From positions 62,001 to 126,000 of the forward strand of contig CAJXMH010000004.1 of NCBI GenBank assembly GCA_913056345.1: 64,000 nucleotides of DNA, read 5' to 3'. The notes below the pieces were generated by a model. That model worked only from the letters and a program-made list of their open reading frames with translations, made no database searches and was not told the origin of the DNA. The stretch comes from an uncultured Flavobacteriales bacterium (GTDB lineage Bacteria > Bacteroidota > Bacteroidia > Flavobacteriales_E > Vicingaceae). How positions within the stretch are numbered: position 1 is the stretch's first letter; each line of letters begins with the position of its first letter. Shown piece after piece: positions 1-64,000 of the stretch. A program made the position numbers and the translations under genes.

Positions 1-1
1 A

Positions 2-703
2 GATTTTCCCGCAATAGAAATAACCCCTGAGTTTGTAGTGGGTTATGGACTAGACTATGATGGTTTAGGAAGAAATTTAAACGAGATATTTGTTTTATCA
101 AAAGAGCAAAGCATTAAAGAAAACAAGAACATGTTAAACATTGTACTTTTTGGCCCTCCAGGCGCAGGTAAAGGAACTCAAGCTACTAAATTGAAAGAGG
201 TTTACCAACTTACTCATTTATCTACAGGCGATATACTGAGAAATGAAATCAAACAAGCTTCTGAGCTAGGCGAAAAAGCAAAAAGCTATATGGACAAAGG
301 AGAGCTAGTTCCCGATGAGCTTGTAATCGACATGATCGAAAAGTGTTTGCAAGAAGCAAAAGACGCAAATGGTTTTATCTTTGATGGTTTCCCTAGAACA
401 ACTGAGCAAGCGAGAGCCTTAGATAGCCTATTGCAAAAATACAACACCGAGATTGACGTTATGCTTTCTTTGGAGGTTGATGACGAGGAATTGGTGGCGC
501 GAATTGTTCAGAGAGGTAAAGATTCAGGAAGAGAAGACGACAAGAACGAATCTGTAATCTTTAATCGAATTGTGACCTACAATAAAAAGACTGCTCCTTT
601 GAAGAAATACTATTCGGAACAAAATAAATATCAATCTATTAAAGGGGTTGGAGAAATTGAAGATGTATTCAAGAGACTTCAAACTGCTATAGACGAAATT
701 TAG
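2..703 (+). CDS. adk: hypoxanthine phosphoribosyltransferase-adenylate kinase fusion (5' end outside window)
   Basis: The frame is open from the window edge. The first ~35 residues (DFPAIEIT, then VVGYGLDYDGLGRN) match the conserved C-terminus of hypoxanthine phosphoribosyltransferase. With no stop codon, a short linker (SIKENKN) leads into a complete short-type adenylate kinase starting at the Met codon at 131: P-loop GPPGAGKGTQ, STGDILR, DGFPRT and a small lid without zinc cysteines. Adenylate kinase interconverts ATP+AMP and 2 ADP in the cytoplasm; Hpt salvages hypoxanthine and guanine to IMP and GMP. Hpt-Adk fusions are, from memory, common in Flavobacteria. Translation could also restart at 131 to give free Adk (190 residues). 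The stop overlaps the convergent phosphatase gene by 4 bp. Certain for Adk; the fusion is read directly, but most of Hpt is not visible. Confidence 0.93.
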   Translation, partial: DFPAIEITPEFVVGYGLDYDGLGRNLNEIFVLSKEQSIKENKNMLNIVLFGPPGAGKGTQATKLKEVYQLTHLSTGDILRNEIKQASELGEKAKSYMDKGELVPDELVIDMIEKCLQEAKDANGFIFDGFPRTTEQARALDSLLQKYNTEIDVMLSLEVDDEELVARIVQRGKDSGREDDKNESVIFNRIVTYNKKTAPLKKYYSEQNKYQSIKGVGEIEDVFKRLQTAIDEI

Positions 704-2394
704 AGCCTTATTCCTGAAATCAGGATATCGTCAACTTGTTCTTCCTTCTGCATCCATTCTGCTAGGGCATTTTTTACGATATTTTCTTGCTCGAGCATAG
801 GCAGATGAGTGATTCGTTCAATCATATTAGCAACGTTCTTACTCATAAACTTTTTTCCTCTTGGTCCTCCAAATTGATCGGGATAACCGTCTGAAAAGAG
901 ATAAAAGCAATCTCCTGTATCGTATGGAATTCGATGGGTATTAAACTCTTTTCTGTGTCTTGAAACTCCCCCAATAGAGAATTTGTCGCCTTTAATTTGA
1001 TAGAGCTCTCCCATTTTGGTGTAAAACAGAGGTCTCATTGCACCCGCATACTCAACCTTTTTGTGCTCAAAATTTACCGTGATAATGCCAAGCTCCATTC
1101 CATCCTTGCTATTGCGGTCTGTTGCTTTGTTTTGATTTAAGGCAATGCGTACCCTTTTATCGAGTTCTCTTAAAATAACACCCGGATCGAATATCTTTTG
1201 GTCTGAAACTATTTCGTTGAGTTGAGTATAGCCAATGATCGACATAAAAGCTCCTGGCACACCATGTCCTGTGCAATCTACTACGGCAAATATTGCTTTA
1301 TCTTTTCTTGCTGAAAACCAATAAAAATCCCCACTTACTATGTCTTTGGGAGAATAATAGATAAACGAATCCGGAAAATAACTTTTGATCTTTGGCTGTT
1401 CAGGTAAAATTGATGCCTGAATGCGTTTTGCGTAATTAATACTTTCTCGAATTTCTTTGTTTTGGGTCTCTACGAGTTCTTTTTCCTTAAGGAGATCATG
1501 TGTTCGCTCTTCAACTTTTTCCTCTAATGTGTTATTTAGCCTTTGCAGTTCTTTATTTGCCTGATCTAGATTTGCCAAACTATCTTTCAAGGCTTTTTCT
1601 GATCGTTTTTTATCTGTAATATCTCTAATAATTCCTTGATATGCAGAAACTTTACCATCAGAATCTTTTATAACAATACTGTTGAGCAAGCAAATTAATT
1701 CTGTTTTTCCATCTTTCTTTTTAAGCCTTACTTCATAGTCAGAAACCTCACCCGTTTTAGCAAGTTCGTTTTTTAAATTCATTCGGTCATTAAGGTCCCA
1801 ATAAAGATCACCAACACCAATCGCCTCTAACTCAGTTTCATCATATCCCAGAAGTTTTCTCCCTGCAGGATTAAGGTCAATGAACTTGCCATCTACGGTA
1901 GACATGTATATAACGTCCGTGGACCTCAAAAACAGTTTTCTATACCTTTCTTCACTTGCTCTTAATCTTTCTTCAGTAAGTTTTCTCTCAAGTGCATAAG
2001 CAATCGATTTAAGTAGTTGATCACTGCTGAGTTCGTTCTTTACCAGAAAGTCCTGTGCACCCTTATTAACAGCATTTCTGCCAATATGGTGATCCGCGAA
2101 TTCTGTAATTACCACAAATGGAGTGAGTGGGTACTTTTTAAAGAGATCATTAAAAGTATAAATGCCATAACTGTCGGGTAAGAATAAGTTAAGTAGCACC
2201 AATTGTATGGTTTCATTACTTAAGATTTCAGTTGCTTCTGCTAAGCTACTCGCATGAAATAGGTCGAATTCATCCTCTTTGCTTTCGGCTAACATTTCGC
2301 CTAAAGCAATTGCATCATTTTCTGAACTCTCTACGATTAGTAGCTTTACCTGCTCTAAATGGTCATTGTCATTTGTTGATACCTCATTTTTCAT
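700..2394 (-). CDS. receiver-PAS-PP2C (SpoIIE/RsbU-type) serine phosphatase
   Basis: 564 residues. Order: receiver-like domain (17-135), PAS domain (147-262), coiled coil (263-320) and a SpoIIE-type PP2C phosphatase (320-564). Phosphatase metal-binding aspartates are visible in SGDFYW (D356) and VDCTGHG (D373), then FSDGYPDQFG and QVDDILI near the end. Proteins of this build dephosphorylate anti-sigma antagonists or similar phosphoproteins in the cytoplasm. The receiver is degenerate: the usual phospho-acceptor Asp in the LLDL.LPD motif is Asn69 (codon AAC at 2190-2188), and the acidic pair after strand 1 is Glu22-Ser23, while Thr97 and Lys119 are kept. It is therefore unlikely to be phosphorylated normally. 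Its partner protein is not in this window. The gene is divergent from obgE. Confidence 0.9.
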   Translation of the reverse strand: MKNEVSTNDNDHLEQVKLLIVESSENDAIALGEMLAESKEDEFDLFHASSLAEATEILSNETIQLVLLNLFLPDSYGIYTFNDLFKKYPLTPFVVITEFADHHIGRNAVNKGAQDFLVKNELSSDQLLKSIAYALERKLTEERLRASEERYRKLFLRSTDVIYMSTVDGKFIDLNPAGRKLLGYDETELEAIGVGDLYWDLNDRMNLKNELAKTGEVSDYEVRLKKKDGKTELICLLNSIVIKDSDGKVSAYQGIIRDITDKKRSEKALKDSLANLDQANKELQRLNNTLEEKVEERTHDLLKEKELVETQNKEIRESINYAKRIQASILPEQPKIKSYFPDSFIYYSPKDIVSGDFYWFSARKDKAIFAVVDCTGHGVPGAFMSIIGYTQLNEIVSDQKIFDPGVILRELDKRVRIALNQNKATDRNSKDGMELGIITVNFEHKKVEYAGAMRPLFYTKMGELYQIKGDKFSIGGVSRHRKEFNTHRIPYDTGDCFYLFSDGYPDQFGGPRGKKFMSKNVANMIERITHLPMLEQENIVKNALAEWMQKEEQVDDILISGIRL

Positions 2395-2502
2395 GCTCGT
2401 TCCAAATATAATAGGATTTAGATTATTGGTGCTTTAAATAGAAGGGTTGGAAATTAAAATGCCAAAAGAAAGGCATTGACCTGCTCTTGCTAATTTATGC
2501 TT

Positions 2503-2510
2503 TACCTTTG
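2503..2510 (+). promoter_or_regulatory. TAnnTTTG -7 promoter element for obgE
   Basis: TACCTTTG fits the Bacteroidota -7 consensus TAnnTTTG and ends 6 bases before the ATG at 2517. A TTG lies 24 bases upstream (2476-2478), slightly outside the usual spacing. The distance implies an almost leaderless mRNA and rules out the longer TTG-initiated frame that would begin at 2487. Confidence 0.6.
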
Positions 2511-2516
2511 CAAGAT

Positions 2517-3512
2517 ATGTCAAACGCTAACTTTATAGATTACGTAAAGATCTGCTGTCGCTCCGGAAGAGGAGGTTCAGGATCTCCTCATCTACATCGT
2601 GACCGATTAACTGCCAAAGGTGGTCCCGACGGTGGAGACGGCGGTAGAGGAGGGCATGTTGTTATTCGTGGAAATAAACAGCTGTGGACTTTACTGCATT
2701 TGAAATATCAGAAACACGTAATTGCAGGCAGCGGCAACAATGGTGGGGCAAGCATGAGCACAGGCAAGCAAGGAGAAGATAAGGTTATTGAAGTACCTAT
2801 CGGGACTGTTGCAAAGCTTGATGCTGATGGTACTCAATTGGTAGAAATACTAGAAGATGGTCAAACCTTCACTTTAGTTCCCGGAGGAAGAGGAGGTCTT
2901 GGAAATGTTCACTTCAAAAGTTCTACCCAACAGACTCCACGCTTTGCTCAAGAAGGTGAGGCCGGGAAGGAAGAGTGGGTGGTACTTGAATTGAAAGTGC
3001 TTGCAGATGTTGGTTTAGTTGGCTTCCCGAATGCGGGTAAATCAACTCTACTTTCTGTTCTCTCTGCAGCCAAACCAGAGATTGCTAATTATCCTTTTAC
3101 CACTTTAACTCCCAATTTAGGGTTGGTTCAATACCGCGATCACCGCTCATTTGTGATGGCAGATATTCCAGGTATCATCGAAGGGGCGCACGAAGGGAAA
3201 GGGCTTGGATTGAGGTTTTTAAGGCATATTGAAAGGAATGCAGCTTTGCTTTTTATGGTTCCTGCAGATGCTAGCGACATCAAAAAAGAATACGCTATCT
3301 TACTAAATGAATTGAGTCAACATAACCCCGAACTGCTTGATAAGAGAAGACTACTTGCCATTACAAAGTCCGATTTACTAGACGAAGAGTTGATGCAGGA
3401 AATGAAAGAGGACTTACCTGATGTGGCTTGCATATTCATTTCTTCAATTGCCCAATTGAACCTGATGCAGCTAAAAGACCATCTCTGGAAATTGATTAAT
3501 CAACCTTCATGA
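2517..3512 (+). CDS. obgE: Obg/CgtA ribosome-assembly GTPase
   Basis: 331 residues. The N-terminal glycine-rich Obg fold (residues 1-160, e.g. [12 protein letters not shown]) is followed by a GTPase domain with P-loop GFPNAGKST (169-177), switch II DIPGI and a TKSD base-recognition motif. The C-terminal OCT extension of Firmicute Obg is absent, as is usual in Bacteroidota. Obg GTPases bind the 50S subunit late in assembly and respond to ppGpp. The start at 2517 ([11 protein letters not shown]) is chosen because it matches typical Obg N-termini and because the promoter element lies inside the longer alternative frame. Its stop overlaps the next ATG by 4 bases, so it leads an operon with the PAP2 phosphatase, crcB and pafA. 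Confidence 0.95.
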
Positions 3513-4081
3513 ATACCGTAGAACATTGGGATCGGGAGCTTTTTTTATGGCTCAATTCCATGCATTCTCCTGTATTAGATGAGATTATGTGGTGGATTTC
3601 AGGGAAGATTGAATGGCTGCCTTTGTATGTGATCTTACTTTTTTTCCTTTATAAGAAGTATGGCAAAAATCTACTATGGATTCTACTAGCTGTGGCTGTA
3701 CTCATAACCCTTTCAGACCAATTGTCTGTTCACTTGTTCAAAGAGGTTTTTCAGCGTTATCGTCCCTGTCATAATTTAGAAATAATGAATCTAGTGCAAA
3801 CGGTAAACGATAAATGTGGAGGGAAGTACGGTTTTGTTTCCAGTCACGCTAGCAATTCCTTTGCCTTAGCAGTTTTTATTGGCTTGTTACTTAAACGAAA
3901 GTCATATCGCTACGCGCTTCCCTTATTAATTGTTTGGGCTTCTACGGTATCTTATAGCAGGATTTACCTTGGAGTTCATTATCCACTAGATGTAATTGGA
4001 GGTGGCATGCTTGGCGCTTTAATAGCGCTATTGGTTTATACTATTTTAATTAAGCTAACAGCTCATAAATTAGACCAATGA
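3509..4081 (+). CDS. PAP2-family membrane phosphatase
   Basis: 190 residues with several hydrophobic helices. The three PAP2 signature pieces are visible: [10 protein letters not shown] (K-x6-RP), [11 protein letters not shown] (the SH of PSGH, here with Ser for Pro) and [16 protein letters not shown] (SR-x5-H-x3-D). Such enzymes remove phosphate from lipid phosphates, for example undecaprenyl diphosphate or phosphatidic-acid-like substrates, with the active site facing the periplasm. The substrate cannot be told from sequence. It is joined by ATGA overlaps to obgE upstream and crcB downstream, pointing to translational coupling. Confidence 0.88.
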
Positions 4082-4446
4082 AACAGCTATTACTGGTAGT
4101 TTTAGGCGGAGGTTTGGGAAGTGGAGTAAGGTATTTGTTTGCTAGGTTTAGCTTAGACTATTTAAACTTAAGCTTACCCTGGGGAACATTAATGGCCAAT
4201 GTATTAAGTTGCATCCTTGTTGGCTTGATTATCAGCTCTGAGCATTTATTTCCTTCTAACCTTCGTTTGCCTATGCGCCTGTTTTTGATGATGGGCTTCT
4301 GCGGTGGCTTATCTACTTTTTCCACTTTCAGTTATGAAATGGTTAGCTTGTTTAAGCAAGGCATGTGGACTTTTGCAATGCTTAACCTTGGCTTAAGCTT
4401 ACTTTTAGGGATAGGGGTTATTTTTGCCTTGACTACAAAAACCTAG
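4078..4446 (+). CDS. crcB: CrcB/Fluc fluoride channel
   Basis: 122 residues, four transmembrane helices. Family motifs are present: GGGLGSGVRYL near the N-terminus, GTLMANVLSC in helix 2 (the conserved Asn of the pore) and GFCGGLSTFSTFS in helix 3 (the phenylalanine/serine track). Fluc channels work as dual-topology dimers exporting fluoride across the inner membrane. A single gene suits a homodimer. No fluoride riboswitch is seen upstream, since the gene overlaps the PAP2 gene by 4 bases and is transcribed as part of that operon. Confidence 0.93.
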   Translation: MKQLLLVVLGGGLGSGVRYLFARFSLDYLNLSLPWGTLMANVLSCILVGLIISSEHLFPSNLRLPMRLFLMMGFCGGLSTFSTFSYEMVSLFKQGMWTFAMLNLGLSLLLGIGVIFALTTKT

Positions 4447-4449
4447 GCA

Positions 4450-6054
4450 ATGTCTTTATTCCGTAAACTTAATCTCTCTTTAATAATAGGCTTACTTTCA
4501 GTTAGCAGCAATTTTGCCCAAACTACTTCTCCAAAACTTGTCGTTGGTGTTGTGGTAGATCAAATGCGTTATGATTATTTGCAACGTTATTGGGATTCTT
4601 TTGGAGAAGAGGGTTTTAAGCGCTTAGTAAAGCAGGGCTTTGCCGTTAATAACGTAAACTACCATTACAAGCCTACTTACACTGGACCAGGACATGCTTC
4701 TATTTTTGCAGGAGCACCGCCTGCAAAACACGGTATTGTTGGTAATAATTGGTACTCTAGAGAAGAGGGGAAAGTAGTTTATTGCGCAGAGAGTAGAAAG
4801 GATGATGGAAGCTATTGGATGGCACCGAGCAGGATGAAAGGCAGAAATTTAGCAGACCAAATAAAACTTAGATACGGAGCCAAAGCCAAATGCTATGGCG
4901 TTTCATTAAAGGACCGGGGCGCTATTTTACCTGCAGGGCATATGGCAGATGCAGCTTTTTGGTTTGATGGTAAAGCAGGCCTTTGGATAAGCAGTGAATA
5001 CTATGAAAAGCAAAACCAAGCTTTTCTTGAAAGCTTCAATAAAATTGATCTGTTGGAACGCTATTTAAGAAAACCTTGGCAACTCTCAAAGGAGCAAGAT
5101 CACTATCAAACTTCCTTTGCAGACTCTAACGCTTACGAAAAACCATTGGTAAAAAAAGGAGGAATCACTTTTCCGTATAATTTACTCGAAGCATACAGGA
5201 AAGAAGGCTATAAGGTATTAAAGTCCATTCCACAGGGTAATACTATGACAACTGACTTTGCAATAAGTCTGTTAAAAGAAGAAGCGCTTGGCCAAGATGC
5301 AGTTCCTGATTTTTTATCCATTAGTTATTCTGCTACAGATTATGTTGGTCACACTTTTGGAGTTGGATCTCGCGAGGTTCAAGATACCTACATCAAACTT
5401 GATCAAGATATAGCCAATTTGCTAGTCAAATTAGACCAAGAGGTCGGAGAGGGCGAATACCTACTTTTTCTAACTTCAGACCATGGCGCAGGGGAGCCAA
5501 GAAACTTCTTAAAAGACGCTAAACTTCCTAATGGTCGTTTTTCTACAAGGGACATAAAAAATAATTTAGATTCTGCTCTAGATCAAAAGTTTGGACCAAG
5601 AGATTGGATAGATGCTTTTATTAACTTAAACGTATATTTTAATACCAAAGCATTAGAGGAGAAGTCCATAAAAGCTCAAGATGTGCTTGAATATGCAAAA
5701 CGATACTTGTCTAAACTTAAAGGAGTAAAAGCCGTTTGGAGTGCAAGCTCAAAAATTGCCCACTCACATTTCAACTCCATGGTAGAGAATGGCTATGAGC
5801 CCGAAGAGTCGGGAGATTTGATCTTGCTGGAACAGGCTTCTTGGACTAGTTACTCAGATAAAGGCTCAACCCATGGTAGTCCCTATCATTACGATACGCA
5901 TGTGCCACTTCTTTTTTATGGAAAAGGCATTAAGCCGGGTAAAACCAATCAAAGCTATAGCATTGCGGCAATAGCTTCAACTGTAGCACACCTCATTCAT
6001 CTTGCAGAACCTGAATTAAGCAAAGGTGAGATAATTATAGAATTAATGGATTAA
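4450..6054 (+). CDS. pafA: PafA-type alkaline phosphatase
   Basis: 534 residues with an N-terminal signal peptide (ends near NFAQ, residue 24). It belongs to the alkaline phosphatase superfamily: VVVDQMRYDY holds the first metal Asp (D37), YTGPGHAS carries the candidate nucleophile Thr78, GNNWYS the substrate Asn, SLKDRG the Lys and Arg of the phosphate pocket, and SATDYVGH, TSDHGAG and YDTHVP further zinc ligands. PafA enzymes are phosphate-insensitive periplasmic phosphomonoesterases abundant in marine Bacteroidota. The gene follows crcB after 3 bases and closes the obgE operon. The Thr nucleophile together with the K-x-R pair separates it from nucleotide pyrophosphatases. Confidence 0.88.
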   Translation: MSLFRKLNLSLIIGLLSVSSNFAQTTSPKLVVGVVVDQMRYDYLQRYWDSFGEEGFKRLVKQGFAVNNVNYHYKPTYTGPGHASIFAGAPPAKHGIVGNNWYSREEGKVVYCAESRKDDGSYWMAPSRMKGRNLADQIKLRYGAKAKCYGVSLKDRGAILPAGHMADAAFWFDGKAGLWISSEYYEKQNQAFLESFNKIDLLERYLRKPWQLSKEQDHYQTSFADSNAYEKPLVKKGGITFPYNLLEAYRKEGYKVLKSIPQGNTMTTDFAISLLKEEALGQDAVPDFLSISYSATDYVGHTFGVGSREVQDTYIKLDQDIANLLVKLDQEVGEGEYLLFLTSDHGAGEPRNFLKDAKLPNGRFSTRDIKNNLDSALDQKFGPRDWIDAFINLNVYFNTKALEEKSIKAQDVLEYAKRYLSKLKGVKAVWSASSKIAHSHFNSMVENGYEPEESGDLILLEQASWTSYSDKGSTHGSPYHYDTHVPLLFYGKGIKPGKTNQSYSIAAIASTVAHLIHLAEPELSKGEIIIELMD

Positions 6055-6084
6055 AAAAACCGACATAGCTTTAAGCTATGCCGG
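6053..6084 (-). terminator. rho-independent terminator of the 344-residue gene
   Basis: A 12-bp stem (CCGACATAGCTT pairing with AAGCTATGCCGG, one G-T wobble) at 6060-6084. On the minus strand it is followed by a run of seven T (6059-6053), giving a canonical terminator. It sits between the pafA stop and the stop of the convergent 344-residue gene. Confidence 0.75.
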
Positions 6085-6115
6085 CATCACAAATCACTCT
6101 TAACTAACCAATAAC

Positions 6116-7150
6116 TTAAGAGTAAGAAAGTCGGTCTCCACTTACACCGCGGTTTTCAAAATGTATGTCGATAAACGGTGTTTTAATAAGGTTAAAGTAG
6201 TTCTGTCTTTTTATGTATTTAGGCTTCTGTAATTCGTCTTTTATGGCGTAAAAGTGTGAACTATCAAGGTTAAAGCTATAAGCCTCGATGGATGAGGTGC
6301 TCATTGAATTTAGAGTTTGAAGGGCTAGCTTATTTTTTCCTTCTCTTATCAGGCCTTTTATTTTTAGGTAAGTCAGGATGTTGTTTAAATAGTGCTTTGT
6401 AAATCCAAATGGAAGCGAATTAACCTTAGTCTGACAATTATTTAAAAGATCGGCTAGCGACTCCTCCTTAGCATAGAGCAATTGAGTTTGCCCCGCTTCT
6501 AGGCTAAGGATTAATAGGCTAATTAGACAAAAACTTTCGTTCACGGGGCTAGCATTTTCACAGGCCAATTTTCTGATTTGTTTGAAGATTCTAATTTGCC
6601 TCTTTTTTAGTTCTTCATTCTTTGATTCATTTAAAGTGCCGTTTAGTTCTTCTAATAATTCAACCAATAGGCTGCTTGCGTGATTAATTTTTTGGTACTT
6701 CTTAAAAAGGTGCTCGTAAACTGTTTTTAAGGGACTATTCTTATTTAAACGAACCAACTCTTTTAGCAAAGGAGTTGAAACTTCCTCAATACCATAAAAT
6801 TTTAGTTGATTGAAAAGATCAGCTAATTTTTCTTCCCTCTTTTTGTAATCAGCTTCAGCATTTCCATGTAGCATATAAAACATGCTGGTTAGAATTAGTT
6901 CTTGATAATGAACATCTTTTAGTTCGAAATACTCTAGACAAGACCTGTAAATAATGCGTTCAAAAATCTTGAAAGTATTGTATTCCAGGTTTCCTTTTAA
7001 TTCATCGACTTTGTGGAGGTCTTCCTCTCGATAGGCTTTAAAAAGATCAAGACTTACATCAGCATAAGCGTAGTTTTCTTCCAAAACAGATTCTATACCT
7101 TGAATTTGTTTGTCCGTTAACTTGCTTATTATGTAAGATACTTCGAGCAT
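6116..7150 (-). CDS. helical-repeat protein, short paralogue of the 508-residue protein
   Basis: 344 residues, no signal peptide or membrane segment, rich in Leu, Glu and Lys and predicted by eye to be almost entirely alpha-helical. The opening ISKLTDKQIQG...LDLFKAYREED and the later NTFKIFERIIYRSCLEYF give the layout 'helix, short linker, lfxay, then kifeRI..sclE', which resembles a Bacteroidota-wide set of unnamed TPR-like proteins and the neighbouring gene at 7665. Function unknown. ATG at 7150 is the first start codon in frame. A strong hairpin with a T-run lies just downstream. Cytoplasmic, perhaps a protein- or peptide-binding scaffold (inference). Confidence 0.7.
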   Translation of the reverse strand: MLEVSYIISKLTDKQIQGIESVLEENYAYADVSLDLFKAYREEDLHKVDELKGNLEYNTFKIFERIIYRSCLEYFELKDVHYQELILTSMFYMLHGNAEADYKKREEKLADLFNQLKFYGIEEVSTPLLKELVRLNKNSPLKTVYEHLFKKYQKINHASSLLVELLEELNGTLNESKNEELKKRQIRIFKQIRKLACENASPVNESFCLISLLILSLEAGQTQLLYAKEESLADLLNNCQTKVNSLPFGFTKHYLNNILTYLKIKGLIREGKNKLALQTLNSMSTSSIEAYSFNLDSSHFYAIKDELQKPKYIKRQNYFNLIKTPFIDIHFENRGVSGDRLSYS

Positions 7151-7226
7151 TTATCTATAATTGAGAACTAAGTTAAAGAGCTAGTTTGTCAAAACAAGTC
7201 CCAATTATCTCAAAAATAAACAGCAG

Positions 7227-7266
7227 AAAGCTGTTAAAATTTATATCAGTAAACTTTAACAGCTTT
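7227..7266. repeat. 12-bp perfect inverted repeat with 16-base loop
   Basis: AAAGCTGTTAAA (7227-7238) is the exact reverse complement of TTTAACAGCTTT (7255-7266). It lies in the non-coding stretch between the 344-residue gene and the small peptide gene, and downstream of the latter on the minus strand. A second, weaker hairpin (TTTAAGT/ACTTAAA) sits next to it at about 7278-7298. Together they may end or attenuate minus-strand transcripts, but no clear T-run follows the large stem. Confidence 0.5.
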
Positions 7267-7316
7267 ATATTAAATGATTTAAGTGTTTTTTACTTAAACA
7301 ACAGAATTAATAGTTT

Positions 7317-7493
7317 TTACGGCTCAGGTGTATATCCTGGCTCGTTCCATTCTTCCCATCCACCTCCATCTTCCGTTTCAGTTTCTTGCGCCTCTGCTAT
7401 TTCTTGATTTAATTGTTCTTCTGTGTATCCATCATAGTCAGAAGGAGTTCCATATCCGAGTAATGAAATTAGTAATGTAATCAATGCTGCCAT
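7317..7493 (-). CDS. 58-residue peptide: hydrophobic N-terminus, acidic Trp-rich tail
   Basis: Read directly from the sequence: 58 codons plus stop. The protein opens MAALITLLISLLGYG, a hydrophobic stretch able to act as signal or membrane anchor, then becomes very acidic (TEEQLNQEIAEAQETETED) and ends GGGWEEWNEPGYTPEP. No Cys and no Lys or Arg at all, which is striking for so short a protein. A consensus promoter (TTG-N19-TAGTTTTG) lies 27 bases upstream, and the A/T-rich ...AAATAAAATT leader is typical of Bacteroidota. It lies between two related helical-repeat protein genes. Function unknown; candidate secreted or membrane peptide (inference). The opposite-strand frame here is judged a shadow. 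Confidence 0.68.
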   Translation of the reverse strand: MAALITLLISLLGYGTPSDYDGYTEEQLNQEIAEAQETETEDGGGWEEWNEPGYTPEP

Positions 7494-7519
7494 AATTTTA
7501 TTTTTTTAAAGGTTCATAT

Positions 7520-7549
7520 CAAAACTAAAGGCATAATTTTGACTTGCAA
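7520..7549 (-). promoter_or_regulatory. Bacteroidota promoter TTG-N19-TAGTTTTG for the 58-residue peptide
   Basis: On the minus strand TAGTTTTG (7527-7520) fits TAnnTTTG exactly and a TTG (7549-7547) lies 19 bases upstream, the preferred spacing. Transcription would start near 7513, about 20 bases before the ATG at 7493. Confidence 0.7.
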
Positions 7550-7664
7550 GGGACAAATCATCGCTATTCTAACAGTGAAACCGTGTTAAATTATTGCGTA
7601 AACTCCCTTCAATCTACTATATAATAATGCTTTGGTCTTACATTTATAACTTCATCACCTAAGC

Positions 7665-9191
7665 ATGGCCGAAAAGCATTTTTTTCACTTAAAGGATCTG
7701 GTAAGTCGCTTAAGTTCCAAAGAACAAAAGGTAGCGATGAGGCATTTAACGGATTATCGTAACGATGTTCTGGCTCGGCAAACCAAAATGTTCTTATTAT
7801 ATCAAAGTATTTTAAAGGAACCTGATATAAAGTATGATAAAGCTAAGAAGCTTATTTCCTCTAAACACTCAACTGGTGTTTTCTCTCAATTGTGCAGAAG
7901 AACTTATAACCGGTTGAAGGAGTCTTTGATCCTCGAAGTAAATATCCACCGAGAGGAAAGATACAGCAAGGTATTCCAGAAAAAGTTTAGCCTGCGCAAA
8001 GAAATAGTACAAAATCAAATTTTAAGTGGCCGGGGATTAATAGAAGAGGCTTGGCATGAAAATGAAAAGCTGATAAAACAAGCCAAGCGTTATGAGTTGT
8101 ATGATGAGTTATTGGAACTGCTTTATACCCAGCAAGATAAATCCGTTAGTTATAAAGGCTTTAAAGAATATGAGCGTCTTGAGCAAGAAATCAAGCAGTT
8201 CGAAAATATCAGAAGTCTATTTCAAAAGGCTAGAGGAGCTTTGAATTCCTATTACTTGAGGGTAAATTACTCCAACAGCAGGGAAGGGAATTTTAAATTA
8301 ATGAAGAAAACTTTCAGCAACCTTCAGCAATATGCCGAGGAGTCTGGCTCTAAACATATCAAAAGCCTGTCTTATTTGATTGGGATGGAGTATTATTTTC
8401 AAAAAAAGAATTACAAAAAGAACATTAGTATAGGTGAGCAATTTCTAGAACTAATAAGAAGTTCACCAAGTGTAAATTCGAAGCAGCGAGAAGTTTACAT
8501 ATTTAATAATTTGATCAGGAATGCAGCTTACAGTGGTCAGTTCAGCCTTGCAGATTCTTACCTTGAAAAGGCTTTAGGGGTTCAGCTTAACTCTGGAAGT
8601 AAGAACCTTTACAAATTACTAGAGCTTAAATTGTTCGTAAATTTCTACAAGGAAAACCATGGTTTATCTCAAGAGCTGATTGAAACGCTAGAAAAGTCTC
8701 CTGTGGCTAAAGGTGAGTTGTATCAAACAAAGTTGAATTACTACAAATCCATGTTGTATTTTGTAAGAGGAGAGTTTAAGAATGCTAGCCTTTTACTCAG
8801 AAACCTCCCATTACTTGAACTTGACAAGGAAGGCTGGAATATCCACATTAGGATTATGCGTGTTCTTTGTTCTATAGAAATGGGTAGAGAGGATTTAATT
8901 GACTACGATTTTTCTAATTTAAGAAAAACGGTATGGCGAACTAATCCAAAACAGTCTTTAAGTAATCGTCTTAAAACTTTAATTGACTTACTAATCTCCC
9001 TTGATTCATGCGACTATAATTACATTACTTTTTTCGACAAGAATGATAAAGTGATCGAGGAATTAAGTGCACCAATTGGCAGCGATTTAGGTTGGAGTCC
9101 GTTTGGGGCAGAAATGGTGCTTCTGCATGATTGGTTTTATGCAAGATCACAAGGTCAAGCCTATCGTCCGAATTTGAATCGATTCCAGTAA
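7665..9191 (+). CDS. 508-residue helical-repeat (TPR-like) protein
   Basis: 508 residues, no signal peptide, no membrane segment. It opens HLKDLVSRLSSKEQKVAMRHL, then FLLYQSILKEPD, and SQLCRRTYNRLKESLI: the 'LI.sL.k.Ekr' start, 'lf..i' and 'l...L..SL' layout of a large unnamed Bacteroidota family of TPR-like solenoids. The rest is a succession of paired helices (e.g. GRGLIEEAWHENEKLI, IRNAAYSGQFSLADSYLEKAL, YFVRGEFKNASLLL). The 344-residue gene across the intergenic region shares the general layout but is shorter. Function unknown; a scaffold, or sensor of a peptide or protein partner, is possible (inference). A hairpin terminator follows the stop. Confidence 0.78.
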   Translation: MAEKHFFHLKDLVSRLSSKEQKVAMRHLTDYRNDVLARQTKMFLLYQSILKEPDIKYDKAKKLISSKHSTGVFSQLCRRTYNRLKESLILEVNIHREERYSKVFQKKFSLRKEIVQNQILSGRGLIEEAWHENEKLIKQAKRYELYDELLELLYTQQDKSVSYKGFKEYERLEQEIKQFENIRSLFQKARGALNSYYLRVNYSNSREGNFKLMKKTFSNLQQYAEESGSKHIKSLSYLIGMEYYFQKKNYKKNISIGEQFLELIRSSPSVNSKQREVYIFNNLIRNAAYSGQFSLADSYLEKALGVQLNSGSKNLYKLLELKLFVNFYKENHGLSQELIETLEKSPVAKGELYQTKLNYYKSMLYFVRGEFKNASLLLRNLPLLELDKEGWNIHIRIMRVLCSIEMGREDLIDYDFSNLRKTVWRTNPKQSLSNRLKTLIDLLISLDSCDYNYITFFDKNDKVIEELSAPIGSDLGWSPFGAEMVLLHDWFYARSQGQAYRPNLNRFQ

Positions 9192-9195
9192 AAAA

Positions 9196-9218
9196 CTCCG
9201 CATCAGGCGGAGCTTTTA
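9196..9218 (+). terminator. terminator after the 508-residue gene
   Basis: CTCCGC ... GCGGAG stem with an ATCAG loop, followed by CTTTT, 5 bases after the stop codon at 9191. It also separates the plus-strand gene from the convergent padR operon. Confidence 0.65.
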
Positions 9219-9233
9219 AGCTTGATTAGCTAT

Positions 9234-9413
9234 TTATGGCATTTTGAAAAAATTCAGGCTCTTAAGTTTTAGATCATGCTTTTTTATTGGCCTTTTTTCA
9301 TTTTCCATTTTCAGTCTGCTATTTTGCTCACTATCTGATTGTTTATAGAAATTCAGCAAAAACAGAGATAACACCAGCGTGCAAACACAAAGTAACGGTA
9401 TCAGCCTTTTCAC
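9234..9413 (-). CDS. 59-residue membrane-anchored peptide, last gene of the padR-pspC operon
   Basis: Read directly from the sequence: 59 codons from a GTG start plus stop. It opens KRLIPLLCVCTLVLSLFLL, a lysine/arginine start followed by one hydrophobic helix (signal anchor), then a polar, basic tail with KMENEKRPIKKHDLKLK and the end LNFFKMP. The GTG lies 13 bases after the pspC stop, the same short spacing as the other genes of this operon. A CVC pair lies inside the hydrophobic part but no lipobox fits well. Function unknown; a small inner-membrane protein, perhaps acting with the PspC protein (inference). Confidence 0.6.
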   Translation of the reverse strand: MKRLIPLLCVCTLVLSLFLLNFYKQSDSEQNSRLKMENEKRPIKKHDLKLKSLNFFKMP

Positions 9414-9426
9414 GATAAATTTCGAT

Positions 9427-11046
9427 TTAAAGATTAACAGTTAGACTGTCAGTTTCCTGCGCTTCTTCAGCATTTAGCCATGCACAATCCAAGCAGCTTA
9501 AACCATCTTTAGTCATTTGCCAATGATGTTCTAGCATATCATCATCATGCGTATTTGAAACATTGTCAACATCGTAGATTACCCTTGCTGCTTCTTGCTT
9601 AAAGTATACCGTCTTGCCCTCAGGAACTCCGATACTTACTATTACTTCTTGCTTTCTAAACTTGTCTGATAGTGGCACTCGAATTAACTCACTGAAAAGT
9701 AATTCATTATCAATTAGGTAGTATTCTACATTGATATTTTTAGCCAATTCGCCTGCTACTTTTCGGTTAGGGCCGTTTGATTGTTTTTTCAAGTACAATT
9801 CAAATTCACTGCTTCTGCTTTTTACAACATTCAAATCTAAATTATTGAGGAAGAGCGAGTCTGATTCAATGAAAAAGTCATTGTTTTCATCTAGAATTCC
9901 TTTTTCGGTGACCAAACTGCTAAGCACAAGTGTATCGCTTGGGGATTCGTCCAGTTTTATAGTTTCAATATAGGTCTGTTTAGAGGCAAATTGTCCTGCG
10001 GTAGAACTTCCACTGATCAATACTAAAATGATACCAATTGCCCAGAGTGAAACTGCTGTAAGGCCAATAGCTTTAAATTGTGGTCCTTTAAAGCGAAATA
10101 ACATTTTAAGTCCTCCATATAGAATGCCTAAAAGTGGAATAATTACAATTAAGCAAACACCGGCAAGTCCTAGTCCGTAAATCAGATCTGAACTAAAAAA
10201 TAGGGCAGCATGTTCTGATAGCCAATTTTCATCAATTTGACTGTTGTTGAGCTGTATGTCAAAAGGTGCACCTATAGATATTACGGTAAAAGTTGCGAGG
10301 GCAATTAAGGCTCCTATTACTAAGAAGAAAGCCAAGATCTTTAGCACAAGTACTACTGCGTAATACAAGATTTTACCGATGAAGTCGAAAAAACGATAAA
10401 TTCCATGCTTTGCCTTACCGGCAAACTCATTAGCATTGCTGCCGTCTACTTTTTTTTTAAAGTGCGAAAATTCGCCCTTTATGGCATTACCAATGTTGTC
10501 AACATTTACGGGTTCACCTTTCATCTCGAGTTTTTCAGCTGTCGTTTTGGCTGTAGGAATCAAGATCCAAAGAATAATGTAGATGAGTAAGCCTGTTCCA
10601 AACCCTGCCAGTAGAGCGGCTAGGAAAATTACCCTGAACCAAACTTTATTAACGCCGAAGTAATATCCAATTCCTGAACATACTCCACCAATTAAGTTAT
10701 CATCCTCATCCCGATAAAGCTTTTTGCTTGCAAATTCACTGTTTGTTGATTTTTCTTTACGCTTCTCTTCCTCAAACTCTTCATCACTCATGTAAGCTTC
10801 AGGTTCACCCATGGTTTCAATAACCTTTCTTACATCTTGCATGATGATTACCTCTTTTCCTTGCTTGAGCTTTTCGCTGAACAATTCGGCTATCCTGGCT
10901 TCTATGTCTGCCATGATTTCTTCTTTACCTTCAGCATCATGAAAATATTTTCGTATTGTATTCAGATACTGGTGTAAGTGGTCGTATGCCTCAGTTTCTA
11001 TGTGAAAAACCACTCCGCTAATGTTTGCTGTAACTGTCTTATTCAT
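9427..11046 (-). CDS. PspC-domain membrane protein
   Basis: 539 residues. The N-terminal ~95 residues (HLHQYLNTIRKYF, MADIEARIAELF, VIETMGEPEAYM) form a soluble domain seen in front of Bacteroidota PspC proteins. A PspC domain follows (about 108-175: LYRDEDDNLIGGVCSGIGYYFGV and a membrane hairpin), then three to four more transmembrane helices (about 225-345) and a C-terminal, mainly beta region. PspC proteins sense envelope stress; here the chain joins that domain to a large extra-cytoplasmic tail. It lies 18 bases after padR, which probably controls it. The stretch GFGTGLLIYIILWILIP marks the second helix of the PspC unit. Confidence 0.87.
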   Translation of the reverse strand: MNKTVTANISGVVFHIETEAYDHLHQYLNTIRKYFHDAEGKEEIMADIEARIAELFSEKLKQGKEVIIMQDVRKVIETMGEPEAYMSDEEFEEEKRKEKSTNSEFASKKLYRDEDDNLIGGVCSGIGYYFGVNKVWFRVIFLAALLAGFGTGLLIYIILWILIPTAKTTAEKLEMKGEPVNVDNIGNAIKGEFSHFKKKVDGSNANEFAGKAKHGIYRFFDFIGKILYYAVVLVLKILAFFLVIGALIALATFTVISIGAPFDIQLNNSQIDENWLSEHAALFFSSDLIYGLGLAGVCLIVIIPLLGILYGGLKMLFRFKGPQFKAIGLTAVSLWAIGIILVLISGSSTAGQFASKQTYIETIKLDESPSDTLVLSSLVTEKGILDENNDFFIESDSLFLNNLDLNVVKSRSSEFELYLKKQSNGPNRKVAGELAKNINVEYYLIDNELLFSELIRVPLSDKFRKQEVIVSIGVPEGKTVYFKQEAARVIYDVDNVSNTHDDDMLEHHWQMTKDGLSCLDCAWLNAEEAQETDSLTVNL

Positions 11047-11064
11047 TGGTATTGATTTTATCTA

Positions 11065-11394
11065 TTATTTCTTTTTTCTAGTTAGGTTTACCGCATTGAC
11101 CAAGTCTGTCCAAGTGCTTTCTAATTCTTTTAAAAATTCGCTTCCAACTTCTGTTAAAGCGTAATATTTTCTTGGAGGTCCTGACTTGGATTCTTCCCAG
11201 CGATATTTTAATAAACCGGCGTTTTTAAGTCGAGTAAGCAAAGGATATAAGGTGCCTTCTACAACAATTAGTTTTCCTTCTTTGAGTTGATCAATTATTT
11301 CAGAAGGATAGGCCTCCTTGTTTTCTAAAATAGAAAGAATGCAAAACTCCAATACTCCTTTGCGCATCTGCGCTTTTGTGTTTTCTATCTTCAT
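11065..11394 (-). CDS. PadR-family transcriptional regulator
   Basis: 109 residues, a single winged-helix domain of the short PadR type: MRKGVLEFCILSILE, YPSEIIDQLKEG, VVEGTLYPLLTRLKNAGLL and GPPRKYYALTEVG are the classic helix 1, recognition helix and wing segments. A single C-terminal helix (FLKELESTWTDLV) serves dimerisation. PadR-pspC pairs are widespread in Bacteroidota and Firmicutes; the regulator usually represses its own operon until an envelope signal appears. It sits 13 bases after the upstream secreted-protein gene and 18 before pspC. The promoter at 11886-11917 is the likely target. Confidence 0.92.
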   Translation of the reverse strand: MKIENTKAQMRKGVLEFCILSILENKEAYPSEIIDQLKEGKLIVVEGTLYPLLTRLKNAGLLKYRWEESKSGPPRKYYALTEVGSEFLKELESTWTDLVNAVNLTRKKK

Positions 11395-11407
11395 TCGTTA
11401 TGATGTT

Positions 11408-11863
11408 TTATTCTGTTTCTTCTTCACTGAGCTTGATGTAAAATGACATCAGAATCAATTGGTTTTCACCATCTATTACACAATGTAATTCATCAATCTC
11501 CCCTTTGCTTTTGTTCACCCAGAAGGAGGCGTCACTTTCTTCCTGATTCTCTGCTTCCTTTTCAAATTTATAGGGCTGGAAACCTTCCTTTTGGAATAGC
11601 TTATTCACTTCATCTCTTTCAATTGATTCTTTTAGTATAAGAAGTTTACCACCTGAAAATTTACCCTTTAGTCTCTCGTCTTCATTGTCTATATTCAAAT
11701 CAAAATCAAGCATTTTCTCCAAGCCCCCCGAGAAGCTTATTGAAAAGTTTTCATATTGCGCTTCTAGTTTTTGATAGATATTATCTGCATCTGTACTTTT
11801 TGGAGTGGCAGCCACGTTCAATAAAAATAAGAGGGCTAAAATGGGATAGGTGTATTTTTTCAT
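11408..11863 (-). CDS. secreted protein of unknown function, first gene of the padR operon (DUF4252-like?)
   Basis: 151 residues from the ATG at 11863, which begins a clear signal peptide (MKKYTYPILALLFLLNVAAT). A longer frame reaches back to 12028, but the promoter element at 11886-11893 lies within that extension, so the short form is chosen. The mature part is acidic and alternates beta- and helix-forming stretches (FSGGKLLILKESIER, DELHCVIDGENQLILMSFY). It resembles the small secreted DUF4252 proteins, but I am not sure of that. It is likely periplasmic and co-transcribed with padR and pspC, suggesting a place in the same envelope response. Confidence 0.72.
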   Translation of the reverse strand: MKKYTYPILALLFLLNVAATPKSTDADNIYQKLEAQYENFSISFSGGLEKMLDFDLNIDNEDERLKGKFSGGKLLILKESIERDEVNKLFQKEGFQPYKFEKEAENQEESDASFWVNKSKGEIDELHCVIDGENQLILMSFYIKLSEEETE

Positions 11864-11885
11864 AGTTGTTTGTTTAAGTGCTATG

Positions 11886-11917
11886 CAAAGATATGTACAA
11901 AAAAAGGTAATATGCAA
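11886..11917 (-). promoter_or_regulatory. promoter TTG-N21-TATCTTTG of the padR-pspC operon
   Basis: On the minus strand a TTG (11917-11915) stands 21 bases before TATCTTTG (11893-11886), matching the Bacteroidota consensus. Transcription should start about 15 bases before the ATG at 11863. The surrounding TATGTATTGCATA at the -33 side is a short imperfect palindrome that PadR might bind (inference). Confidence 0.68.
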
Positions 11918-12050
11918 TACATAGTACCATAAATATTTTAATATTCCTTCATTGTATGTCATAATAAATTGACAATCAATAGTTAGTGGGTTGGTATTTT
12001 TTAATATTAAAATAATTTCAAAAGCCAATTCTTCTACTTAATATTGATTT

Positions 12051-12764
12051 ATGGAAATATTTTTACACTCTGAGGCATGGATTAGCCTTCTCACATTAAC
12101 CTTCTTGGAAATTGTATTGGGCATTGATAACATTATATTTATCTCGATTGTATCTGACCGACTTCCAAAGGAGTCTCAATCAAAAGCGCGAACCATAGGG
12201 CTACTTCTGGCGATTGTGATGAGAGTGGCTCTACTTTTTGCCATCTCATGGATTGTACACCTTACTGAGCCAATTCTAACAATTGTTGATTATGAGCTTA
12301 GCTTTCGAGATCTGATTCTGTTTGCTGGCGGGCTTTTCCTTTTGGCAAAGAGTACCTCCGAAATTCATCAAAAGATTGAAGGGGAGGAGGAAGGAGGTAG
12401 CGAAGCAGTTAAAGCAGCTTATACCATGTCTAGAGCCATCGTGCAAATCGTCTTGCTTGACCTCGTTTTCTCTTTCGATTCTATTCTTACAGCTGTAGGA
12501 TTATCTGATCAATTGCTTATAATGGTTATGGCCGTAGTAATTGCCTTACTTATCATGCTTGTTTTTGCTAAGAAGGTGAGCGAATTTGTAAACAAAAATC
12601 CTACAGTCAAAATGCTAGCCTTAGCCTTTTTAATTATGATAGGAACACTGCTTATTCTAGATGCGGCTCACGTGCACGTTCCTAAAGGCTACATCTACTT
12701 TTCTTTGGTATTTTCTTTGTTTGTTGAATTTCTAAATCAACGCCTTCGCCGAAAAAAGTCTTAA
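12051..12764 (+). CDS. TerC-family integral membrane protein
   Basis: 237 residues with about seven transmembrane helices. The hallmark TerC motifs are present: LEIVLGIDNIIFISI in helix 1 and IVLLDLVFSFDSILTAVG in the middle, each with the acidic residues that probably bind a metal ion. TerC/Alx proteins are inner-membrane transporters linked to manganese homeostasis, pH response and metalation of exported proteins. No ter tellurite-resistance genes lie nearby, so this is a housekeeping member. It stands alone between divergent and convergent neighbours; its stop lies one base from the convergent mqnE stop. Confidence 0.9.
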   Translation: MEIFLHSEAWISLLTLTFLEIVLGIDNIIFISIVSDRLPKESQSKARTIGLLLAIVMRVALLFAISWIVHLTEPILTIVDYELSFRDLILFAGGLFLLAKSTSEIHQKIEGEEEGGSEAVKAAYTMSRAIVQIVLLDLVFSFDSILTAVGLSDQLLIMVMAVVIALLIMLVFAKKVSEFVNKNPTVKMLALAFLIMIGTLLILDAAHVHVPKGYIYFSLVFSLFVEFLNQRLRRKKS

Positions 12765-12765
12765 G

Positions 12766-13914
12766 CTAAGCCTCCTCAGCCTCAAGAGTAGAATAATCTT
12801 TTAGGATATTGTAAACGCTATCTCTCTCTAGTGGTTTTCTACCAACAGCTTTGATCAGTTCAACTATTTGTTCCGTGGTCATGCTTGGGGATTGTTCTTC
12901 GGCCCCTGCCATTGAATAAATTTTAGTTGAGTCGTCAATCGTACCATCAATGTCATTCACTCCATAATTTAAACTTAATTGAGCTGTATCTCGGCCGATC
13001 ATAGGCCAATAGGCTTTTAAGTTTTTAAAATTATCCATGAAAATTCTAGCAATGGCGTAGGTTTTCAAGTCATTGATTACAGAGACTTCATCTATATGAG
13101 ACATTTGATTGTTGCCATTTCTAAACTTGAGAGGAATGAAGGTATTAAAACCGCCCGTTTTATCTTGTAAGTTTCTCAGACGATTCATGTGATCAATCAG
13201 GTGTTCTGCCTCTTCTATATGGCCATAAAGCATGGTTGCGTTAGAAGGCATGCCAATTTCATGAGCCGCTTGGTGAATAGCTAGCCATTGGTCAGAAGAA
13301 CATTTGTCTTTACAAATTTCGTTTCTTACTCCTTCATCAAAAATTTCTGCACCACCTCCCGGCAGTGAATCTTGTCCATGATCTTTTAAAATTTGTAAGC
13401 CTTCTTTGTAAGAAACTTTTGCTTTCCGACACATGTACTCAAGTTCAACTGCTGTGAAGGCTTTTACGTGAAGGCTTGGTCTTACAGTTTTAATTCGCTT
13501 GATCAAATTGGCAAAATAATCTAAACCCATCTTGGGGTGAACCCCACCCACAATATGAACTTCTGTAACATCAGTTCCCTCGTAAGATTTAACCTTCTCA
13601 ATGATTTCATCTTCACTCATCTCCCAAGCATCATAATCTCCTTTTTGACGAATCAGTTTAGAATAGGCGCAGAACTTGCAATCAAAAACGCAAATGTTGG
13701 TTGGTTCTACATGAAAGTTTTTATTGAAATAGGTATTGTCCCCATGTAAATTCTCACGAATATAGTTGGCTAAAGTGCCTACAAAATTCAGGTCTGCCTT
13801 TTTAAATAGAACCACCCCTTCGTCAAAAGTGATTCGTTCATTTTGAATCACTTTTTCTACAATATTTTTTAGGTCTGAATCTTGGGTGTGGTCTTTTAGA
13901 AATTCAATATTCAT
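12766..13914 (-). CDS. mqnE: aminodeoxyfutalosine synthase (radical SAM)
   Basis: 382 residues from the ATG at 13914. The radical-SAM cluster motif C-x3-C-x2-C is visible as CVFDCKFC. Then follow EVHIVGGVHPKMG, VKAFTAVE, LPGGGAEIF and SNATMLYGHIEE, which fit the MqnE/CofH group; NLKAYWPMIGRDTAQLSLNYGVND is also typical of MqnE. The enzyme joins the product of MqnA with SAM and inosine-derived carbons to make aminofutalosine for menaquinone by the futalosine route. A longer frame to 13956 exists, but a TATTTTTG element (13932-13939) lies within it. The partner genes mqnA, mqnB, mqnC and mqnD are not in this window. Distinguishing MqnE from MqnC is by eye only. Confidence 0.86.
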   Translation of the reverse strand: MNIEFLKDHTQDSDLKNIVEKVIQNERITFDEGVVLFKKADLNFVGTLANYIRENLHGDNTYFNKNFHVEPTNICVFDCKFCAYSKLIRQKGDYDAWEMSEDEIIEKVKSYEGTDVTEVHIVGGVHPKMGLDYFANLIKRIKTVRPSLHVKAFTAVELEYMCRKAKVSYKEGLQILKDHGQDSLPGGGAEIFDEGVRNEICKDKCSSDQWLAIHQAAHEIGMPSNATMLYGHIEEAEHLIDHMNRLRNLQDKTGGFNTFIPLKFRNGNNQMSHIDEVSVINDLKTYAIARIFMDNFKNLKAYWPMIGRDTAQLSLNYGVNDIDGTIDDSTKIYSMAGAEEQSPSMTTEQIVELIKAVGRKPLERDSVYNILKDYSTLEAEEA

Positions 13915-13931
13915 AGTATGTGTTTGTTTTG

Positions 13932-13939
13932 CAAAAATA
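13932..13939 (-). promoter_or_regulatory. TAnnTTTG -7 element for mqnE
   Basis: TATTTTTG on the minus strand, 17 bases before the ATG at 13914. No TTG at the right distance. It falls in the short gap after the M43 protease gene and supports the shorter mqnE start. Confidence 0.5.
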
Positions 13940-13955
13940 AGCGGAATAAATTCCA

Positions 13956-15137
13956 CTAAAACACCACAAGCTTTTTAGAAAGTCTAATTTCTTCAGTTTG
14001 GCATTCGATAAAATACAAGCCTTTTTCAAGAGCTGAAGTGTTAATTTGATAACCATTTTGCTGAGTTATTGTTTCAGCTTTTACAAGCTGCCCACTTAAG
14101 CTGAAAAGTCTTAACCGATGTGGTTTTTTCATGGCTTCTCCACCTAATTTAACAAAGGTTCTTTCAGTGCAAGGGTTAGGGCTAATGTAAAAATTTTGAC
14201 TCAACGTTCTCTCTGTTAACCCAACTGGCATACAACCATCTGAAAGTAAGAGTGAGCTTCTAGAGGCAACTACTGCATTCCGCATTCTTTGTTTCTGTCC
14301 TTCTGTAAAGTTTCCCATGCAGCGGTCATATAAATAACCCATGAAGTTGCTCAACATGTCTTTGCTACCGCAGCTCGAATCAGGTGGTGAAGGGCATTTT
14401 TCATAGATTACACCTTGTAGTGGTGTGTCAGCTATTTGGTCATCTGTTGAGCAACTTTCTGAATTACCCCACGGATGAAGCAAGTTTAACCAGTGTCCCA
14501 CCTCATGTGTAGTTGTTCTGCCTCTGTCATAATTGGGTTCAACATTTCCTGTATTTCCAAAATTAGAATAATGAATAACCACCCCATCTTGATCAGCAGG
14601 GGACCCAGGTGGGAATGCGAAGCCTGCAACATTTTCTCCAAGATCGCATACCCATATATTCAGGTAGTGATCTCTATCCCAAATAGGCGAAACTCTATAA
14701 TATTGGTTGCCTAGACCAATATTATCAATACTGGTAGCAGTTCTTATAATACCATTTGTGGAATTGCCATTAGGATCACGATTGGCTAAGCAAAACTCAA
14801 TCGCCACATCAGCTTTTGAAAAGCCGGCTTCTACATTAGTGGTGTCTGCATTTTTTAGTCTGTAGTCTTCATTTAAAACGTTTATTTGCGATAAGATCTG
14901 ACTGTTGCTAATATTTTCACTTTGGTCTTTATAAAGCACATGAACCACCACTGGGATTAGAAAAACAGTTTCTGACTTATTTGTTTTTTGATTATACTTC
15001 TGTATTTTTCTCTGCGTTTCAATAAACTCAGTGGTTTGCGCTACAGCTTGAAGTTTATCATCAAACAAACATCTACTTTGCGCTGCAAGCAATGAAGGAA
15101 TTAATAAAAAGAGGAAGAAGTATACTCTATATTTCAT
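13956..15137 (-). CDS. secreted M43 (pappalysin/cytophagalysin-type) zinc metalloprotease with T9SS sorting domain
   Basis: 393 residues. A signal peptide (FFLFLLIPSLLAAQS) precedes a propeptide-like segment and the peptidase domain. The zinc site is HEVGHWLNLLH (H211, E212, H215, H221), the HExxHxxxxxH form frequent in Bacteroidota M43 enzymes; a downstream methionine in LSNFMGYLYD provides the Met-turn. The last ~85 residues (NFYISPNPC ... GLYFIECQTEEIRLSKKLVVF) form a type A T9SS sorting domain, so the enzyme is exported through the outer membrane and released or surface-anchored. Substrate unknown. It is transcribed towards mqnE with a 41-base gap. Confidence 0.9.
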   Translation of the reverse strand: MKYRVYFFLFLLIPSLLAAQSRCLFDDKLQAVAQTTEFIETQRKIQKYNQKTNKSETVFLIPVVVHVLYKDQSENISNSQILSQINVLNEDYRLKNADTTNVEAGFSKADVAIEFCLANRDPNGNSTNGIIRTATSIDNIGLGNQYYRVSPIWDRDHYLNIWVCDLGENVAGFAFPPGSPADQDGVVIHYSNFGNTGNVEPNYDRGRTTTHEVGHWLNLLHPWGNSESCSTDDQIADTPLQGVIYEKCPSPPDSSCGSKDMLSNFMGYLYDRCMGNFTEGQKQRMRNAVVASRSSLLLSDGCMPVGLTERTLSQNFYISPNPCTERTFVKLGGEAMKKPHRLRLFSLSGQLVKAETITQQNGYQINTSALEKGLYFIECQTEEIRLSKKLVVF

Positions 15138-15230
15138 TAACTCAAATATCTGAATAAATTTAAAGCAACTATTTGACTTCTTATGCGTCTAGTAAGTGTA
15201 AGTATTTGTGGTAGATAACTTACAAATCTC

Positions 15231-15259
15231 AAAAGCCCCTTCTCCCTGGAGGGGCTTTT
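15231..15259 (-). terminator. terminator of the AddB-like nuclease gene
   Basis: AAAAGCCCCT pairs with AGGGGCTTTT around a 9-base loop, directly after the TAG stop at 15260-15262. The A and T ends make it symmetrical, but only minus-strand transcription meets it as a gene end. Confidence 0.8.
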
Positions 15260-17995
15260 CTACTGGCAGAAGCTGCAATAGTTAGCTTTTACGTTATGTT
15301 CAAAAACTGTTTCCTTGTTAAGCAATTGACTCATTACGTTTGTAATCAATTTATTAAAAACTGCTGTTTGATTTTTCTCGTTCAATTCAATAAATGCCTG
15401 ACTAGAGTTTTTCATAGAAATGATGCCTGCCTTGGTGTTTGAATCCAATTCATTCAAAGCAGCTAAGTAAAATAAAAGCTGAACCATTTTAGCTTTGCTT
15501 CCCTTCAATATCGTTTGAGGGTCACTAGCTTTTAAGTCAGCGTAGTTTGTTCTGCCACTTTTGTAATCAATCAGCCTTTTTTGATCATTTACATAATCTA
15601 CTCGGTCTATTTTTCCTCTCAAGTAAAGGGTTTCCATTCCTACAATTTGCATCTGATAAGAGGACCTAAAGGGCTTTTCTACTTCACCAACAATTAATTC
15701 CTTCCCAGATTTAATTATATTTTGATCTATTTGAATTAGGTTGGTCAAATAGCGTAAGCTTGCTCCATAAGCAAGTTTGTGCTTTCCTTTTAAGACTTTT
15801 AAGCCAAACTGATTTGTAAACTGTTTATTTAATTCTAGTCCTGCTTCATCTGCAATCGTGCTCAGTTTTTTTAAGCTAAGAGGAGTGCCTAAAAAGGGTT
15901 GGTAAAGGTTTTCTAAACTATCATGCAAAATAGTACCTAAAACATTGGCTTCAATTTCATTGCTGAGTTTTTCTTCTTCTTTTAAGCCAAGTATATACCG
16001 ATGGTAAAAATCTAAGGGACAGCTCAAGTAGGTATTAAGGGCAGAAGCTGAAAGTCCTTTCTCAACTAATTGAATCACTTTCTTGATAGCCTGCTCATTA
16101 TTTTCAATAGCTTGTTTGAGCTCAATGGTTTTACCAAGTTTAGTGTCAACAGCAATTTTGTTCACTTCAATTTTCGAATTCTTTTGCGTCGCTTCTTCTT
16201 CTAACTGACTTAAAAACCGGCTTTTTTCTCCACTCCCTAATTGCCCGATTTGGGTATTGTAGATTAAGTCTGCACGTTTTGTTCTTTGCAAAGCTCTATA
16301 GAAGTGGTAAGCATAAATACTATCTTTTTCCTGATAAGAAGGTAGCCCATACTTTCTTTTTACATCAAAGGGTATAAAAGAGTTTTGTTTTCTTCCTGCC
16401 GGAAGGGTGCCTTCGTTTAATCCGCAGAAAATGATCCGCTCAAAATCCAGCAACCTGCTTTCAAGTACTCCCATCAGCTGCAAGCCCGAAAGCGGTTCTC
16501 CTACAAATGAAACCTCGGCTTCAGCAATAGATTGTTCATACAATGATTCTAGGTCTCTGAAATTTTTTAATAAGCCATGTTCTGCTTGAATCTCATCTAG
16601 CTTATTAAATTGCTGTTTGAAATGAGCTAAATATTCCAACTCTACTTCATTCTTACAATTGAAAGCCTGGCTCATCAAGTCGTCTACTAAATAATGTAAG
16701 CTTGAAATTATGTTTGGTACCAGCTCTTCAGAAGGAAAAACAAATAAGTCAAAACCAATTTCTTTATTTACTGCACTCAAAATTGGATGGGGAACCCATA
16801 AAAGTGATCCTTTTGTAATTTTCTCTTTTAATGCTTTTAAAGCATTTGTACTTTGTTGAGAAAGTGATTGACAAAGCGGATGTTCTAAGAACTTGTTTAT
16901 GGGCTCATAAAATACTGCAGCCTTTTGCTGTTCGGTTTGCCCAGCTTGAATAAATTTTGGGTCTACTGCATTTAGGTAATGTGAAAAGAAGTCGAATCCA
17001 TAAAAATTATTTAGCCCAGAACCCATTGTAACATTGATGCTTGATAAGCTAGCAGGCAAGCTATCGAGCACAGGGTTCAATAGCCTTTCATCAGCAAGTA
17101 CAACAGCGGTTTTACTAGGGTCTTGGATTTCTTGTTCTAGCAACCAAGAAAGGGTTTTGGCCTGACCCATATTGCCTGAAGCTCCGTATAGGTTGATCAC
17201 TTTGTTACTTTGACTGAAGTCATCGAATACCCAATTGAAAGATTTGCGTTTTGATTTTTCTTTTCTCAAAAACATGCCTGCTTCTTGCATGGGATCGTCC
17301 ATGTAGTAAGCATCTGTGTCCCACAAATATTCGAGCGGGTATTGGGTTTCAATCTTTTCTAAAATTACACGTTCTGACTTTGAAAGTGCATTGAAGCCAA
17401 CAACATAGATTTTTTTAGGCTCTCCTGCTAGTTTAGTCAGACTAGCGCCTTCAGCTAAGCTTCTACCTAACATACCTGAATATGCCTTGCCCTTTTGTTT
17501 GAGCCTTTTTTTAAACTTTTTATAGTAAATAGCCAAGGATCTCCAAAAGCTAAGGTATTCCTTCTGAAAATCACTCAGATCATGCCGGTCAAGGTTCCAT
17601 ACCTCAATCGCTTTCGCTTCATTTAAGAAAGTAAAAAGTTCTTCTCCATCAACCAAGTAACGGTCAATCTCATTGAAGTCTTGTATTAGCGTACTTCCCC
17701 AACTAAGAAACTCATAAAAAGAATCAGCCTCTTCTTTTGCTTCCTCACAGTGAAGTTGATATAACTCCATCAGCAAATCTATTTGCTCAACTACTACCAA
17801 TTCAGACTGTGCCTCTATAAAGTCAGCAAGACTCAAAACAGCAGGTGCTAGCATAGCAGTCTGATGTTGTTCGGCTAATTCCTTGTAAAAAAAGGTGGCT
17901 GCACGTTTACTTGGCACGATCAGCATCACTTCATTTAGCTCGTCCTGATGCTTTTGCAATATTGTTTCAACTACTTTGAATAAGAAGCTTTGCAT
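15260..17995 (-). CDS. AddB/RecB-like PD-(D/E)XK nuclease with inactive helicase domain
   Basis: 911 residues. The N-terminal half resembles a superfamily I helicase without a usable Walker A motif (LNEVMLIVPSKRAATFFYKEL where the P-loop would be). The C-terminal third contains the RecB-type nuclease: SALNTYLSCPLDFYHRYIL, GTILHDSLENLY, LRGKIDRVDY and RLIDYKSGRTNYADL (catalytic D-x-K), ending NYCSFCQ. AddB subunits of this kind partner a UvrD-like AddA helicase-nuclease in double-strand-break end resection. AddA is not adjacent here. The Cys-rich end may be all that is left of the AddB iron-sulfur cluster motif. A terminator follows the stop. Confidence 0.84.
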   Translation of the reverse strand: MQSFLFKVVETILQKHQDELNEVMLIVPSKRAATFFYKELAEQHQTAMLAPAVLSLADFIEAQSELVVVEQIDLLMELYQLHCEEAKEEADSFYEFLSWGSTLIQDFNEIDRYLVDGEELFTFLNEAKAIEVWNLDRHDLSDFQKEYLSFWRSLAIYYKKFKKRLKQKGKAYSGMLGRSLAEGASLTKLAGEPKKIYVVGFNALSKSERVILEKIETQYPLEYLWDTDAYYMDDPMQEAGMFLRKEKSKRKSFNWVFDDFSQSNKVINLYGASGNMGQAKTLSWLLEQEIQDPSKTAVVLADERLLNPVLDSLPASLSSINVTMGSGLNNFYGFDFFSHYLNAVDPKFIQAGQTEQQKAAVFYEPINKFLEHPLCQSLSQQSTNALKALKEKITKGSLLWVPHPILSAVNKEIGFDLFVFPSEELVPNIISSLHYLVDDLMSQAFNCKNEVELEYLAHFKQQFNKLDEIQAEHGLLKNFRDLESLYEQSIAEAEVSFVGEPLSGLQLMGVLESRLLDFERIIFCGLNEGTLPAGRKQNSFIPFDVKRKYGLPSYQEKDSIYAYHFYRALQRTKRADLIYNTQIGQLGSGEKSRFLSQLEEEATQKNSKIEVNKIAVDTKLGKTIELKQAIENNEQAIKKVIQLVEKGLSASALNTYLSCPLDFYHRYILGLKEEEKLSNEIEANVLGTILHDSLENLYQPFLGTPLSLKKLSTIADEAGLELNKQFTNQFGLKVLKGKHKLAYGASLRYLTNLIQIDQNIIKSGKELIVGEVEKPFRSSYQMQIVGMETLYLRGKIDRVDYVNDQKRLIDYKSGRTNYADLKASDPQTILKGSKAKMVQLLFYLAALNELDSNTKAGIISMKNSSQAFIELNEKNQTAVFNKLITNVMSQLLNKETVFEHNVKANYCSFCQ

Positions 17996-18063
17996 TTGGT
18001 AAACTTAGCAAAGCTCATGAAATTAAATGCGTTTCAGGCCGTTTGAATAGCTTGGCAATAGAT

Positions 18064-18097
18064 TTGTATATAAAGCAGCTCAGATTAACTAATTTTG
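18064..18097 (+). promoter_or_regulatory. promoter TTG-N23-TAATTTTG close to the start codon
   Basis: TTG at 18064-18066 and TAATTTTG at 18090-18097, 23 bases apart. The element ends only 5 bases before the ATG at 18103, so the transcript should begin at or within a few bases of the start codon (leaderless). Confidence 0.65.
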
Positions 18098-18102
18098 CGG
18101 AC

Positions 18103-18900
18103 ATGAAGAAAGTATTGTGGCTTTGTATTTTGATTTTTAGTGGCTTGTGTTCAGAGCAAGTGCTTGCTCAAGATCAACTCAATCAAGTTGATGAAAAAGG
18201 GCTTAAAACAGGAGCTTGGCAGGTAACCTACCCATCAGGCAAGCTGCGTTACACAGGACAATTTAGAGCCGGCAAACCTTTTGATGTTTTTAAGTATTAT
18301 TTTAAAAATGGTGATCTCAAAACAGTTTTAACCTACGATGCTGAGGATCAGCATAGAGCTTATGCTGTTCATTACTATCAAACTGGGGAGAAGATGGCAG
18401 AGGGCTGGTATCATGATCAGAAAAAGGATAGCCTTTGGAAAACTTATGGTGCCAATGAAGTGGTACTTAGCGAGGGTAAGTATTTTGAGGGAGAGAAATT
18501 TGGAAGATGGAGAACTTTTTACCAAAATGGACGTCTTGCAGAGGAAAAATACTTTGATAAGGACCTAGAAATAGGAGAATTGAAGGTTTATTTTGACAAT
18601 GGAAAACTAAGTCAACTTGGTCATTATAAAAATGGTTTCTTGGATGGCCCAACCGTTTTTTTCGACCCTGAAGGAGATACCTTGATCAAAGGTGCCTATT
18701 ACAAGGGGGCAAGGGATCAGGATTGGACATATTTTAAGAACAAAGAAGTGGATCGAGTGCTTCAATACAACAAGGGTAAATTGTTAAATCCTGAGGCATT
18801 ACCTGCTCTTCCTCAGAGTGAAAAGGAGGATAGCTTGAAGCAGAATATAAAAGATGAATTAGAGTTTGAAGACTTAAACGGAACGATAAAGTATGAGTAA
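18103..18900 (+). CDS. secreted MORN-repeat-like (YwqK-type) protein
   Basis: 265 residues from the ATG at 18103, which opens a signal peptide (MKKVLWLCILIFSGLCSEQVLAQ, cut after about residue 23). The mature part is a row of roughly 20-residue MORN-like repeats with the pattern G-x-W-x-x-Y/F-x-x-G-x-L: TGAWQVTYPSGKLRYTG, FGRWRTFYQNGRLAEE, IGELKVYFDNGKLSQLG, LDGPTVFFDPEGD, DQDWTYFKNKEV. Such YwqK-like proteins are common in Bacteroidota; the 'antitoxin' label in databases rests on weak evidence and is not adopted. Cellular place: periplasm or outer membrane (inference). It overlaps mnmA by 8 bases. The longer frame from 18043 contains the promoter and is rejected. Confidence 0.85.
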   Translation: MKKVLWLCILIFSGLCSEQVLAQDQLNQVDEKGLKTGAWQVTYPSGKLRYTGQFRAGKPFDVFKYYFKNGDLKTVLTYDAEDQHRAYAVHYYQTGEKMAEGWYHDQKKDSLWKTYGANEVVLSEGKYFEGEKFGRWRTFYQNGRLAEEKYFDKDLEIGELKVYFDNGKLSQLGHYKNGFLDGPTVFFDPEGDTLIKGAYYKGARDQDWTYFKNKEVDRVLQYNKGKLLNPEALPALPQSEKEDSLKQNIKDELEFEDLNGTIKYE

Positions 18901-19987
18901 AAAGGGTAAGGTTTTAGTAGCCATGAGTGGCGGTATTGACAGTTCAGTTACTGCGCTATTGTTGCACGAGGAAGGATACGAAGTAATCGGCGTTACCATG
19001 AAAACATGGGATTACGCTACCTCTGGAGGAAGTAAAAAAACCACCGGATGTTGTAGCTTAGACGATATTAATGATGCACGAATTCTAGCCGTTAACTATG
19101 GCTTTCATCATATGATTATTGATATTCGTGAAGAGTTCGGAGACTACATCATCGATAATTTTGTTAATGAATACACTGCAGGAAGGACTCCAAACCCCTG
19201 CGTACTTTGCAATACCCACATTAAATGGGATGCATTATTGCGTAGAGCAGATCAATTGGGCTGTGAGTTTATTGCAACCGGACATTATGCCAATGTACGT
19301 CAAGAGAACGGCAGATGGGTAGTTTCCAAAGGTAAAGACGAAAACAAAGATCAATCTTACGTGCTTTGGGGTTTGTCTCAAAAGGCTTTAGCACGGACTA
19401 AGTTCCCTTTGGGAAAGTTTACCAAACCTGAAATCCGAAAAATGGCTTTAGACCGAGGCCATCATGATCTCGCTAAAAAGAGCGAGAGTTATGAGATCTG
19501 TTTTGTACCAGATAATGACTACCGTGGCTTTTTAAAAAGAAAAGTTGATGGTTTAGAAGAAAAAGTAGCGGGTGGCGATTTTATCGATTTGCAAGGCAAT
19601 ATCTTAGGGAAACATGACGGTTACCCCTTTTATACCATTGGTCAGCGCAAAGGTCTTGGTATTGCGATGGGTGAACCTATGTATGTGGTTCGCATAAACC
19701 CTGAAGACAATACGGTTGTGCTTGGTAAAAAAGAAGACTTGAAGAAGCAACAGATGAAAGTAAGGAATCCCAACTTGATTAAATACGATCAAATACCTGA
19801 AGGCCAAGATGTTTTAACCAAGGTGAGGTATAAGGATGCAGGAACTATGAGTCACCTTTCTGTAAGTCCTGAGGGTGAAATTGAAGTTAATTTCTTTGAA
19901 CAAGTAAAAGGGATAGCTCCAGGGCAGTCTGCTGTTTTTTATGAAGGCAAAGATTTAATTGGAGGTGGTTTTATTACACGCTCATGA
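18893..19987 (+). CDS. mnmA: tRNA-specific 2-thiouridylase MnmA
   Basis: 364 residues, the usual length. The PP-loop ATPase motif MSGGIDSSV lies at residues ~11-19; the two catalytic cysteines are in NPCVLCNTHIKW and YEICFVPDNDY; FYTIGQRKGLGI and AVFYEGKDLIGGG are the central and C-terminal signatures. The enzyme adds sulfur to U34 of tRNA-Lys, tRNA-Glu and tRNA-Gln in the cytoplasm, using persulfide sulfur from a cysteine desulfurase relay. The ATG overlaps the upstream MORN-like gene by 8 bases and the stop overlaps the next gene as ATGA, so the three are translated together. Confidence 0.97.
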   Translation: MSKKGKVLVAMSGGIDSSVTALLLHEEGYEVIGVTMKTWDYATSGGSKKTTGCCSLDDINDARILAVNYGFHHMIIDIREEFGDYIIDNFVNEYTAGRTPNPCVLCNTHIKWDALLRRADQLGCEFIATGHYANVRQENGRWVVSKGKDENKDQSYVLWGLSQKALARTKFPLGKFTKPEIRKMALDRGHHDLAKKSESYEICFVPDNDYRGFLKRKVDGLEEKVAGGDFIDLQGNILGKHDGYPFYTIGQRKGLGIAMGEPMYVVRINPEDNTVVLGKKEDLKKQQMKVRNPNLIKYDQIPEGQDVLTKVRYKDAGTMSHLSVSPEGEIEVNFFEQVKGIAPGQSAVFYEGKDLIGGGFITRS

Positions 19988-20661
19988 ATAAACTAAGTAC
20001 TTTATTATTCTTCCTAGTTGGCTTGCTTCTCTTTTCTTGTCAGCAAGAAGATGATGAACAAATTAGTTTTTTTAACGGCTCTCATTATGCGCCATTAGCA
20101 ACAGGGTTAAATCGAACCTACCAAGTTGATTCAATAATTTACAATGACTTTACTGGCTCAATTGATACCATTAGCTTTCAGCGTCAAGAGCGAGTAGGTA
20201 AAGCCTTCAGGACTTTAGAGGGGAGACTTGCCTACAATTGTTTGATCTATGAGAGAAAAGATGATACTTCGACATGGGTTGAAAGAAAAGCATATGAAGA
20301 ATTGAAAAACAACCTAAGGTATGAAAGGAGGGAGGATAATCAATCTGTTATACATTTGGTTTTCCCAGTCAGGGAAGATCAACGTTGGAATGCCAATGCG
20401 CTTAACCCTAAGGAAGAAGTTAATTATACTTACAGGAATCTGCACAAAGCCTACAACCTTTCTGATCAGTTTTATGATTCTACTGTAACAGTGCTTCAGC
20501 GTGAAAATATCAACTTGATCAGCAGGGTGAAAATTGAGGAGGTTTATGCAACAAACCGGGGAATGATCTACCGTTACGATGAAAACTTGCAAACCGATTT
20601 TGATGGATCTATCCAATCTGGCTACAAGGCGACTTTAAAGTTGGTTAGTTTAAATCCTTAA
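19984..20661 (+). CDS. lipoprotein of unknown function
   Basis: 225 residues. The N-terminus MNKLSTLLFFLVGLLLFSCQQ is a lipoprotein signal peptide with lipobox LFSC (Cys19). The mature chain is beta-rich (GLNRTYQVDSIIYNDFTGSIDTI, YNCLIYERKDDTSTWVERKAY, MIYRYDENLQTDFDGS), similar in feel to Bacteroidota lipoproteins with a single barrel-like domain, but no family is recognised. Expected on the periplasmic side of the inner or outer membrane. It is coupled to mnmA by an ATGA overlap and faces the convergent L,D-transpeptidase-like gene 2 bases away. Confidence 0.8.
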   Translation: MNKLSTLLFFLVGLLLFSCQQEDDEQISFFNGSHYAPLATGLNRTYQVDSIIYNDFTGSIDTISFQRQERVGKAFRTLEGRLAYNCLIYERKDDTSTWVERKAYEELKNNLRYERREDNQSVIHLVFPVREDQRWNANALNPKEEVNYTYRNLHKAYNLSDQFYDSTVTVLQRENINLISRVKIEEVYATNRGMIYRYDENLQTDFDGSIQSGYKATLKLVSLNP

Positions 20662-20663
20662 AG

Positions 20664-21362
20664 CTAAAAACCTTTAAAAAAATAGTTTGAGTTTTCTAGG
20701 TATTGGTTGTCCGGGAAAAAGATGAAGAGACAGCTTCCGCCTTTTGTGACTTCTATAATGGAACGATGGACTCCCATAGGAACAGCCGGACAACCTTCAC
20801 TGTTGCCCAGCGTTCCATTCTTTTTAAGATAATCTTCGGTGGCATAGTCTGCTCCATGTAATACGATATATCTTTCTCTAGCACGGTGGTTAAAACCATA
20901 TTCAAGCCCTTCAAGTCGAAGGCTTAATCCATTTTTTCCAATGTAGGTTTCTTCTGCACGATAATACCCCAAACTACTCTTATGAGAATCTACCGTATTT
21001 GAAAAATCAAAAGCATACTCTTTACCAGAGTTTTCTCCGTGTGCCACATAAGTGTGGAAAAGAATCGTGCGGCTTTCAAGGTCAATTACCCAGAAGCGTT
21101 TCTCCTTTGATGGAAGTCGAAAATCGACTAGGCTAAAGATCTGGTTAGCAGGTTCTAAATGACCACTTAGCTTCAGGTCTATATAACCTAAGTAAGCCTT
21201 TTCGAAAAGATCAAAGTCAGGCTTTACGCTTCCTTTTAGCTCCTTGTATATCGACTTGTAATGAGCTGTTGAATGTATAGGGTGTTCAAGGGTTCTCGCT
21301 TTTAAATTTTGCGAAAGCATTGAGAAAAGGGCAATAAAACAGAGCTTAAAAAACTGCTTCAT
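20664..21362 (-). CDS. murein L,D-transpeptidase catalytic domain protein (YkuD-related)
   Basis: 232 residues. Signal peptide LCFIALFSMLSQNLKA. The mature part contains FWVIDLESRTILFHTYVAHG, a HGADYATEDYL segment and GNSEGCPAVP, which hold the catalytic His and the S-x-G-C nucleophile of the L,D-transpeptidase fold in its 'catalytic domain family' form common in Bacteroidota. Such enzymes make 3-3 cross-links in peptidoglycan or trim it, in the periplasm. Eleven bases separate its start from the upstream UbiA stop, so the two may share a transcript. The exact activity is not settled by sequence. Confidence 0.85.
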   Translation of the reverse strand: MKQFFKLCFIALFSMLSQNLKARTLEHPIHSTAHYKSIYKELKGSVKPDFDLFEKAYLGYIDLKLSGHLEPANQIFSLVDFRLPSKEKRFWVIDLESRTILFHTYVAHGENSGKEYAFDFSNTVDSHKSSLGYYRAEETYIGKNGLSLRLEGLEYGFNHRARERYIVLHGADYATEDYLKKNGTLGNSEGCPAVPMGVHRSIIEVTKGGSCLFIFFPDNQYLENSNYFFKGF

Positions 21363-21372
21363 GATTGCAAGC

Positions 21373-22227
21373 TTAATAAAAAATCATCAAAATAAAGGCA
21401 GCTGAAAGACACAAAGATGAGATGATGTTCATGCGCATAGCTTTCTCATAGTTAGCTGCTTTAGGCTTTTTTTTGCAATCGATATACCACTTTTCGAAAT
21501 AGACCAAGGTGGGAATCCCACAACCCAAGAAAATCAAAATGTGTGATAGCGAAGCATGCAAATAATAATTGAACAACAGCAGTAAAGTGCCGAGCATAAA
21601 AAATATTCTAGAAAACCGGAAAGTCTTACTGATTCCCAATAATAAACTCAGGGTTATGTCTCCTCTCGCTTTGTCTTCTTGATGCTGGTATATTTGAGTT
21701 AAAGGATAAGAGCCAAGTAAAAAAATGCTGCTGCAAATAGCAGGCAAAAGGTGCTCTAATTTTAGAAAGGCATTAAGCTTTAAGCCCATTCCAATTTGAA
21801 CCATGAAAAAGGTGAAGAAACCTTGAAAAAAACAAACTACGAAGGTGCTTGTAATTGGATATTTTTTGAGTCTGATCTTATCAAAGCTATAAGCTTTTGA
21901 AACTAAAAGATATATAAAGATCAAAAGGGCGAAATACGGACTTATATAAAAGGCGTAAAGAACAGAGATTAGATCAAATAGTACGACCAGAGGAAAAAGT
22001 TTCTTATTCACCTTTGGGGGTGTTTTAAGGCCTCCTATGCTGCCTTCATCTTTGTCAAAGTAGGAGTTGTAGCCATTGCTTGCGGGGTAAACGAATAAGT
22101 GTAGAATTAAAAATATATGCAGACCTTTGAGAACATTCACTAAATCTAAATTGCTTAATGAGAACCAAAAGACAGGCATTAAGAAAATAGAAAAAGGAAT
22201 GCGTAATAGTTTTATAGCGTCTAGCAT
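21373..22227 (-). CDS. UbiA-family membrane prenyltransferase
   Basis: 284 residues with about eight hydrophobic helices. Two Asp-rich magnesium motifs are visible: NGYNSYFDKDEGS (first, a variant of N-D-x-x-D) and YQHQEDKARGDIT (second, D-x-x-x-G-D). UbiA enzymes move a prenyl or similar chain from a diphosphate to an aromatic or glycerol acceptor inside the membrane. Menaquinone or haem forms are usually in other surroundings; this copy is divergent from a type III polyketide synthase across 58 bases and could prenylate the polyketide product (inference). Possible alternative: another lipid-linked role independent of the cluster. Confidence 0.83.
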   Translation of the reverse strand: MLDAIKLLRIPFSIFLMPVFWFSLSNLDLVNVLKGLHIFLILHLFVYPASNGYNSYFDKDEGSIGGLKTPPKVNKKLFPLVVLFDLISVLYAFYISPYFALLIFIYLLVSKAYSFDKIRLKKYPITSTFVVCFFQGFFTFFMVQIGMGLKLNAFLKLEHLLPAICSSIFLLGSYPLTQIYQHQEDKARGDITLSLLLGISKTFRFSRIFFMLGTLLLLFNYYLHASLSHILIFLGCGIPTLVYFEKWYIDCKKKPKAANYEKAMRMNIISSLCLSAAFILMIFY

Positions 22228-22232
22228 GCACT

Positions 22233-22240
22233 TATGTTTG
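22233..22240 (+). promoter_or_regulatory. possible -7 element (TATGTTTG) for the type III PKS operon
   Basis: TATGTTTG fits TAnnTTTG and lies 45 bases before the TTG start at 22286, in the 58-base gap between divergent genes. No TTG stands at the -33 position. Weak support. Confidence 0.35.
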
Positions 22241-22285
22241 AAACGAAATTACAAAACCAAAGACCAAAGCATTAAACCATAGAAT

Positions 22286-23389
22286 TTGAGCAGTTACATC
22301 ACGCATTTAGGAATCGCAGTGCCACGGCATGAATATAAGCAAACTGCTTTAGCAAAATGGATGGCAGAACGTTATGATGCTGCTGATGAAAACCTAGCCA
22401 GAAAGCTAAAAGTACTTTACAAGAAAACAAGAATAGAAAAACGCTATTCAGTTTTAAGCGACTTTGAGCTTAATAAGCAGCAGGCAGCTCTTTTTATTGA
22501 AGATCAAGAAAAAGAGCCAAGCATTGAGGATCGAATGCAGATTTACGGCCAAGAAATTATACCGCTTTGTAGAAAGGCAATTTATAATGCTTTGGGAGAT
22601 GACTTCAACTACAAAGAAATTACGCACCTCATAACGGTCAGCTGCACAGGAATGTATGCTCCAGGTATAGAGTTAGAACTAAAGCAGTCAATCGGCTTGA
22701 ACGATCAGGTGCAAATGCATGCTGTAAACTTTGTTGGTTGTTACGCTTTCTTTCCAGCTTTAAAAATGGCAAAGGCTTTTTGCAGTGAACAAGCAAATAG
22801 CAAAGTTTTAATTGTGAGTGCAGAGCTTTGCACCTTGCACTTTCAAAATAAAATTGAAGAGGACCATTTGCTTTCAAATTCACTTTTTGCAGATGGAGCA
22901 GCAGCTTGTATAGTGCAAAATGAACCAGACGGAACCATTGCCGGAGAGGGCTCTTTAGAACTAAAGGCTCAAACCCAGCTGAGCATTCCCAAAGGAAGAA
23001 GTGACATGGCATGGAACATTCATTCTGATGGCTTTTTGATGCGCCTTACTTCTTATGTTCCTGAATTAGTGAATAGCGGAATTAAGCGATTAATAAACCA
23101 ATTGTTTGAGGAAGATGTAAAAGCTGAGCTCATTGATCAATGGGCCATTCATCCGGGGGGTAGAAAGATTCTTGAGGTTTGTGCAAAAGAACTTGATCTC
23201 ACAGAAAAGGACCTAGCTGCCTCTTACGAAGTTTTAAAAAATTACGGTAATCTTTCGGCTCCAACCATTCTTTTTGTGCTAAATGCCCTTAGCAAGCAAG
23301 CTATTGATGGGAAAAAAGTCTTGGCTTGTGGTTTTGGTCCAGGTTTAACCCTAGAAGGAGCCTTACTAAAATGGAAGGTAAATGCCTGA
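22286..23389 (+). CDS. type III polyketide synthase (chalcone/alkylresorcinol synthase family)
   Basis: 367 residues, the normal length. The catalytic triad is intact: Cys152 in NFVGCYAFFPAL, His289 in WAIHPGGRKILE and Asn322 in YGNLSAPTILFVL. TVSCTGMYAPGIE and FADGAAACIV are further thiolase-fold signatures. These enzymes extend an acyl-CoA starter with malonyl-CoA and cyclise it to alkylresorcinols, alkylpyrones or similar. The start is TTG at 22286: an in-frame TAG lies two codons upstream and the next Met is residue 26, too far in. It overlaps the methyltransferase by 8 bases. The starter is probably a fatty acyl chain (inference). Confidence 0.93.
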   Translation: MSSYITHLGIAVPRHEYKQTALAKWMAERYDAADENLARKLKVLYKKTRIEKRYSVLSDFELNKQQAALFIEDQEKEPSIEDRMQIYGQEIIPLCRKAIYNALGDDFNYKEITHLITVSCTGMYAPGIELELKQSIGLNDQVQMHAVNFVGCYAFFPALKMAKAFCSEQANSKVLIVSAELCTLHFQNKIEEDHLLSNSLFADGAAACIVQNEPDGTIAGEGSLELKAQTQLSIPKGRSDMAWNIHSDGFLMRLTSYVPELVNSGIKRLINQLFEEDVKAELIDQWAIHPGGRKILEVCAKELDLTEKDLAASYEVLKNYGNLSAPTILFVLNALSKQAIDGKKVLACGFGPGLTLEGALLKWKVNA

Positions 23390-24080
23390 TTTTACTAGCC
23401 GCTCAACCAAAGCAGAATACCTCGATCAACCAACTGTCAACAAGAAGGAACTATTTTTGAACTTGGCTGAGCTTGATCGCATTAATCAATTATTAGGAGG
23501 ACACACAGCTACTGTTAAAGGAGTTGAAAGATTGCTTGAAGATCGCTCTAAAGTTTATCACCTTGTTGATTTTGCCTGCGGTGGAGGCGATACCTTAAGG
23601 CACCTGGCACTTTGGTCTAAAAAATCAGGCTATCGTTTAAAATTATACGGCTTTGATATTTTACCCGAAGCCATTGAATATGCAAAGTCTAATTCCAAAG
23701 GATACGATATCAGCTATAAGGTTGCGGATTTCAATAACTACAGTCCTAGTCATCAAGTTGATATAGCATGTAATGCTTTGGTGTGTCATCATTTTTATGG
23801 CCATACTCTGGATAGTTTTTTATTGAAAATGAAAGAGCTTGCTGAAGTGGGGATTGTAATCAATGATTTGCACCGTCATCCTATGGCATATCAAAGCATT
23901 CAAGTTCTCACCCGATTCTTCTCAAAGTCACTTTATGTAAAGCATGATGCGCCTCTTTCGGTTCTAAAAGGCTTTTCTAAAAGTGAGTGGCAGCAAACCT
24001 TAGATCGACTAGGTTTTGAGCAGTATCATCTTGAATGGGTATGGGCTTTTCGCCACCTTATTTATTGGAGGAAACCATGA
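23382..24080 (+). CDS. class I SAM-dependent methyltransferase of the type III PKS operon
   Basis: 232 residues. SAM-binding motif I is LVDFACGGGDTLRHL (about residues 61-75), followed by LYGFDILPEAIEYAK (motif II) and DIACNALVCHHF. Its place between the polyketide synthase (8-base overlap) and the flavoprotein (4-base overlap) argues that it methylates the polyketide product on oxygen or carbon. The arrangement synthase, methyltransferase, flavoprotein matches the order of function in the Streptomyces srsABC phenolic-lipid operon. An SDR or ubiquinone-type methyltransferase role cannot be excluded from sequence alone. Confidence 0.85.
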   Translation: MPDFTSRSTKAEYLDQPTVNKKELFLNLAELDRINQLLGGHTATVKGVERLLEDRSKVYHLVDFACGGGDTLRHLALWSKKSGYRLKLYGFDILPEAIEYAKSNSKGYDISYKVADFNNYSPSHQVDIACNALVCHHFYGHTLDSFLLKMKELAEVGIVINDLHRHPMAYQSIQVLTRFFSKSLYVKHDAPLSVLKGFSKSEWQQTLDRLGFEQYHLEWVWAFRHLIYWRKP

Positions 24081-25219
24081 AAAAAGCATCGGTTGGTATA
24101 ATTGGTGGGGGCTTAGCAGGTTTAGCTACTGCAATAGAAATGGCTACGCCTGAATATGAGGTAATCCTCTGGGAAAAGAGGAGCTATCCTTTTCATAGGG
24201 TTTGTGGCGAATATATTTCAATGGAGTCTTGGTCTTATCTAAAGCACCTTGGTGTCCCTCTTGATGAGATGAACCTACCCATCATTGATCAGCTAAAATT
24301 AAGTGTACCTTCTGCTAATGAATTCAATCAACACTTGTCATTGGGAGGTTTTGGTATTAGCCGTTATACCATAGACCATGAACTTGCAAAAATTGCAAAG
24401 AAAAAAGGAGTTAGACTTTTAGAGAACTGCACGGTTAGAGAGGTTACTTTTCAAAACGATTCTCACCTAGTTAAAACTGATGAAGGAGATTTCCAAGTAG
24501 ACTTGCTTGTTGGAGCGCAAGGCAAGCGATCAAATATGGATAAAGCTTGGGAAAGAGCATTCATTCAGAAGCCACTTAAGGCCTCACAGAATTTTACTGC
24601 AGTTAAATATCACATTGAAGCAGACCTTCCTGAGGATTTGATTGGTTTACATTTATTTGAAGGCGGTTACTGTGGTATATCAAAAGTAGAAGGCGAGAAG
24701 ACCTATTGTATGTGTTACCTTACTTTGGCATCAAGTATTAAAACTGCAGGAGGCATAGCGGAATTAGAGGAGAAGGTGCTTAGTAAGAATCCTTACTTGA
24801 AGCAATACCTGAAACTACCGCGCTTGTATGAAAAAGCTGAGGTGATTTCTCAAGTTAATTTCAGTTCAAAATCGAAAGTAGAAGAGCATGCTTTCATGCT
24901 AGGGGATACAGCAGGCCTGATTGTTCCACTTTGTGGTAACGGCATGAGCATGGCATTTCATGCCGCTTACTTTTGGTCAAGGCTTGCTAAAGCCTACTTT
25001 AGGAAGGAAATAAGCAGAAAGGAACTTGAGACTGCCTATCGAAAAGAGTGGAAGAGATCATTTAATAAACGCCTGAAAATGGGTAAAATACTCCAGAGAC
25101 TTTTCTATAAACTTCATTGGACTGAACAGGCTATTAAGCTATTAAGCAAAAGTAAAAAACTGAGTAGTTTCCTGATTAAACAAACCCATGGTAAATCTTT
25201 TTACCATAGGTCAGATTGA
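24077..25219 (+). CDS. FAD-dependent oxidoreductase/hydroxylase of the type III PKS operon
   Basis: 380 residues from the ATG at 24077 (preceded by GGAGGA, one of the few Shine-Dalgarno-like sites here; the frame from 24035 is longer but overlaps the upstream gene by 46 bases). The dinucleotide motif GIIGGGLAGLATAIEM is at the N-terminus and the second FAD motif is HAFMLGDTAGLIVPLCGNGM. The fold is that of aromatic hydroxylases and geranylgeranyl reductases. By analogy with SrsC it may hydroxylate a resorcinol ring to a quinone precursor; a reductase of a prenyl chain is the alternative, given the neighbouring UbiA gene. Its C-terminal ~70 residues are basic (RLAKAYFRKEISRKEL). Confidence 0.87.
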   Translation: MKKASVGIIGGGLAGLATAIEMATPEYEVILWEKRSYPFHRVCGEYISMESWSYLKHLGVPLDEMNLPIIDQLKLSVPSANEFNQHLSLGGFGISRYTIDHELAKIAKKKGVRLLENCTVREVTFQNDSHLVKTDEGDFQVDLLVGAQGKRSNMDKAWERAFIQKPLKASQNFTAVKYHIEADLPEDLIGLHLFEGGYCGISKVEGEKTYCMCYLTLASSIKTAGGIAELEEKVLSKNPYLKQYLKLPRLYEKAEVISQVNFSSKSKVEEHAFMLGDTAGLIVPLCGNGMSMAFHAAYFWSRLAKAYFRKEISRKELETAYRKEWKRSFNKRLKMGKILQRLFYKLHWTEQAIKLLSKSKKLSSFLIKQTHGKSFYHRSD

Positions 25220-25243
25220 TTGAATGATCAAGTTGAGGTTTTC

Positions 25244-25741
25244 TTAATTGTGACTGTCTTTAATGACCTTATGTTCGATCTGATTTTCGTGTTTATGGTC
25301 TTTTTCGTGACCACGGCCTTTCTTGTGGATGTGCGTGCCATCTTTGCCATGCTCATGCTTATGACGAATCATCTTTGTTCTACTTTCTGATAGCATTTCG
25401 TTGAATTTCTCAACTTGATCAGGATTTAACAGCTCTCTGATTTGTGTTCTAAAATTTTGGTTTACTTCTCTTTCTTTTATTCGCTCATTCAATTTTTCCT
25501 GCTTCAGCTGTTCTTTGCTCTTTAGCGATGTGCTTTCTTCTTTCATCCTAATAGACTCAAGCTGAATTTTTCTTTCTTTCATCAAGTTTTTAAAAGAAGT
25601 TAACTGCTGCTCGCTTAGTTTCAGCTCCTCCTGCATCTGTTTTAATTTTGGAAAAGCATTCTCTGATTCAGTTTGGGCAAATGAAGCCATGCTTGAAAGC
25701 ATGAGACCTAAGCCAGCGATAATGGGAATTAATTTTTTCAT
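25244..25741 (-). CDS. Spy/CpxP-like periplasmic protein with His-rich tail
   Basis: 165 residues. Signal peptide MKKLIPIIAGLGLMLSSMASFAQ. The mature part is helical and charged (LKQMQEELKLSEQQLTSFKNLM, LLNPDQVEKFNEML), which recalls the LTxxQ repeats of Spy/CpxP chaperone-like proteins. The last ~40 residues are a histidine-rich tail (HKHEHGKDGTHIH, HEKDHKHENQ, then DSHN), fit to bind Zn, Cu, Ni or Co. Located in the periplasm. It ends 24 bases from the convergent flavoprotein gene. The function is inferred: metal storage, metal sensing or chaperone work. Confidence 0.75.
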   Translation of the reverse strand: MKKLIPIIAGLGLMLSSMASFAQTESENAFPKLKQMQEELKLSEQQLTSFKNLMKERKIQLESIRMKEESTSLKSKEQLKQEKLNERIKEREVNQNFRTQIRELLNPDQVEKFNEMLSESRTKMIRHKHEHGKDGTHIHKKGRGHEKDHKHENQIEHKVIKDSHN

Positions 25742-25787
25742 AGGATTTTTTTGTGTTGGTTAATTGTAGACCAAAAGTAATGCCAAT

Positions 25788-26612
25788 CTAATTCGTGATA
25801 AAGGTTTTGAATTGATTTAAGGTGTCTTGGTGCCACAATATTTTGTAGTGACCACTTCCATTAATGGGCACATATTTAAAATCTTTGTTTGCTTTTGCAA
25901 TATCCTCTGAATGGTTCACCTTGGTGATTTGATCCCCTGCATCGTGCATTAAAAGCACTTGCTTAAAAGGAGTTTTTTGGGCGAGCTTTTCAAAGTGAAG
26001 TCCCTCTAGCTGATAATTCGCTCTTTTGGAAACGATCTCGATCATCCTACTGTAAACAGAATCTTGAATACCAATCAACTCTTTAAATCCTTCAAAAACA
26101 GAAATGATGCGGTTAACAGGACTGATCAAAATACATTTAGTAATGCTAAGTTGAGCTTCATAGCATAGCAGCATAATCACATTGGCTCCCAACGAATGAC
26201 CAATTGCAATCTCAGGCTTCCCTTTCTCTTTGATCAACTCTTTGGCTAATTGAGTAAAGCTGATCAAGCTAGCCTCTTTACCTTCGCTACTTCCGTGTGC
26301 AGGACCATCACAAGCAATCACTGTATAGCCTTGCTTAAGCAAGGGTTCTACAAAGGCTCCAAGACTACCTGCATTGCTTTCCCATCCATGAAATAAATAG
26401 GCTAAGCGCTCTCCAGATCCCCATTGGTATAGTTTAAGCTGCTTACCTTGAAAATTAAAGCTTGAGGTATTGGCTTGTTTTAAGACTTGGATTTCCTTTT
26501 CACGGATAACCCTTGATCTTGGTGTGGAAAAGATTCGAATTAACAATTTAGCGGAATGCCTTGGGAAAAGTAAACCGATTGAATTGAAGTAAAATTTGAA
26601 TAGTTTGAGCAC
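25788..26612 (-). CDS. alpha/beta hydrolase
   Basis: 274 residues, no obvious signal peptide, though the start (LFKFYFNSIGLLF) is moderately hydrophobic. The catalytic triad is readable: Ser140 in GHSLGAN, Asp227 in DAGDQIT and His255 in GSGHYK; FHGWESNAG is the oxyanion turn. It may be a lysophospholipase- or esterase-like enzyme; the substrate is unknown. Located between the Spy-like gene and the ICMT-family methyltransferase, all on the minus strand, with a 34-base gap to the latter, so it could be co-transcribed with it under the MarR operator. Confidence 0.87.
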   Translation of the reverse strand: MLKLFKFYFNSIGLLFPRHSAKLLIRIFSTPRSRVIREKEIQVLKQANTSSFNFQGKQLKLYQWGSGERLAYLFHGWESNAGSLGAFVEPLLKQGYTVIACDGPAHGSSEGKEASLISFTQLAKELIKEKGKPEIAIGHSLGANVIMLLCYEAQLSITKCILISPVNRIISVFEGFKELIGIQDSVYSRMIEIVSKRANYQLEGLHFEKLAQKTPFKQVLLMHDAGDQITKVNHSEDIAKANKDFKYVPINGSGHYKILWHQDTLNQFKTFITN

Positions 26613-26646
26613 GTTGAATATTTACAGCTCAAAGTTGACCATTATC

Positions 26647-27072
26647 TTAATATATAAGTGGAAGAAGTCGGTGAGTTTTTTGACAGTATGCAGCATAGTT
26701 TGGAAAAGCCTTTTTAAGCAACTTCTCCTCGTAATTCAATTTGAAAATCAAGGTAATCAGCAATCCAAAGTAAGCTAAGGCACTGGCAACTGAATTAGTT
26801 ACAAAAGGCAAGAAATAAAGTAAAACTGCAGTGTACATTGGATGCCTTATTTTTTGGTATGGACCTTTGGAAACCACCTTCGCTCCTTTTCTTATTTCGG
26901 GGAAAATGTTCAATTTGGAATTGCGCATTACAGCTATGGCCCAAATGCCTAAAGCAAAGCCCAAAGCATGTAATAAAACGTCGAAACCGCCCTTGTTAAG
27001 CCATCCATCCCTCCACAAGATGAATGCAATTAGACCAAATTGCAAGGAGATGTAAAGCAAGCCTTTCTTCAT
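26647..27072 (-). CDS. ICMT/PEMT-family membrane methyltransferase
   Basis: 141 residues with about four transmembrane helices (LLYISLQFGLIAFILW, LLHALGFALGIWAIAV, TAVLLYFLPFV, ALAYFGLLITLIFKL). The SAM-binding motif GPYQKIRHPMYT (the R-H-P of the family) and NYEEKLLKKAFPNYAAYCQKT (E-E-x-x-L...Y-x-x-Y) place it with isoprenylcysteine carboxyl methyltransferases and phospholipid N-methyltransferases. In Bacillus, the relative BpsB methylates alkylpyrones made by the type III PKS BpsA, so this gene 1.4 kb from the PKS operon may take part in the same product. It is divergent from marR, with overlapping promoters and a palindrome between them. Confidence 0.88.
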   Translation of the reverse strand: MKKGLLYISLQFGLIAFILWRDGWLNKGGFDVLLHALGFALGIWAIAVMRNSKLNIFPEIRKGAKVVSKGPYQKIRHPMYTAVLLYFLPFVTNSVASALAYFGLLITLIFKLNYEEKLLKKAFPNYAAYCQKTHRLLPLIY

Positions 27073-27111
27073 ATGGATAATATAAGTCTTTTAGACAGAT
27101 TAATTAGGAAG

Positions 27112-27129
27112 TATATGTAGCTACAAATA
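27112..27129. promoter_or_regulatory. candidate MarR operator, imperfect 18-bp palindrome
   Basis: TGTAGCTACA (27116-27125) is a perfect 10-bp palindrome; extending it, 8 of 9 positions per arm match (TATATGTAG | CTACAAATA). It lies between divergent ICMT and marR genes and overlaps the -7 elements of both. Size and position fit a MarR dimer. Confidence 0.6.
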
Positions 27130-27131
27130 TA
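27124..27131 (-). promoter_or_regulatory. minus-strand -7 element (TATATTTG) for the ICMT gene
   Basis: CAAATATA on the plus strand reads TATATTTG on the minus strand, 51 bases before the ICMT start at 27072. It overlaps the plus-strand -7 element: together CAAATATATTTG (27124-27135) is a perfect 12-bp palindrome. Confidence 0.5.
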
Positions 27132-27135
27132 TTTG
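27128..27135 (+). promoter_or_regulatory. plus-strand -7 element (TATATTTG) for marR
   Basis: TATATTTG fits TAnnTTTG and ends 15 bases before the marR ATG at 27151. It directly abuts the TGTAGCTACA palindrome, as expected for an autoregulated regulator. Confidence 0.6.
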
Positions 27136-27150
27136 CACTTTAAATAAGCT

Positions 27151-27600
27151 ATGCGCATAGAAGATGAAATAAAGCAAAAGCAGTTTGAAGATGAGATCCA
27201 AAAACTCATGATCAACCAAATGTTTACAGGAAAGTGGGTGAGCGATCTAATTGCGAAGCACCTCAAGCCATATGGGTTAACCAATCAACAATATAATGTG
27301 CTAAGAATTTTGAGGGGTCAGGGTAATGGTTTTGTCTCCGTCAACTCCATTTCCGAAAGGATGATTGATAAAATGTCGAATGTCTCTCGCTTGATCGATA
27401 AACTTTGCCTCAAAGGCTTGGCTACTAGGACGGTGAATCATCAAGATCGAAGGCAGATGGATATTAAAATAACGGAAGAGGGCTTAAAACTGCTGAAAGA
27501 ATTAGATTACATACAAAAGCAGATAAAAGCAGAGTTTAGCAATATTTCTGAAGCTGAAGCAAGACAATTAAATGAATTATTAGATAAACTAAGAGGATAA
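27151..27600 (+). CDS. MarR-family transcriptional regulator
   Basis: 149 residues, with a winged-helix core: KPYGLTNQQYNVLRIL, VNSISERMIDKMSNVSRLIDKLCLKGL (recognition helix) and RTVNHQDRRQMDIKITEEGLKLL (the wing with the conserved D-R-R). Flanking helices give the dimer. MarR proteins bind small phenolic or quinone-like ligands and lose DNA affinity. It overlaps its downstream partner, a nitroreductase, as TAATG. The palindrome in the divergent promoter region suggests it represses itself, the nitroreductase and the ICMT-family gene (inference). Confidence 0.93.
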   Translation: MRIEDEIKQKQFEDEIQKLMINQMFTGKWVSDLIAKHLKPYGLTNQQYNVLRILRGQGNGFVSVNSISERMIDKMSNVSRLIDKLCLKGLATRTVNHQDRRQMDIKITEEGLKLLKELDYIQKQIKAEFSNISEAEARQLNELLDKLRG

Positions 27601-28163
27601 TGAAGGTAAAAGAAGCAATAGAGAAACGTTGGAGTCCAAGAGCATTTTCAAATCAAATGATCGAAAAGCAAACCCTAAAGAATTTACTTCAAGAAGCTGG
27701 TAGTGCAGCCAGTTGTTTTAATGAACAGCCATGGCATTTTATAGTAGGAGTAAAAGGCACAGAAACCTATCAAAAAATATACGATACATTAGTTTCTTTT
27801 AACCAGGATTGGGCTAAGACAGCACCCGTATTAATGTTAGCAGTATCAGTTAATGAGTTTAGTAAAAATGCTAAACCCAATCCACACCATCGTTATGACT
27901 TGGGCCAATCAGTTGGCTTTTTAAGTTTGAGGGCCATGGAGGAAAATATTTACTTACATCAAATGGCAGGATTTGATGCTGACTTGGCAAAGGAAAAATT
28001 CAAGATGGCTGATCAAGCAGAAGCGGTTGCAGCTATTGCTTTGGGGCATTTAGGAGATTCCAATCAATTAAACGATGATTTAAAGGAGCAGGAAAGTCCG
28101 GAAAGTCCCAGAAAACCTTTGGAAGATTTTGTCTTTGAAGGGGAGTGGGGAAAAGCTTTTTGA
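27600..28163 (+). CDS. nitroreductase-family FMN oxidoreductase
   Basis: 187 residues. EKRWSPRAFSNQMI is the FMN-phosphate contact segment (R-S/W-x-R), AGSAASCFNEQPWHFIVG the N-E-Q-P-W motif, and AVAAIALGHLGD the C-terminal glycine loop. Members transfer two electrons from NAD(P)H to nitro-aromatics, quinones or enones; often they protect against quinone stress. Translational coupling (TAATG) to marR points to inducible expression with a phenolic or quinone ligand, which would suit the nearby polyketide cluster. Substrate unknown. Confidence 0.92.
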   Translation: MKVKEAIEKRWSPRAFSNQMIEKQTLKNLLQEAGSAASCFNEQPWHFIVGVKGTETYQKIYDTLVSFNQDWAKTAPVLMLAVSVNEFSKNAKPNPHHRYDLGQSVGFLSLRAMEENIYLHQMAGFDADLAKEKFKMADQAEAVAAIALGHLGDSNQLNDDLKEQESPESPRKPLEDFVFEGEWGKAF

Positions 28164-28172
28164 CCTATTGTA

Positions 28173-28805
28173 TTAAGAACTACTGTCATTGGTTTTGGGC
28201 ATAGTGCCGAAAACGTAATCCCAAAGAGGCGAAGAAACGCCAAAAGCCACTTCATCATTTTGATAATGGTGAATACTGTGGTGTATCCAAAGCTTTTTAA
28301 AAATATTTTTTGGTGGGCTAAAGCGGTGTACTATAAAATGTACACTGAGGTAGGCCGCATAGCCAAAGAGGAATCCTGCTGTGAAAGGAAATCCCGTTTC
28401 TCCCAATAGCCAATAGTTCATTCCTAAAATCATACTTGCCAGAATGACACTTAAAACAGGTGGCATGACAAGTCTTTTTTTGTCTTTGGGGTATTTATGA
28501 TGTATTCCGTGTAAAGCAAAAATGGCACCCTTTTCATCATAAACACTTGGTAAATGATAAATGTACCGGTGCACTAAATATTCTATTAAGGTGAAGGACA
28601 ATAAACCGGTGAAGAAAAGCAGTAAAATGGAAAGAATACCCAATTGAAAATGCAGGTAGGCATAAGAAGAAATAAAAATTCCCGCCCCATAGAAAATGAT
28701 CAAGGGTACGGAAATATGGGTTTTACTCAGATAATGTAATAGTGGATTTTTGTAAACCCTACTGCTCTCTTCATTGCTAGCGAAAGTTTCATTTTTCTTA
28801 CTCAT
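28173..28805 (-). CDS. fatty-acid hydroxylase/sterol-desaturase family membrane protein
   Basis: 210 residues if started at 28805 (Met7 of the longest frame). The di-iron histidine clusters are clear: EYLVHRYIYH, LHGIHHKYPKD, HFIVHRF and LWIHHSIHHYQNDEVAFG, together with four transmembrane segments. The family includes fatty-acid 2-hydroxylases, carotenoid ketolases and hydroxylases; GVSSPLWDYVFGT is typical of the fatty-acid hydroxylase branch. The first Met (28823) lies 2 bases from a TAAATTTG element (28833-28826), which would put the transcription start inside it; hence the choice of 28805. Convergent with the nitroreductase, 9 bases between stops. Confidence 0.87.
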   Translation of the reverse strand: MSKKNETFASNEESSRVYKNPLLHYLSKTHISVPLIIFYGAGIFISSYAYLHFQLGILSILLLFFTGLLSFTLIEYLVHRYIYHLPSVYDEKGAIFALHGIHHKYPKDKKRLVMPPVLSVILASMILGMNYWLLGETGFPFTAGFLFGYAAYLSVHFIVHRFSPPKNIFKKLWIHHSIHHYQNDEVAFGVSSPLWDYVFGTMPKTNDSSS

Positions 28806-28825
28806 ACCTATGGTACTATTCATAA

Positions 28826-28833
28826 CAAATTTA
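28826..28833 (-). promoter_or_regulatory. -7 element (TAAATTTG) for the fatty-acid hydroxylase-like gene
   Basis: TAAATTTG on the minus strand ends 20 bases before the ATG at 28805. No TTG at the usual -33 place. It decides in favour of the second Met as start. Confidence 0.45.
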
Positions 28834-28897
28834 ACATTTCAACGAACAAAAAGTAAGAGCAAACACTTTAAATTTTCTCACAAACAAGTTGAATTCG

Positions 28898-28905
28898 TAC
28901 TTTTG
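28898..28905 (+). promoter_or_regulatory. -7 element (TACTTTTG) for ilvE
   Basis: TACTTTTG fits TAnnTTTG and ends 20 bases before the ATG at 28926. No well-placed TTG upstream. Confidence 0.55.
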
Positions 28906-28925
28906 CAATCCAAAAAATAGTAATC

Positions 28926-29996
28926 ATGGGAGTAGATCAAATCGCAATCGAGGTAGAAAAAATAAAAGAATCAAGATTAGGTCAAATTAATTTTGATGAG
29001 TTGAAGTTCGGTCGCGATTTTTCTGATCATATGCTAATAAGTTCCTATGAAAATGGTGCTTGGGGTAATCCTAAGATCATTCCATTCCAGAATCTACCTT
29101 TTTCGCCTGCTGCTTCTGTATTTCATTATGGTCAGGCAATTTTTGAAGGGCAGAAAGCCCACCGTTCAGAAAACGGAGAGGTATTATTGTTTAGGCCCGA
29201 TCAAAACTTTGAGCGTTTTAATCGTTCCGCTAAAAGAATGTGTATGCCTCAAATTCCGGAACAGATCTACATGGAAGGAATCAAAGCATTGGTTGACTTA
29301 GACAGAGATTGGATTCCGACTGGAGATGGAAAGTCCCTATACATCAGACCTTTTATGGTAGCTGATGATGGCTTTTTAGGAGTTAAAGCAAGTGATTCAT
29401 ATAAGTTTATGGTGATTACTTCACCTACTTCTAACTATTATTCTGGTGCGGTAAGTGTGAGAATTGAAACTGATTACGCTAGAGCTTGTCAAGGTGGAAT
29501 AGGAGCAGCGAAGGCAGCCGCAAATTATGCCGCTTCACTACTACCTGCTCAAGAAGCTAAAAAAGCAGGTTACGATCAACTTATCTGGACTGACGCTAAA
29601 GACCATGAATACATTGAAGAGTCAGGTACCATGAACATCATGCTTCGTATTGGAGATACACTAATTACTCCTAGTCTAGAAACCAATACGATACTTCCAG
29701 GCATCACTAGAAAGTCCATTCTCTTTTTAGCTAAGGAATGGGGCTATAAGTTAGAAGAAAGGAGAATAAAAGTTGCCGAATTAATCGATGCCTTGAAGTC
29801 CAACCAACTTACTGAAGCTTTTGGCATGGGTACTGCAGCTACTATAGCTCCAATTAGCAAGATTGCTTATCAAGGAGAAGATTACGAATTGAGCGACTAC
29901 AATTCTTGGGAGTTCGCCAATAAAGTAAAAAATTACCTAGAAGGGCTTAAAAGAGGAACACAGGCTGACGACTTCGGTTGGACGGTTAAGTTGTAA
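28926..29996 (+). CDS. ilvE: branched-chain amino-acid aminotransferase (long form)
   Basis: 356 residues, the class IV PLP fold in the longer bacterial/eukaryotic BCAT form. Motifs: HYGQAIFEGQKAHR, RPDQNFERFNRSAKRM, QGGIGAAKAAANYAASL (the catalytic Lys is in GAAKAAANYA), DHEYIEESGTMNIM and TNTILPGITRKSIL. The enzyme carries out the last step in valine, leucine and isoleucine synthesis and the first in their breakdown, in the cytoplasm. It is a single-gene transcript with its own promoter; no other ilv or leu gene is in the window. Confidence 0.95.
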   Translation: MGVDQIAIEVEKIKESRLGQINFDELKFGRDFSDHMLISSYENGAWGNPKIIPFQNLPFSPAASVFHYGQAIFEGQKAHRSENGEVLLFRPDQNFERFNRSAKRMCMPQIPEQIYMEGIKALVDLDRDWIPTGDGKSLYIRPFMVADDGFLGVKASDSYKFMVITSPTSNYYSGAVSVRIETDYARACQGGIGAAKAAANYAASLLPAQEAKKAGYDQLIWTDAKDHEYIEESGTMNIMLRIGDTLITPSLETNTILPGITRKSILFLAKEWGYKLEERRIKVAELIDALKSNQLTEAFGMGTAATIAPISKIAYQGEDYELSDYNSWEFANKVKNYLEGLKRGTQADDFGWTVKL

Positions 29997-30019
29997 ATAC
30001 CCTCAACATCTAAGGAAGG

Positions 30020-30511
30020 TCAAGCCTTTTTCGGATAGTCAAATAGTTGTAAGTCAAATAGGCCTGCACTAGAGTAGTCCCAACTTTCATAATTAAATGT
30101 CATTTCAACTATTCCACAAGTAGGAATGTTACCAAAATGCTGCTTGCTTAACGCTTCAGCAAGCATAGTAAAGGTTGGATTATGGCCAACTAGCATTAAA
30201 CAATCTACCTTATTCTCAACTTTTGCAAGCAACTGGATCATTTCCTCTACGCTTGCTCCATAGATAGACTGCACTTCTCTGATTTTTTCGCTTGAATAGT
30301 TAATTTTGTCGGCAATAATTCTAGCGGTAGTGATGGCTCTCTTTGCAGGACTACTAATTATAAGATCTAGCTGAACACCCCGATTATTTAGGCGTTCTCC
30401 CATTATGGGTGCATCTTTTCTCCCTCTTGAATTTAAAGGTCTATCAAAGTCTCTCAGTCCTCTTTCTTTCCAAGAAGATTTAGCATGTCGTAGCAGGAAA
30501 AGCTTTTTCAA
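30020..30511 (-). CDS. SixA-like histidine phosphatase
   Basis: 163 residues. It opens MKKLFLLRHAKSSW, the R-H-G/A motif of the histidine phosphatase superfamily, and continues with DFDRPLNSRGRKDAPIMG, ISSPAKRAITTARI and LMLVGHNPTFTML (the second His). SixA acts on phosphohistidine proteins; other members of this short branch hydrolyse small phosphates. Cytoplasmic. It is preceded 9 bases upstream by the 158-residue TerB-like gene, probably co-transcribed. Confidence 0.88.
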   Translation of the reverse strand: MKKLFLLRHAKSSWKERGLRDFDRPLNSRGRKDAPIMGERLNNRGVQLDLIISSPAKRAITTARIIADKINYSSEKIREVQSIYGASVEEMIQLLAKVENKVDCLMLVGHNPTFTMLAEALSKQHFGNIPTCGIVEMTFNYESWDYSSAGLFDLQLFDYPKKA

Positions 30512-30520
30512 ATTGCTTGA

Positions 30521-30997
30521 TTATTCCTCTTCTTCTCCGAGGTGCATATTAAAGCTTTCTTTCTCAACCTTATTCATAAAGACTGGTAAAACAAAGTAAT
30601 TCAGAAAGTTTGAATTTGATTTAAAGATGTGACGTGCAAAAGACTTAAGACTTTCCACTAAACGCATGGCGTAAACATCGTTCATCTTCGGTAGAACTTG
30701 ATTTAATTGCTCTATTTTCGCTTGAAGGTGTTCTTCTTTATCTTTCCACTCTGCAGGAAGTTGCGACATCTCTTCCTCAAAGTGTTGCTCAAATACAGGA
30801 TCAACTTCCTTGTAAAAGTTTTGCAACATTGGCTCTGCTGTATAAGTCCTGAAGTGGGCAAGCTTAATGGATTCAGTTTTTTCGTGTTTACTTACTTCTC
30901 CATCATCTGAAATAGCGGCTAATATGGCCACAATAGCTGGAGTTCTTAAAAGAATTTCTCTATCCTCTGGGCTCAGTTTATCAATCTCTGCTGACAT
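30521..30997 (-). CDS. helical protein with TerB-like N-terminus
   Basis: 158 residues, no signal peptide, mostly alpha-helical. The part AIVAILAAISDDGEVSKHEKTESIKLAH is similar to the acidic loop-helix of TerB-like domains, which may bind a divalent metal. A Glu-rich centre (EQHFEEEMSQLPAEWKDKEEHL) precedes FARHIFKSNSNFLNYFVLP and an acidic end. The function is unknown; the family placement is a guess from one motif. The gene lies 9 bases upstream of the sixA-like gene on the same strand, so the two are probably one operon. Confidence 0.75.
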   Translation of the reverse strand: MSAEIDKLSPEDREILLRTPAIVAILAAISDDGEVSKHEKTESIKLAHFRTYTAEPMLQNFYKEVDPVFEQHFEEEMSQLPAEWKDKEEHLQAKIEQLNQVLPKMNDVYAMRLVESLKSFARHIFKSNSNFLNYFVLPVFMNKVEKESFNMHLGEEEE

Positions 30998-31077
30998 AAT
31001 TATTCAATCCTTTTTTGGTTTGGGAACAAAGATAAGACGCTTTACTTATATTAATACCTTAATAAAGTTAAGAAATA

Positions 31078-31488
31078 ATGCATTCAATTATTGAACAGTT
31101 AAAAGACGAGCTAAGCTACACTACAAGCAGAAGCAGCGGAAAGGGAGGACAGCATGCAAATAAAGTTGAAAGCAGGGTAAGTTTGTTTTTTGATATCAAT
31201 GCTTCAGCGATTTTAACTGATGAACAGAAAAAGGTTTTGTACGATGCATTGAAAAGTAGATTGAATCAAGAATCTATTTTACAAATAGATGTAGAAGAAA
31301 GCCGCAGTCAGCATCAAAACAAAACCATTGCCTTTAAGCGTTTTAGTAATTTGATTGAAGAGGCATTGAGGGCCAAGAAAAAGCGAAAACCTACTAAACC
31401 GACAAAAGCAGCAAAAAAGAAAAGGCTAAAAACAAAAAAGCTACGCTCTGAAGTAAAAGAATTGAGAAGAAAGGATAAGTTGTTATAA
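31078..31488 (+). CDS. arfB: ArfB-like peptidyl-tRNA hydrolase (ribosome rescue)
   Basis: 136 residues. SGKGGQHANKVESRV holds the catalytic GGQ of class I release-factor-like hydrolases; there is no codon-recognition domain. The C-terminal third is very basic (RAKKKRKPTKPTKAAKKKRLK and onward), the ArfB tail that enters the empty mRNA channel of stalled ribosomes. Together these features point to rescue of non-stop ribosomes. The stop overlaps the convergent RluA-family gene by 6 bases. Confidence 0.92.
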   Translation: MHSIIEQLKDELSYTTSRSSGKGGQHANKVESRVSLFFDINASAILTDEQKKVLYDALKSRLNQESILQIDVEESRSQHQNKTIAFKRFSNLIEEALRAKKKRKPTKPTKAAKKKRLKTKKLRSEVKELRRKDKLL

Positions 31489-32184
31489 TTTATTCGCTGC
31501 ACTTTCAGCAGCTTTCCACAAACCATCTTTTCTTGGACAAGGCGCAACAATCTCTATTGGTTCTTTCTTAACAGGATGAATTAAGTTAAGCTTGCGGGCA
31601 TGAAGGTGAATGGAGGCATCATCATTGGTTCTTGAATAACCATACTTTATATCGCCTCTGATGGGACAATTAATATTGGATAGCTGCACTCTAATTTGGT
31701 GGTGCCTGCCTGTAAATGGCCTTATTTCTAAAAGACAGTAATGTTCCAACTCAACTAGAGTCTGGTAGCTTAAGGTAGCTAATTTACTTTTATCGGAAGC
31801 CTTTTTTACAACGAATGATTTATTCTTCTGCTGGTTTCGTTCAAGCAAATCTTCTAGTTTTCCACTTGTGTTAGGTGGGGCTTGCTTTACCATTGCCCAG
31901 TAGGTTTTCTGGATGGATTTTTCTTGAAACATTTTATTTAGCCTACTTAATGCCTTTGAGGTTTTAGCTAGTAAGAGCAAACCTGAGGTTGGTCTATCTA
32001 TTCTGTGAGGAACACCAATGAAAGCTTCTCCCGGTTTATTGTATTTTTCTTTTAAGAAAACCTTTACTTGTTCACTTATGGGTACATCGCCAGTTTTGTC
32101 ACCTTGTACCAATACACCAGCAGGTTTGTTAACCGCAATTAAGTGATTGTCTTCATATAAAACTTCTATCTTTTTTGCTTTCAA
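31483..32184 (-). CDS. RluA-family pseudouridine synthase
   Basis: 233 residues, no S4 domain. Signature: VPHRIDRPTSGLLLLAKT, with Asp in HRIDRPTSG as the nucleophile, and RPFTGRHHQIRVQLSNINCPIRGDIKYG, the second conserved block. Enzymes of this group convert uridine to pseudouridine in rRNA or tRNA; the exact target base is not clear from sequence. It lies 8 bases after the PD40 protein and thus may be the last gene of the panB-PD40-RluA run on the minus strand. Confidence 0.92.
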   Translation of the reverse strand: MKAKKIEVLYEDNHLIAVNKPAGVLVQGDKTGDVPISEQVKVFLKEKYNKPGEAFIGVPHRIDRPTSGLLLLAKTSKALSRLNKMFQEKSIQKTYWAMVKQAPPNTSGKLEDLLERNQQKNKSFVVKKASDKSKLATLSYQTLVELEHYCLLEIRPFTGRHHQIRVQLSNINCPIRGDIKYGYSRTNDDASIHLHARKLNLIHPVKKEPIEIVAPCPRKDGLWKAAESAANKL

Positions 32185-32192
32185 TGCTTGGA

Positions 32193-33755
32193 TTAGGGCT
32201 TAGGTTCTAAAAGTAGGTCTAATTCAACCTCTTTCCTGAAATCATTTTTATTTGACAAATTAATGGTTTTGACAAAGTCCTTGAAGCCAAAGGTGTTCAA
32301 GATTTCAATTTGATATTTACCCGGTGGCAGAATTGCCACATACTTTGAGTTTTTCTTATTCATTAAAAATGAACCGACTAGTTCAGAATCTTCTTGGGTA
32401 AAAACCTCGATTAAAATATCTTCTTTTACTAAAGCAGAATCAATTGACATTACCGATCCTTTCAGCAAGGTATATTCTTTACTTTTCTCTTTAAAGGTAA
32501 GTCTGTAAATGTCTAGATCTCCAAAGCTATCTTCCCTTTTCTGAGCAACATAGGCGTAGCGTCTGTTTTCAGCAAAGCAAATGCTTCGGTCGTCATTTAC
32601 GGTGTTGATCGGATAACCAAGGTTTTGTGGTTTACTCCATTGGCTTATTTCAATTTGATGACTTACATAAAGGTCAAGGTCACCTAAACCTTCTTCTCGA
32701 TCAGAGCTAAAATAAAGGCTTTTCCCATTGTCTACAAGGTGCGGGCTAAGCTCATCTTGAGCAGTATTAATCGGGCTGCCTAAGTTTTTGGGTTCTCCCC
32801 AAATACCATTTGGCAATCGCTTAACCATGTAGAGATCGAAGCCTCCTAAGCCTCCCTCTCTATCGCTACTAAAATATAAAGTCTCTCCATCGTTACTCAA
32901 GGTGCCCGTAGGCTCTCGGCTTTTTTCATTAACCTTTTCAGAACCAAATACCTTTGGTGCCATATAGGACCTACGCCCTTTTTCACTGACGAACAAATTG
33001 CTAAAGTGATCATCACTATCCACATGGTAAAGCAAGTATTTTCCGTTTTCTGAACGACCTGCGGTTTCTTCGTTCCCATAGGTGTTAGGGCTTCCTACAG
33101 ATCGTGCACGAGTGTATTTGCCTCTTCTGTGTCGACTAGTGTATATGTCTGCGGTGTGATATCCTTTGTAATCGTATAAATTACCAACTACTCCCTCTCT
33201 TCGTGTGCTAAAAAATAACAATCCTTCATCAGGTGAAACCAAGGGGAAATAGTCAGGTGCTTCAGAGTTTACATCATCCCCCAAGTTCTCAAAGTACACA
33301 GGAACGGGCGATGACACCATTTTTATTGCACGATCGCAAGCCTCAACCGCAAGCACGTATTGCTCTTTTTCAGCTCCCTCTGTGCTCTGATCAAGCAGTT
33401 TGGAGTACCAGGCTCTTGCTTCTTGAAAACGGTAGTTTTTATAATAAGCTAAGGCTAGGGTTTGACGGTATTTTAAATCTACACTTAAAGAGCTGTCTTG
33501 TAATTCTTCTAGTATCCTCAAGCCTTTCCTTTGATCGATCAGTGAGAGGGTGAGCGCTTTACCCAGATAAAACTGATAGTCCAAATTTTGAGGCTCACTT
33601 TCAACTAAAGCGGTATACTGCCTTACAGCTTCTTGGTAATTTTCGAACTCAAACATTTTTTCGGCATTGCCCGAGTTGATTGGATATGGGTCAATGTATT
33701 GGGCTTCTGCAGCAAAAAAACCAGAAAAGAACAGAATAATTGTTAAGACTCTCAT
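32193..33755 (-). CDS. secreted TPR + PD40 beta-propeller protein without OmpA domain
   Basis: 520 residues. Signal peptide VLTIILFFSGFFAAEAQ. Then a TPR-like section (25-150: MFEFENYQEAVRQYTALVESEP, YYKNYRFQEARAWYSKLL) and a PD40 propeller (about 165-420) with blades of the form Y-F-S-S-D-R-E-G-x-x-G-x-x-D-L-Y (LYFSSDREGGLGGFDLY, LYFSSDREEGLGDLDLY, AYVAQKREDSFGDLDIY). The end (430-520) is a small beta-domain. Related T9SS envelope proteins (PorE/SprE-like) carry a C-terminal OmpA peptidoglycan-binding domain; it is absent here. Periplasmic or outer-membrane (inference). Confidence 0.85.
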   Translation of the reverse strand: MRVLTIILFFSGFFAAEAQYIDPYPINSGNAEKMFEFENYQEAVRQYTALVESEPQNLDYQFYLGKALTLSLIDQRKGLRILEELQDSSLSVDLKYRQTLALAYYKNYRFQEARAWYSKLLDQSTEGAEKEQYVLAVEACDRAIKMVSSPVPVYFENLGDDVNSEAPDYFPLVSPDEGLLFFSTRREGVVGNLYDYKGYHTADIYTSRHRRGKYTRARSVGSPNTYGNEETAGRSENGKYLLYHVDSDDHFSNLFVSEKGRRSYMAPKVFGSEKVNEKSREPTGTLSNDGETLYFSSDREGGLGGFDLYMVKRLPNGIWGEPKNLGSPINTAQDELSPHLVDNGKSLYFSSDREEGLGDLDLYVSHQIEISQWSKPQNLGYPINTVNDDRSICFAENRRYAYVAQKREDSFGDLDIYRLTFKEKSKEYTLLKGSVMSIDSALVKEDILIEVFTQEDSELVGSFLMNKKNSKYVAILPPGKYQIEILNTFGFKDFVKTINLSNKNDFRKEVELDLLLEPKP

Positions 33756-33768
33756 TTAAAAAGCTTCA

Positions 33769-34590
33769 TCAATATTGTTCCTTCTCATTCGGAAAATCAA
33801 GGGCTTTAACATCCGTGATGTAGTGTTCTACAGATTCCTTGATGCTTGTGTGTAGATCATTGTAGCGTCTCAAAAATCGAGGACTAAACTCTTTATTGAT
33901 TCCTAGCATGTCATGAATCACCAATACTTGGCCATCTACTTGGTTTCCGGCACCAATACCAATTATTGGAATATTTACCTCTTTAGCAACAGCTGCTGCA
34001 AGTTTTGAGGGAATTTTCTCTAAAACGATTGAAAAGCAACCTGCCCGTTCAAGTGCCTTGGCATCGCTAATCAATTTTTTAGCCTCTTCTTCTTCTTTGG
34101 CTCTTACAACGTAGGTCCCAAACTTATAAATTGATTGCGGGGTTAAACCTAAATGGCCCATAACCGGAATACCAGCAGAGAGGATTCGTTCTATAGATTC
34201 AATGATTTCGGAGCCGCCCTCCATTTTTACAGCATGAGCACCCGATTCTTTCATGATTCGGATTGAAGATGTTAGGGCTTCTTTAGAATTACCTTGATAA
34301 GCCCCAAAAGGTAAATCAACCACCACCAGACAACGACTAATAGCCCTCACAACTGAAGAGGCATGATAGATCATTTGATCGAGTGTGATGGGCAGAGTCG
34401 TTTCGTGACCCGCCATAACGTTAGATGCAGAATCTCCTACCAAAATAATGTCTATTCCTGCTTCATCAACAATGCCTGCCATGGAATAATCATAGGCAGT
34501 CAACATGGCGATTTTTTCACCATTATTCTTCATTTCTTGTAAAACATGAGTGGTTACTCTTTTTACATCGCTTTTTTTACCTGTAGACAT
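33769..34590 (-). CDS. panB: 3-methyl-2-oxobutanoate hydroxymethyltransferase
   Basis: 273 residues, normal length for PanB. Conserved pieces: [39 protein letters not shown] (metal-binding Asp), [24 protein letters not shown] and [16 protein letters not shown]. The enzyme transfers a hydroxymethyl group from methylene-tetrahydrofolate to ketoisovalerate, the first committed step of pantothenate and coenzyme A synthesis. Position: 13 bases upstream of the PD40 gene on the same strand, divergent from the DUF4249 lipoprotein gene. The start is the first Met and is supported by a -7 element 22 bases upstream. Confidence 0.96.
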
Positions 34591-34612
34591 AGCTTTATTT
34601 TAAGTGCTTGAA

Positions 34613-34620
34613 CAAAGCTA
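34613..34620 (-). promoter_or_regulatory. -7 element (TAGCTTTG) for panB
   Basis: TAGCTTTG on the minus strand ends 22 bases before the ATG at 34590. No TTG at the usual -33 place. Confidence 0.5.
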
Positions 34621-34625
34621 CAAAA

Positions 34626-34657
34626 TTGAAGCTGATGTTGATTTATTCTTAATTTCG
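34626..34657 (+). promoter_or_regulatory. near-consensus promoter TTG-N21-TAATTTCG
   Basis: TTG at 34626-34628 and TAATTTCG at 34650-34657 (one mismatch to TAnnTTTG), 21 bases apart. The element ends 5 bases before the ATG at 34663, again implying a leaderless mRNA. Confidence 0.45.
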
Positions 34658-34662
34658 CCTTC

Positions 34663-35667
34663 ATGAAGGGATTCTTGAATATTTTATTGGTCAGCCTTGT
34701 TTGTTTTGCCTTGTTTGCTTGTGACAATGAAGTAGAGCTTTCTGCAGATTACGAAGACACTACTGTGGTTTATGGTTTGATAAACGCCAATGCGGACACT
34801 CAATTTATCAAGGTTAACCAAGCATTTTTAGACGGGAATACAAATGCCCTCAGTTTGGCTCAAGACCCTGACCGTCTTTTTTACGATAACCTTATCGTTC
34901 AGTTAAAAGATCTTTCTACGCTTGGTGTTATACCGCTAGATACCATAATACTTCCCAAAGAGGATGGCATTTTTACAACTGAAAAGAATATAATCTACTT
35001 TACGGATAGTGCCTTAAGGGCAAATAGAAATTACCGTTTGGAGGTTATTCAACCAGATGGAAAACTCACTTATGCTGACGCAGTTGCGATTGATACTATG
35101 CAAGTTACTAGACCTCAAATAGACAACTTGAGGGTTCGCCCTTTACCATTAACCAGTAATAATGGATCAATTCTAGATTATAATTTTCAGTTTAGTCATT
35201 CAGCAAGAGTAGCTGAATTTGAGGCTACCTTATACTTAGATTACACTGAACAGCTTCCTGACGGAAGTCGTGTGCCTAAATCAATCGCTATCCCTATTGG
35301 GAAGGTTGTGAATGATGACTTGGTTGCAAGAACAGATGCAGAGATAGAGTTTCCCGGTCGACGGTTCTATGAAACCATAGCCAATAGCATTGATCCGTCA
35401 AACCAAAACCCCAAGATCTTAGATCCTCAGCGTAACATTACCATTGAGATATATGCAGCAGATGAAGCCTTTGCTTTTTATGCCGACATTTTTGGCCCTA
35501 TTGATGGCTTGGCTCAGGTTCGTCCAGAATACACCAACGTCGAAAACGGTATTGGATTGTTTGCAAGTAGATCTCGAACCATTGCAAAAACGAGGTTGTC
35601 TGACCCTTCTAGACAGCAACTTAGAACAGGAGGAATTACAGGAAACCTAAACTTTGTAGACCAATAA
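34663..35667 (+). CDS. DUF4249-family lipoprotein
   Basis: 334 residues. The signal peptide ends in lipobox FACD (Cys20). TTVVYGLINANADTQFIKVNQAFLDG at the start of the mature part is the DUF4249 hallmark: small beta domain, then YEDNLIVQLKDL-like and NRNYRLEVIQPDGK stretches. In Bacteroidota these lipoproteins often accompany TonB-dependent receptors and sit on the outer membrane; here no receptor gene is adjacent. Function unknown. The gene is transcribed alone, divergent from panB. Confidence 0.88.
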   Translation: MKGFLNILLVSLVCFALFACDNEVELSADYEDTTVVYGLINANADTQFIKVNQAFLDGNTNALSLAQDPDRLFYDNLIVQLKDLSTLGVIPLDTIILPKEDGIFTTEKNIIYFTDSALRANRNYRLEVIQPDGKLTYADAVAIDTMQVTRPQIDNLRVRPLPLTSNNGSILDYNFQFSHSARVAEFEATLYLDYTEQLPDGSRVPKSIAIPIGKVVNDDLVARTDAEIEFPGRRFYETIANSIDPSNQNPKILDPQRNITIEIYAADEAFAFYADIFGPIDGLAQVRPEYTNVENGIGLFASRSRTIAKTRLSDPSRQQLRTGGITGNLNFVDQ

Positions 35668-35669
35668 AC

Positions 35670-35682
35670 TGACAGCTTGTCA
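35670..35682. repeat. 13-base inverted repeat TGACAGCTTGTCA
   Basis: TGACA-GCT-TGTCA, a perfect 5-bp inverted repeat with 3-base loop, 2 bases after the DUF4249 stop and ~100 bases before the sigma-54-like dnaK promoter. Position fits either a weak terminator or an activator/repressor site. Confidence 0.4.
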
Positions 35683-35768
35683 ATTTGGCAAGCCTTCTTT
35701 CCGGCTATTTATTCTAAGATTAAAGCCAAAAATGACAGAATTTCCTATTCTTAGCCTAATTGTTCCAA

Positions 35769-35784
35769 TGGCATAATGCTTGAC
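35769..35784 (+). promoter_or_regulatory. sigma-54-like -24/-12 promoter for dnaK
   Basis: TGGCATAATGCTTGAC matches TGGCAYR-N4-TTGCW except for the last two bases (GA/C in place of GCW): the -24 GG is at 35770-35771 and the -12 region at 35780-35783. Transcription would start near 35794, 23 bases before the ATG at 35817. No TAnnTTTG lies in the 149-base gap upstream of dnaK. Confidence 0.5.
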
Positions 35785-35816
35785 TATTGCTCAATGAATT
35801 TGAAAATTAATTTAAC

Positions 35817-37730
35817 ATGAGCAAAATAATTGGAATAGATTTGGGTACTACGAACTCCTGCGTTTCTGTAATGGAAGGAAACGAACCTGTAGTAATTCCA
35901 AATAGTGAAGGAAAAAGAACAACCCCTTCTATAGTAGCCTTTATAGAAGGAGGCGAAAGAAAAATTGGAGATCCTGCAAAAAGACAAGCCATTACAAATC
36001 CTGAGAAAACCATTTTCTCTATCAAGAGATTTATGGGTAACAAATTTTCTGAGGTACAAAGAGAAGCAGGTCGTGTTCCTTACAAAGTAGTGAAAGGTGA
36101 CAACGATACTCCGAGAGTAAAGATTGATGATAGAATGTATACCCCACAGGAAATCTCAGCAATGGTGCTTCAAAAAATGAAGAAAACTGCTGAAGATTAT
36201 TTGGGATCAGAAGTAAGTGAAGCTGTAATTACAGTTCCTGCTTATTTTAACGATTCTCAGCGTCAAGCTACGAAGGAGGCAGGTGAAATTGCAGGCCTTA
36301 AAGTTAAAAGAATCATCAATGAGCCAACCGCTGCATCTTTAGCTTATGGTTTAGATAAGAAGTCTCAGGATGTTAACATTGTAGTTTTCGACTGCGGTGG
36401 TGGTACACACGATGTATCCATTCTTGAATTAGGGGATGGAGTATTTGAAGTAAAGTCTACTGACGGTGATACGCACCTTGGAGGAGATGACTTTGATGAA
36501 GTAATCATTGATTGGTTAGCCCAAGAATTCATTAACGATGAGGACATTGATCTACGCAAAGACCCAATGGCCTTGCAGCGTTTAAAGGAAGCTGCCGAAA
36601 AAGCTAAGATCGAATTATCTAGTTCAACTGAAACTGAAATTAACTTACCATACGTTACCGCAACTTCAAGCGGACCAAAACACTTGGTAAGAAAGTTAAG
36701 TCGTTCAAAGTTCGAACAATTGGCTGATGAATTGATCAAAAGAACCATTGAGCCTTGTCGCAAAGCATTGAAAGCAGCTAGCATGGAAACTTCTGAAATT
36801 GATGAAGTGATCTTGGTAGGAGGTTCAACGCGTATTCCTGCTGTTCAAGAAGCAGTGAAGAAGTTCTTTGGAAAAGACCCATCAAAAGGAGTTAATCCTG
36901 ACGAGGTTGTAGCAATTGGAGCTGCAATTCAAGGTGGTGTACTAACGGGAGAAGTAAAAGATGTCCTATTACTCGACGTAACTCCACTATCACTTGGTAT
37001 TGAAACCATGGGCGGTGTAATGACAAAGTTAATCGAGGCCAATACGACTATCCCAACGAAGAAGTCTGAAACTTTCTCTACTGCAGCAGATAATCAGCCA
37101 AGTGTTGAAATCCATGTTTTACAAGGGGAAAGACCAATGGCAAAAGACAATAAAACCATTGGAAGATTTCACCTAGATGGAATTCCACCTGCTCCAAGAG
37201 GAACGCCTCAGATTGAAGTGTCTTTTGACATTGACAGCAACGGAATTATGAATGTTTCTGCAAAAGATAAAGCAACAAATAAAGAGCAAAGTATTCGAAT
37301 TGAAGCATCTTCAGGCTTGAGCGATGAGGAAATCGAAAAGATGAAACGTGAAGCAGAGGAAAATGCAGACTCTGATAAGCAGGCCAAAGAAAAGATTGAA
37401 AAACTTAATGCGGCAGATAGTTTGATCTTCCAAACTGAAAAGCAATTAAAAGAGTTTGGAGACAAGATTCCTGCTGATAAGAAAGAGCCAATCGAAACTG
37501 CTTTAAAAGAGTTGAAAGAAGCTCATGCAGCTGAAGACCTCGAAAAGATAGATCCTGCAATGGAAAAACTAAACAGTATTTTCCAAGAAGCAGCGCAGCA
37601 CATGTACCAACAAGGTGGTGGAGCTGAAGGTCAAGCAGCAGGCGCTGATGCAGAACAAGCATCAAATGACGCTGACGAGGAGGTTACGGATGTTGACTTT
37701 GAAGAAGTAGAAGAAGACGATAAGAAGTAA
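35817..37730 (+). CDS. dnaK: chaperone DnaK (Hsp70)
   Basis: 637 residues. Start [16 protein letters not shown]; phosphate motifs and [22 protein letters not shown]; the ATPase ends near residue 380. Substrate-binding domain with [21 protein letters not shown]-terminal helical lid and the usual acidic end EEVEEDDKK. The phosphate-2 motif reads [10 protein letters not shown], where most DnaK proteins have DLGGGTFDVS, a Bacteroidota variant from memory. It folds and protects proteins with DnaJ and GrpE in the cytoplasm; neither gene is adjacent. A sigma-54-like promoter lies upstream and a strong terminator follows. Confidence 0.98.
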
Positions 37731-37752
37731 TCTTAAACTTTTAAATTACCCT

Positions 37753-37782
37753 AAAGCCCCTGCATTAGCAGGGGCTTTTTTG
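37753..37782 (+). terminator. dnaK terminator
   Basis: AAAGCCCCTGC-ATTA-GCAGGGGCTTT: an 11-bp perfect stem with a 4-base loop followed by TTTTTG, 23 bases after the dnaK stop. Confidence 0.9.
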
Positions 37783-37830
37783 TTTGATATTATTTAAGAA
37801 AAGACGCTTTAAGAGCGTTACAATTCTGAT

Positions 37831-37838
37831 TAGCTTTG
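37831..37838 (+). promoter_or_regulatory. -7 element (TAGCTTTG) 5 bases before the surE start
   Basis: TAGCTTTG ends at 37838 and the surE ATG is at 37844, which predicts a leaderless or nearly leaderless transcript. It excludes the upstream start at 37784. Confidence 0.55.
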
Positions 37839-37843
37839 TTTGT

Positions 37844-38629
37844 ATGAAAAAAGAGCCTTTGATCCTAATAACCAATGATGATGGAATTACTGCTCCTGGT
37901 ATTCGAAATTTGGTTAAAACTGTTAAGCAAGTCAGCAATAATTGCTTGGTGGTAGCTCCCGACAGTCCGCAATCAGGTATGGGTCATGCCATTACCATGA
38001 ATGCAACGCTACGCTTAGAGAAAACCACGCTTGAAGGTGTAGAAGCTTACAGCTGTAGTGGAACACCTGTAGACTGTGTTAAAATTGCTACTTCAAAAGT
38101 GCTAGATGAAAAACCCGACTTAATTGTTTCGGGGATCAACCATGGCTCAAATTCAAGTATCAATGTTATCTATTCAGGTACTATGTCTGCTGCCGTAGAA
38201 GGCGCCATTGAAGGGATACCGTCCATTGGTTTCTCTCTTTGTAACACAAGTATAGATGCTGATTTTTCGCCAATTTTGCCATACGTTAAGCAACTTTTAG
38301 AGCAATCTTTAAGTCACCCCATCCCGCAGGGCACATGCCTGAATGTGAATTTTCCTGCAGTTGGAGCAGAATTAATTCGAGGTATTAAAGTATGTCGACA
38401 AGCAAATGCTTTGTGGGAGGAAGAATTTGACGAAAGAAAGGATCCTTCAGGAAAAAGCTATTATTGGCTGACTGGTAAGTTTGTGAACAAAGAACAAGAG
38501 CAAGAGGATACGGATGAGTGGGCTCTTAAAAACAATTATATTTCTGTGGTACCTGTTCAATTCGATGTTACAGCGCATCACCTCATCAAGGAACTGAAGG
38601 ACTATGAGAACGAGAAGAAAAACGGATAA
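37844..38629 (+). CDS. surE: 5'-nucleotidase/survival protein SurE
   Basis: 261 residues from the ATG at 37844. SurE signature: ILITNDDGITAPGIRNL with the catalytic NDDG, VVAPDSPQSGMGHAIT, CSGTPVDCVKI, LIVSGINHGSNSSINVIYSGTMSAAVEGA, and SFSLC (PSIGFSL). The enzyme is a metal-dependent 5'(3')-nucleotidase acting on nucleoside monophosphates and short polyphosphates in the cytoplasm. It overlaps the following membrane protein gene by 26 bases and leads an operon that includes lpxB, a frequent Bacteroidota arrangement. Confidence 0.94.
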   Translation: MKKEPLILITNDDGITAPGIRNLVKTVKQVSNNCLVVAPDSPQSGMGHAITMNATLRLEKTTLEGVEAYSCSGTPVDCVKIATSKVLDEKPDLIVSGINHGSNSSINVIYSGTMSAAVEGAIEGIPSIGFSLCNTSIDADFSPILPYVKQLLEQSLSHPIPQGTCLNVNFPAVGAELIRGIKVCRQANALWEEEFDERKDPSGKSYYWLTGKFVNKEQEQEDTDEWALKNNYISVVPVQFDVTAHHLIKELKDYENEKKNG

Positions 38630-38906
38630 CATTTGGCTTGGGCTAGCCCTAGGCATTATCGTGCCTTTCGTAGTAATGTTTATTTTCTACTTAAGTTCTT
38701 ACGCCTACCTAACAGTCCCTGAGTTTTTAAGGAAAATGGTTTTTGCTACCATCTTTTTCAAAATTTTGAGTCTTTGCGCAATCGTCAACCTATTGACCTT
38801 CTTTTTATTTTATAAAACTGCCAATGATAGGGCAGCTAGAGGGGTTATTCTAGCAACCTTGCTTTTTGCGTTTGCAGTTGTGGTGAACCAACTCCTTCAA
38901 GCATAG
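38604..38906 (+). CDS. three-helix membrane protein between surE and lpxB
   Basis: 100 residues. Basic start MRTRRKTD, then three hydrophobic helices (about 10-32, 44-66, 77-98: IWLGLALGIIVPFVVMFIFY, AIVNLLTFFLFY, VILATLLFAFAVVV) joined by short basic loops (KTANDRAARG). No known domain. The 26-base overlap with surE and the 4-base gap to lpxB show it to be a real, co-translated gene. A link with lipid A synthesis at the inner membrane is suggested by position only (inference). Confidence 0.82.
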   Translation: MRTRRKTDNIWLGLALGIIVPFVVMFIFYLSSYAYLTVPEFLRKMVFATIFFKILSLCAIVNLLTFFLFYKTANDRAARGVILATLLFAFAVVVNQLLQA

Positions 38907-38910
38907 CGCT

Positions 38911-40038
38911 ATGAAATTTTACATTATAGCAGGGGAGGCTTCTGGCGATCTTCACGCCTCTAACTTGATAAAGTCCATTATAGCGCAAGCACCTGAGGCA
39001 ACTTTTCGAGCCTGGGGAGGCGACTTAATGCATGAAGCAGGGGCTGATGTGATTAAGCATTACCGTGACTTGGCTTTTATGGGTTTTGCAGAAGTGATCA
39101 TGAACCTGCGAACCATCTTAAAAAACATTACTTATTGCAAAAAGGACATTCTAGCTTATAAGCCAGATGCAGTTATTCTTATCGATTACCCAGGTTTTAA
39201 TTTGAGAATAGCTGAATTTTTAAAAGAACAAGGCATTAAGGTTTATTACTATATCTCGCCACAAGTTTGGGCTTGGAAAAAGAACCGAGTTCATAAGATT
39301 AAACGAACGGTAGATAAGATGTTTGTCATCTTGCCTTTTGAGAAAGATTTTTATAAGCAATACGATTATCAGGTTGATTATGTAGGCCACCCTTTATTGG
39401 ATGCTATTCAAAAGCGCTCATCTTCAAAGCAGGTGTTAGATGAATTGCGTCAAGACTTGGGTTTAAGCGAAAAGCCCATTGTTGCAATTTTACCCGGTAG
39501 CAGAAAACAAGAGATTGCTAAAATGCTACCCATTATGCTAAAGCAGTCAAATGAATTTAAAGACTACCAGTTTGTAATTGCAGTAGCGCCTTCTTTTGAT
39601 CGTAGTTTTTTTGATGAATACATTAGCAAGTTCCCGCATGTTAAGTTGGTTGAGAACAGAACCTATGACCTGTTGGAGTTAGCTCATGCAGCTATGGTTA
39701 CTTCAGGTACGGCAACCTTAGAGGCCGCTCTATTTCGAATTCCTGAAGTGGTTTGCTATAAAGGAAACCCAATTTCCTACCATATTGCAAGAAAAATAGT
39801 AGACATTGAGTACATCTCGCTTGTCAATTTAATTATGGATAAGGAAGTTGTGAAAGAGCTCATTCAAAGTGACTTGAATCACAAGTTATTAAAAGCTGAG
39901 TTGGGAAAACTATTAGCACCAACCAAAGAGAGGAAAGAGATGCTCCATACTTTTGACTTGTTAATAGATAAATTAGGCGGAGGTGGAGCTTCTAAGAAAA
40001 CTGCGGAGCTGATCCTTGCTGATATGAACCATTCATGA
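38911..40038 (+). CDS. lpxB: lipid-A-disaccharide synthase
   Basis: 375 residues. Opens MKFYIIAGEASGDLHASNLI, the LpxB N-terminal motif; GFAEVIMNLRTI, VILIDYPGFNLRIAEFLK, YYYISPQVWAWKKNRV and YVGHPLLDAI follow, with ILPGSRKQEI and SGTATLEAALFRIPEVVCYK in the C-terminal Rossmann half. It joins UDP-2,3-diacylglucosamine and lipid X to form the lipid A disaccharide at the inner face of the inner membrane. Coupled to the SpoIID gene by an ATGA overlap. Confidence 0.96.
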   Translation: MKFYIIAGEASGDLHASNLIKSIIAQAPEATFRAWGGDLMHEAGADVIKHYRDLAFMGFAEVIMNLRTILKNITYCKKDILAYKPDAVILIDYPGFNLRIAEFLKEQGIKVYYYISPQVWAWKKNRVHKIKRTVDKMFVILPFEKDFYKQYDYQVDYVGHPLLDAIQKRSSSKQVLDELRQDLGLSEKPIVAILPGSRKQEIAKMLPIMLKQSNEFKDYQFVIAVAPSFDRSFFDEYISKFPHVKLVENRTYDLLELAHAAMVTSGTATLEAALFRIPEVVCYKGNPISYHIARKIVDIEYISLVNLIMDKEVVKELIQSDLNHKLLKAELGKLLAPTKERKEMLHTFDLLIDKLGGGGASKKTAELILADMNHS

Positions 40039-41177
40039 AGCAAAGGTTTTTCTTTTTCTTATTTATAATTTTTAGCTTAGGCCTAAAAGCTGAGTTTATT
40101 AACATTGGTGTTTACCACGGTAAGAACATCAAGTCGTTCGAATTTTCTATTCGCGCAGGACAGTATAGTCTGTTTTCAGAAAAAGGCAAGCTACTGGAGT
40201 TAGCAGGCGGTACAAAAGTTACCGTAACCCATGCATCAAACGGCATAAAACTTCAAAAGGACGGACAGAATATAGGAAGCTTCCAAAGGTTGAATTTTGT
40301 AGGCACCGGTTGGTACAATCATTTTCTAGTTAAACCTTCAGGTGGGTTAACAGCCCATCGCTACGATGATAACTTAAAGGTGATGGCTCAGCATAGCGGC
40401 CTTCAATTGATCAACAATATTGACCTCGATAATTATGTTGCAGGTGTGGTTGAGGCTGAAGTTGGACGAAAACCGCCTGTTGAATATTTTAAGTTGCAAG
40501 CGATTATTTGCAGAACTTATGCTTTATCCAATACCCATAAGCACCTTTTAGAAGGCTTTAATCTATGCGATCAAGTGCATTGCCAAGCTTATCATGGTAA
40601 AACCTTTCACACTCCAATAGTAGAAGCTGCCTTACAAACTCGAGGAGCGGTAATTGTAGACAGTGAAATAGGATTGATTACAGCAGCTTTTCACTCTAGT
40701 TGCGGCGGACAAACAGTAAATTCAGAAGATGTATGGTCAAAATCACTTTATTACCTTAGGTCAGTTGAAGATACTTTTTGCATAAACCGTAAGAACGCTT
40801 ATTGGGAAAAGACCATTCCTAAGCAGCAGTGGCATGGATTTATAGCTAAAAAAGTAAAGCGCGAACACCTAGATTCTATTAGTCTTCCTTTTAGCCCGTT
40901 GATCAGAGAAAAAGATTATTTCGGAAGCAAGACAGGATTAAGCCTTGAAGATCTTCGCAATCATTTCAAACTACGGTCTACTTTTTTTGAGGTTAGAGAA
41001 CATGGCGATTCTGTTTTACTTTGCGGAAGAGGCTACGGACATGGAGTTGGTCTATGCCAGATTGGCGCCATGGAAATGGCCAAACGCGGCTATACTTATG
41101 CTCAAATTTTACACTACTATTACCAAGGAGTGCACATCATTGACCTATCAGCTTTAGATTTTTTCAAGTCTGATTAA
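40035..41177 (+). CDS. SpoIID/LytB-domain protein
   Basis: 380 residues with signal peptide FFFFLFIIFSLGLKA. The SpoIID core is clear: DNYVAGVVEAEVGRKPPVEYFKLQAI, AFHSSCGGQTVNSEDVWS, and the C-terminal GYGHGVGLCQIGAMEMAKRG. The conserved Glu (VEAEVG) is the candidate catalytic residue. Homologues cut glycan strands lacking stem peptides or amidase-enhance peptidoglycan hydrolysis; role in a Gram-negative, non-sporulating cell is cell-wall remodelling in the periplasm (inference). ATGA-coupled to lpxB. Confidence 0.9.
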   Translation: MKQRFFFFLFIIFSLGLKAEFINIGVYHGKNIKSFEFSIRAGQYSLFSEKGKLLELAGGTKVTVTHASNGIKLQKDGQNIGSFQRLNFVGTGWYNHFLVKPSGGLTAHRYDDNLKVMAQHSGLQLINNIDLDNYVAGVVEAEVGRKPPVEYFKLQAIICRTYALSNTHKHLLEGFNLCDQVHCQAYHGKTFHTPIVEAALQTRGAVIVDSEIGLITAAFHSSCGGQTVNSEDVWSKSLYYLRSVEDTFCINRKNAYWEKTIPKQQWHGFIAKKVKREHLDSISLPFSPLIREKDYFGSKTGLSLEDLRNHFKLRSTFFEVREHGDSVLLCGRGYGHGVGLCQIGAMEMAKRGYTYAQILHYYYQGVHIIDLSALDFFKSD

Positions 41178-41216
41178 CAAAATTTTTTCTATTTTTACTT
41201 CAACCGCTTTCTCAAA

Positions 41217-43262
41217 ATGTTCAGTTGGAGTAACATACCGCTTGTACGTCTAGTTATACCATTTGCAATAGGTATACTGCTTTCCAACTTTTTGATTAAA
41301 GATCAAGATCCAATCAGTCTGACAGTCTTAATTGCCATTCTTTTGGTGGTTTGTTGCACTGTTACTTTGAAGCAGCTTAGGTATAAAGAGCGTTGGATCT
41401 ATGGGTTTACCATTTATCTTACGTTCATAGGCCTTGGAGTTTTACATCAAACTATTTGGCAAAAATCGAATACGTTAAAAATAAAAAATCAAGAAGCTGT
41501 TGAATGGATCGGCAGGGTAGAGGAGGTTAATTACAGAGGGGATACGGCTTCATTACTTAAGGTTAAGGTTCATGCGGTCGACAACAACGGTTCCTTCAAC
41601 GAAAAACTATTTGGATTAACCGCCTATTTAAAATCTCCTACAAAGCTTAAAGTTGGCGATTGGATCAGTGCCAAGTCGGTTTTAAAACCAATCGAAAAGC
41701 CGCTGAACCCCTATCAATTCAACTATGCTAACTTTATGTACAAGAGGGGGTATTTAAGAAGTACTTATTTAGACAAAGTGCAGCAACATGGCCGACAAGT
41801 CAACCTCGAGGCATATACTTCATCACTAAGGGCAAGTTTGATTAGTGGATTTGAAAAGGCAGGCATCAAGGATAAAGAGCTGGCTGTATTAAATGCCATT
41901 TCTTTAGGAGATAAAAGCCTTTTAAATCAAGAAACAAGAAATGCATATGCCGGAGCAGGAGCAATGCACATTTTGGCTGTTTCTGGCTTGCATGTTGGGA
42001 TAGTTTACTTGCTATTTTCTCAATTGCTTTTTTTCTTAAGTTCATCAGTTTGGGAGAGATGGATTAAAGCAGCGATATTACTATTCGTTATTTGGGGTTT
42101 TGCCTTTCTCACGGGCTTGTCCCCTTCAGTTCAACGTGCCGGCTGTATGTTTTCTTTTATCATCATTGCTGGTGCACTAAATCGGTACTCAAGTACTTTA
42201 AACTCAATCGCAGCTGCTGCATTTATTTTATTGCTGATCAACCCAATGATCTTGTTTGAACTAGGTTTCCAGCTTTCGTTTGCGGCGGTAATTGGCATTG
42301 TAAGTATGCACCCCAGTATTTATGCTATCTGGCAGCCTAGTTATATTTTGATAGATAAAGCTTGGAGTCTTATAGTAGTTTCCATTACAGCGCAATTGGC
42401 AACTTTACCTTTTGTGTTGTATTATTTTCACCAATTCCCAAATTGGTTTTTGATTACCAACTTATTTGTGATCCCGCTTGCCTTTATCATCGTTGCAGGT
42501 GCCATACTTGTTGGTTGTCTAATATTATTTTTTCAGGAAGACTTTTTGCTAGCAAAAGTTCTGGATGTTTTTCTTAAGCTGCTCAATGGCGGTATACAAG
42601 CAATGGAAAACTTACCATTTTTTACAACTTCAGACATATGGATAGCGCCCATCCAAGCTATTTTATTAGGTGTAATGGTGCTAGCGATCATGTTATTTAT
42701 CAACCACCGAAAATTCTTTCAGCTATTTACTGCATTAGCGTGCCTCGCTATTTTTTTTACCATTAATGCAGCTACTTTACAGTTGAAGCGAGCAAGCTCA
42801 TACATTGGAGTTTATGCCTTTAAAAATTCCCCATCCTACCTATTCAAAAAAGGGCAGAGCGCTCTTGTATTGATGCATCCAGAAATCTCTGACTATCAAA
42901 AGCAAATTCTACAAGACCATTTGCATGCAGAAAGGGTTCAAGAGATCAAGTACATCCATAAGGTAGAAGACTTATTTGATCTTCAGCTGTTTGAAGCAAA
43001 AAACATCGACGGTAATTTATTAATAGAGCATGAGCAGCAATTGTACTATTTTCATTTTAAGCAAGATCAACCCTTAAAAAAATTGATAGAAGAGGTTGAT
43101 TATATTATAGTAGAGCAGAGAATTGCTTTGGAAAGGCTGCTTGAAAAAGAGATTCAAGCTCAACTTATAGCTGCTAGTAGTATCCCAATTTGGTGGGTAC
43201 AAAAACAGCAACATCAAAATTTTCATGCTGTGATTCAGGAAGCATATTGGCAGTCAAAATAA
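41217..43262 (+). CDS. ComEC/Rec2-family channel protein without metallo-beta-lactamase domain
   Basis: 681 residues. An N-terminal hydrophobic helix pair and soluble OB-like domain (30-200, with KPLNPYQFNYANFMYKRG) are followed by the competence domain with about eight transmembrane helices (LAVSGLHVGIVYLLFS, LTGLSPSVQRAGCMF, ELGFQLSFAAVIGI). The C-terminal ~150 residues lack the H-x-H-x-D-H of the beta-lactamase-like nuclease domain found in many ComEC proteins. Homologues form the inner-membrane pore for single-stranded DNA uptake. The start ATG at 41217 follows a 39-base gap after SpoIID; it is probably in the same transcript. Confidence 0.9.
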   Translation: MFSWSNIPLVRLVIPFAIGILLSNFLIKDQDPISLTVLIAILLVVCCTVTLKQLRYKERWIYGFTIYLTFIGLGVLHQTIWQKSNTLKIKNQEAVEWIGRVEEVNYRGDTASLLKVKVHAVDNNGSFNEKLFGLTAYLKSPTKLKVGDWISAKSVLKPIEKPLNPYQFNYANFMYKRGYLRSTYLDKVQQHGRQVNLEAYTSSLRASLISGFEKAGIKDKELAVLNAISLGDKSLLNQETRNAYAGAGAMHILAVSGLHVGIVYLLFSQLLFFLSSSVWERWIKAAILLFVIWGFAFLTGLSPSVQRAGCMFSFIIIAGALNRYSSTLNSIAAAAFILLLINPMILFELGFQLSFAAVIGIVSMHPSIYAIWQPSYILIDKAWSLIVVSITAQLATLPFVLYYFHQFPNWFLITNLFVIPLAFIIVAGAILVGCLILFFQEDFLLAKVLDVFLKLLNGGIQAMENLPFFTTSDIWIAPIQAILLGVMVLAIMLFINHRKFFQLFTALACLAIFFTINAATLQLKRASSYIGVYAFKNSPSYLFKKGQSALVLMHPEISDYQKQILQDHLHAERVQEIKYIHKVEDLFDLQLFEAKNIDGNLLIEHEQQLYYFHFKQDQPLKKLIEEVDYIIVEQRIALERLLEKEIQAQLIAASSIPIWWVQKQQHQNFHAVIQEAYWQSK

Positions 43263-43343
43263 TAGCGCATGGAAACCAAAATGTTAAGATTTGGTTAATT
43301 TAGTAATCCATCTATTTTGATGTAATTCATTTTACTGTGAACC

Positions 43344-46300
43344 ATGAATAAGATCCTACTTTCGATTATACTCTCCCTTTTTTGCTTATTCACCTATGCT
43401 GACGATAAAGCAGGAATAGTAAAGGGTAGCGCTGCAAATGAAATATTTGACGGAGCTGAAGAGCTATATTTCAAGCAAACACTAAATACTCCTATCTACA
43501 TCAAGTTAAAACTGGATGCAAGCTATTCGGTTGCTACCTTCTTTGAAAAGCTGAAAGAAACATACCAAATTGATGAATCTCTTGATTTTGTTTTAGAGAA
43601 AGAAGAGACGGATAAATTGGGATTCCGTCACCTGAGGTTTCGCCAACATGCAAATGGAATACCTATTCGTTTTGCTGCATTTATTCTACATCTTAAAGAA
43701 AACCAAGTTTTAAGTTCAAGTGGTAAATTTTATTCATCGCTTAGTCTTCAAACGCCACAATTATCTGAGAAAGAAGCGCTTCAAATTGCCCTTGATGATT
43801 TTGGAGCAAGTAAATACAAGTGGGAGTTGCCTGCTGAAGAGGCCTTTTTAAAGCAAGAGCAATCTGATCCTGAAGCTACCTACTTTCCAAAAGGTGAGTT
43901 AGTTTATTTTGGTCAAGATGCTTCTGAAAAGGCCGAAGATCAGACAGCTGCTTATGTTTTCAATATATACGCACAAGAACCTCTTTCTCGTTTGAAATAT
44001 TACATTAATGTGCTTGATGGTTCAATTGTATACATTGAGAACCTTATTCATACCGGCAATGAACCTGCCACTGCGCACACCTCTTACAGTGGAATTAAAA
44101 GAATGCTGACAGACAGTGTAGCGCCTAACACCTATCACTTAAGAGAAACTGCAAGAGGTAATGGAGTGGAGACCTTCGATCTGAATAATGGAACGCAGTA
44201 TAGCCAATCAGTTGATTTTGTTGATTCAGATACATTGTGGGATTCTTTTTCACCTTCCATCAATCGCTATGCAACTGACGCTCATTGGGGAACGGAAATG
44301 ACCTACGATTACTTTTTTAACATTCACGGAAGAAATAGCATAGATAATCTAGGCTTCACTTTGAGGAGTTATGTGCATTATAGCACAAATTATGTAAACG
44401 CATTTTGGGACGGTCAGCGCATGACATACGGAGATGGAGATGCAACAACTAATCCTCTTACTACTTTAGATATAACGGGTCATGAAGTAACGCATGGCCT
44501 GACAAATTTCTCTTCTGGTTTAATTTATGGTCTAGAATCGGGAGCGTTGAATGAATCATTTAGCGACATTTTTGGCGTAACTGTTGAGCAGTATGCACGC
44601 AATGGTAATTGGAATTGGACTATGGGGGAAGAAATAGGAAGTGCTTTTAGAAGTTTGTCTAACCCAAAAGCTTACGGAGATCCTGATACTTACAAAGGAA
44701 GTAATTGGTACAATTTGGTAAATTGTAATCCAAGTTCAGGCAACGGATGGTGTGGAGTGCACACCAATAGTGGCGTTCAAAATTATTGGTTTTATTTACT
44801 TAGTGAAGGCGGCAGCGGTACCAATGATCGAGGAGACGCCTATCAAGTTGATTCAATTGGGATTATCAAAGCTTCAAGAGTAGCCTTTAGAAACAATACT
44901 TTTTATTTAACCCCTTCTTCAGACTATGAGGAGGCCAGATATTTTGCCTTCAGGTCGGCAGTTGATTTATATGGAGCTTGCTCGCCTGAAGTAGAAGCCG
45001 TTATTGATGCTTGGCATGCAGTTGGGGTGGGGGATCCTTACTCTCCAGGTGTTAGTTCTAGTTTTGCAGCCTTAAATGATACTTCTTTCTGTACTGTGCC
45101 AGCTACGGTCAATTTTGAAAGTGACGGCAGCAATGTGATTAATTTTTCTTGGAACTTTGGTGATGGCACCACTAGTAATCTGCCTGACCCAAACCATGTT
45201 TATACAAGCTCGGGAAATTATACCGTACAACTCATTGCTGATGGTGGCGCTTGTGGAACTGACACAACAACTTATACCAATTACATCAATATAGATACAG
45301 CCAATGCTTGTTCTTTTAGCATGAGTAGAGGCTTTAACCTCGTGAATGATTGTCAAGGCACAGTTTATGATCGTGGGGGGCTGAATGGTGATTATCCTGT
45401 TAATAGCATCGATACCTTGCAGGTAAATACAGTAGGAGACTTTATACAATTGGATTTTCTGAGCTTTGATCTTGAGGCAGGTTTAGGTTATGGTTGTAAC
45501 CATGACTATGTTGAAATATTTGATGGTCCATCTGTAAATTCACCTTCTTTGGGCAGATTTTGCAACAGTAATCAGCCACCTTCCAGCATCTTTACAAGTG
45601 GTAATAGTTTTACCCTCGTTTTCAGTTCCGATGCAAAAGTTAACGCAGCAGGTATGCAATTGGCTTGGAACTGTGTTACAGCTTCTTCTTTACCGCAGGC
45701 TGATTTTCTCTCAGACCTTGACACCACTTGTAACGGCTTTGTGAAATTCAGAGATATAAGTATTGGTGGAGTGAGCAGTCGCAGTTGGGACTTTGGTGAT
45801 GGCAGCAGTAGTAGCCTTAAAAATCCACTTCATCGCTATCAGTTGTCAGGCAATTACACGGTTAAGCTAACTGTTACCAACTCTTTCGGTCAAGATTCAG
45901 TTGTAAAAACCAACCACATTTACGTTGATCGAAGCAATTTTCCAAGTGTTGGTGGAGATAGCATCTGTAGAGGCGAAGACGCCAAACTTTGGGCAAGTGG
46001 AACAGCAGATCTTTTGTGGTTTAATAACCTTAATTCTGATCGCGCAGTTCATCGCGGTGATACACTTCGTCTAAGCGGTTTGAATAACACGCAGACCTAT
46101 TATGTAGCCTCTTCGCCGGCTGTTGCTAGGCAAACTGTGGTGCCTTTTTCGCTAGGCGGCACTACTTCTTTTACTGATACGGCTGAGGCAATATTTTTTA
46201 ATGTATATGAACCAATGCTCTTGGAGACTGTATTACTTCGTAGTAATGGAGAGGGATTGAGAAGAATTGATCTGCGTGACAAGGATGGGAGGATTATAGC

Positions 46301-46859
46301 TTCTAAAAACGCTTTTGTTCCCAATTCAGGAACACAAGTAACTTTAAACTTTACCATTAGCCCTGATACCAATTACAGTTTATCCATAGGTTCGCGCGAG
46401 CCACGGCTGATGGTGAATAGAACAGGAGCTTCATATCCATACCGAGCAGGCAACTATTTTGAAATAACAGGTAGTACCATGGGGGGAAATGCTTATCCTT
46501 TCTTTTATTTTCTTGCCACTAGTCCAAAACGCTGTGAATCTTCAAGAAAGCTTGTAACAGCTTTTGTAGACACCACTTGCACCTTAGTGGGGAATATAGA
46601 GACTGCCATGCAAGATCAGGAATTTATTTTCTCACCCAATCCTTTTAAGAATTCACTGCAAATTAATGGCCCACTTCAAAATGTAAACAGTATCCGGGTT
46701 TATTCATTGACCGGGAAGCTTATTGCGCAAAAAGTAAATCAGAGCTTCCAAAACCGTCTTGCTCTAGATTTTAGCGAACAAGCTAAAGGGATTTATTTTG
46801 TTGAATTAAGAGGTCCTGATATTCTGGTAAGAGAAAAAGTTGTAAAGCTTAACCCCTAA
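43344..46859 (+). CDS. secreted M4 (thermolysin-type) metalloprotease, PKD-CUB-PKD, T9SS
   Basis: 1171 residues. Signal peptide (LLSIILSLFCLFTYA), FTP propeptide (about 50-260) and the M4 catalytic domain with HEVTHGLTNFSSG (His380, Glu381, His384) and Glu404 in ESGALNESFSD, spaced exactly as in thermolysin; CGVHTNSGVQN adds the family's active-site tract. Then come a PKD domain (WNFGDGTTSNLPDPNHVY, about 575-655), a CUB-like domain (about 660-780, CNHDYVEIFDGPSVNSPSLG), a second PKD (WDFGDGSSSSLKNPLHRY), a beta-domain and a C-terminal T9SS sorting domain (FIFSPNPFKNSLQ to the KVVKLNP end). It degrades proteins outside the cell. Confidence 0.93.
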   Translation: MNKILLSIILSLFCLFTYADDKAGIVKGSAANEIFDGAEELYFKQTLNTPIYIKLKLDASYSVATFFEKLKETYQIDESLDFVLEKEETDKLGFRHLRFRQHANGIPIRFAAFILHLKENQVLSSSGKFYSSLSLQTPQLSEKEALQIALDDFGASKYKWELPAEEAFLKQEQSDPEATYFPKGELVYFGQDASEKAEDQTAAYVFNIYAQEPLSRLKYYINVLDGSIVYIENLIHTGNEPATAHTSYSGIKRMLTDSVAPNTYHLRETARGNGVETFDLNNGTQYSQSVDFVDSDTLWDSFSPSINRYATDAHWGTEMTYDYFFNIHGRNSIDNLGFTLRSYVHYSTNYVNAFWDGQRMTYGDGDATTNPLTTLDITGHEVTHGLTNFSSGLIYGLESGALNESFSDIFGVTVEQYARNGNWNWTMGEEIGSAFRSLSNPKAYGDPDTYKGSNWYNLVNCNPSSGNGWCGVHTNSGVQNYWFYLLSEGGSGTNDRGDAYQVDSIGIIKASRVAFRNNTFYLTPSSDYEEARYFAFRSAVDLYGACSPEVEAVIDAWHAVGVGDPYSPGVSSSFAALNDTSFCTVPATVNFESDGSNVINFSWNFGDGTTSNLPDPNHVYTSSGNYTVQLIADGGACGTDTTTYTNYINIDTANACSFSMSRGFNLVNDCQGTVYDRGGLNGDYPVNSIDTLQVNTVGDFIQLDFLSFDLEAGLGYGCNHDYVEIFDGPSVNSPSLGRFCNSNQPPSSIFTSGNSFTLVFSSDAKVNAAGMQLAWNCVTASSLPQADFLSDLDTTCNGFVKFRDISIGGVSSRSWDFGDGSSSSLKNPLHRYQLSGNYTVKLTVTNSFGQDSVVKTNHIYVDRSNFPSVGGDSICRGEDAKLWASGTADLLWFNNLNSDRAVHRGDTLRLSGLNNTQTYYVASSPAVARQTVVPFSLGGTTSFTDTAEAIFFNVYEPMLLETVLLRSNGEGLRRIDLRDKDGRIIASKNAFVPNSGTQVTLNFTISPDTNYSLSIGSREPRLMVNRTGASYPYRAGNYFEITGSTMGGNAYPFFYFLATSPKRCESSRKLVTAFVDTTCTLVGNIETAMQDQEFIFSPNPFKNSLQINGPLQNVNSIRVYSLTGKLIAQKVNQSFQNRLALDFSEQAKGIYFVELRGPDILVREKVVKLNP

Positions 46860-46861
46860 AA

Positions 46862-47194
46862 GTGGAACGATTCGTTTGGCACAAGTTATTCGACTCCGAA
46901 AGTCAGGCGCATGAGGCGTTAGACGGTGGTCGAATAGCCAAATTCTTTGTAGCTGATCAGGCGGTTTGCTTAGTAAAAGATCAAGGTCAATTTTTTGCAT
47001 TTGAAGACAATTGTCCGCATCAAGGTTTTTCTTTTGCAGGTGGTAAATGTGAAGCAGGGGTAGTAGAATGTCCGGTACATAAGTATAAATTTGTGCTTAG
47101 TAAAGAAGAAGGTAAGTCAGCTTTAAATCACTATCCTTTAAAAGTTAATGAACAAGGTGTTTTCGTCGGTAAGAAAAAAGGCTTTTGGTCTTAG
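46862..47194 (+). CDS. Rieske [2Fe-2S] protein
   Basis: 110 residues from a GTG start just 2 bases after the M4 protease stop. The Rieske cluster motifs are NCPHQGFSF (C-x-H) and ECPVHKYKF (C-x-x-H), with 16 residues between, as in small soluble Rieske ferredoxins and nitrite-reductase small subunits. No oxygenase partner is nearby. The last 47 bases overlap the next gene in another frame. It may serve as an electron carrier in the cytoplasm; the partner is not known. Confidence 0.85.
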   Translation: MERFVWHKLFDSESQAHEALDGGRIAKFFVADQAVCLVKDQGQFFAFEDNCPHQGFSFAGGKCEAGVVECPVHKYKFVLSKEEGKSALNHYPLKVNEQGVFVGKKKGFWS

Positions 47195-48038
47195 TATACT
47201 TTTTTCATTAAGTATCAATTCAATATACGGTCAAGACAGCTTAAAACAGAGAAGGGTGGCTGTAGAAGTTGGAACTGTGGCTGCTTACTCAGCCGCTATA
47301 GTGGGCTTACACCAATTATGGTACAAAGATTACGACCAAAGCTCTTTTCATATTTTTAATGACAATGCACAGTGGCTTCAAGTGGATAAGCTTGGTCATG
47401 TTTATTCAACTTATATCTTAAGTAGAAGTAGCGCTGCTACCTTTAAATGGGCAGGTTACAGTAAAGAAAAAGCAGCAATTTATGGGGCAGGCGGTTCTTT
47501 TGCCTTTTTAACTGCAATTGAGATCATGGACGGTTACAGCGCGGAATGGGGTTTTTCTTGGGGAGATTTTACGAGTAATCTACTTGGGAATGGTCTCTTT
47601 TTAGGCCAAGAACTTTTGTTTGAAAAGCAAGTAATGCGCCTGAAGTTTTCTTACACTCCAAGTCCCTATCGCGAAATGAGAACACAACTGTTAGGCGAAA
47701 ATGAATTGCAAGGGGTTTTAAAAGACTACAATGGACAAACTTACTGGGCATCATTCAACCTCAATGCGATAAGCAGTAAGATTAAGCCAAAATGGTTGAA
47801 TCTAGCTGTTGGTTTTGGAGGAGACGGTATGGTGCAGGCTCGGAGAAATGACGAACTGGCGTTCAACAGTCACCGTCGACAGTTTTATTTGGGGCCTGAT
47901 ATTGACTTTGAGCGAATTCCAACCAATAAAAAGTGGGTTAAAACAGTTTTCTTTTTGCTCAATGTTCTTAAAGCTCCTCTACCTGCGATTGAATATAGGC
48001 AAGATGGGCTTGTAAGAATGAATTGGATCGCTTTTTAG
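47148..48038 (+). CDS. DUF2279-family (YfiM-like) outer-envelope protein
   Basis: 296 residues. Signal peptide RKKAFGLSILFSLSINSIYGQ. The mature part begins RRVAVEVGTVAAYSAAIVGL and includes WYKDYDQSSFHIFNDNAQWLQVDKLGHVYSTYILSR, the DUF2279 hallmark with the conserved His-Asp-Lys pattern, and EIMDGYSAEWGFSWGDFTSNLLG. The C-terminal half looks like membrane beta-strands. Located in the periplasm or outer membrane; role unknown. The chosen ATG at 47148 lies inside the Rieske gene (47-base overlap), and is kept because it yields a complete signal peptide. The stop overlaps the convergent NUDIX stop by 4 bases. Confidence 0.85.
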   Translation: MNKVFSSVRKKAFGLSILFSLSINSIYGQDSLKQRRVAVEVGTVAAYSAAIVGLHQLWYKDYDQSSFHIFNDNAQWLQVDKLGHVYSTYILSRSSAATFKWAGYSKEKAAIYGAGGSFAFLTAIEIMDGYSAEWGFSWGDFTSNLLGNGLFLGQELLFEKQVMRLKFSYTPSPYREMRTQLLGENELQGVLKDYNGQTYWASFNLNAISSKIKPKWLNLAVGFGGDGMVQARRNDELAFNSHRRQFYLGPDIDFERIPTNKKWVKTVFFLLNVLKAPLPAIEYRQDGLVRMNWIAF

Positions 48039-48595
48039 AGATCAAGAAGTTTTTCTTGCAAGAGGTAATGTGTTTTATAAATGGCCGCTACGCTTAAACT
48101 ATCGGTAATTTCATTATTGAGTACCATTTGAAACGCATCTTCAAATGGAAGCTTTTTGATTTCGATCTGTTCATCCTCGTCAGGATCGGCTTCAAACTGT
48201 TCTAGCTCTCTAGCTAAGTAAAGGATACCCAATTCATCTGCAACAGAATTACTGGTGTGAATGCGTTGGATCTCATCCCATTTTTTCGCCACAAGGCCAG
48301 TTTCTTCTTTCAATTCTCTCTTGGCCGTGTCTAAAGGGTCAGTGCCGATTTTACCGCCTCCTTCAGGTATTTCCCAGCTGTATTGATTTAAAGGGAAACG
48401 CCACTGCCCAACCAAAAAAGTTTCTAGCTGATCGCTTAAAGGAACAATTCCAATCGCTAGATTTTTAAAGTGGATGGTTCCATACACTCCACCCTTTCCT
48501 GCAGGATTCAAAACATCATGATGCGTGGTTTTGATCCAATCATTTTCATAAATGTCTTCACTTCTTTTTATTTTCCAAGGATTTTTCATGGGCAT
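48035..48595 (-). CDS. NUDIX hydrolase (ADP-ribose pyrophosphatase-like)
   Basis: 186 residues. The Nudix box is GGGKIGTDPLDTAKREL-KEETGL, matching G-x5-E-x7-R-E-U-x-E-E-x-G-U except that the first Glu is Thr. The upstream YSWEIPEGG and the downstream acidic pocket (ADPDEDEQIEIKKL) are like ADP-ribose and nucleoside-diphosphate-sugar pyrophosphatases. Cytoplasmic house-cleaning or sugar-nucleotide turnover is expected. The first Met (48595) or the third residue Met (48589) could start; the first is listed. It is divergent from the Smr gene. Confidence 0.88.
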   Translation of the reverse strand: MPMKNPWKIKRSEDIYENDWIKTTHHDVLNPAGKGGVYGTIHFKNLAIGIVPLSDQLETFLVGQWRFPLNQYSWEIPEGGGKIGTDPLDTAKRELKEETGLVAKKWDEIQRIHTSNSVADELGILYLARELEQFEADPDEDEQIEIKKLPFEDAFQMVLNNEITDSLSVAAIYKTHYLLQEKLLDL

Positions 48596-48602
48596 ATCCG
48601 CT

Positions 48603-48610
48603 TATTTTTG
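48603..48610 (+). promoter_or_regulatory. -7 element (TATTTTTG) for the Smr gene
   Basis: TATTTTTG, 17 bases before the ATG at 48628 in the short divergent gap from the NUDIX gene. Confidence 0.5.
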
Positions 48611-48627
48611 CAAAGTAATTAAATCCC

Positions 48628-49179
48628 ATGGAGTTTAAGCAAGGTGATCAGGTAAAGGTGATAGACGATCAACTGGATGGTCTCGTTACTAAAGTGGAAG
48701 CAAATTGGATTTGCTTTGAATGTGAAGATGGCTTTGAGTACCGCTATCGGCCTGACCAATTGATCAAGATTGAAAACGGGAAGGCTGAATACACCATTTT
48801 GACAAAATCTATCTTACAGGAAGATGAAAGACGTACTGAAATTAATTACAGCCAAAAAGTAAAACTACAAGGTAAAGTCCCTGTGATTGACCTGCACATG
48901 GAAAGCTTATTGGATGAGGATGAGCAATTGCGTTCCGCTAACGCATTGGCCTTTCAATTAAGTTGTGTGCAAGAGGCATTGCGCAAAGCAAGTGTTGCAA
49001 GGATAAGACGTTTGGTATTTGTACACGGCAGAGGCAGTGGTATTTTAAAGAGTGCTTTAAGGCAGTTGTTAGATGAAGAATTTCCTCACATAGAATATTT
49101 CGATGCTAATTACCAGAAGTTTGGTCAAGGGGCTACCGAAATAATTATTCATGGTCTAGGCAAAGCAGGAAAGCACTAA
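48628..49179 (+). CDS. Smr-domain protein (DUF2027 + Smr)
   Basis: 183 residues. The N-terminal ~60 residues (FKQGDQVKVIDDQLDGLVTKVE, ICFECEDGFEYRYRPDQLI) form a small SH3-like domain of the DUF2027 sort. The Smr domain follows: VIDLHMESLLDEDEQLR (D-L-H) and RRLVFVHGRGSGILKSALRQLLDE (H-G-R/K-G-x-G), ending IIIHGLGKAGK. Smr domains nick nucleic acid or cut RNA at collided ribosomes. The stop codon lies within the -7 promoter element of rnpB. Confidence 0.9.
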   Translation: MEFKQGDQVKVIDDQLDGLVTKVEANWICFECEDGFEYRYRPDQLIKIENGKAEYTILTKSILQEDERRTEINYSQKVKLQGKVPVIDLHMESLLDEDEQLRSANALAFQLSCVQEALRKASVARIRRLVFVHGRGSGILKSALRQLLDEEFPHIEYFDANYQKFGQGATEIIIHGLGKAGKH

Positions 49180-49184
49180 CTTTG
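49177..49184 (+). promoter_or_regulatory. -7 element (TAACTTTG) for rnpB, sharing the Smr stop codon
   Basis: TAACTTTG fits TAnnTTTG; its first three bases are the TAA stop of the Smr gene. The RNase P RNA begins within a few bases after it. Confidence 0.6.
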
Positions 49185-49186
49185 CA

Positions 49187-49516
49187 AGGCAAGTGACTCT
49201 ATCGCCGCGCTTTTAGCGTGGAGGAAAGTCCGGGCAGCGCAGGGCACCGTACCTTATGAAAATGAGGGTCTTGCTTAGCAAGAACAGAGAGTGCAACAGA
49301 AAATAAACCGTCACGCCCTTGGCGTGATAAGGGTGAAAAGGTGAGGTAAGAGCTCACCGCTCCTAAGGTAACAAAGGAGGCTAGGTAAACCTTACGGGCT
49401 GAAAGGTCAAATAAACCGGAGCTAAAGTTGCTCGCTTTTCCGGAGGGTAGACTGCTTAGATAAATGATAGAGCTTGTGCTCGCACAAGAACAGAACCCGG
49501 CTTACGCTGCTTGCTT
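49187..49516 (+). ncRNA. rnpB: RNase P RNA (bacterial class A)
   Basis: The conserved core is directly readable: GAGGAAAGTCCGGGC (CR-I, ~49219), the ACAGAGAGTGCAACAGAAA tract (P8-P10 region), GTAAACCTTACGGGCTG with the J11/12 GGTAAACC, and the terminal TAGATAAATGATAG..GCTC plus ACAGAACCCGGCTTA (CR-V, ~49490). The 5' GCAAGG..CAAG and 3' GCTGCTTGC pair as the P1 stem. RNase P RNA cleaves the 5' leader of pre-tRNAs together with the RnpA protein. Boundaries are estimated within several bases. Confidence 0.95.
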
Positions 49517-49522
49517 TTTATC

Positions 49523-49558
49523 AAAAAAAAACTCCCGCATTTGCGGGAGTTTTTTTTT
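49523..49558 (+). terminator. rnpB terminator (also ends the convergent adhesin gene)
   Basis: ACTCCCGCA-TT-TGCGGGAGT stem flanked by A8 and T9 runs at 49523-49558. Symmetry allows it to work in both directions: after rnpB on the plus strand and after the 1438-residue gene (stop at 49575) on the minus strand. Confidence 0.9.
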
Positions 49559-49574
49559 GAACTATTGAGCTATG

Positions 49575-52500
49575 TTAGTTGAGAATCAATTTTTGAGTAT
49601 GATTGAATTCATCTCCAATCGCTCTTAAACTGTAAACTCCTTTCGGAAGATCCGTTAGATCAATTTGCAAGCTCGTTTGATCTAGGCCTGTATTGATGTT
49701 CTGAACAAGCTGTCCTTGAAGGTTGTAAATTTCAATCCTTTCTAAATCAATTTGAGTATCTAACACTAAGTTGACTAAACCATTTGATGGGTTAGGGTAA
49801 ATAGAAAGACCATTCAATTCAATGTTTTGCTCGCCTAGGCCAACTGGAGCATCCGTTATGCTCACATCATCAATTGCAACATCTCCTTCAAAGCCAGGTC
49901 CTCTTTCTGTCCAAAAACGCACTCTTACTTCATTCAAGTTAGCAAACTGATTTAGGTTTAGCGTTCTTAATAAATAAGGATCGGCATTGGCGGCCTGCTT
50001 TTGACCAATTAAAGTGTCTACGTTAACCCAAACTCCATTGGTGTCAAGATCTACAAATAGGGTCTGAATATCACTTCCATACATGTGATAGAAGTAGTTT
50101 AAGGTAAGGGTTCCATTACCACTGCTAATGTCAACACAAGGTGATACGAGAATGGCAGTGTCTCCATTAGCTGCAGGGGAACTTGCTTCTGTGTACATGT
50201 AGTTCGTAGAGCCTGTTGTATTGTCTGCTGAAGGACCTGTTCCGCCTGAACCTGTTCCACCTGAATTAGACAACCAATTGAAGTTTCCACTGCCAATGGT
50301 TAAACCTGTCCAACCATTACTAAATTGACCACTTTGACCCACTGCAAGCGCATCAAAGTTCTCAAAGTAGGGTAGTGCTTGAAGTGAGTTCAATACAGTC
50401 TGATTAGCCAAAGTATCATTGTTTACAATTGGATCACCAATTAAATCACAAGCTAGGGTGAAAGAATACGTGCCAGGAGTTGAAAGATTTACCGTTGCAT
50501 TAAAAGTATATTCAACGGTATCTCCCGGTAATACTGATCCTGTATAAGTTTCAGTTACAAAAGCTGCATTGTTTAAGGAATAACTCAGGTCAATGGTATT
50601 GATGATGTTACTTCCTCTATTCGAGAATAGAATTTTTACGCTATCTGCTGTTCCAAAACCACATTGATCTGTAGGTGCGGATAAGGCAATAATTGAGGCA
50701 TCGTCTGCCGCAGGCGGCGTAATTAAAATGTCATCTACTCCAAATCCATCATTGGTTACAGAAAAATCAGAACTGAAAACGAATCTTAATTTAACGGTTG
50801 ATAAGCCTGCTGTTCCTGTAAGAACATTACTAGCCGTTGACCAAATGCCTAAGCCTGAAGGTGAGTTTCCATCCCACCATTCATTACCTGTATCGTTGTA
50901 CCATCCAATTGCTGAACCATTATCAAGTAGTTTGGTCCAAGTAAAACCCCCATCTGTAGAGGTTTCAACCCAGCCTTCATCACAACATGATTCTGTATTG
51001 AATATGTGAGAAAAGCTTAAAGTAGGATCAGTGCTTAAAGAAGAGAAATCCATGCAAGGGGATTCTAGGTAAGAGAATTCAGAATTGTTGTAGTCCCCAA
51101 TTAAATTGGTTACCCAAGCATTTAATCCTCCTGCAGCTCCTGAAATGTAGGGGCCAGCAGGTGAGCCGTGAGCCCAAGAGGAATTTGCACCACTAGTAGT
51201 CCAACCCCCATTGCTTGCTTCAAAGTTTTCTGAATAAGGGAAGCTACTAATTATCGGTATACTTTCAACAGTAGTGTTCAACGTATCATTGCTTCCGTCA
51301 GGATCATTTACTAGATCGCAAGCTAAAGTAAAGTTGTATGTTCCAGCTACCGAGAGATTAGCAGTTGCATTAAAGGTGTATTCAACTGTATCACCCGGAT
51401 TCACCGAACCTGTAAACGTTTCAGTAATGAAAGCTGCATTGTTCAATGAATAACTGAGGTCTAAGGTTGTGATTACATTTGAACCCCTGTTTGAGAACAA
51501 TATCTTAACGCTATCTGCCGCTCCTAGTCCACACTGACTAAGAGGTGCTGATAAGGCAACGATTGCTGCATCGTCTGAAGCAGGAGGGGTAATTGAAATG
51601 TCATCTACTCCAAAGCCGTCATCGGTGATAGAGCCATCAGAACTGAAAACAAATCTGATTTTCACCGAAGAAGATCCGGCGGTTCCTGTAAGGGCATTAC
51701 TTGCAGTTGACCAAACGCCTGCACCTCCCGGAGAACTTCCGTCCCACCATTGGTTAAAGTTATCATTATACCAGCCTGTAGCAGCTCCATTGTTAAGGAG
51801 TTTTGTCCATGTAACACCGCCATCAGTTGAGGTTTCGATCCATCCTTCATCACAGCATGATTCTGTTTGGAAAATGTGCGAGAAACTCATGATTGGATCA
51901 ACACCTAGGGTGGAGAAATCCATACAAGGCGATTCCAAATAAGCAAATTCTGAGTTATTGTAATCTCCGCTTAAATTAGTCACCCATGCATTTACTCCAT
52001 TAGCAGCATTTGATATGAATGGCCCTGTTGGAACGCCATGTGCCCATGAAGAATTATTACCGTAGGTAGTCCAACCACCATTATTCGTTTCAAAACCTTC
52101 TGTGTAAGGCAAAGTGCCAATTACAGGAATGTTTTGAATAACTGCTGTTACAGTGTCATTAAGTTGATTTCCATCTCCTGCAAGTGAAGCATAGCCTTGA
52201 ATAGTATAACTACCTGCCGTAGCTAAGTTTACTGTTTGAGCAAAAGTGTAAATCACTGTATCACCTGGGTTAATAGTGCCTGTAAATGTTCCTGTTACAG
52301 GAGTGCCACCGTTTAAAATGTAACCTAGAGGTAAGCTATTAATTACCGCACTACCACTGTTTACTAAAGCTAAACGCACACTGTCTGTAGTCAAGCCACA
52401 TCCTGTTTGCGGCGAAACAAGGGCAGCTACTCCAATATCATTAGAGGGAGCATCTTGCACCAAGATGTCATCAAAGGCAAAACCTTCTTCTGTCACAGAG

Positions 52501-53891
52501 CCATCTGTACCTTGTACGATTCGTAGCTCCACTGAAGGTTGACCTGCTAACCCTGTGAGGTCATTTTCAGCTAAAATCCATGAACCGTTCATTCCTGTCC
52601 AACCTTCTTGAGAAGGCTCTATGTTTGATAGTCCATTGATTGAATTGTCGTTGTACCAATTGTTGGGATTTCCAAAACTGCCGACTTTTTGCCAGCTTAA
52701 GCCACCATCAATTGAAGATTGAAGCACGGTGCCATCCCAAGAAGATTCATTTTCGATCCATATTCTAGCTTTGAATTGAGGAGCAGAGAGGCTACTAAAG
52801 TCAAAACATGGACTGATCACGAAAGATTCTTCATTGTTGTTGTAAACACCACTTAGGTTGGTCACCCAAGCTTGAGTTCCTGAGTTGGCAGTATTAATAA
52901 TAGTTCCTGCTGGCGTTCCGTGAGCCCATGAAGAATTTGCTCCTCCACTTGTCCAGCCTCCGGGGCCGCTCTCAAAATTTTCTGCGTATGGGAAGGTGGT
53001 AATACTGTTTTTCATCACAGCTGCACCTCTTGCCGTATCATTGGCAAAATTATTGTCGGCTCTCAAATTAGAGTAAACCGTTACGTTGTATGATCCTACG
53101 GCCGACATGTCTACCGTTGAGGTGAAACGATATTGTGCTGTATCACCTGCTAGCAAAGGAGTGCTATACGTTTCAGAAACTTGGGCGCCTCCATTTACGG
53201 TATAATTTAAAGTGATTGAATTAACTGTGCTGCTTCCCGCATTAGTAAAAGTTGCGATGATTGGTTCTGCATTGGTTAAACCACAAGAAGCTTGTAGTGA
53301 ATCTACCGAGATCATTTTAATATCATCTGGTTGTGGTTGGTAAACCGATACGTTGTCGATGATCCAGTACCAGGCCCAGGCACCACCATTGCTGTAATAA
53401 AATCTTACTTGGGCATTCGATACTCCTGCTGCTTGCGCAGAAATGTCAATGCTTTTGAATTCAGGGTCAGGGCTAGTAGTGATTGAATCCACGGTTACCC
53501 ACGAAGTGCCAGTATTTACTTGTACCAAACCGTAAGAACCTGAAAATGAACGAAAGAAGTGATCAAACTCTAAAATGACCGTAGTTGCTGAACTGGCATC
53601 AAAGTTAGGTGATACTAAATAGGCATCTTGACTGTTACCACCACCATACCAATCACTGTCTAAGATGGCTGCATTGGCCACTATGGGGCTATTGAAGGTT
53701 ACTGAGGCAGGGTTATCAAAACGCCAGATCTGTCCATTTTGGCTTGCAGAACTATCCACATTTTTCCAACCTGAGGCCAGTGGAGGAAGAATGGAATCGT
53801 TAAAAGTTGAAAAGTCTTCTTGAATGTAGGTTTGTGCTTGTAATCCTATACTGAGTAGGAAGCACATTAAAACTGTGGTTAATTTTCTCAT
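49575..53891 (-). CDS. large T9SS-exported repeat protein (MAM-like + CARDB modules)
   Basis: 1438 residues. Signal peptide (LTTVLMCFLLSIGLQA). A first MAM/jelly-roll-like domain (~20-185) and a CARDB-like domain (~190-290) are followed by three tandem ~290-residue units, each a jelly-roll domain (FPYSENFEASNGGWTTSG, NSSWAHGSPAG, NAWVTNL, SPCMDFSSLS, ETSTDGGFTWTKLL, DGFGVDDI) plus a CARDB domain (GLGAADSVKILFSNRGS, NPGDTVEYTFNAT). The last two units are very alike. A final jelly-roll domain (~1180-1345) precedes a T9SS sorting domain (GLSIYPNPSNGLVNL, end HTQKLILN). Exported to the cell surface; role in adhesion or polymer binding is inferred. Low-complexity Ser/Gly/Thr/Asn composition throughout. 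Confidence 0.9.
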   Translation of the reverse strand: MRKLTTVLMCFLLSIGLQAQTYIQEDFSTFNDSILPPLASGWKNVDSSASQNGQIWRFDNPASVTFNSPIVANAAILDSDWYGGGNSQDAYLVSPNFDASSATTVILEFDHFFRSFSGSYGLVQVNTGTSWVTVDSITTSPDPEFKSIDISAQAAGVSNAQVRFYYSNGGAWAWYWIIDNVSVYQPQPDDIKMISVDSLQASCGLTNAEPIIATFTNAGSSTVNSITLNYTVNGGAQVSETYSTPLLAGDTAQYRFTSTVDMSAVGSYNVTVYSNLRADNNFANDTARGAAVMKNSITTFPYAENFESGPGGWTSGGANSSWAHGTPAGTIINTANSGTQAWVTNLSGVYNNNEESFVISPCFDFSSLSAPQFKARIWIENESSWDGTVLQSSIDGGLSWQKVGSFGNPNNWYNDNSINGLSNIEPSQEGWTGMNGSWILAENDLTGLAGQPSVELRIVQGTDGSVTEEGFAFDDILVQDAPSNDIGVAALVSPQTGCGLTTDSVRLALVNSGSAVINSLPLGYILNGGTPVTGTFTGTINPGDTVIYTFAQTVNLATAGSYTIQGYASLAGDGNQLNDTVTAVIQNIPVIGTLPYTEGFETNNGGWTTYGNNSSWAHGVPTGPFISNAANGVNAWVTNLSGDYNNSEFAYLESPCMDFSTLGVDPIMSFSHIFQTESCCDEGWIETSTDGGVTWTKLLNNGAATGWYNDNFNQWWDGSSPGGAGVWSTASNALTGTAGSSSVKIRFVFSSDGSITDDGFGVDDISITPPASDDAAIVALSAPLSQCGLGAADSVKILFSNRGSNVITTLDLSYSLNNAAFITETFTGSVNPGDTVEYTFNATANLSVAGTYNFTLACDLVNDPDGSNDTLNTTVESIPIISSFPYSENFEASNGGWTTSGANSSWAHGSPAGPYISGAAGGLNAWVTNLIGDYNNSEFSYLESPCMDFSSLSTDPTLSFSHIFNTESCCDEGWVETSTDGGFTWTKLLDNGSAIGWYNDTGNEWWDGNSPSGLGIWSTASNVLTGTAGLSTVKLRFVFSSDFSVTNDGFGVDDILITPPAADDASIIALSAPTDQCGFGTADSVKILFSNRGSNIINTIDLSYSLNNAAFVTETYTGSVLPGDTVEYTFNATVNLSTPGTYSFTLACDLIGDPIVNNDTLANQTVLNSLQALPYFENFDALAVGQSGQFSNGWTGLTIGSGNFNWLSNSGGTGSGGTGPSADNTTGSTNYMYTEASSPAANGDTAILVSPCVDISSGNGTLTLNYFYHMYGSDIQTLFVDLDTNGVWVNVDTLIGQKQAANADPYLLRTLNLNQFANLNEVRVRFWTERGPGFEGDVAIDDVSITDAPVGLGEQNIELNGLSIYPNPSNGLVNLVLDTQIDLERIEIYNLQGQLVQNINTGLDQTSLQIDLTDLPKGVYSLRAIGDEFNHTQKLILN
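50380..52990 (-). repeat. three tandem ~870-bp coding repeats inside the 1438-residue gene
   Basis: The block containing 'catctactccaaatccatca' near 50730 returns near 51600 (catctactccaaagccgtca), 870 bases (290 codons) apart, and in a more diverged form near 52450. The first two copies agree in long stretches of both protein and DNA, so they derive from a fairly recent duplication. Edges are approximate. Confidence 0.75.
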
Positions 53892-53947
53892 AAATAGTGT
53901 TAATAGTATTCGACAAAGGTAAGATTTTTCAAGACGAGCAAATTGTT

Positions 53948-54604
53948 TTACACAATCAAGCCGTCATGCATCTTAAAAGTGCGGTCGCAAGCTTTTGCAA
54001 GCTCAAGGTTGTGGGTCACAATCACAAAGGTTTGCTTAAACTCTTTTCTGAGTTCAAAGAAAAGGTCGTGTAACATTTCTGCATTTTTGCTATCTAAATT
54101 CCCCGAAGGCTCATCTGCAAAAATAACTTTTGGCTTGTTGATAAGTGCTCTTGCTGTAGCGACTCTTTGTTGTTCACCACCTGAAAGTTCAGCAGGTTTG
54201 TGGTGACCCCTTTCAGAAAGTCCAAGTCTGCCCAGCCAAGCCTCTGCTTCTTTAAAAGCTTTTGCCTTCTCCATGCCTTTAATTAAAGCAGGCATGGCAA
54301 TGTTTTCTATGGCGGTAAACTCTGCTAATAAATGATGAAACTGAAAAACAAAGCCAATGTGTTGGTTTCGAAACTCTGCTAACTCATTGTTTTTAAGGCC
54401 TACAATCTCTTTTCCTTCGTACAAAATACTGCCAGAATCTGCTTGGTCTAATGTACCCAGTACTTGCAATAAGGTGGTTTTTCCTGCGCCTGAACTACCT
54501 ACAATTGACACTACTTCGCCCTTATGAACTTCTAGCTCTAACCCTTTCAATACTTCTAGGTCTCCAAAACGCTTTTTAATATTTGTTGCTTTGATCATGC
54601 TCAT
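53948..54604 (-). CDS. lolD: ABC transporter ATP-binding protein, LolD/MacB type
   Basis: 218 residues. Walker [16 protein letters not shown], signature [15 protein letters not shown], Walker [15 protein letters not shown] and the H-loop [12 protein letters not shown] are all present. [28 protein letters not shown] is characteristic of the LolD/MacB subfamily, which energises release of lipoproteins from the inner membrane to LolA. The permease LolC/E is not adjacent. ATG at 54604 or the Met two codons later. Divergent from sucC. Confidence 0.92.
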
Positions 54605-54678
54605 GAGCTTGCGAAGGTAAAACTATATTTTTGATGATGAAGTGCTAAAATCTTCTTTCAAAATGCTAACAAATCACT

Positions 54679-54686
54679 TACTTTTG
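54679..54686 (+). promoter_or_regulatory. -7 element (TACTTTTG) for sucC
   Basis: TACTTTTG fits TAnnTTTG and ends 31 bases before the sucC ATG at 54718. Confidence 0.5.
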
Positions 54687-54717
54687 GGAACCAATTTAGA
54701 AACCTAAAAATCACTGC

Positions 54718-55908
54718 ATGAACATTCATGAATATCAAGCAAAAACGACCCTTAAAAGTTATGGGGTAGCGATACAAGAAGGTATAGTAGCCTCAACTCC
54801 TGACGAGGCGGTTGAAGCTGCAAAAAAATTAAACGAGCAGACCGGCACTGAATGGTGGGTAATCAAAGCCCAAGTACACGCTGGTGGTCGCGGTAAAGGC
54901 GGTGGCGTTAAACTCGCTAAGTCCTTAGATGAGGTAAAAAGCATCGCCAACGACATTATTGGAATGCAATTGGTTACACCACAAACCTCTAAAGAGGGAA
55001 AAAAGGTGCACCAAGTTTTAGTAGCCCAAGATGTTTACTATCCAGGTGACTCCGAGCCCGAAGAATATTACATGAGTGTGCTCTTGAATCGAGCCAATGG
55101 AAGAAACATGATCATGTATTCTACTGAAGGCGGAATGGACATTGAAACCGTTGCTGAAGAAACGCCACATCTGATCTTTACAGAAGAGATTGATCCTGCA
55201 GTTGGTTTACAAGGTTTCCAAGCGAGAAAAATCGCCTTTAACCTTGGTTTATCAGGACAAGCTTTCAAGCAAATGGTGAAATTCGTTTTCGCCCTTTACA
55301 AAGCTTATGAAGGCACAGATTCAGGCTTATTTGAGATCAATCCTGTATTAAAAACTTCAGACGATAAGATCATAGCTGTTGATTCTAAGGTAACGATAGA
55401 CGATAATGCGCTTTTCCGTCAAAAAGACTTGGCGGAGATGCGTGACAAAAGAGAAGAAGATCCAACAGAAGTTGAGGCAGGCGAAGCAGGTTTAAGTTAT
55501 GTAAACTTAGACGGCAATGTTGGCTGTATGGTAAACGGAGCCGGACTCGCCATGGCTACCATGGATATCATTAAATTGAGTGGTGGTAATCCTGCTAACT
55601 TCCTAGATGTAGGAGGAACTGCCGATGCTGAAAGAGTAGAGAAGGCTTTTCGTATGATCTTGAAAGACGATAAAGTAGAAGCAATCCTCGTTAATATTTT
55701 TGGTGGTATTGTGCGTTGTGATCGTGTTGCCCAAGGGGTGGTAGACGCTTATCAAAACATTGGAGATATTCCGGTGCCGATTATTGTGCGTTTGCAAGGA
55801 ACCAATGCAGAAGAGGCAAAGAAAATCATCGATGACTCAGGCCTTAAGGTACATTCAGCAATCCTATTGCAAGAAGCAGCCGATAAGGTGAAGGAAGTTT
55901 TAGCTTAA
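54718..55908 (+). CDS. sucC: succinyl-CoA synthetase (ADP-forming) beta subunit
   Basis: 396 residues, full length. NIHEYQAKTTLKSYGV at the start, AQVHAGGRGKGGGVKLAKS (ATP-grasp), FEINPVLKT and VNLDGNVGCMVNGAGLAMATMDI, then GGTADAERVEKAFR and NIFGGIVRCDRVAQG. It forms succinyl-CoA/succinate plus ATP with the alpha subunit SucD in the tricarboxylic-acid cycle. SucD is not adjacent, as often seen in Bacteroidota. Preceded by its own promoter and followed by a strong terminator, so a single-gene transcript. Confidence 0.97.
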   Translation: MNIHEYQAKTTLKSYGVAIQEGIVASTPDEAVEAAKKLNEQTGTEWWVIKAQVHAGGRGKGGGVKLAKSLDEVKSIANDIIGMQLVTPQTSKEGKKVHQVLVAQDVYYPGDSEPEEYYMSVLLNRANGRNMIMYSTEGGMDIETVAEETPHLIFTEEIDPAVGLQGFQARKIAFNLGLSGQAFKQMVKFVFALYKAYEGTDSGLFEINPVLKTSDDKIIAVDSKVTIDDNALFRQKDLAEMRDKREEDPTEVEAGEAGLSYVNLDGNVGCMVNGAGLAMATMDIIKLSGGNPANFLDVGGTADAERVEKAFRMILKDDKVEAILVNIFGGIVRCDRVAQGVVDAYQNIGDIPVPIIVRLQGTNAEEAKKIIDDSGLKVHSAILLQEAADKVKEVLA

Positions 55909-55912
55909 GACT

Positions 55913-55941
55913 AAAAAATCCCGAGCAATCGGGATTTTTTT
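55913..55941 (+). terminator. sucC terminator
   Basis: AAAAAATCCCGA-GCAA-TCGGGATTTTTT: 12-bp perfect stem, four-base loop, T-tract, 4 bases after the sucC stop. Confidence 0.92.
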
Positions 55942-55950
55942 ATTCTCGTT

Positions 55951-55980
55951 TTGTTTATATTATAAACTTATTTATATTTG
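55951..55980 (+). promoter_or_regulatory. promoter TTG-N19-TATATTTG of the four-gene regulator operon
   Basis: TTG at 55951-55953, then 19 bases, then TATATTTG at 55973-55980: an exact Bacteroidota promoter. Transcription would begin near 55987, 7 bases before the first ATG (55994) or 16 before the second (56003). Confidence 0.75.
55954..55966. promoter_or_regulatory. candidate operator TTTATA-T-TATAAA between -33 and -7
   Basis: A perfect 13-base inverted repeat (6-bp arms, 1-base centre) sits inside the promoter spacer. The second gene of the operon encodes a winged-helix regulator, which makes an autoregulatory site likely (inference). AT-only palindromes also arise by chance in AT-rich spacers. 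Confidence 0.45.
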
Positions 55981-55993
55981 TGATGTATTTATA

Positions 55994-56572
55994 ATGATAA
56001 CAATGGACAAATATCAAGATCAAATCAAGCTAATCGAAGAGATGATCAACAGCACAAAAGTGAAGATAAGTGAAGGGAGCGTTTATTATTTGCTTTGGGG
56101 ATGGTTGGTAATAGCCGCGGCTGCTCTTAATTATTATTTATTGGTTTATGTAGCGTACGAACAGCATTGGATCGCATGGCCAATCTTAATGCCTGTAGGA
56201 GGAATCGCTTCTTCTATTATTAAGCGAAAACAAGAAAGAAAGGCACAAGCTAAAACCTATGTCGACCGTGCTTTAAACTATTTATGGACAGGCTTCTTGA
56301 TTACCCTCTTCTTTGCGCTTTTTGGCATGGTGACGATGGGTCCCCAAGGAGTTTATCCGATGGTGATGTTTTTATATGGCTTGGGAACGTTTGTAAGTGG
56401 TGGAATATTAAAGTTCAAACCTTTAATGCTTGGTGCAGTAGGAGCATGGTTGGCAGGAGCAGTAGCCTATTTTGTTCCTTTTCAAGATCAGCTATTATTG
56501 CTAATGGCATCTATTATACTATCTTACATCATACCCGGTCATCTTTTAGCAAAATCTAAGGCGAATGTTTAA
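55994..56572 (+). CDS. four-helix membrane protein, first gene of regulator operon
   Basis: 192 residues (or 189 from the Met at 56003). A short soluble helix (DKYQDQIKLIEEMINSTKVKISEGS) precedes five to six hydrophobic segments (VYYLLWGWLVIAAAALNYYLL, WPILMPVGGIASSII, YLWTGFLITLFFALFGMV, MLGAVGAWLAGAVAYFVPF, LLLLMASIILSYIIPGHLL). No recognised domain. Its place at the head of a small operon with a winged-helix regulator suggests it is the controlled membrane component or the sensor. Overlaps the regulator gene by 8 bases. Confidence 0.82.
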   Translation: MITMDKYQDQIKLIEEMINSTKVKISEGSVYYLLWGWLVIAAAALNYYLLVYVAYEQHWIAWPILMPVGGIASSIIKRKQERKAQAKTYVDRALNYLWTGFLITLFFALFGMVTMGPQGVYPMVMFLYGLGTFVSGGILKFKPLMLGAVGAWLAGAVAYFVPFQDQLLLLMASIILSYIIPGHLLAKSKANV

Positions 56573-56855
56573 AGCGCTCGATCCACTTTTACATTCTCAA
56601 TTGCGCTTGGCAATAATGTCATTGCTGATGGGAGTAGAAGAGGCAGATTTTACCTTCATCAAAGAAAAAACACAAGCAACCGCAGGCAACCTAAGTGTGC
56701 AGCTCGATAAATTGGAAAAAGCAGGCTACATTGAAATTACCAAAAGCTTTAAAGGTAAAAGACCCAATACCTCCTGCAAGAAAACTCAAAAAGGTCAAAG
56801 AGCCTTTGAGGAGTATGTTAATCACCTTAAAACTTACCTACATGAAAAAGATTAA
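56565..56855 (+). CDS. winged-helix transcriptional regulator (HTH_34/ArsR-like)
   Basis: 96 residues: a single winged-helix domain. LDPLLHSQLRLAIMSLLMG (helix 1), FTFIKEKTQATAGNLSVQLDKLEKAGYI (helix-turn-helix with recognition helix) and KSFKGKRPNTSCKKTQKGQRAFEEYVNHL (wing and dimer helix) are typical of the HTH_34 group, often co-encoded with small membrane proteins. It is overlapped by 8 bases at the start and by 14 at the end, so its translation is linked to both neighbours. Probably autoregulates through the palindrome at 55954-55966 (inference). Confidence 0.9.
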   Translation: MFKALDPLLHSQLRLAIMSLLMGVEEADFTFIKEKTQATAGNLSVQLDKLEKAGYIEITKSFKGKRPNTSCKKTQKGQRAFEEYVNHLKTYLHEKD

Positions 56856-57384
56856 ACTAACCTTCGTTTTAGTATTCCTTTTTACCATTTGTGCAAAAGC
56901 ACAAGAAAACAAAGGGTTTGAATTTGGCTTTCAATTAAGTGAATACCAACAAGACTTTGGCTACGGCATTAGTATTACTTCACCTTATGTATTGAAAGAA
57001 TATGTGGCTTTTCGCTTGAGGGCGAACCAACAATTTTTTAGCACTTTCAACAATCAAGGTAAAGTGGAATGGTCACCTTATCAAAACTTTGCTTTGGGAG
57101 TACTTGGACAACGATCCATGATTCATGAGAAAATTGCCCTTTACGGCGAAGGTGGTGTTTTTGGAATTTTGCCAAACAGCGATTTCTCCAAGCAAGATTT
57201 TGAAATTGGGGGCTACGGTCTGTTTGGGTTTGAATTCTTTTTTGATAAAAACTTTACTTATTACATAGAAGCCGGCGGCATTGGCATTGATGCTACTGCA
57301 GATGAATTACCTTCGGAACCGATTTATTCGAACGGCTTCCTGATCAATGTCGGTTTCAGAATTATTTTAAATCAAAACAATTAG
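56842..57384 (+). CDS. outer-membrane beta-barrel-like protein
   Basis: 180 residues from the ATG at 56842, where a signal peptide begins (MKKIKLTFVLVFLFTICAKAQ); the frame open from 56695 would lie almost wholly inside the regulator gene and is rejected. The mature part alternates short amphipathic strands (FEFGFQLSEYQQDF, YGISITSPYVL, VAFRLRANQQFF, ALYGEGGVFGI, FEIGGYGLFGFEFFF, YYIEAGGIGI) and ends LINVGFRIILN, the usual Bacteroidota porin-like barrel of 8 strands. Outer membrane. It overlaps the regulator gene by 14 bases. Confidence 0.82.
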   Translation: MKKIKLTFVLVFLFTICAKAQENKGFEFGFQLSEYQQDFGYGISITSPYVLKEYVAFRLRANQQFFSTFNNQGKVEWSPYQNFALGVLGQRSMIHEKIALYGEGGVFGILPNSDFSKQDFEIGGYGLFGFEFFFDKNFTYYIEAGGIGIDATADELPSEPIYSNGFLINVGFRIILNQNN

Positions 57385-57388
57385 TACA

Positions 57389-57670
57389 ATGCAACAATCA
57401 GACGAAAAATTACGCGAAGAAGCTGAAGCAAGAGTAGGCTTTAAAAGACACTTAAGTTTTTACCTTGTTATTAACGTTTTAATATGGGCTTTATGGTTTT
57501 TCAGCCGCGCTATCGATGGTTATTATGATGGCTATTGGCCAATATGGGCAACTTTAGGCTGGGGAATTGGTATTGTGTCCCATTACATAGGAGTTTACGT
57601 AAAGAATGATGCTGCGGTAGACCGTGAATTTGAAAAACTCAAAAGAGAGCGCGATCAGGCGAAAGTCTAG
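57389..57670 (+). CDS. 2TM-domain protein
   Basis: 93 residues. EEAEARVGFKRHLSFYLVINVLIWALWFF and PIWATLGWGIGIVSHYIGVYV give the two transmembrane helices of the '2TM' family, with a charged C-terminal coiled-coil (DREFEKLKRERDQAK). The family is found in Bacteroidota near transcription regulators and histidine kinases; its biochemical role is not known. Closing gene of the four-gene operon (4-base gap after the barrel gene). The stop overlaps the convergent methyltransferase gene by 4 bases. Confidence 0.88.
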   Translation: MQQSDEKLREEAEARVGFKRHLSFYLVINVLIWALWFFSRAIDGYYDGYWPIWATLGWGIGIVSHYIGVYVKNDAAVDREFEKLKRERDQAKV

Positions 57671-58476
57671 TATTTTGGACTTTCCTTTTTTACTAAATAG
57701 TAAACGCAAGTGGTCAGATAATTCCTAAGATAAGGTATGGCTGCTAAAGCAGGACTTTGCACTTTTGCTTTCAAGTTGAATTTGTACTTGTAGATTGGAT
57801 TGATCAAATAAAATTCTTTTTCAACTTTTGAGTAAAAGTGCTTTTTTAATAGCTTTTCAAAGCGTTCTATACTAATACCGGTTTGCTTTATTTCGGCTAG
57901 GTCTTCAACTGTACGTGTTGATTCGCCAAACGACTTTAAAATACCTTTGTATAGTCTCATTGGTAGCAAATGATAGTAAGGCAATCTGCTTAAAATTTTA
58001 TTCTTTGCAATTTGTTGGTGACCGCCAAAAGGCATTTGCCAGGGTGGAAAGCCAAAAAAGATATGCCCATCTTCTTTAAGAAAGTCCCTTAGCTTACCGA
58101 GAATCTTATCTTGATCATGAATGTGTTCAATTACATCTTTTAGCACGATCAAGTCAAAGCGCTCAGGGTACTCTTGGTCTAAATCAACTTCGTAAATATC
58201 TTTATTGCTTAAGCTTGCTTTACCGGCTTTTATTTCATCGGCTAGCAACTGCTTGGCCATTTCATAGCGGCTGGGCATTAACTCAATACCTGTGCCATGG
58301 TAACCCCTCTCAATAAAGGCTTGCAACACGCCACCTTCTGCACAACCTATTTCTAATACTCTACTTCCGGGCTTAAGTTTTAACTTGCGCTCAATAAAGG
58401 GAATCACATAATTTAGTGCATTCTCTTTTTGAAAACGAATATAGGTTTGCTTGTCTTTATGAAAATCGTAGGGCAT
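57667..58476 (-). CDS. class I SAM-dependent methyltransferase
   Basis: 269 residues. SAM motif I is RVLEIGCAEGGVLQAFIERGYHGTGIEL, with motif II around FDLIVLKDVIEHIHDQDK and FGFPPWQMPFGGHQQIAKN. After the Rossmann part, ~90 residues form a helical lid with basic stretches (KNKILSRLPYYHLLPMRLYK). The group includes methyltransferases for small molecules, lipids and glycan ends. Substrate unknown. The stop overlaps the 2TM gene by 4 bases. Confidence 0.87.
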   Translation of the reverse strand: MPYDFHKDKQTYIRFQKENALNYVIPFIERKLKLKPGSRVLEIGCAEGGVLQAFIERGYHGTGIELMPSRYEMAKQLLADEIKAGKASLSNKDIYEVDLDQEYPERFDLIVLKDVIEHIHDQDKILGKLRDFLKEDGHIFFGFPPWQMPFGGHQQIAKNKILSRLPYYHLLPMRLYKGILKSFGESTRTVEDLAEIKQTGISIERFEKLLKKHFYSKVEKEFYLINPIYKYKFNLKAKVQSPALAAIPYLRNYLTTCVYYLVKKESPKY

Positions 58477-58516
58477 GCTGAAAACTTAGGGGCATAAAAT
58501 TAGTTGATATTACTGA

Positions 58517-59335
58517 ATGAAGCGCATTTGTATCATAGGTTTAGGTTGGCTTGGTGAAAGTCTAGCCCATTTTTACAGCTCCAAAGGATATGAAATTACA
58601 GGAACAGTAAGCTCGGAGGAGAAGGCCAAAAGTCTGAGTCAAGATCAGCTGAAGGTGATACCCTTTGCTTTAGCGACTGATCCTCATGATCTCATTCAAC
58701 AAATAGATATATCAAGTTTTGATTTTCTTGTGCTGACTCTTCCTCCATCTGCTTTAAAAACGAACTTTGCAAAGCACTTTATTGGTCTTGTTCAAGTAAT
58801 TCGAGCAGCACATCCTGATTTACCGCTATTGTATACCTCTTCAACCTCTGTATACGGAAATCAATCAGGTAAATTGAATGAAGAGCGTGTGCTATTACCT
58901 CAATCAAATAATGCACATGAACTTGTTAAGATTGAGCGCTTTATGTTAGAACAATTGGATAACTGTTACACCTTACGTTTAGGCGGCTTAGTTGGCGGTA
59001 GGAGACATCCAGTCCATTTTTTGAAAGGCAGAAGCGCTTTAAGTAACCCCCAAGCAAAGGTCAATTTGGTTCATAGAGAGGATGTAGTTCAAGCCATTGC
59101 TATGATCGAAGAAAAGAAACCTCCATTTGGAGCTTACAATCTTGTTTGCCCCAAGCACCCAACTAGAGCTGATTTTTATATCACGGTTGCAGAAAATCTT
59201 CATTTAAGTCTTCCTAAATTTGAGGCAAATAATCAGACTAGCGGAAAAGAGGTTGTTCCCAGTAAAATAATTGAATGCGGCTTTACCTTTAAGTATCATT
59301 CACCATTTGACTTTCCAGAGTCGAAAGCATTATGA
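58517..59335 (+). CDS. NAD-dependent epimerase/YeeZ-like short-chain dehydrogenase-fold protein
   Basis: 272 residues. Rossmann glycine motif GLGWLGESLAHFY near the start, then TSSTSVYGNQSGKLNE (catalytic Ser and Tyr of the extended SDR family, with the Y-x-x-x-K Lys not obvious) and YTLRLGGLVGGRR. It resembles the YeeZ group of sugar epimerase-like proteins, where activity is uncertain. Cytoplasmic. ATGA-coupled to the following beta-barrel gene; divergent from the methyltransferase gene. Confidence 0.85.
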   Translation: MKRICIIGLGWLGESLAHFYSSKGYEITGTVSSEEKAKSLSQDQLKVIPFALATDPHDLIQQIDISSFDFLVLTLPPSALKTNFAKHFIGLVQVIRAAHPDLPLLYTSSTSVYGNQSGKLNEERVLLPQSNNAHELVKIERFMLEQLDNCYTLRLGGLVGGRRHPVHFLKGRSALSNPQAKVNLVHREDVVQAIAMIEEKKPPFGAYNLVCPKHPTRADFYITVAENLHLSLPKFEANNQTSGKEVVPSKIIECGFTFKYHSPFDFPESKAL

Positions 59336-60039
59336 AAAAGAAAATTGCGACTATTATAGCTGTTGTATTATTAAGCTTTAGCCAGTTAAAGGCTCAGCTT
59401 AATGAGATTGGTATAAACGTCGGGCTCGTGGCTTCCCGTTATACCGTAGGTGAGAATTTTCCCAATGACTTTACCATAATTTCACAAGGGAGAATTTCAA
59501 CAGGCTACACTGCAGGAGCACAGTGGATGATTGGACCGCCTAGAGATCAGAAATTGCCTTATTTGAAGCTTGAACATGCTATGATGGTTGAAGCAAACTT
59601 TGGCCGCATAGGGGGAAATATTAATTTTCAGACTAGGCCTTCTGGAAACACTAAACCTACAAGCAACGAATTGACTTTTGTCAACTATCAAGTTGATGTT
59701 GCAGCCATGTACATGGCAAAACTTAATCGGTTTTATATGCTGATAGGAGCAGGAGTGACGAACCATTTGTTTAGAGGGGTAAAAGTGGGCGCTGCAAATG
59801 AATTTCGCTCTGCTAATAACCAGCTCAACGAATTTTATTTTAGCAGTATGATTGGAGTTGGGGCCAAGATCGATCGTTTTTTAGTTACAGGAAGGTATCA
59901 ATTGGCCTTGACAGAATTTGGTAAACCTACTGCTCTAATTCCCACCGATATTAATTCGCATCAACTAAGAATAGGAGTAGCTTACTTTTTGATTGAAAAG
60001 CATAGAGGTAAGAATTGGGGAAGTATTTACTACGATTAA
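59332..60039 (+). CDS. outer-membrane beta-barrel protein (PorT-like region)
   Basis: 235 residues with signal peptide (KIATIIAVVLLSFSQLKAQ). The mature part is a chain of amphipathic strands (NEIGINVGLVASRYTVG, STGYTAGAQWMIG, VDVAAMYMAKLNRFYMLIGAG, EFYFSSMIGVGAKIDRFLVTGRYQLAL) that suits an 8-stranded barrel of the 'outer membrane beta-barrel' or PorT type. Its exact role cannot be read. ATGA-coupled to the epimerase-like gene; the stop nearly touches the convergent THUMP-like methyltransferase gene (1 base apart). Confidence 0.82.
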   Translation: MKKKIATIIAVVLLSFSQLKAQLNEIGINVGLVASRYTVGENFPNDFTIISQGRISTGYTAGAQWMIGPPRDQKLPYLKLEHAMMVEANFGRIGGNINFQTRPSGNTKPTSNELTFVNYQVDVAAMYMAKLNRFYMLIGAGVTNHLFRGVKVGAANEFRSANNQLNEFYFSSMIGVGAKIDRFLVTGRYQLALTEFGKPTALIPTDINSHQLRIGVAYFLIEKHRGKNWGSIYYD

Positions 60040-60040
60040 C

Positions 60041-61198
60041 TTAATTGATTAGCTCACCCGTTATAAAGATGCGCTTATCATTATTCAAAGTACAAGCATA
60101 ACAATAAGACTTAAGAGATTCCTTGATCTTGTATTTTTTCCTGATCTGTGCTACGCTTAGCGGGAAGTTACGTTTTACAACATTTGCCGATTGGCACTTT
60201 CCATTTTGAGGGTTTCCCCACCAATCAATTTTAATTATTCTTCCCGGAAATTCTTTTTCAAGCCTTTCAGAAGTATACAGATGAGTATGTTGGGCTAATT
60301 TGTATAGCTTAAAATCAGCTGCAATTTTTTTAAATGCTCCAGCTTTCAAAATAGATGCGTTTGGCTCATAAAGGTAGTTGAGTGGTTCGTGAAAGTAAAC
60401 GGCAGAAGCTTCCTCTTCTTCAAACTTAAAGCTGTAGTTAATCTTTACTGATCCTTTTAGATCTATGGCTTTGATCCTTGCTCCACCTTGATGCGCTTTA
60501 TTGATGAACGCCAGCACCTCTTTGCATTCGTTTTTTACTCCAATTACCTGTATTTCTTCACATTGGCTAATTTGCTTCAGGACATCCTTAAGGTCAATTA
60601 GAGGAGATAATTTGATTAAAATATTCTCAGACAGTTGAAGAAGGTTTGGCAACAAATCCAATACATTAGGTTCACAGTCTTCAATTCGGTGAAACCTCTT
60701 TTCTTTTTTGCGCCGATCAGGATCAAGATAAAGCCAATCAAATTTTTCACTTGTTTGTTTTAAAAAGTCTTCTGCATTACCTTGCTTGCAAATCATATTT
60801 TCCAAGCCCATTAGCTTGGCATTCTGTTCTGCTAGCCCAACAAGTTCAGCTTTTCGTTCAAGGTAATATACAGCTTCGAACTTTTGTGCAAAAAAGAAGC
60901 TATCGACTCCCATGCCTCCGCTGAGATCAGCCATTCTTTTTCCTGCTATTTGCTGTGCTTTATGTCGGGCAGTTATTTCTGAGGATGCTTGCTCTATCGC
61001 CCTCTTACTAGGGTAAAGGAATTTTTCTAAATCCAATAAGAATGGGAATTTTTCTTTAGCCTTTTGCTTGCCGTTTATTTGCTGAAGAATAAATTCTTTA
61101 GCAGCATTATTTTGCTTGGCAAGCTTTAAGGCAAGTTGGTTTGGATCCTGCGCTTGATTTTCTTCAATGAAATCCCAAACAGCATCAGGGTAGTTCAT
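60041..61198 (-). CDS. class I SAM methyltransferase with THUMP-like domain
   Basis: 385 residues. SAM motif I MADLSGGMGVDSFFFAQKF at about residues 92-110 and LYLDPDRRKKEKRFHRIEDCEPN (D-P-D-R-R), the hallmark of a Bacteroidota-wide family in which a THUMP-like segment follows (the C-terminal half). The family probably modifies RNA, but the target is not established. It overlaps the DUF4159 stop by 14 bases and so is co-transcribed with DUF4159 and rsmE. Confidence 0.87.
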   Translation of the reverse strand: MNYPDAVWDFIEENQAQDPNQLALKLAKQNNAAKEFILQQINGKQKAKEKFPFLLDLEKFLYPSKRAIEQASSEITARHKAQQIAGKRMADLSGGMGVDSFFFAQKFEAVYYLERKAELVGLAEQNAKLMGLENMICKQGNAEDFLKQTSEKFDWLYLDPDRRKKEKRFHRIEDCEPNVLDLLPNLLQLSENILIKLSPLIDLKDVLKQISQCEEIQVIGVKNECKEVLAFINKAHQGGARIKAIDLKGSVKINYSFKFEEEEASAVYFHEPLNYLYEPNASILKAGAFKKIAADFKLYKLAQHTHLYTSERLEKEFPGRIIKIDWWGNPQNGKCQSANVVKRNFPLSVAQIRKKYKIKESLKSYCYACTLNNDKRIFITGELIN

Positions 61199-61853
61199 TC
61201 CCTCCTAAAAAAACAAAAGTTAGAATGTTGGCACCCATCTCTAGGGCTTTTCTTCGGATTTCTTCAGAGTCATTGTGGACTTCGGGGTCTTCCCATCCGT
61301 CTCCAAGGTCTGCTTCATAGGTATAGAAGAGCAGCAGACGACCGTTCTTTATTATTCCCAAACCTTGTGGCGGTTTTTTATCATGCTCGTGAACCTTAGG
61401 CAAGCCATTTCTAAAGTTAAAAGCAGCCGAATAAATAGGATGGTCATAAGGAAGCTCCACCAACTTTTCATTCGGAAAGATCTTTTTAAGTTCCCTTCTG
61501 ACGAATTGATCCATCCCATAATTATCATCAATGTGTAGAAAACCTCCCGCCAAAAGATAGTTCCGCAAATTAGTTACCTCTTGCTCATTAAATACAACAT
61601 TTCCATGACCGGTCATGTGTACCAATGGGTAATTGAAAATTTCGGGGCTTGAAGCTTCAACGATTGCTTGTTCTTGAGAAATAGTAGTTTTCAGTTCACG
61701 GTTACAAAAATTGATCAAATTTGGTAGTGATGTTTCCAGGTTTGCATACCAATCTCCACCTCCTTGATATTTTAATACGGCTAACTGAAAACCATCTTGG
61801 GCAAAGAGGTTGAGTTGCAGTAGCAGAAATAAAAAACACATTATTTTACTCAT
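61185..61853 (-). CDS. DUF4159-domain secreted protein
   Basis: 222 residues from the Met at 61853 (signal peptide MSKIMCFLFLLLQLNLFAQ); the frame starting at 61880 begins inside the rsmE gene. DUF4159 is clear: LAVLKYQGGGDWYANLETSLPNL, VHMTGHGNVVFNEQEVTNLRNYLLAGGFLHIDDNYGMD, and HPIYSAAFNFRNGLPKVHEHDKKPPQGLGI. Related to glutamine-amidotransferase-like folds of large Bacteroidota membrane proteins; periplasmic role unknown. Overlaps rsmE by 8 bases and the THUMP-like methyltransferase gene by 14. Confidence 0.87.
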   Translation of the reverse strand: MSKIMCFLFLLLQLNLFAQDGFQLAVLKYQGGGDWYANLETSLPNLINFCNRELKTTISQEQAIVEASSPEIFNYPLVHMTGHGNVVFNEQEVTNLRNYLLAGGFLHIDDNYGMDQFVRRELKKIFPNEKLVELPYDHPIYSAAFNFRNGLPKVHEHDKKPPQGLGIIKNGRLLLFYTYEADLGDGWEDPEVHNDSEEIRRKALEMGANILTFVFLGGNELP

Positions 61854-62550
61854 CTCGCAAATGTAAGGTATGTGTAGCAACTATAGCGGCAGTTTCAGTG
61901 CGTAGTCTGCTTGTACTTAAGCTGACAGGCTTGATTCCTGTAGCTATGGCTTGTTTGACCTCTTGCTCTGAAAAATCTCCTTCAGGACCAATCAAAATAA
62001 TGGCATCTTGAACGTTTTGAGCAGCTTTGATCAGCGGGAGTTTATCTGCATCCTCATAACAATGGGCAATAAATTTAGCAGCACTTTTGTTTTGCTCAAT
62101 AAAGGCTGAAAAGGGTACCATTTCATCTAAATCCGGAAAAAGTAGCTTTCTCGATTGTTTGGCAGCGCTTTTAATGATCCGCAGTTGCCTTTCGATCTTC
62201 AAATTTTTTCGTTCTGAATTGTCGCAAAGGATGGGACTAATTCGGTCTATGCCAATTTCAGTTGCCTTTTCTAAAAAAGTTTCCCACCGGCTAAGGTTCT
62301 TGGTTGGGGCAACGACCAAATGGATTCCAAAACGTTTGTCTTCTTTTTGGACCAGTTTAAGATCAGTCAGTTTTACTGCTTTGGGTGAAGCCTCTTTTAC
62401 TCTTGCTATGAAAAGCTTTCCATTACCGTCAAAAACTTCTACTTCATCGCCCTCTTTTAGACGCAGTACTTTGGCTAGGTGACGTGATTCATCAGGGTCT
62501 AAAACCGCTTCAGTATCACTTAAATTATTGGAATAAAACCGATGCATCAA
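61846..62550 (-). CDS. rsmE: 16S rRNA m3U1498 methyltransferase RsmE
   Basis: 234 residues. HRFYSNNLSDTEAVLDPDESRHLAKVLRLKEGDEVEVFDG is the N-terminal PUA-like domain; then KNLSRWETFLEKATEIGIDRISPI, SERKNL and the SPOUT-knot end ILIGPEGDFSEQEV and SLSTSRLRTETAAIVA. It methylates N3 of U1498 in 16S rRNA. Either of the first two Met codons could begin the chain. It heads the rsmE-DUF4159-THUMP-like operon on the minus strand. Confidence 0.94.
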   Translation of the reverse strand: MMHRFYSNNLSDTEAVLDPDESRHLAKVLRLKEGDEVEVFDGNGKLFIARVKEASPKAVKLTDLKLVQKEDKRFGIHLVVAPTKNLSRWETFLEKATEIGIDRISPILCDNSERKNLKIERQLRIIKSAAKQSRKLLFPDLDEMVPFSAFIEQNKSAAKFIAHCYEDADKLPLIKAAQNVQDAIILIGPEGDFSEQEVKQAIATGIKPVSLSTSRLRTETAAIVATHTLHLRDE

Positions 62551-62613
62551 CCTTCGTTTTTGATCACAAACGGCAAGAACTTACTTTGTTTGTCGCAAAT
62601 GGCTAACAGAGAT

Positions 62614-63108
62614 CTAGTCATGTTTCGGAGAGGAATATTTTTCAATTACGGCTTTTAACTCTGTGGCATTTTGTGTTCCAATTAAGAGCGGTTTTTTATC
62701 AGTGAAGTAAAGCTTTAAGCCCATATTGCCTTTTACGTTTAGGGCTTTTCCTTTACTGCCAAAAGTGTAGCGGTATCCCCATCCTCCATAGTCTTGAATG
62801 GGAGAGTATTTGATAACTTCTGCTTTTTCAATAGCCGTCCAAGGGATACTTTTTTCTTTCCAAATAAGCGGCCAGAAGGAATAATGAACTCCTTTTTCAT
62901 CAATGCGACTTTTTAAGGTCATGCTTTTTAAGAAGATGATCACTAAAACAAGAACCCCATAAGTAAGCAAAAGAGAGGGCCATGCTTCGGCGCGCAGTTG
63001 ATCATTGGCGTAAAAGGCCGCAGTTGAGCCTAAAGCGCCTGCGATAATAATGAGCCAAATCCACCATTGGGTAAATTGTTGCTCTTCTGTGAAAACTGGT
63101 TTAGACAC
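62614..63108 (-). CDS. small PH-like membrane protein
   Basis: 164 residues from a GTG start. Two N-terminal transmembrane helices (WWIWLIIIAGALGSTAAFY and LLTYGVLVLVIIFL) precede a soluble part (RIDEKGVHYSFWPLIWKEKSIPWTAIEKAEVI, GGWGYRYTFGSKGKALNVKG, TQNATELKAVIEKYS) typical of bacterial PH-like domains facing the cytoplasm. Function unknown. A near-consensus promoter (TTG-N18-TAAATTCG) lies about 38 bases upstream on the minus strand, in the divergent region with the end-of-window lipoprotein. Confidence 0.8.
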   Translation of the reverse strand: MSKPVFTEEQQFTQWWIWLIIIAGALGSTAAFYANDQLRAEAWPSLLLTYGVLVLVIIFLKSMTLKSRIDEKGVHYSFWPLIWKEKSIPWTAIEKAEVIKYSPIQDYGGWGYRYTFGSKGKALNVKGNMGLKLYFTDKKPLLIGTQNATELKAVIEKYSSPKHD

Positions 63109-63167
63109 GCTGAAAAGGATAATAAATAAAAAACGAATTTACGTATCTTGTGAATTAATCAATTATT

Positions 63168-64000
63168 ATGGGAGGACAACTTCAGTTATTTTCAATAGTC
63201 ATATTTCTCTTTTTCGCTTGCGAAAAACCCTTACCAACAAAAGAGGAGTTCGCTCAAAATATTGAAGAGCAATATTCAGCACATTCTTCAATGTCTTACA
63301 TGGCTGACTTTCAAATGAAGTTTTATAGTAGCACAGATACGGTCAGAAAACTAGCGAAGGTGCATTTACTCCCCTTAGCAGAGGACACCAATTTCAAGGG
63401 AATGATTTGGATCGAACAAGATACCACGATCCGTTTTTACGATGGGAAGCAATCCTATTTAATTTATCCAAATCAAGAGAAAATAATCAAGTTCCCTGAA
63501 GGAGCTAATTTTATTTTCACCGGAAACGTAATCGGAGATGTGGTCGATATTTATTTTTTAAAACCTGAACGAATTCATAAAGGGGTGGCCGATACAAGCA
63601 TAAATAGCTCCTTTTCACAGGTGAAATTTGAAGAGGAAAATTGTTATTTATTGGAGTATGATTTTCCCGATACAGAAAGTTACCATGGAGCTTGGAAAAA
63701 GGTGTGGTTCCGTACTGATGATTATTCGCTCAGACGCATGCAAACTTATTTTGAAAGTGAAGGAGAAGTGCAATACCAAGAATGGAACATCAGCCAAGTA
63801 AGCTATGACCAAGTGAGTGAAGCAGATCTGAAGGCTAGATTTGATTCTTTATCTGATCGTTATAGCCTTGAAGATTACGAACCTACTAAGCGAGATTCGT
63901 TGGATTATGGACAAGCTTTTCCGCAAATAGAAGGGTATCGTTATCCAAATTCCACGACTTTAGATTGGGATAGCTTGAAAGGAAGATGGACTCTAGTTGA
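63168..64000 (+). CDS. lipoprotein with C-terminal thioredoxin-like domain (truncated by window end)
   Basis: Read directly from the sequence: the frame is open from ATG 63168 to the window edge (277 codons). The start LFSIVIFLFFACEK is a lipoprotein signal peptide with lipobox FFAC (Cys18). The mature part is a ~230-residue domain (MKFYSSTDTVRKLAKVHLLPLAED, KMIWIEQ-like, FRTDDYSLRRMQTYF) and the last visible residues GYRYPNSTTLDWDSLKGRWTLVD look like the opening of a TlpA/AhpC-type thioredoxin fold (KG-(x)-T/V-L-V-D-F-W). Periplasmic face of a membrane; a thiol-disulfide role would depend on a CxxC beyond the window (inference). Confidence 0.8.
   Translation, partial: MGGQLQLFSIVIFLFFACEKPLPTKEEFAQNIEEQYSAHSSMSYMADFQMKFYSSTDTVRKLAKVHLLPLAEDTNFKGMIWIEQDTTIRFYDGKQSYLIYPNQEKIIKFPEGANFIFTGNVIGDVVDIYFLKPERIHKGVADTSINSSFSQVKFEEENCYLLEYDFPDTESYHGAWKKVWFRTDDYSLRRMQTYFESEGEVQYQEWNISQVSYDQVSEADLKARFDSLSDRYSLEDYEPTKRDSLDYGQAFPQIEGYRYPNSTTLDWDSLKGRWTLV

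Follow-up and report, generated by a model that had tools for sequence, protein, structure and literature searches.

A short acidic peptide gene inherited with two helical-protein genes in Flavobacteriales: a candidate peptide-sensing unit

The genes for a 58-residue acidic peptide, a 344-residue all-helical protein and a 508-residue protein constitute one fixed, co-inherited unit in the bacterial family studied here. Possibly the trio senses peptides in a way undescribed in Bacteroidota, in which case the peptide would bind to the 508-residue protein. The window, the whole stretch of 64,000 nucleotides that was analyzed (G000:C4:62001-126000), comes from a host genome of 2.9 Mb with 99.7% completeness, and among its family relatives are Acidiluteibacter ferrifornacis as well as several Flavobacteriales and Vicingaceae MAGs. 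The peptide gene (7317-7493, - strand) is located upstream of the gene for the 344-residue protein (6116-7150, - strand), with which it shares the strand, and diverges from the gene for the 508-residue protein (7665-9191, + strand). These three open reading frames have the coordinates and strands given in the original prediction.

Conservation and inheritance of the three genes

When 46 genomes of the family were searched, the peptide was found in nine, including its own genome, with E-values down to 2e-23. The ten aligned copies share the pattern M[T/A/I]xLI[T]LLISLLGYG[T/S]P[A/S][D/N][Y/F], with nine invariant columns. Codons 1-19 of the window copy (7437-7493, - strand) correspond to this nearly invariant N-terminal block, whose consensus is MTxLITLLISLLGYGTPAD. 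In the DNA of the block, nearly every synonymous site is altered between relatives; in the codon comparison of G038 with G029, 14 of 51 bases differ and 0 of 17 residues. A protein block kept unchanged despite near-saturated synonymous sites indicates purifying selection on the peptide protein, and the 58-residue open reading frame is, judged from this codon pattern, a real protein-coding gene.

Behind the block, the tail is variable and acidic, and in the ten copies it usually includes a Gly-rich DGG and a Trp. The composition of the window copy, with 14 Asp/Glu, bears out the hydrophobic N-terminus and the acidic Trp/Gly/Pro-rich tail described earlier. The complete lack of Lys and Arg holds for this copy but not across the relatives, which have 0-3 such residues; Asp/Glu number 4-14 per copy (in G001 the contig ends within the gene). 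Conservation in the peptide is highest in the hydrophobic N-terminus and not in the tail, which counts against an explanation in which the tail is a ligand. A conserved N-terminal block with a variable C-terminal tail is also what the leader and variable core of a precursor of a modified peptide natural product would present. This reading is highly improbable: a modification enzyme, a peptidase and a transporter are absent from all nine neighborhoods, and neither the 344- nor the 508-residue protein matches an enzyme family.

Full-length, in-place homologues of the 508-residue protein were found in nine genomes (beyond the own genome, E-values range from 8e-63 to 1e-108), and none of the nine lacks the peptide or the 344-residue protein gene. 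In the family genomes that have no peptide, the unit is missing or only fragments are seen. The trio occupies one synteny point after obgE-PAP2-crcB-alkaline phosphatase, with crcB adjoining; the phosphatase is present there in eight of the nine genomes (G001 being the one without it), and the contigs of G035 and G029 start inside the block. In a class-wide sample of 395 genomes, the matches were confined to the window's family. The 508-residue profile, compared with 395 genomes of the phylum, matched nothing beyond its own genome, in a first look that is weak for distant relatives. The trees of the 344- and 508-residue proteins agree in a g10 clade and in the grouping of G038 with G029, with weak support at deeper nodes, and this agreement fits mainly vertical descent with losses. 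According to the original prediction, the peptide idea would fail if the small gene were consistently missing beside homologues of the repeat proteins. It is not missing beside the close homologues of the 508-residue protein, but it is missing beside distant 508-like proteins (G005, G006 and L062) and tandem copies.

Several genomes show altered forms of the locus. In G032, the 508-residue protein gene survives as fragments only. In G034 (L041:5527-7465), a pair of IS3-like transposase open reading frames replaces the 344-residue protein gene, the peptide gene and the front of the 508-residue protein gene, and no peptide was found. In G003 (L116:6556-7090), the back of the 344-residue protein gene is joined to the back of the 508-residue protein gene, the peptide gene and both fronts being deleted, and the flanks match G001. 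Three 508-type genes stand in a row in G035 (L035:3-5067); two have diverged far and lack a peptide gene of their own. In genus g4, a distant 508 homologue is divergent from a different small protein of ~100 residues that has four Cys and an N-terminus resembling a signal sequence (L042:5837-7318 and 7426-7806 and L044:4260-4595 and 4748-6230, from G006 and G005), and the G005 homologue is split by stops.

The peptide gene itself is duplicated in tandem in G030. Two contigs of G001 end in a peptide gene, and where the two versions overlap, two synonymous bases distinguish them; thus, the isolate genome has at least two copies, unless these are two alleles or an assembly error. Such copies, often seen in pheromone genes and propeptides, were counted in favor of the peptide being a ligand. 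Anti-phage defence and phage origin were considered and rejected, as the locus gave no match to PADLOC, PHROG, phage or plasmid records, or viral contigs.

Promoter elements and the hairpin

The TTG-N19-TAGTTTTG promoter originally described for the peptide gene is exact in the window (7549-7520, - strand), but among the relatives only G038 retains a TTG at N19. The comparison across relatives revealed a recurring element, TGTCC-N23-TAnnTTT[G/A], with a spacer of 22-24. In the window, the peptide promoter takes the form TGTCC-N23-TAGTTTTG (7520-7555, - strand) and includes TTG-N19-TAGTTTTG at 7520-7549. The element is found upstream of the peptide gene in seven of nine cases and upstream of the 344-residue protein gene in eight of nine, always 59-77 bases from the start codon, while dinucleotide shuffles gave a mean of 0.00 and at most one. 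At that spacing, no other 5-mer is as common as TGTCC, which occurs in 15 of 18 upstream regions. The G001 peptide promoter has TGTCC and a -7 box that is one base off, and the g10 genomes have a second TGTCC 20 bases upstream. The TGTCC element is absent from the window's own promoter of the 344-residue protein gene and from the G029 peptide promoter.

Only two matches to the pattern occur in the whole own genome, and elsewhere in 18 genomes it is no commoner than a reversed-pattern control. A genome-wide TGTCC regulon under a global sigma factor or activator was rejected on this ground. Since the element is not enriched beyond the locus, it is locus-specific, and a regulator specific to the locus is likely. 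In Flavobacterium psychrophilum, TAnnTTTG is positioned at -12 to -5 (PMC9723704); on this placement, TGTCC is calculated to lie at about -40 to -36, a usual position for an activator. Past the -7 box of promoters of the 344-residue protein gene (L055, L056, L058 and L063), TTTACATCGTAATtC is common across genera, and it is possibly a second operator or a start-site element.

The peptide gene is followed by a strong hairpin (7225-7268, - strand), a probable terminator before the 344-residue protein gene, with a folding energy of -17.5 kcal/mol against a mean of -9.9 (sd 2.8, minimum -15.9) in shuffles. Strong hairpins of unrelated sequence, clearly beyond shuffles, are found at the corresponding place in G040, G035, G033 and G030, but not in G038 or G004. 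As a hairpin follows the peptide gene in most loci, the peptide message probably ends ahead of the 344-residue protein gene. The small open reading frame lies directly upstream of this gene and shares its strand, and in five of eight loci a strong hairpin separates the two; it could instead encode a leader peptide that controls the gene by attenuation. This is very improbable, as amino acids are conserved at the N-terminus, the tail is acidic, and no run of one regulatory codon is present. In addition, in most relatives the 344-residue protein gene has its own conserved promoter 3' of the hairpin, and the peptide tracks the 508-residue protein as strictly as it tracks the 344-residue one.

The two helical proteins and the nature of the peptide

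The AlphaFold2 model of the 508-residue protein, built from an alignment of 14 sequences (pLDDT 87.7), consists of an N-terminal helical domain (residues 1-86, with helices from residue 2), a weak loop near residues 87-101, and a TPR-like superhelix. Its top structural matches span residues 184-508 and include Rap-pLS20/Phr* (Z 19.8, 277 residues, 3.8 A), LGN (Z 19.7), RapI (19.5), NprR (19.0) and KLC (about 17), all of which exceed the best Z near 14 that the search tool's note gives as usual for helical models. Because LGN and other TPR proteins tie with Rap, the fold alone says TPR and names no function. The protein is predicted to form a TPR superhelix able to hold a peptide, a property that is necessary, not sufficient, for RRNPPA membership (Rap, Rgg, NprR, PlcR, PrgX and AimR with their pheromones, from Bacillota). 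No sequence similarity to any RRNPPA member was detected; the profile search against PDB sequences returned one weak TPR protein (E 1.5), and no Pfam family scored above the cut-off. The helical residues 1-86 matched neither HTH families nor solved sequences, and DNA binding by this protein is therefore a guess.

The central part of the 508-residue protein (about residues 201-350; 8265-8714, + strand) is hypervariable. Among the congeneric G033, G035 and G030, identity is 68-84% at residues 1-100, 12-46% at about 200-350, and 66-98% after 400, and no such continuous trough is seen in the 344-residue protein, CrcB or the phosphatase of the same genomes. The dN is about 0.7-0.8 in the center versus 0.1-0.2 at the ends, with dS near saturation in both; since dN/dS of the center is below 1 and dS is near saturation, relaxed constraint is possible. 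This profile would look like a variable recognition region joined to a constant output region, and the variable center together with the variable peptide tail was counted in favor of a ligand-receptor relationship. In G004, the proteins encoded by the tandem copies are 11-45% identical along most of the sequence, rising to 96-100% at the C-terminus. The DNA of these paralogues (L038:7379-10855) is 98-99% identical over the last ~450 bases and 42-63% in the remainder, pointing to gene conversion that affected the C-terminal part.

A hypervariable center, the extra 508-type copies of G004 and G035 that lack a peptide of their own, and the decayed loci of G003, G032 and G034 would also suit a bacteriocin-like or toxic peptide, for which the 508-residue protein and its tandem copies would be immunity proteins of differing specificity. 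This explanation is improbable, given a peptide that is acidic, poor in Lys and Arg, and without Cys or a double-Gly leader, and whose N-terminus is conserved rather than diversifying. Neither a nearby exporter nor a PADLOC or PHROG match supports it.

The 344-residue protein co-occurs with the peptide and belongs to no known family. Its residues 153-312 are TPR-like in the fold search with its model, which gave nothing firm (the best hit had Z 11, with 222 residues aligned at 11 A). The original prediction placed it in one family with the 508-residue protein. A common family was rejected on the full-length profile-profile comparison (probability 0.4%) and is not supported by the N-termini (2%); the N-termini match best in register, but about 1% of column shuffles equal that score. 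The open reading frames, the peptide composition and the exact TTG-N19-TAGTTTTG of that prediction stand, but the single family is not supported.

Export of the peptide, also proposed earlier, may occur but is not the favored reading. Residues 3-12 are hydrophobic, and positions 16 and 18 invariably hold small residues (T/S and A/S), resembling a signal peptidase I site. Near-invariance of such an N-terminal block is unusual for a mere signal peptide. None of the ten copies has a basic residue ahead of the hydrophobic stretch, and each of them carries Asp or Asn at position 19, next to the possible TPA/D cleavage site. About 71% of signal peptidase I substrates in Bacteroidota expose Gln after cleavage (PMC10653852), and the alkaline phosphatase in the window shows ...NFA/QTT. 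From these sequence features, the absence of a positive n-region and Asp/Asn in place of Gln, classical Sec export is not favored. No exporter, protease or importer gene is linked to the locus.

The same features fit a peptide that is a small structural or adaptor protein, with its N-terminus in a membrane or a hydrophobic groove and its tail docked on the 508- and/or 344-residue protein, with no signaling. The 17 nearly invariant N-terminal residues fit a fixed contact, neither a positive n-region nor a Gln after the possible cleavage site is present, and the locus shows no export genes. On the other hand, the peptide gene comes with a separate promoter and is followed by a probable terminator ahead of the 344-residue protein gene, a regulated element is common to these two genes, the peptide occurs in tandem copies, and the center of the 508-residue protein diverges faster than its ends. 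The structural role is considered rather unlikely.

The preferred reading, put forward tentatively at somewhat below an even chance, is a module in which the 508-residue protein acts as a TPR receptor in the cytoplasm, with the acidic peptide as its dedicated ligand, controlling the promoters of the peptide and 344-residue protein genes. The variable tail of the peptide would be held in the variable TPR groove, and the ligand state of the receptor would set transcription, either directly through the N-terminal helical domain or through a partner. The targets would be the TGTCC-N23-TAnnTTT[G/A] promoters of the two genes, and the 344-residue protein, being under the control of the ligand state, would be the output. 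The originally proposed peptide-receptor pair or bound small protein gains from the co-occurrence, the TPR fold, the variable receptor center and peptide tail, and the promoter element, but its export and single-family parts are not supported.

Comparison with known peptide-receptor systems

Peptide signaling through cytoplasmic TPR receptors is described for Bacillota and treated as a Firmicutes trait in the papers found, among them PMC9765709 and PMC7564271. If the reading is true, this compact module lets one ask whether Bacteroidota independently evolved TPR peptide signaling, and Acidiluteibacter ferrifornacis S-15 is a cultured host that carries it. Even as a structural partner, a protein of 50-65 residues strictly tied to the 344- and 508-residue proteins is a handle on both families.

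Generic peptide-binding TPR proteins such as LGN and kinesin light chain (KLC) reach structural scores equal to those of Rap, and they bind short acidic or Trp-containing motifs, as KLC2 does with the Trp-acidic peptide of calsyntenin. They differ in being eukaryotic and without a linked peptide gene. The Streptococcus SHP/Rgg systems (PMC7564271) resemble the trio in a very short hydrophobic peptide encoded divergently from or beside the receptor gene. However, SHPs have basic N-termini and a C-terminal hydrophobic pheromone, whereas the trio peptide is hydrophobic at its N-terminus and acidic in its tail.

The RRNPPA systems share with the trio a small peptide gene adjoining a TPR protein, and the adjacent small propeptide gene that characterizes them has its counterpart in all nine genomes with an in-place full-length 508-residue protein. 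Further likenesses are the best structural matches to Rap and NprR, the tandem peptide copies, and the divergence centered on the TPR part. In RRNPPA systems, the propeptide leaves the cell through Sec or a dedicated exporter, and the peptide alters the activity of the receptor that it binds. RRNPPA receptors have an N-terminal HTH or three-helix bundle (PMC9765709). The trio differs in its phylum, divergent gene order and extra co-regulated gene, in a receptor candidate without an HTH match or sequence similarity, and in a peptide without a convincing Sec signal. Because no sequence similarity was detected and the HTH and export features give no clear match, the trio is left out of RRNPPA despite its pair-like anatomy. 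It is possible, though doubtful, that it represents a native peptide-TPR signaling system of Bacteroidota, separate from RRNPPA in sequence and equipped with a promoter code of its own, an output protein as third component, and a peptide tail that co-diversifies with the receptor groove.

Follow-up and report, generated by a model that had tools for sequence, protein, structure and literature searches.

The window analyzed here, a stretch of 64,000 nucleotides, carries a gene for a type III polyketide synthase (PKS) that overlaps by 8 bases with a gene for a SAM methyltransferase (MT), which itself overlaps by 4 bases with a gene for an FAD-dependent oxidoreductase. A UbiA-family gene diverges from the PKS gene across a short gap, and an ICMT/PEMT gene lies farther on beside marR and nitroreductase genes (Table 1). 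Pfam searches confirm the family of every one of these proteins. The overlaps, the 58 bp divergent gap and the distance of about 1.4 kb between the FAD and ICMT genes, all noted in the preliminary description, agree with our gene calls and measurements. We refer to the PKS, MT, FAD and UbiA genes together as the cassette.

Table 1. Features of the locus, with positions numbered within the window.
Feature	Positions	Strand	Remarks
UbiA-family membrane enzyme, 284 aa	21373-22227	-	PF01040 64 bits, above cut-off
Divergent intergenic region, 58 bp	22228-22285	.	Presumed shared promoter region
Type III PKS, TTG start	22286-23389	+	PF00195/PF02797 above cut-off
Class I SAM methyltransferase (MT)	23382-24080	+	Methyltransf_25/11; PRK06202-like
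FAD-dependent oxidoreductase, probable ring hydroxylase	24077-25219	+	ATG 24077; family searches, AF2 fold
ICMT/PEMT	26647-27072	-	1427 bp beyond FAD
MarR	27151-27600	+	
Nitroreductase	27600-28163	+	

The PKS carries the Cys-His-Asn triad of the srs, pkq and hid enzymes, and its residues (Cys152, His289 and Asn322), earlier described as intact, are unchanged in 17 PKS homologues. The 22 cassette PKSs compared all share a tryptophan, W243. Following the logic for resorcinol cyclization built on W281 of ArsB (PMC6274091), we considered this residue as proof of that outcome, but dropped the argument because the pyrone synthase PKS11 shares the Trp and CylI has Leu there. Since Steely1 also has Trp at the equivalent site, W243 is not diagnostic of a long-chain alkylresorcinol product. 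The PKS tree suggested in the preliminary description was built with five PDB references (PKS18, PKS11, THNS, Steely1 and 7ffc), all of which lie outside the cassette PKS group. Our literature search found no characterized product of a Bacteroidota type III PKS.

The MT is conserved within the cluster across related loci, and the conserved, overlapping frames of the MT, FAD oxidoreductase and PKS match the gene layout of srs, pkq and hid operons. Judging from its AF2 model, whose nearest fold is 3-hydroxybenzoate 6-hydroxylase, the FAD enzyme is a probable ring hydroxylase. Its slot is occupied by another flavoenzyme, of the FAD_binding_3/Rng_hyd_C type, in locus L039, and by an FAD_binding_3 enzyme in L180, both replacements being of aromatic-hydroxylase families. 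Although halogenases are its best PDB sequence matches, a role as an FADH2-dependent halogenase was rejected, as no family member has the WxWxIP motif and a GYCGISKVE-like sequence stands there instead. A geranylgeranyl (prenyl) reductase was likewise rejected, with TIGR02032 scoring 81.3 bits against a cut-off of 158.8 and the enzyme occurring also in UbiA-less PKS-MT-FAD trios (L045, L046, L181 and L182). Its presence in these trios suggests that the polyketide core, rather than a prenyl chain, is its probable substrate.

The srsABC-like core proposed earlier is thus borne out by the PKS, the MT and the hydroxylase-fold FAD enzyme, a combination whose logic is established for srs/PkQ (PMC9927152) and hid (PMC10896814). 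By enzyme kinds, the cassette resembles the srsABC genes of Streptomyces griseus and the polyketide quinone genes (pkqABC) of Mycobacterium and Streptomyces, which likewise place a type III PKS, an MT and an FAD oxidoreductase in one operon and yield an alkyl (benzo)quinone (PMC9927152). However, published descriptions of these operons list three genes, none of them for a prenyltransferase. The same three kinds occur in hidABC hierridin clusters and in PKS-MT-oxidoreductase operons of Planctomycetota, for which, in contrast, no UbiA is reported; the Planctomycetota PKSs produce 5-pentadecyl/heptadecylresorcinol (PMC10896814). The 'S. ferox' operon includes a lipid/isoprenoid-binding protein gene (PMC10896814), comparable to the YceI-family genes that adjoin the cassette in L035, L036 and L043.

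For the fourth gene, the only comparable report found in our literature search concerns one cyanobacterial cluster, a hid-like cluster of Raphidiopsis with a prenyltransferase, interpreted as having arisen from a single transfer (PMC8086630). The search found no report of a UbiA with a type III PKS in Bacteroidota, which is weak evidence of novelty as subscription journals lay mostly outside its cover. In the plant cannabinoid pathway, the phenol made by a type III PKS is prenylated by a UbiA-superfamily enzyme and then passed to a flavoenzyme. This working logic is similar, with no relation implied, although the cassette has an MT and a hydroxylase in place of the cyclase and oxidocyclase.

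The UbiA protein belongs to the UbiA superfamily by its PF01040 match and its modeled fold, and its role as a prenyltransferase is putative. The AF2 model (pLDDT 93) best matches DGGGP synthase, UBIAD1 and AfUbiA in the PDB. An alignment of the subfamily reveals two conserved motifs, NGYNSYxDxDE..IGGLxxPP and YPLTQIYQHxxD. The protein had been credited with both Asp-rich motifs, which holds in part. Motif 1 is present as N54xxxD58xD60, an NxxxDxD variant of the canonical NDxxDxxxD. Motif 2 reads Q181-H-x-E-D185, such that D185 is kept and Gln replaces the first Asp of DxxxD in every cassette UbiA aligned; the protein therefore lacks the canonical pair of motifs, and prenyl transfer is not certain. 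A UbiA-fold enzyme might instead catalyze another reaction on the polyketide or on a lipid anchor, such as terpene cyclization or a non-prenyl transfer, as the non-canonical QHxxD motif of all members and a fold match to the membrane phosphoribosyltransferase 8j8k/8j8j could suggest. Nonetheless, motif 1 and D185 are retained and the nearest folds are those of prenyltransferases or prenyl-diphosphate binders, which makes this reading improbable. We propose that the enzyme transfers a prenyl group onto the polyketide phenol.

To what extent the UbiA gene accompanies the PKS gene was assessed in two genome sets, one of 100 relatives and one of 395 genomes across the phylum. Among the relatives, all 15 genomes with a close PKS carry the UbiA subfamily (14 in the cluster), compared with 6 of the 85 without one, three of the six being remnants (Fisher p = 2×10−13). 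Across the phylum, a type III PKS is present in 179 of 395 genomes overall versus 26 of 26 with a strong UbiA, 20 of them adjacent (p = 4×10−10, related genomes not being independent). Such co-occurrence places the four-gene arrangement far above chance. UbiA and PKS distances are correlated (Mantel r 0.65, 22 genomes, 0/10000 permutations), and the PKSs of UbiA-bearing genomes make up one side of a branch with SH-aLRT 92, with a single change over 25 rows, the UbiA step tracking this one clade over about 18 family codes. The link between the two genes, for which the preliminary description suggested this check, is upheld: the UbiA belongs with the PKS, and constitutes a type III PKS-associated subfamily.

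Related loci in genome contigs were found with the UbiA alignment as query; the window PKS alone gave no match. Clusters of all four genes occur in L031-L041, L043, L044, L072, L108, L118 and L133, with the FAD gene cut by a contig end in L032, L038 and L072 and replaced by the other flavoenzyme in L039. The UbiA gene is co-directional with the PKS gene in L034, L036, L038-L041, L043 and L044. In f52 (Hymenobacteraceae-like) the two genes are unlinked yet both kept, at 150/150 for PKS and 148/150 for UbiA, counts with little variation to inform the link. In f66, PKS is found in 85/92 genomes and a 30%-identical UbiA in 70/92; G710 has this UbiA but no PKS. In L172, the genes of a second copy have decayed together.

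Several observations run against a single unit. Some trios of this phylum lack UbiA (L045, L046, L181, L182 and L184), the complete f52 genome G540 has a PKS without UbiA, many f66 genomes with a PKS lack the related UbiA, and neither a prenyl diphosphate synthase nor an acyl-activating gene is a recurrent member of the cluster. Four relatives have lost the PKS (L165-L168), and UbiA is intact in one of them (G021/L165). These trios, the unlinked f52 genes, the intact L165 gene and the atypical Q181 motif would suit an ordinary srs/pkq/hid-type methylated alkyl-quinone pathway, in which the UbiA serves a separate, co-selected pathway (for example, for another membrane isoprenoid) or is a mere linked neighbor. 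This alternative is unlikely, however, given the four-gene clusters with co-directional UbiA across many families, the retention of both unlinked genes in f52 and the match of one PKS clade to UbiA presence. The truncated or reduced UbiA in L166-L168, where the PKS is lost, also speaks against it, but more weakly because one event can delete adjacent genes together.

The preliminary description had further assigned to the system an ICMT-type O-methylation, as in Bacillus BpsA-BpsB, and sensing by MarR. An ICMT-type enzyme near a type III PKS is indeed shared with BpsA-BpsB, and in the window, as in L033, both extra genes lie near the cassette. However, these are the only loci with a cassette-adjacent ICMT, which is absent from the cassette-bearing L031 but still present in L167 despite the broken cassette there; unlike in Bacillus, the ICMT is not a conserved PKS partner. 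MarR stays beside BCAT in L165-L168 although the PKS is gone, and is thus a resident chromosomal neighbor. Outside family f1, no cassette locus has an ICMT homologue and only L035 has MarR. We rejected both as cassette parts; the comparative data contradict the fuller scheme, leaving it very little probability.

We therefore favor, with a probability of roughly 0.6, a single functional unit in which UbiA, PKS, MT and FAD make a prenylated, methylated quinone-like lipid. It is based on gene content, conservation, co-occurrence, a common clade, joint loss and folds, and is best read as a pathway to a phenolic lipid or quinone, similar to srs, pkq and hid, in which prenylation is the task of a dedicated UbiA. 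Starting from an acyl group, the PKS would add malonyl units to form a phenolic lipid of the resorcinol (or pyrone) type, and the class I MT would methylate this lipid. The FAD enzyme would hydroxylate the ring to give a hydroquinone or quinone, and within the membrane the UbiA may add an isoprenoid chain. That the product is prenylated is plausible; we infer its identity and biology, including the order of steps, the choice of a resorcinol over a pyrone, the donor and length of the prenyl chain, the state as a quinone and a role as electron carrier, antioxidant or membrane lipid.

The cassette is carried by many marine and soil Bacteroidota, and the UbiA gene is almost never retained without other cassette genes, so that its product looks like a widespread, uncharacterized quinone-like membrane molecule. 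From the tracking of one PKS clade by UbiA, a specific new class of metabolites can be predicted, hybrid lipids of polyketide and isoprenoid parts, which could be sought by standard lipid LC-MS in cultured Pontibacter, Hymenobacter or Fulvivirga. Bacteroidota are thought to depend on menaquinone. Tentatively, and with considerable doubt, the product might be a second, polyketide-derived isoprenoid quinone beside menaquinone, made in many Bacteroidota families via the subfamily with Gln for Asp in motif 2 and serving respiration or membrane redox protection. If redox-active, the product would add a quinone to this phylum.

The gene complement, spacings and overlaps claimed for the type III polyketide synthase (PKS) locus in the preliminary description were all found in place in the window, which belongs to a 2.9-Mb genome (G000). 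The PKS triad C152/H289/N322 shows no variation in an alignment of 17 homologues, and the synteny recurs in uncultured Flavobacteriales MAGs (L056, L057 and L061), the nearest named records.

Cassette features in the window
Feature	Position or size	Strand	Arrangement	Basis
UbiA	21373-22227	-		gene calls, Pfam, sequence
UbiA/PKS gap	58 bp		divergent genes	
Type III PKS	22286-23389	+		gene calls, Pfam, sequence
Methyltransferase	23382-24080		8-base overlap with PKS	
FAD protein	24077-25219		4-base overlap with methyltransferase	

We conclude that UbiA belongs with the PKS, based on co-occurrence among relatives and across the phylum, same-strand loci, co-retention in a Hymenobacteraceae-like family (f52), the PKS tree and distance agreement. 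Among 100 relatives, 15 carry a true PKS homologue (E <= 1e-68), and the proposed link passed the co-occurrence check in that all 15 have a cassette-type UbiA, located in the same cluster in 14 and on a different contig in one. The remaining 85 yielded six UbiA matches: the gene is intact in G021 and survives as a remnant in G026, G030 and G036, and the matches in G055 and G082 are distant homologues that have lost motif 1. Fisher's p is 2e-13 with genomes taken as independent, which relatives are not. Of 395 phylum genomes, 179 have the PKS and 26 a strong UbiA (E < 1e-75); all 26 carry the PKS, adjacent in 20 (p 4e-10, assuming independence of related genomes). E-values were computed per genome, and some genomes are incomplete MAGs. 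In a named-genome set, the PKS is present in 45 of the 47 UbiA genomes searched.

In eight loci (L034, L036, L038-L041, L043, L044), UbiA lies on the PKS strand beside or inside the cluster, frequently overlapping or abutting its genes; the L044 copy has one apparent frameshift. In f52, UbiA is distant from FAD-PKS-MT (MT, methyltransferase), yet the PKS occurs in 150/150 genomes and UbiA in 148/150, one complete genome (G540) being without it. Named Pontibacter, Hymenobacter, Rufibacter and Adhaeribacter genomes share this unlinked layout. A methyltransferase-like uncharacterised gene adjoins the unlinked UbiA in Hymenobacteraceae (L055:6980-7792, L075:7122-7910, L177:8123-9034).

In a 55-row PKS tree, built by a quick method and with long reference branches, a single branch (SH-aLRT 92) sets all 25 PKSs from UbiA-bearing genomes apart from the 23 found in UbiA-less genomes and from the references PKS18, PKS11, THNS, Steely1 and 7ffc, so that UbiA presence changes once. 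The UbiA distance matrix correlates with that of the PKS (Mantel r 0.65), a signal that also reflects common descent of the hosts.

In four relatives, the PKS and MT are missing from the interval that separates the L,D-transpeptidase gene from MarR-BCAT. UbiA is intact in L165, lacks codons 1-104 in L166 and is reduced to codons 233-284 in L168; in L167, a single deletion starts inside UbiA and ends in FAD. The intact copy (L165:6618-7607, G021) adjoins MarR, FAD having gone along with the PKS and MT, and a search throughout the G021 genome found no PKS. Either recent loss or an independent role of UbiA could explain this. A second, decayed cassette copy in G075 (L172:2869-12182) has broken PKS, FAD and UbiA genes, the last 6 kb from the rest; an intact copy (L043) is also present. 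The deletion loci support a UbiA-PKS unit but fall short of proof, because neighbouring genes can be lost in one event.

The MarR and ICMT genes, previously counted as pathway parts, lie outside the system. MarR remains beside BCAT in 4/4 deletion loci. ICMT is patchy: the window, L033 and L167 have it, L168 retains a fragment, and L031, L165 and L166 lack it. MarR and nitroreductase genes abut at 27151-28163 of the window, sharing base 27600, and likely form a small operon independent of the cassette.

The description of two Asp-rich UbiA motifs needs amending: motif 1 reads NGYN54SYFD58KD60EGSIGGLKTPP, and in motif 2 (YPLTQIYQ181HQED185) Gln replaces the leading Asp of the canonical DxxxD, as in every cassette member compared. 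A high-confidence predicted model matches DGGGP synthase, UBIAD1 and AfUbiA. Beyond the cassette, G000 has five further UbiA-family matches (one under the Pfam cut-off), including heme O synthase and a UbiA-like polyprenyltransferase over the TIGR01475 cut-off; thus, the cassette UbiA is not the sole such enzyme there. A ~30% identical UbiA in another class (family f66; L173-L175; 70/92 genomes) shares the motifs NSYWDKDEGPIGGLKxPP and Q-x-x-E-D and is unlinked to the PKS. In f66 the PKS occurs in 85/92 genomes, many of which lack this UbiA, and G710 carries the UbiA but no PKS.

The FAD enzyme is also present in UbiA-less trios (PKS-MT-FAD; L045, L046, L181, L182) and thus probably acts on the polyketide ring. 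Its predicted model best matches 3-hydroxybenzoate 6-hydroxylase, and its slot holds a FAD_binding_3/Rng_hyd_C aromatic hydroxylase in L039 and a FAD_binding_3 enzyme in L180. We rejected a halogenase (no WxWxIP motif) and a geranylgeranyl reductase (score under cut-off). YceI-family proteins, some of which bind isoprenoids, adjoin the cassette in L035, L036 and L043 and the trio in L182. Trios in other families (L181:5600-7770, L182:4542-7521, L045:6652-9419) adjoin a ketoacyl synthase and a FabA-like dehydratase (both Pfam-checked), an 85-aa ORF, possibly an ACP, and a phosphopantetheinyl transferase-like gene, perhaps together a starter-chain supply module.

PKS-MT-FAD operons elsewhere yield alkylresorcinols and alkyl quinones (PMC10896814, PMC9927152); the three-gene core is already known. 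In the most economical pathway, the PKS would produce a polyketide phenol that would be methylated, hydroxylated on the ring to a hydroquinone or quinone, and then prenylated by UbiA, a candidate activity given the atypical Q181 motif. We infer the order of the steps, the acyl starter, the length of the prenyl chain and the redox state of the end product. No description of a dedicated clade-wide UbiA step was found in the literature open to search. The closest published case is a lone hierridin-like cluster from Raphidiopsis that includes a prenyltransferase, interpreted as a single transfer event (PMC8086630).
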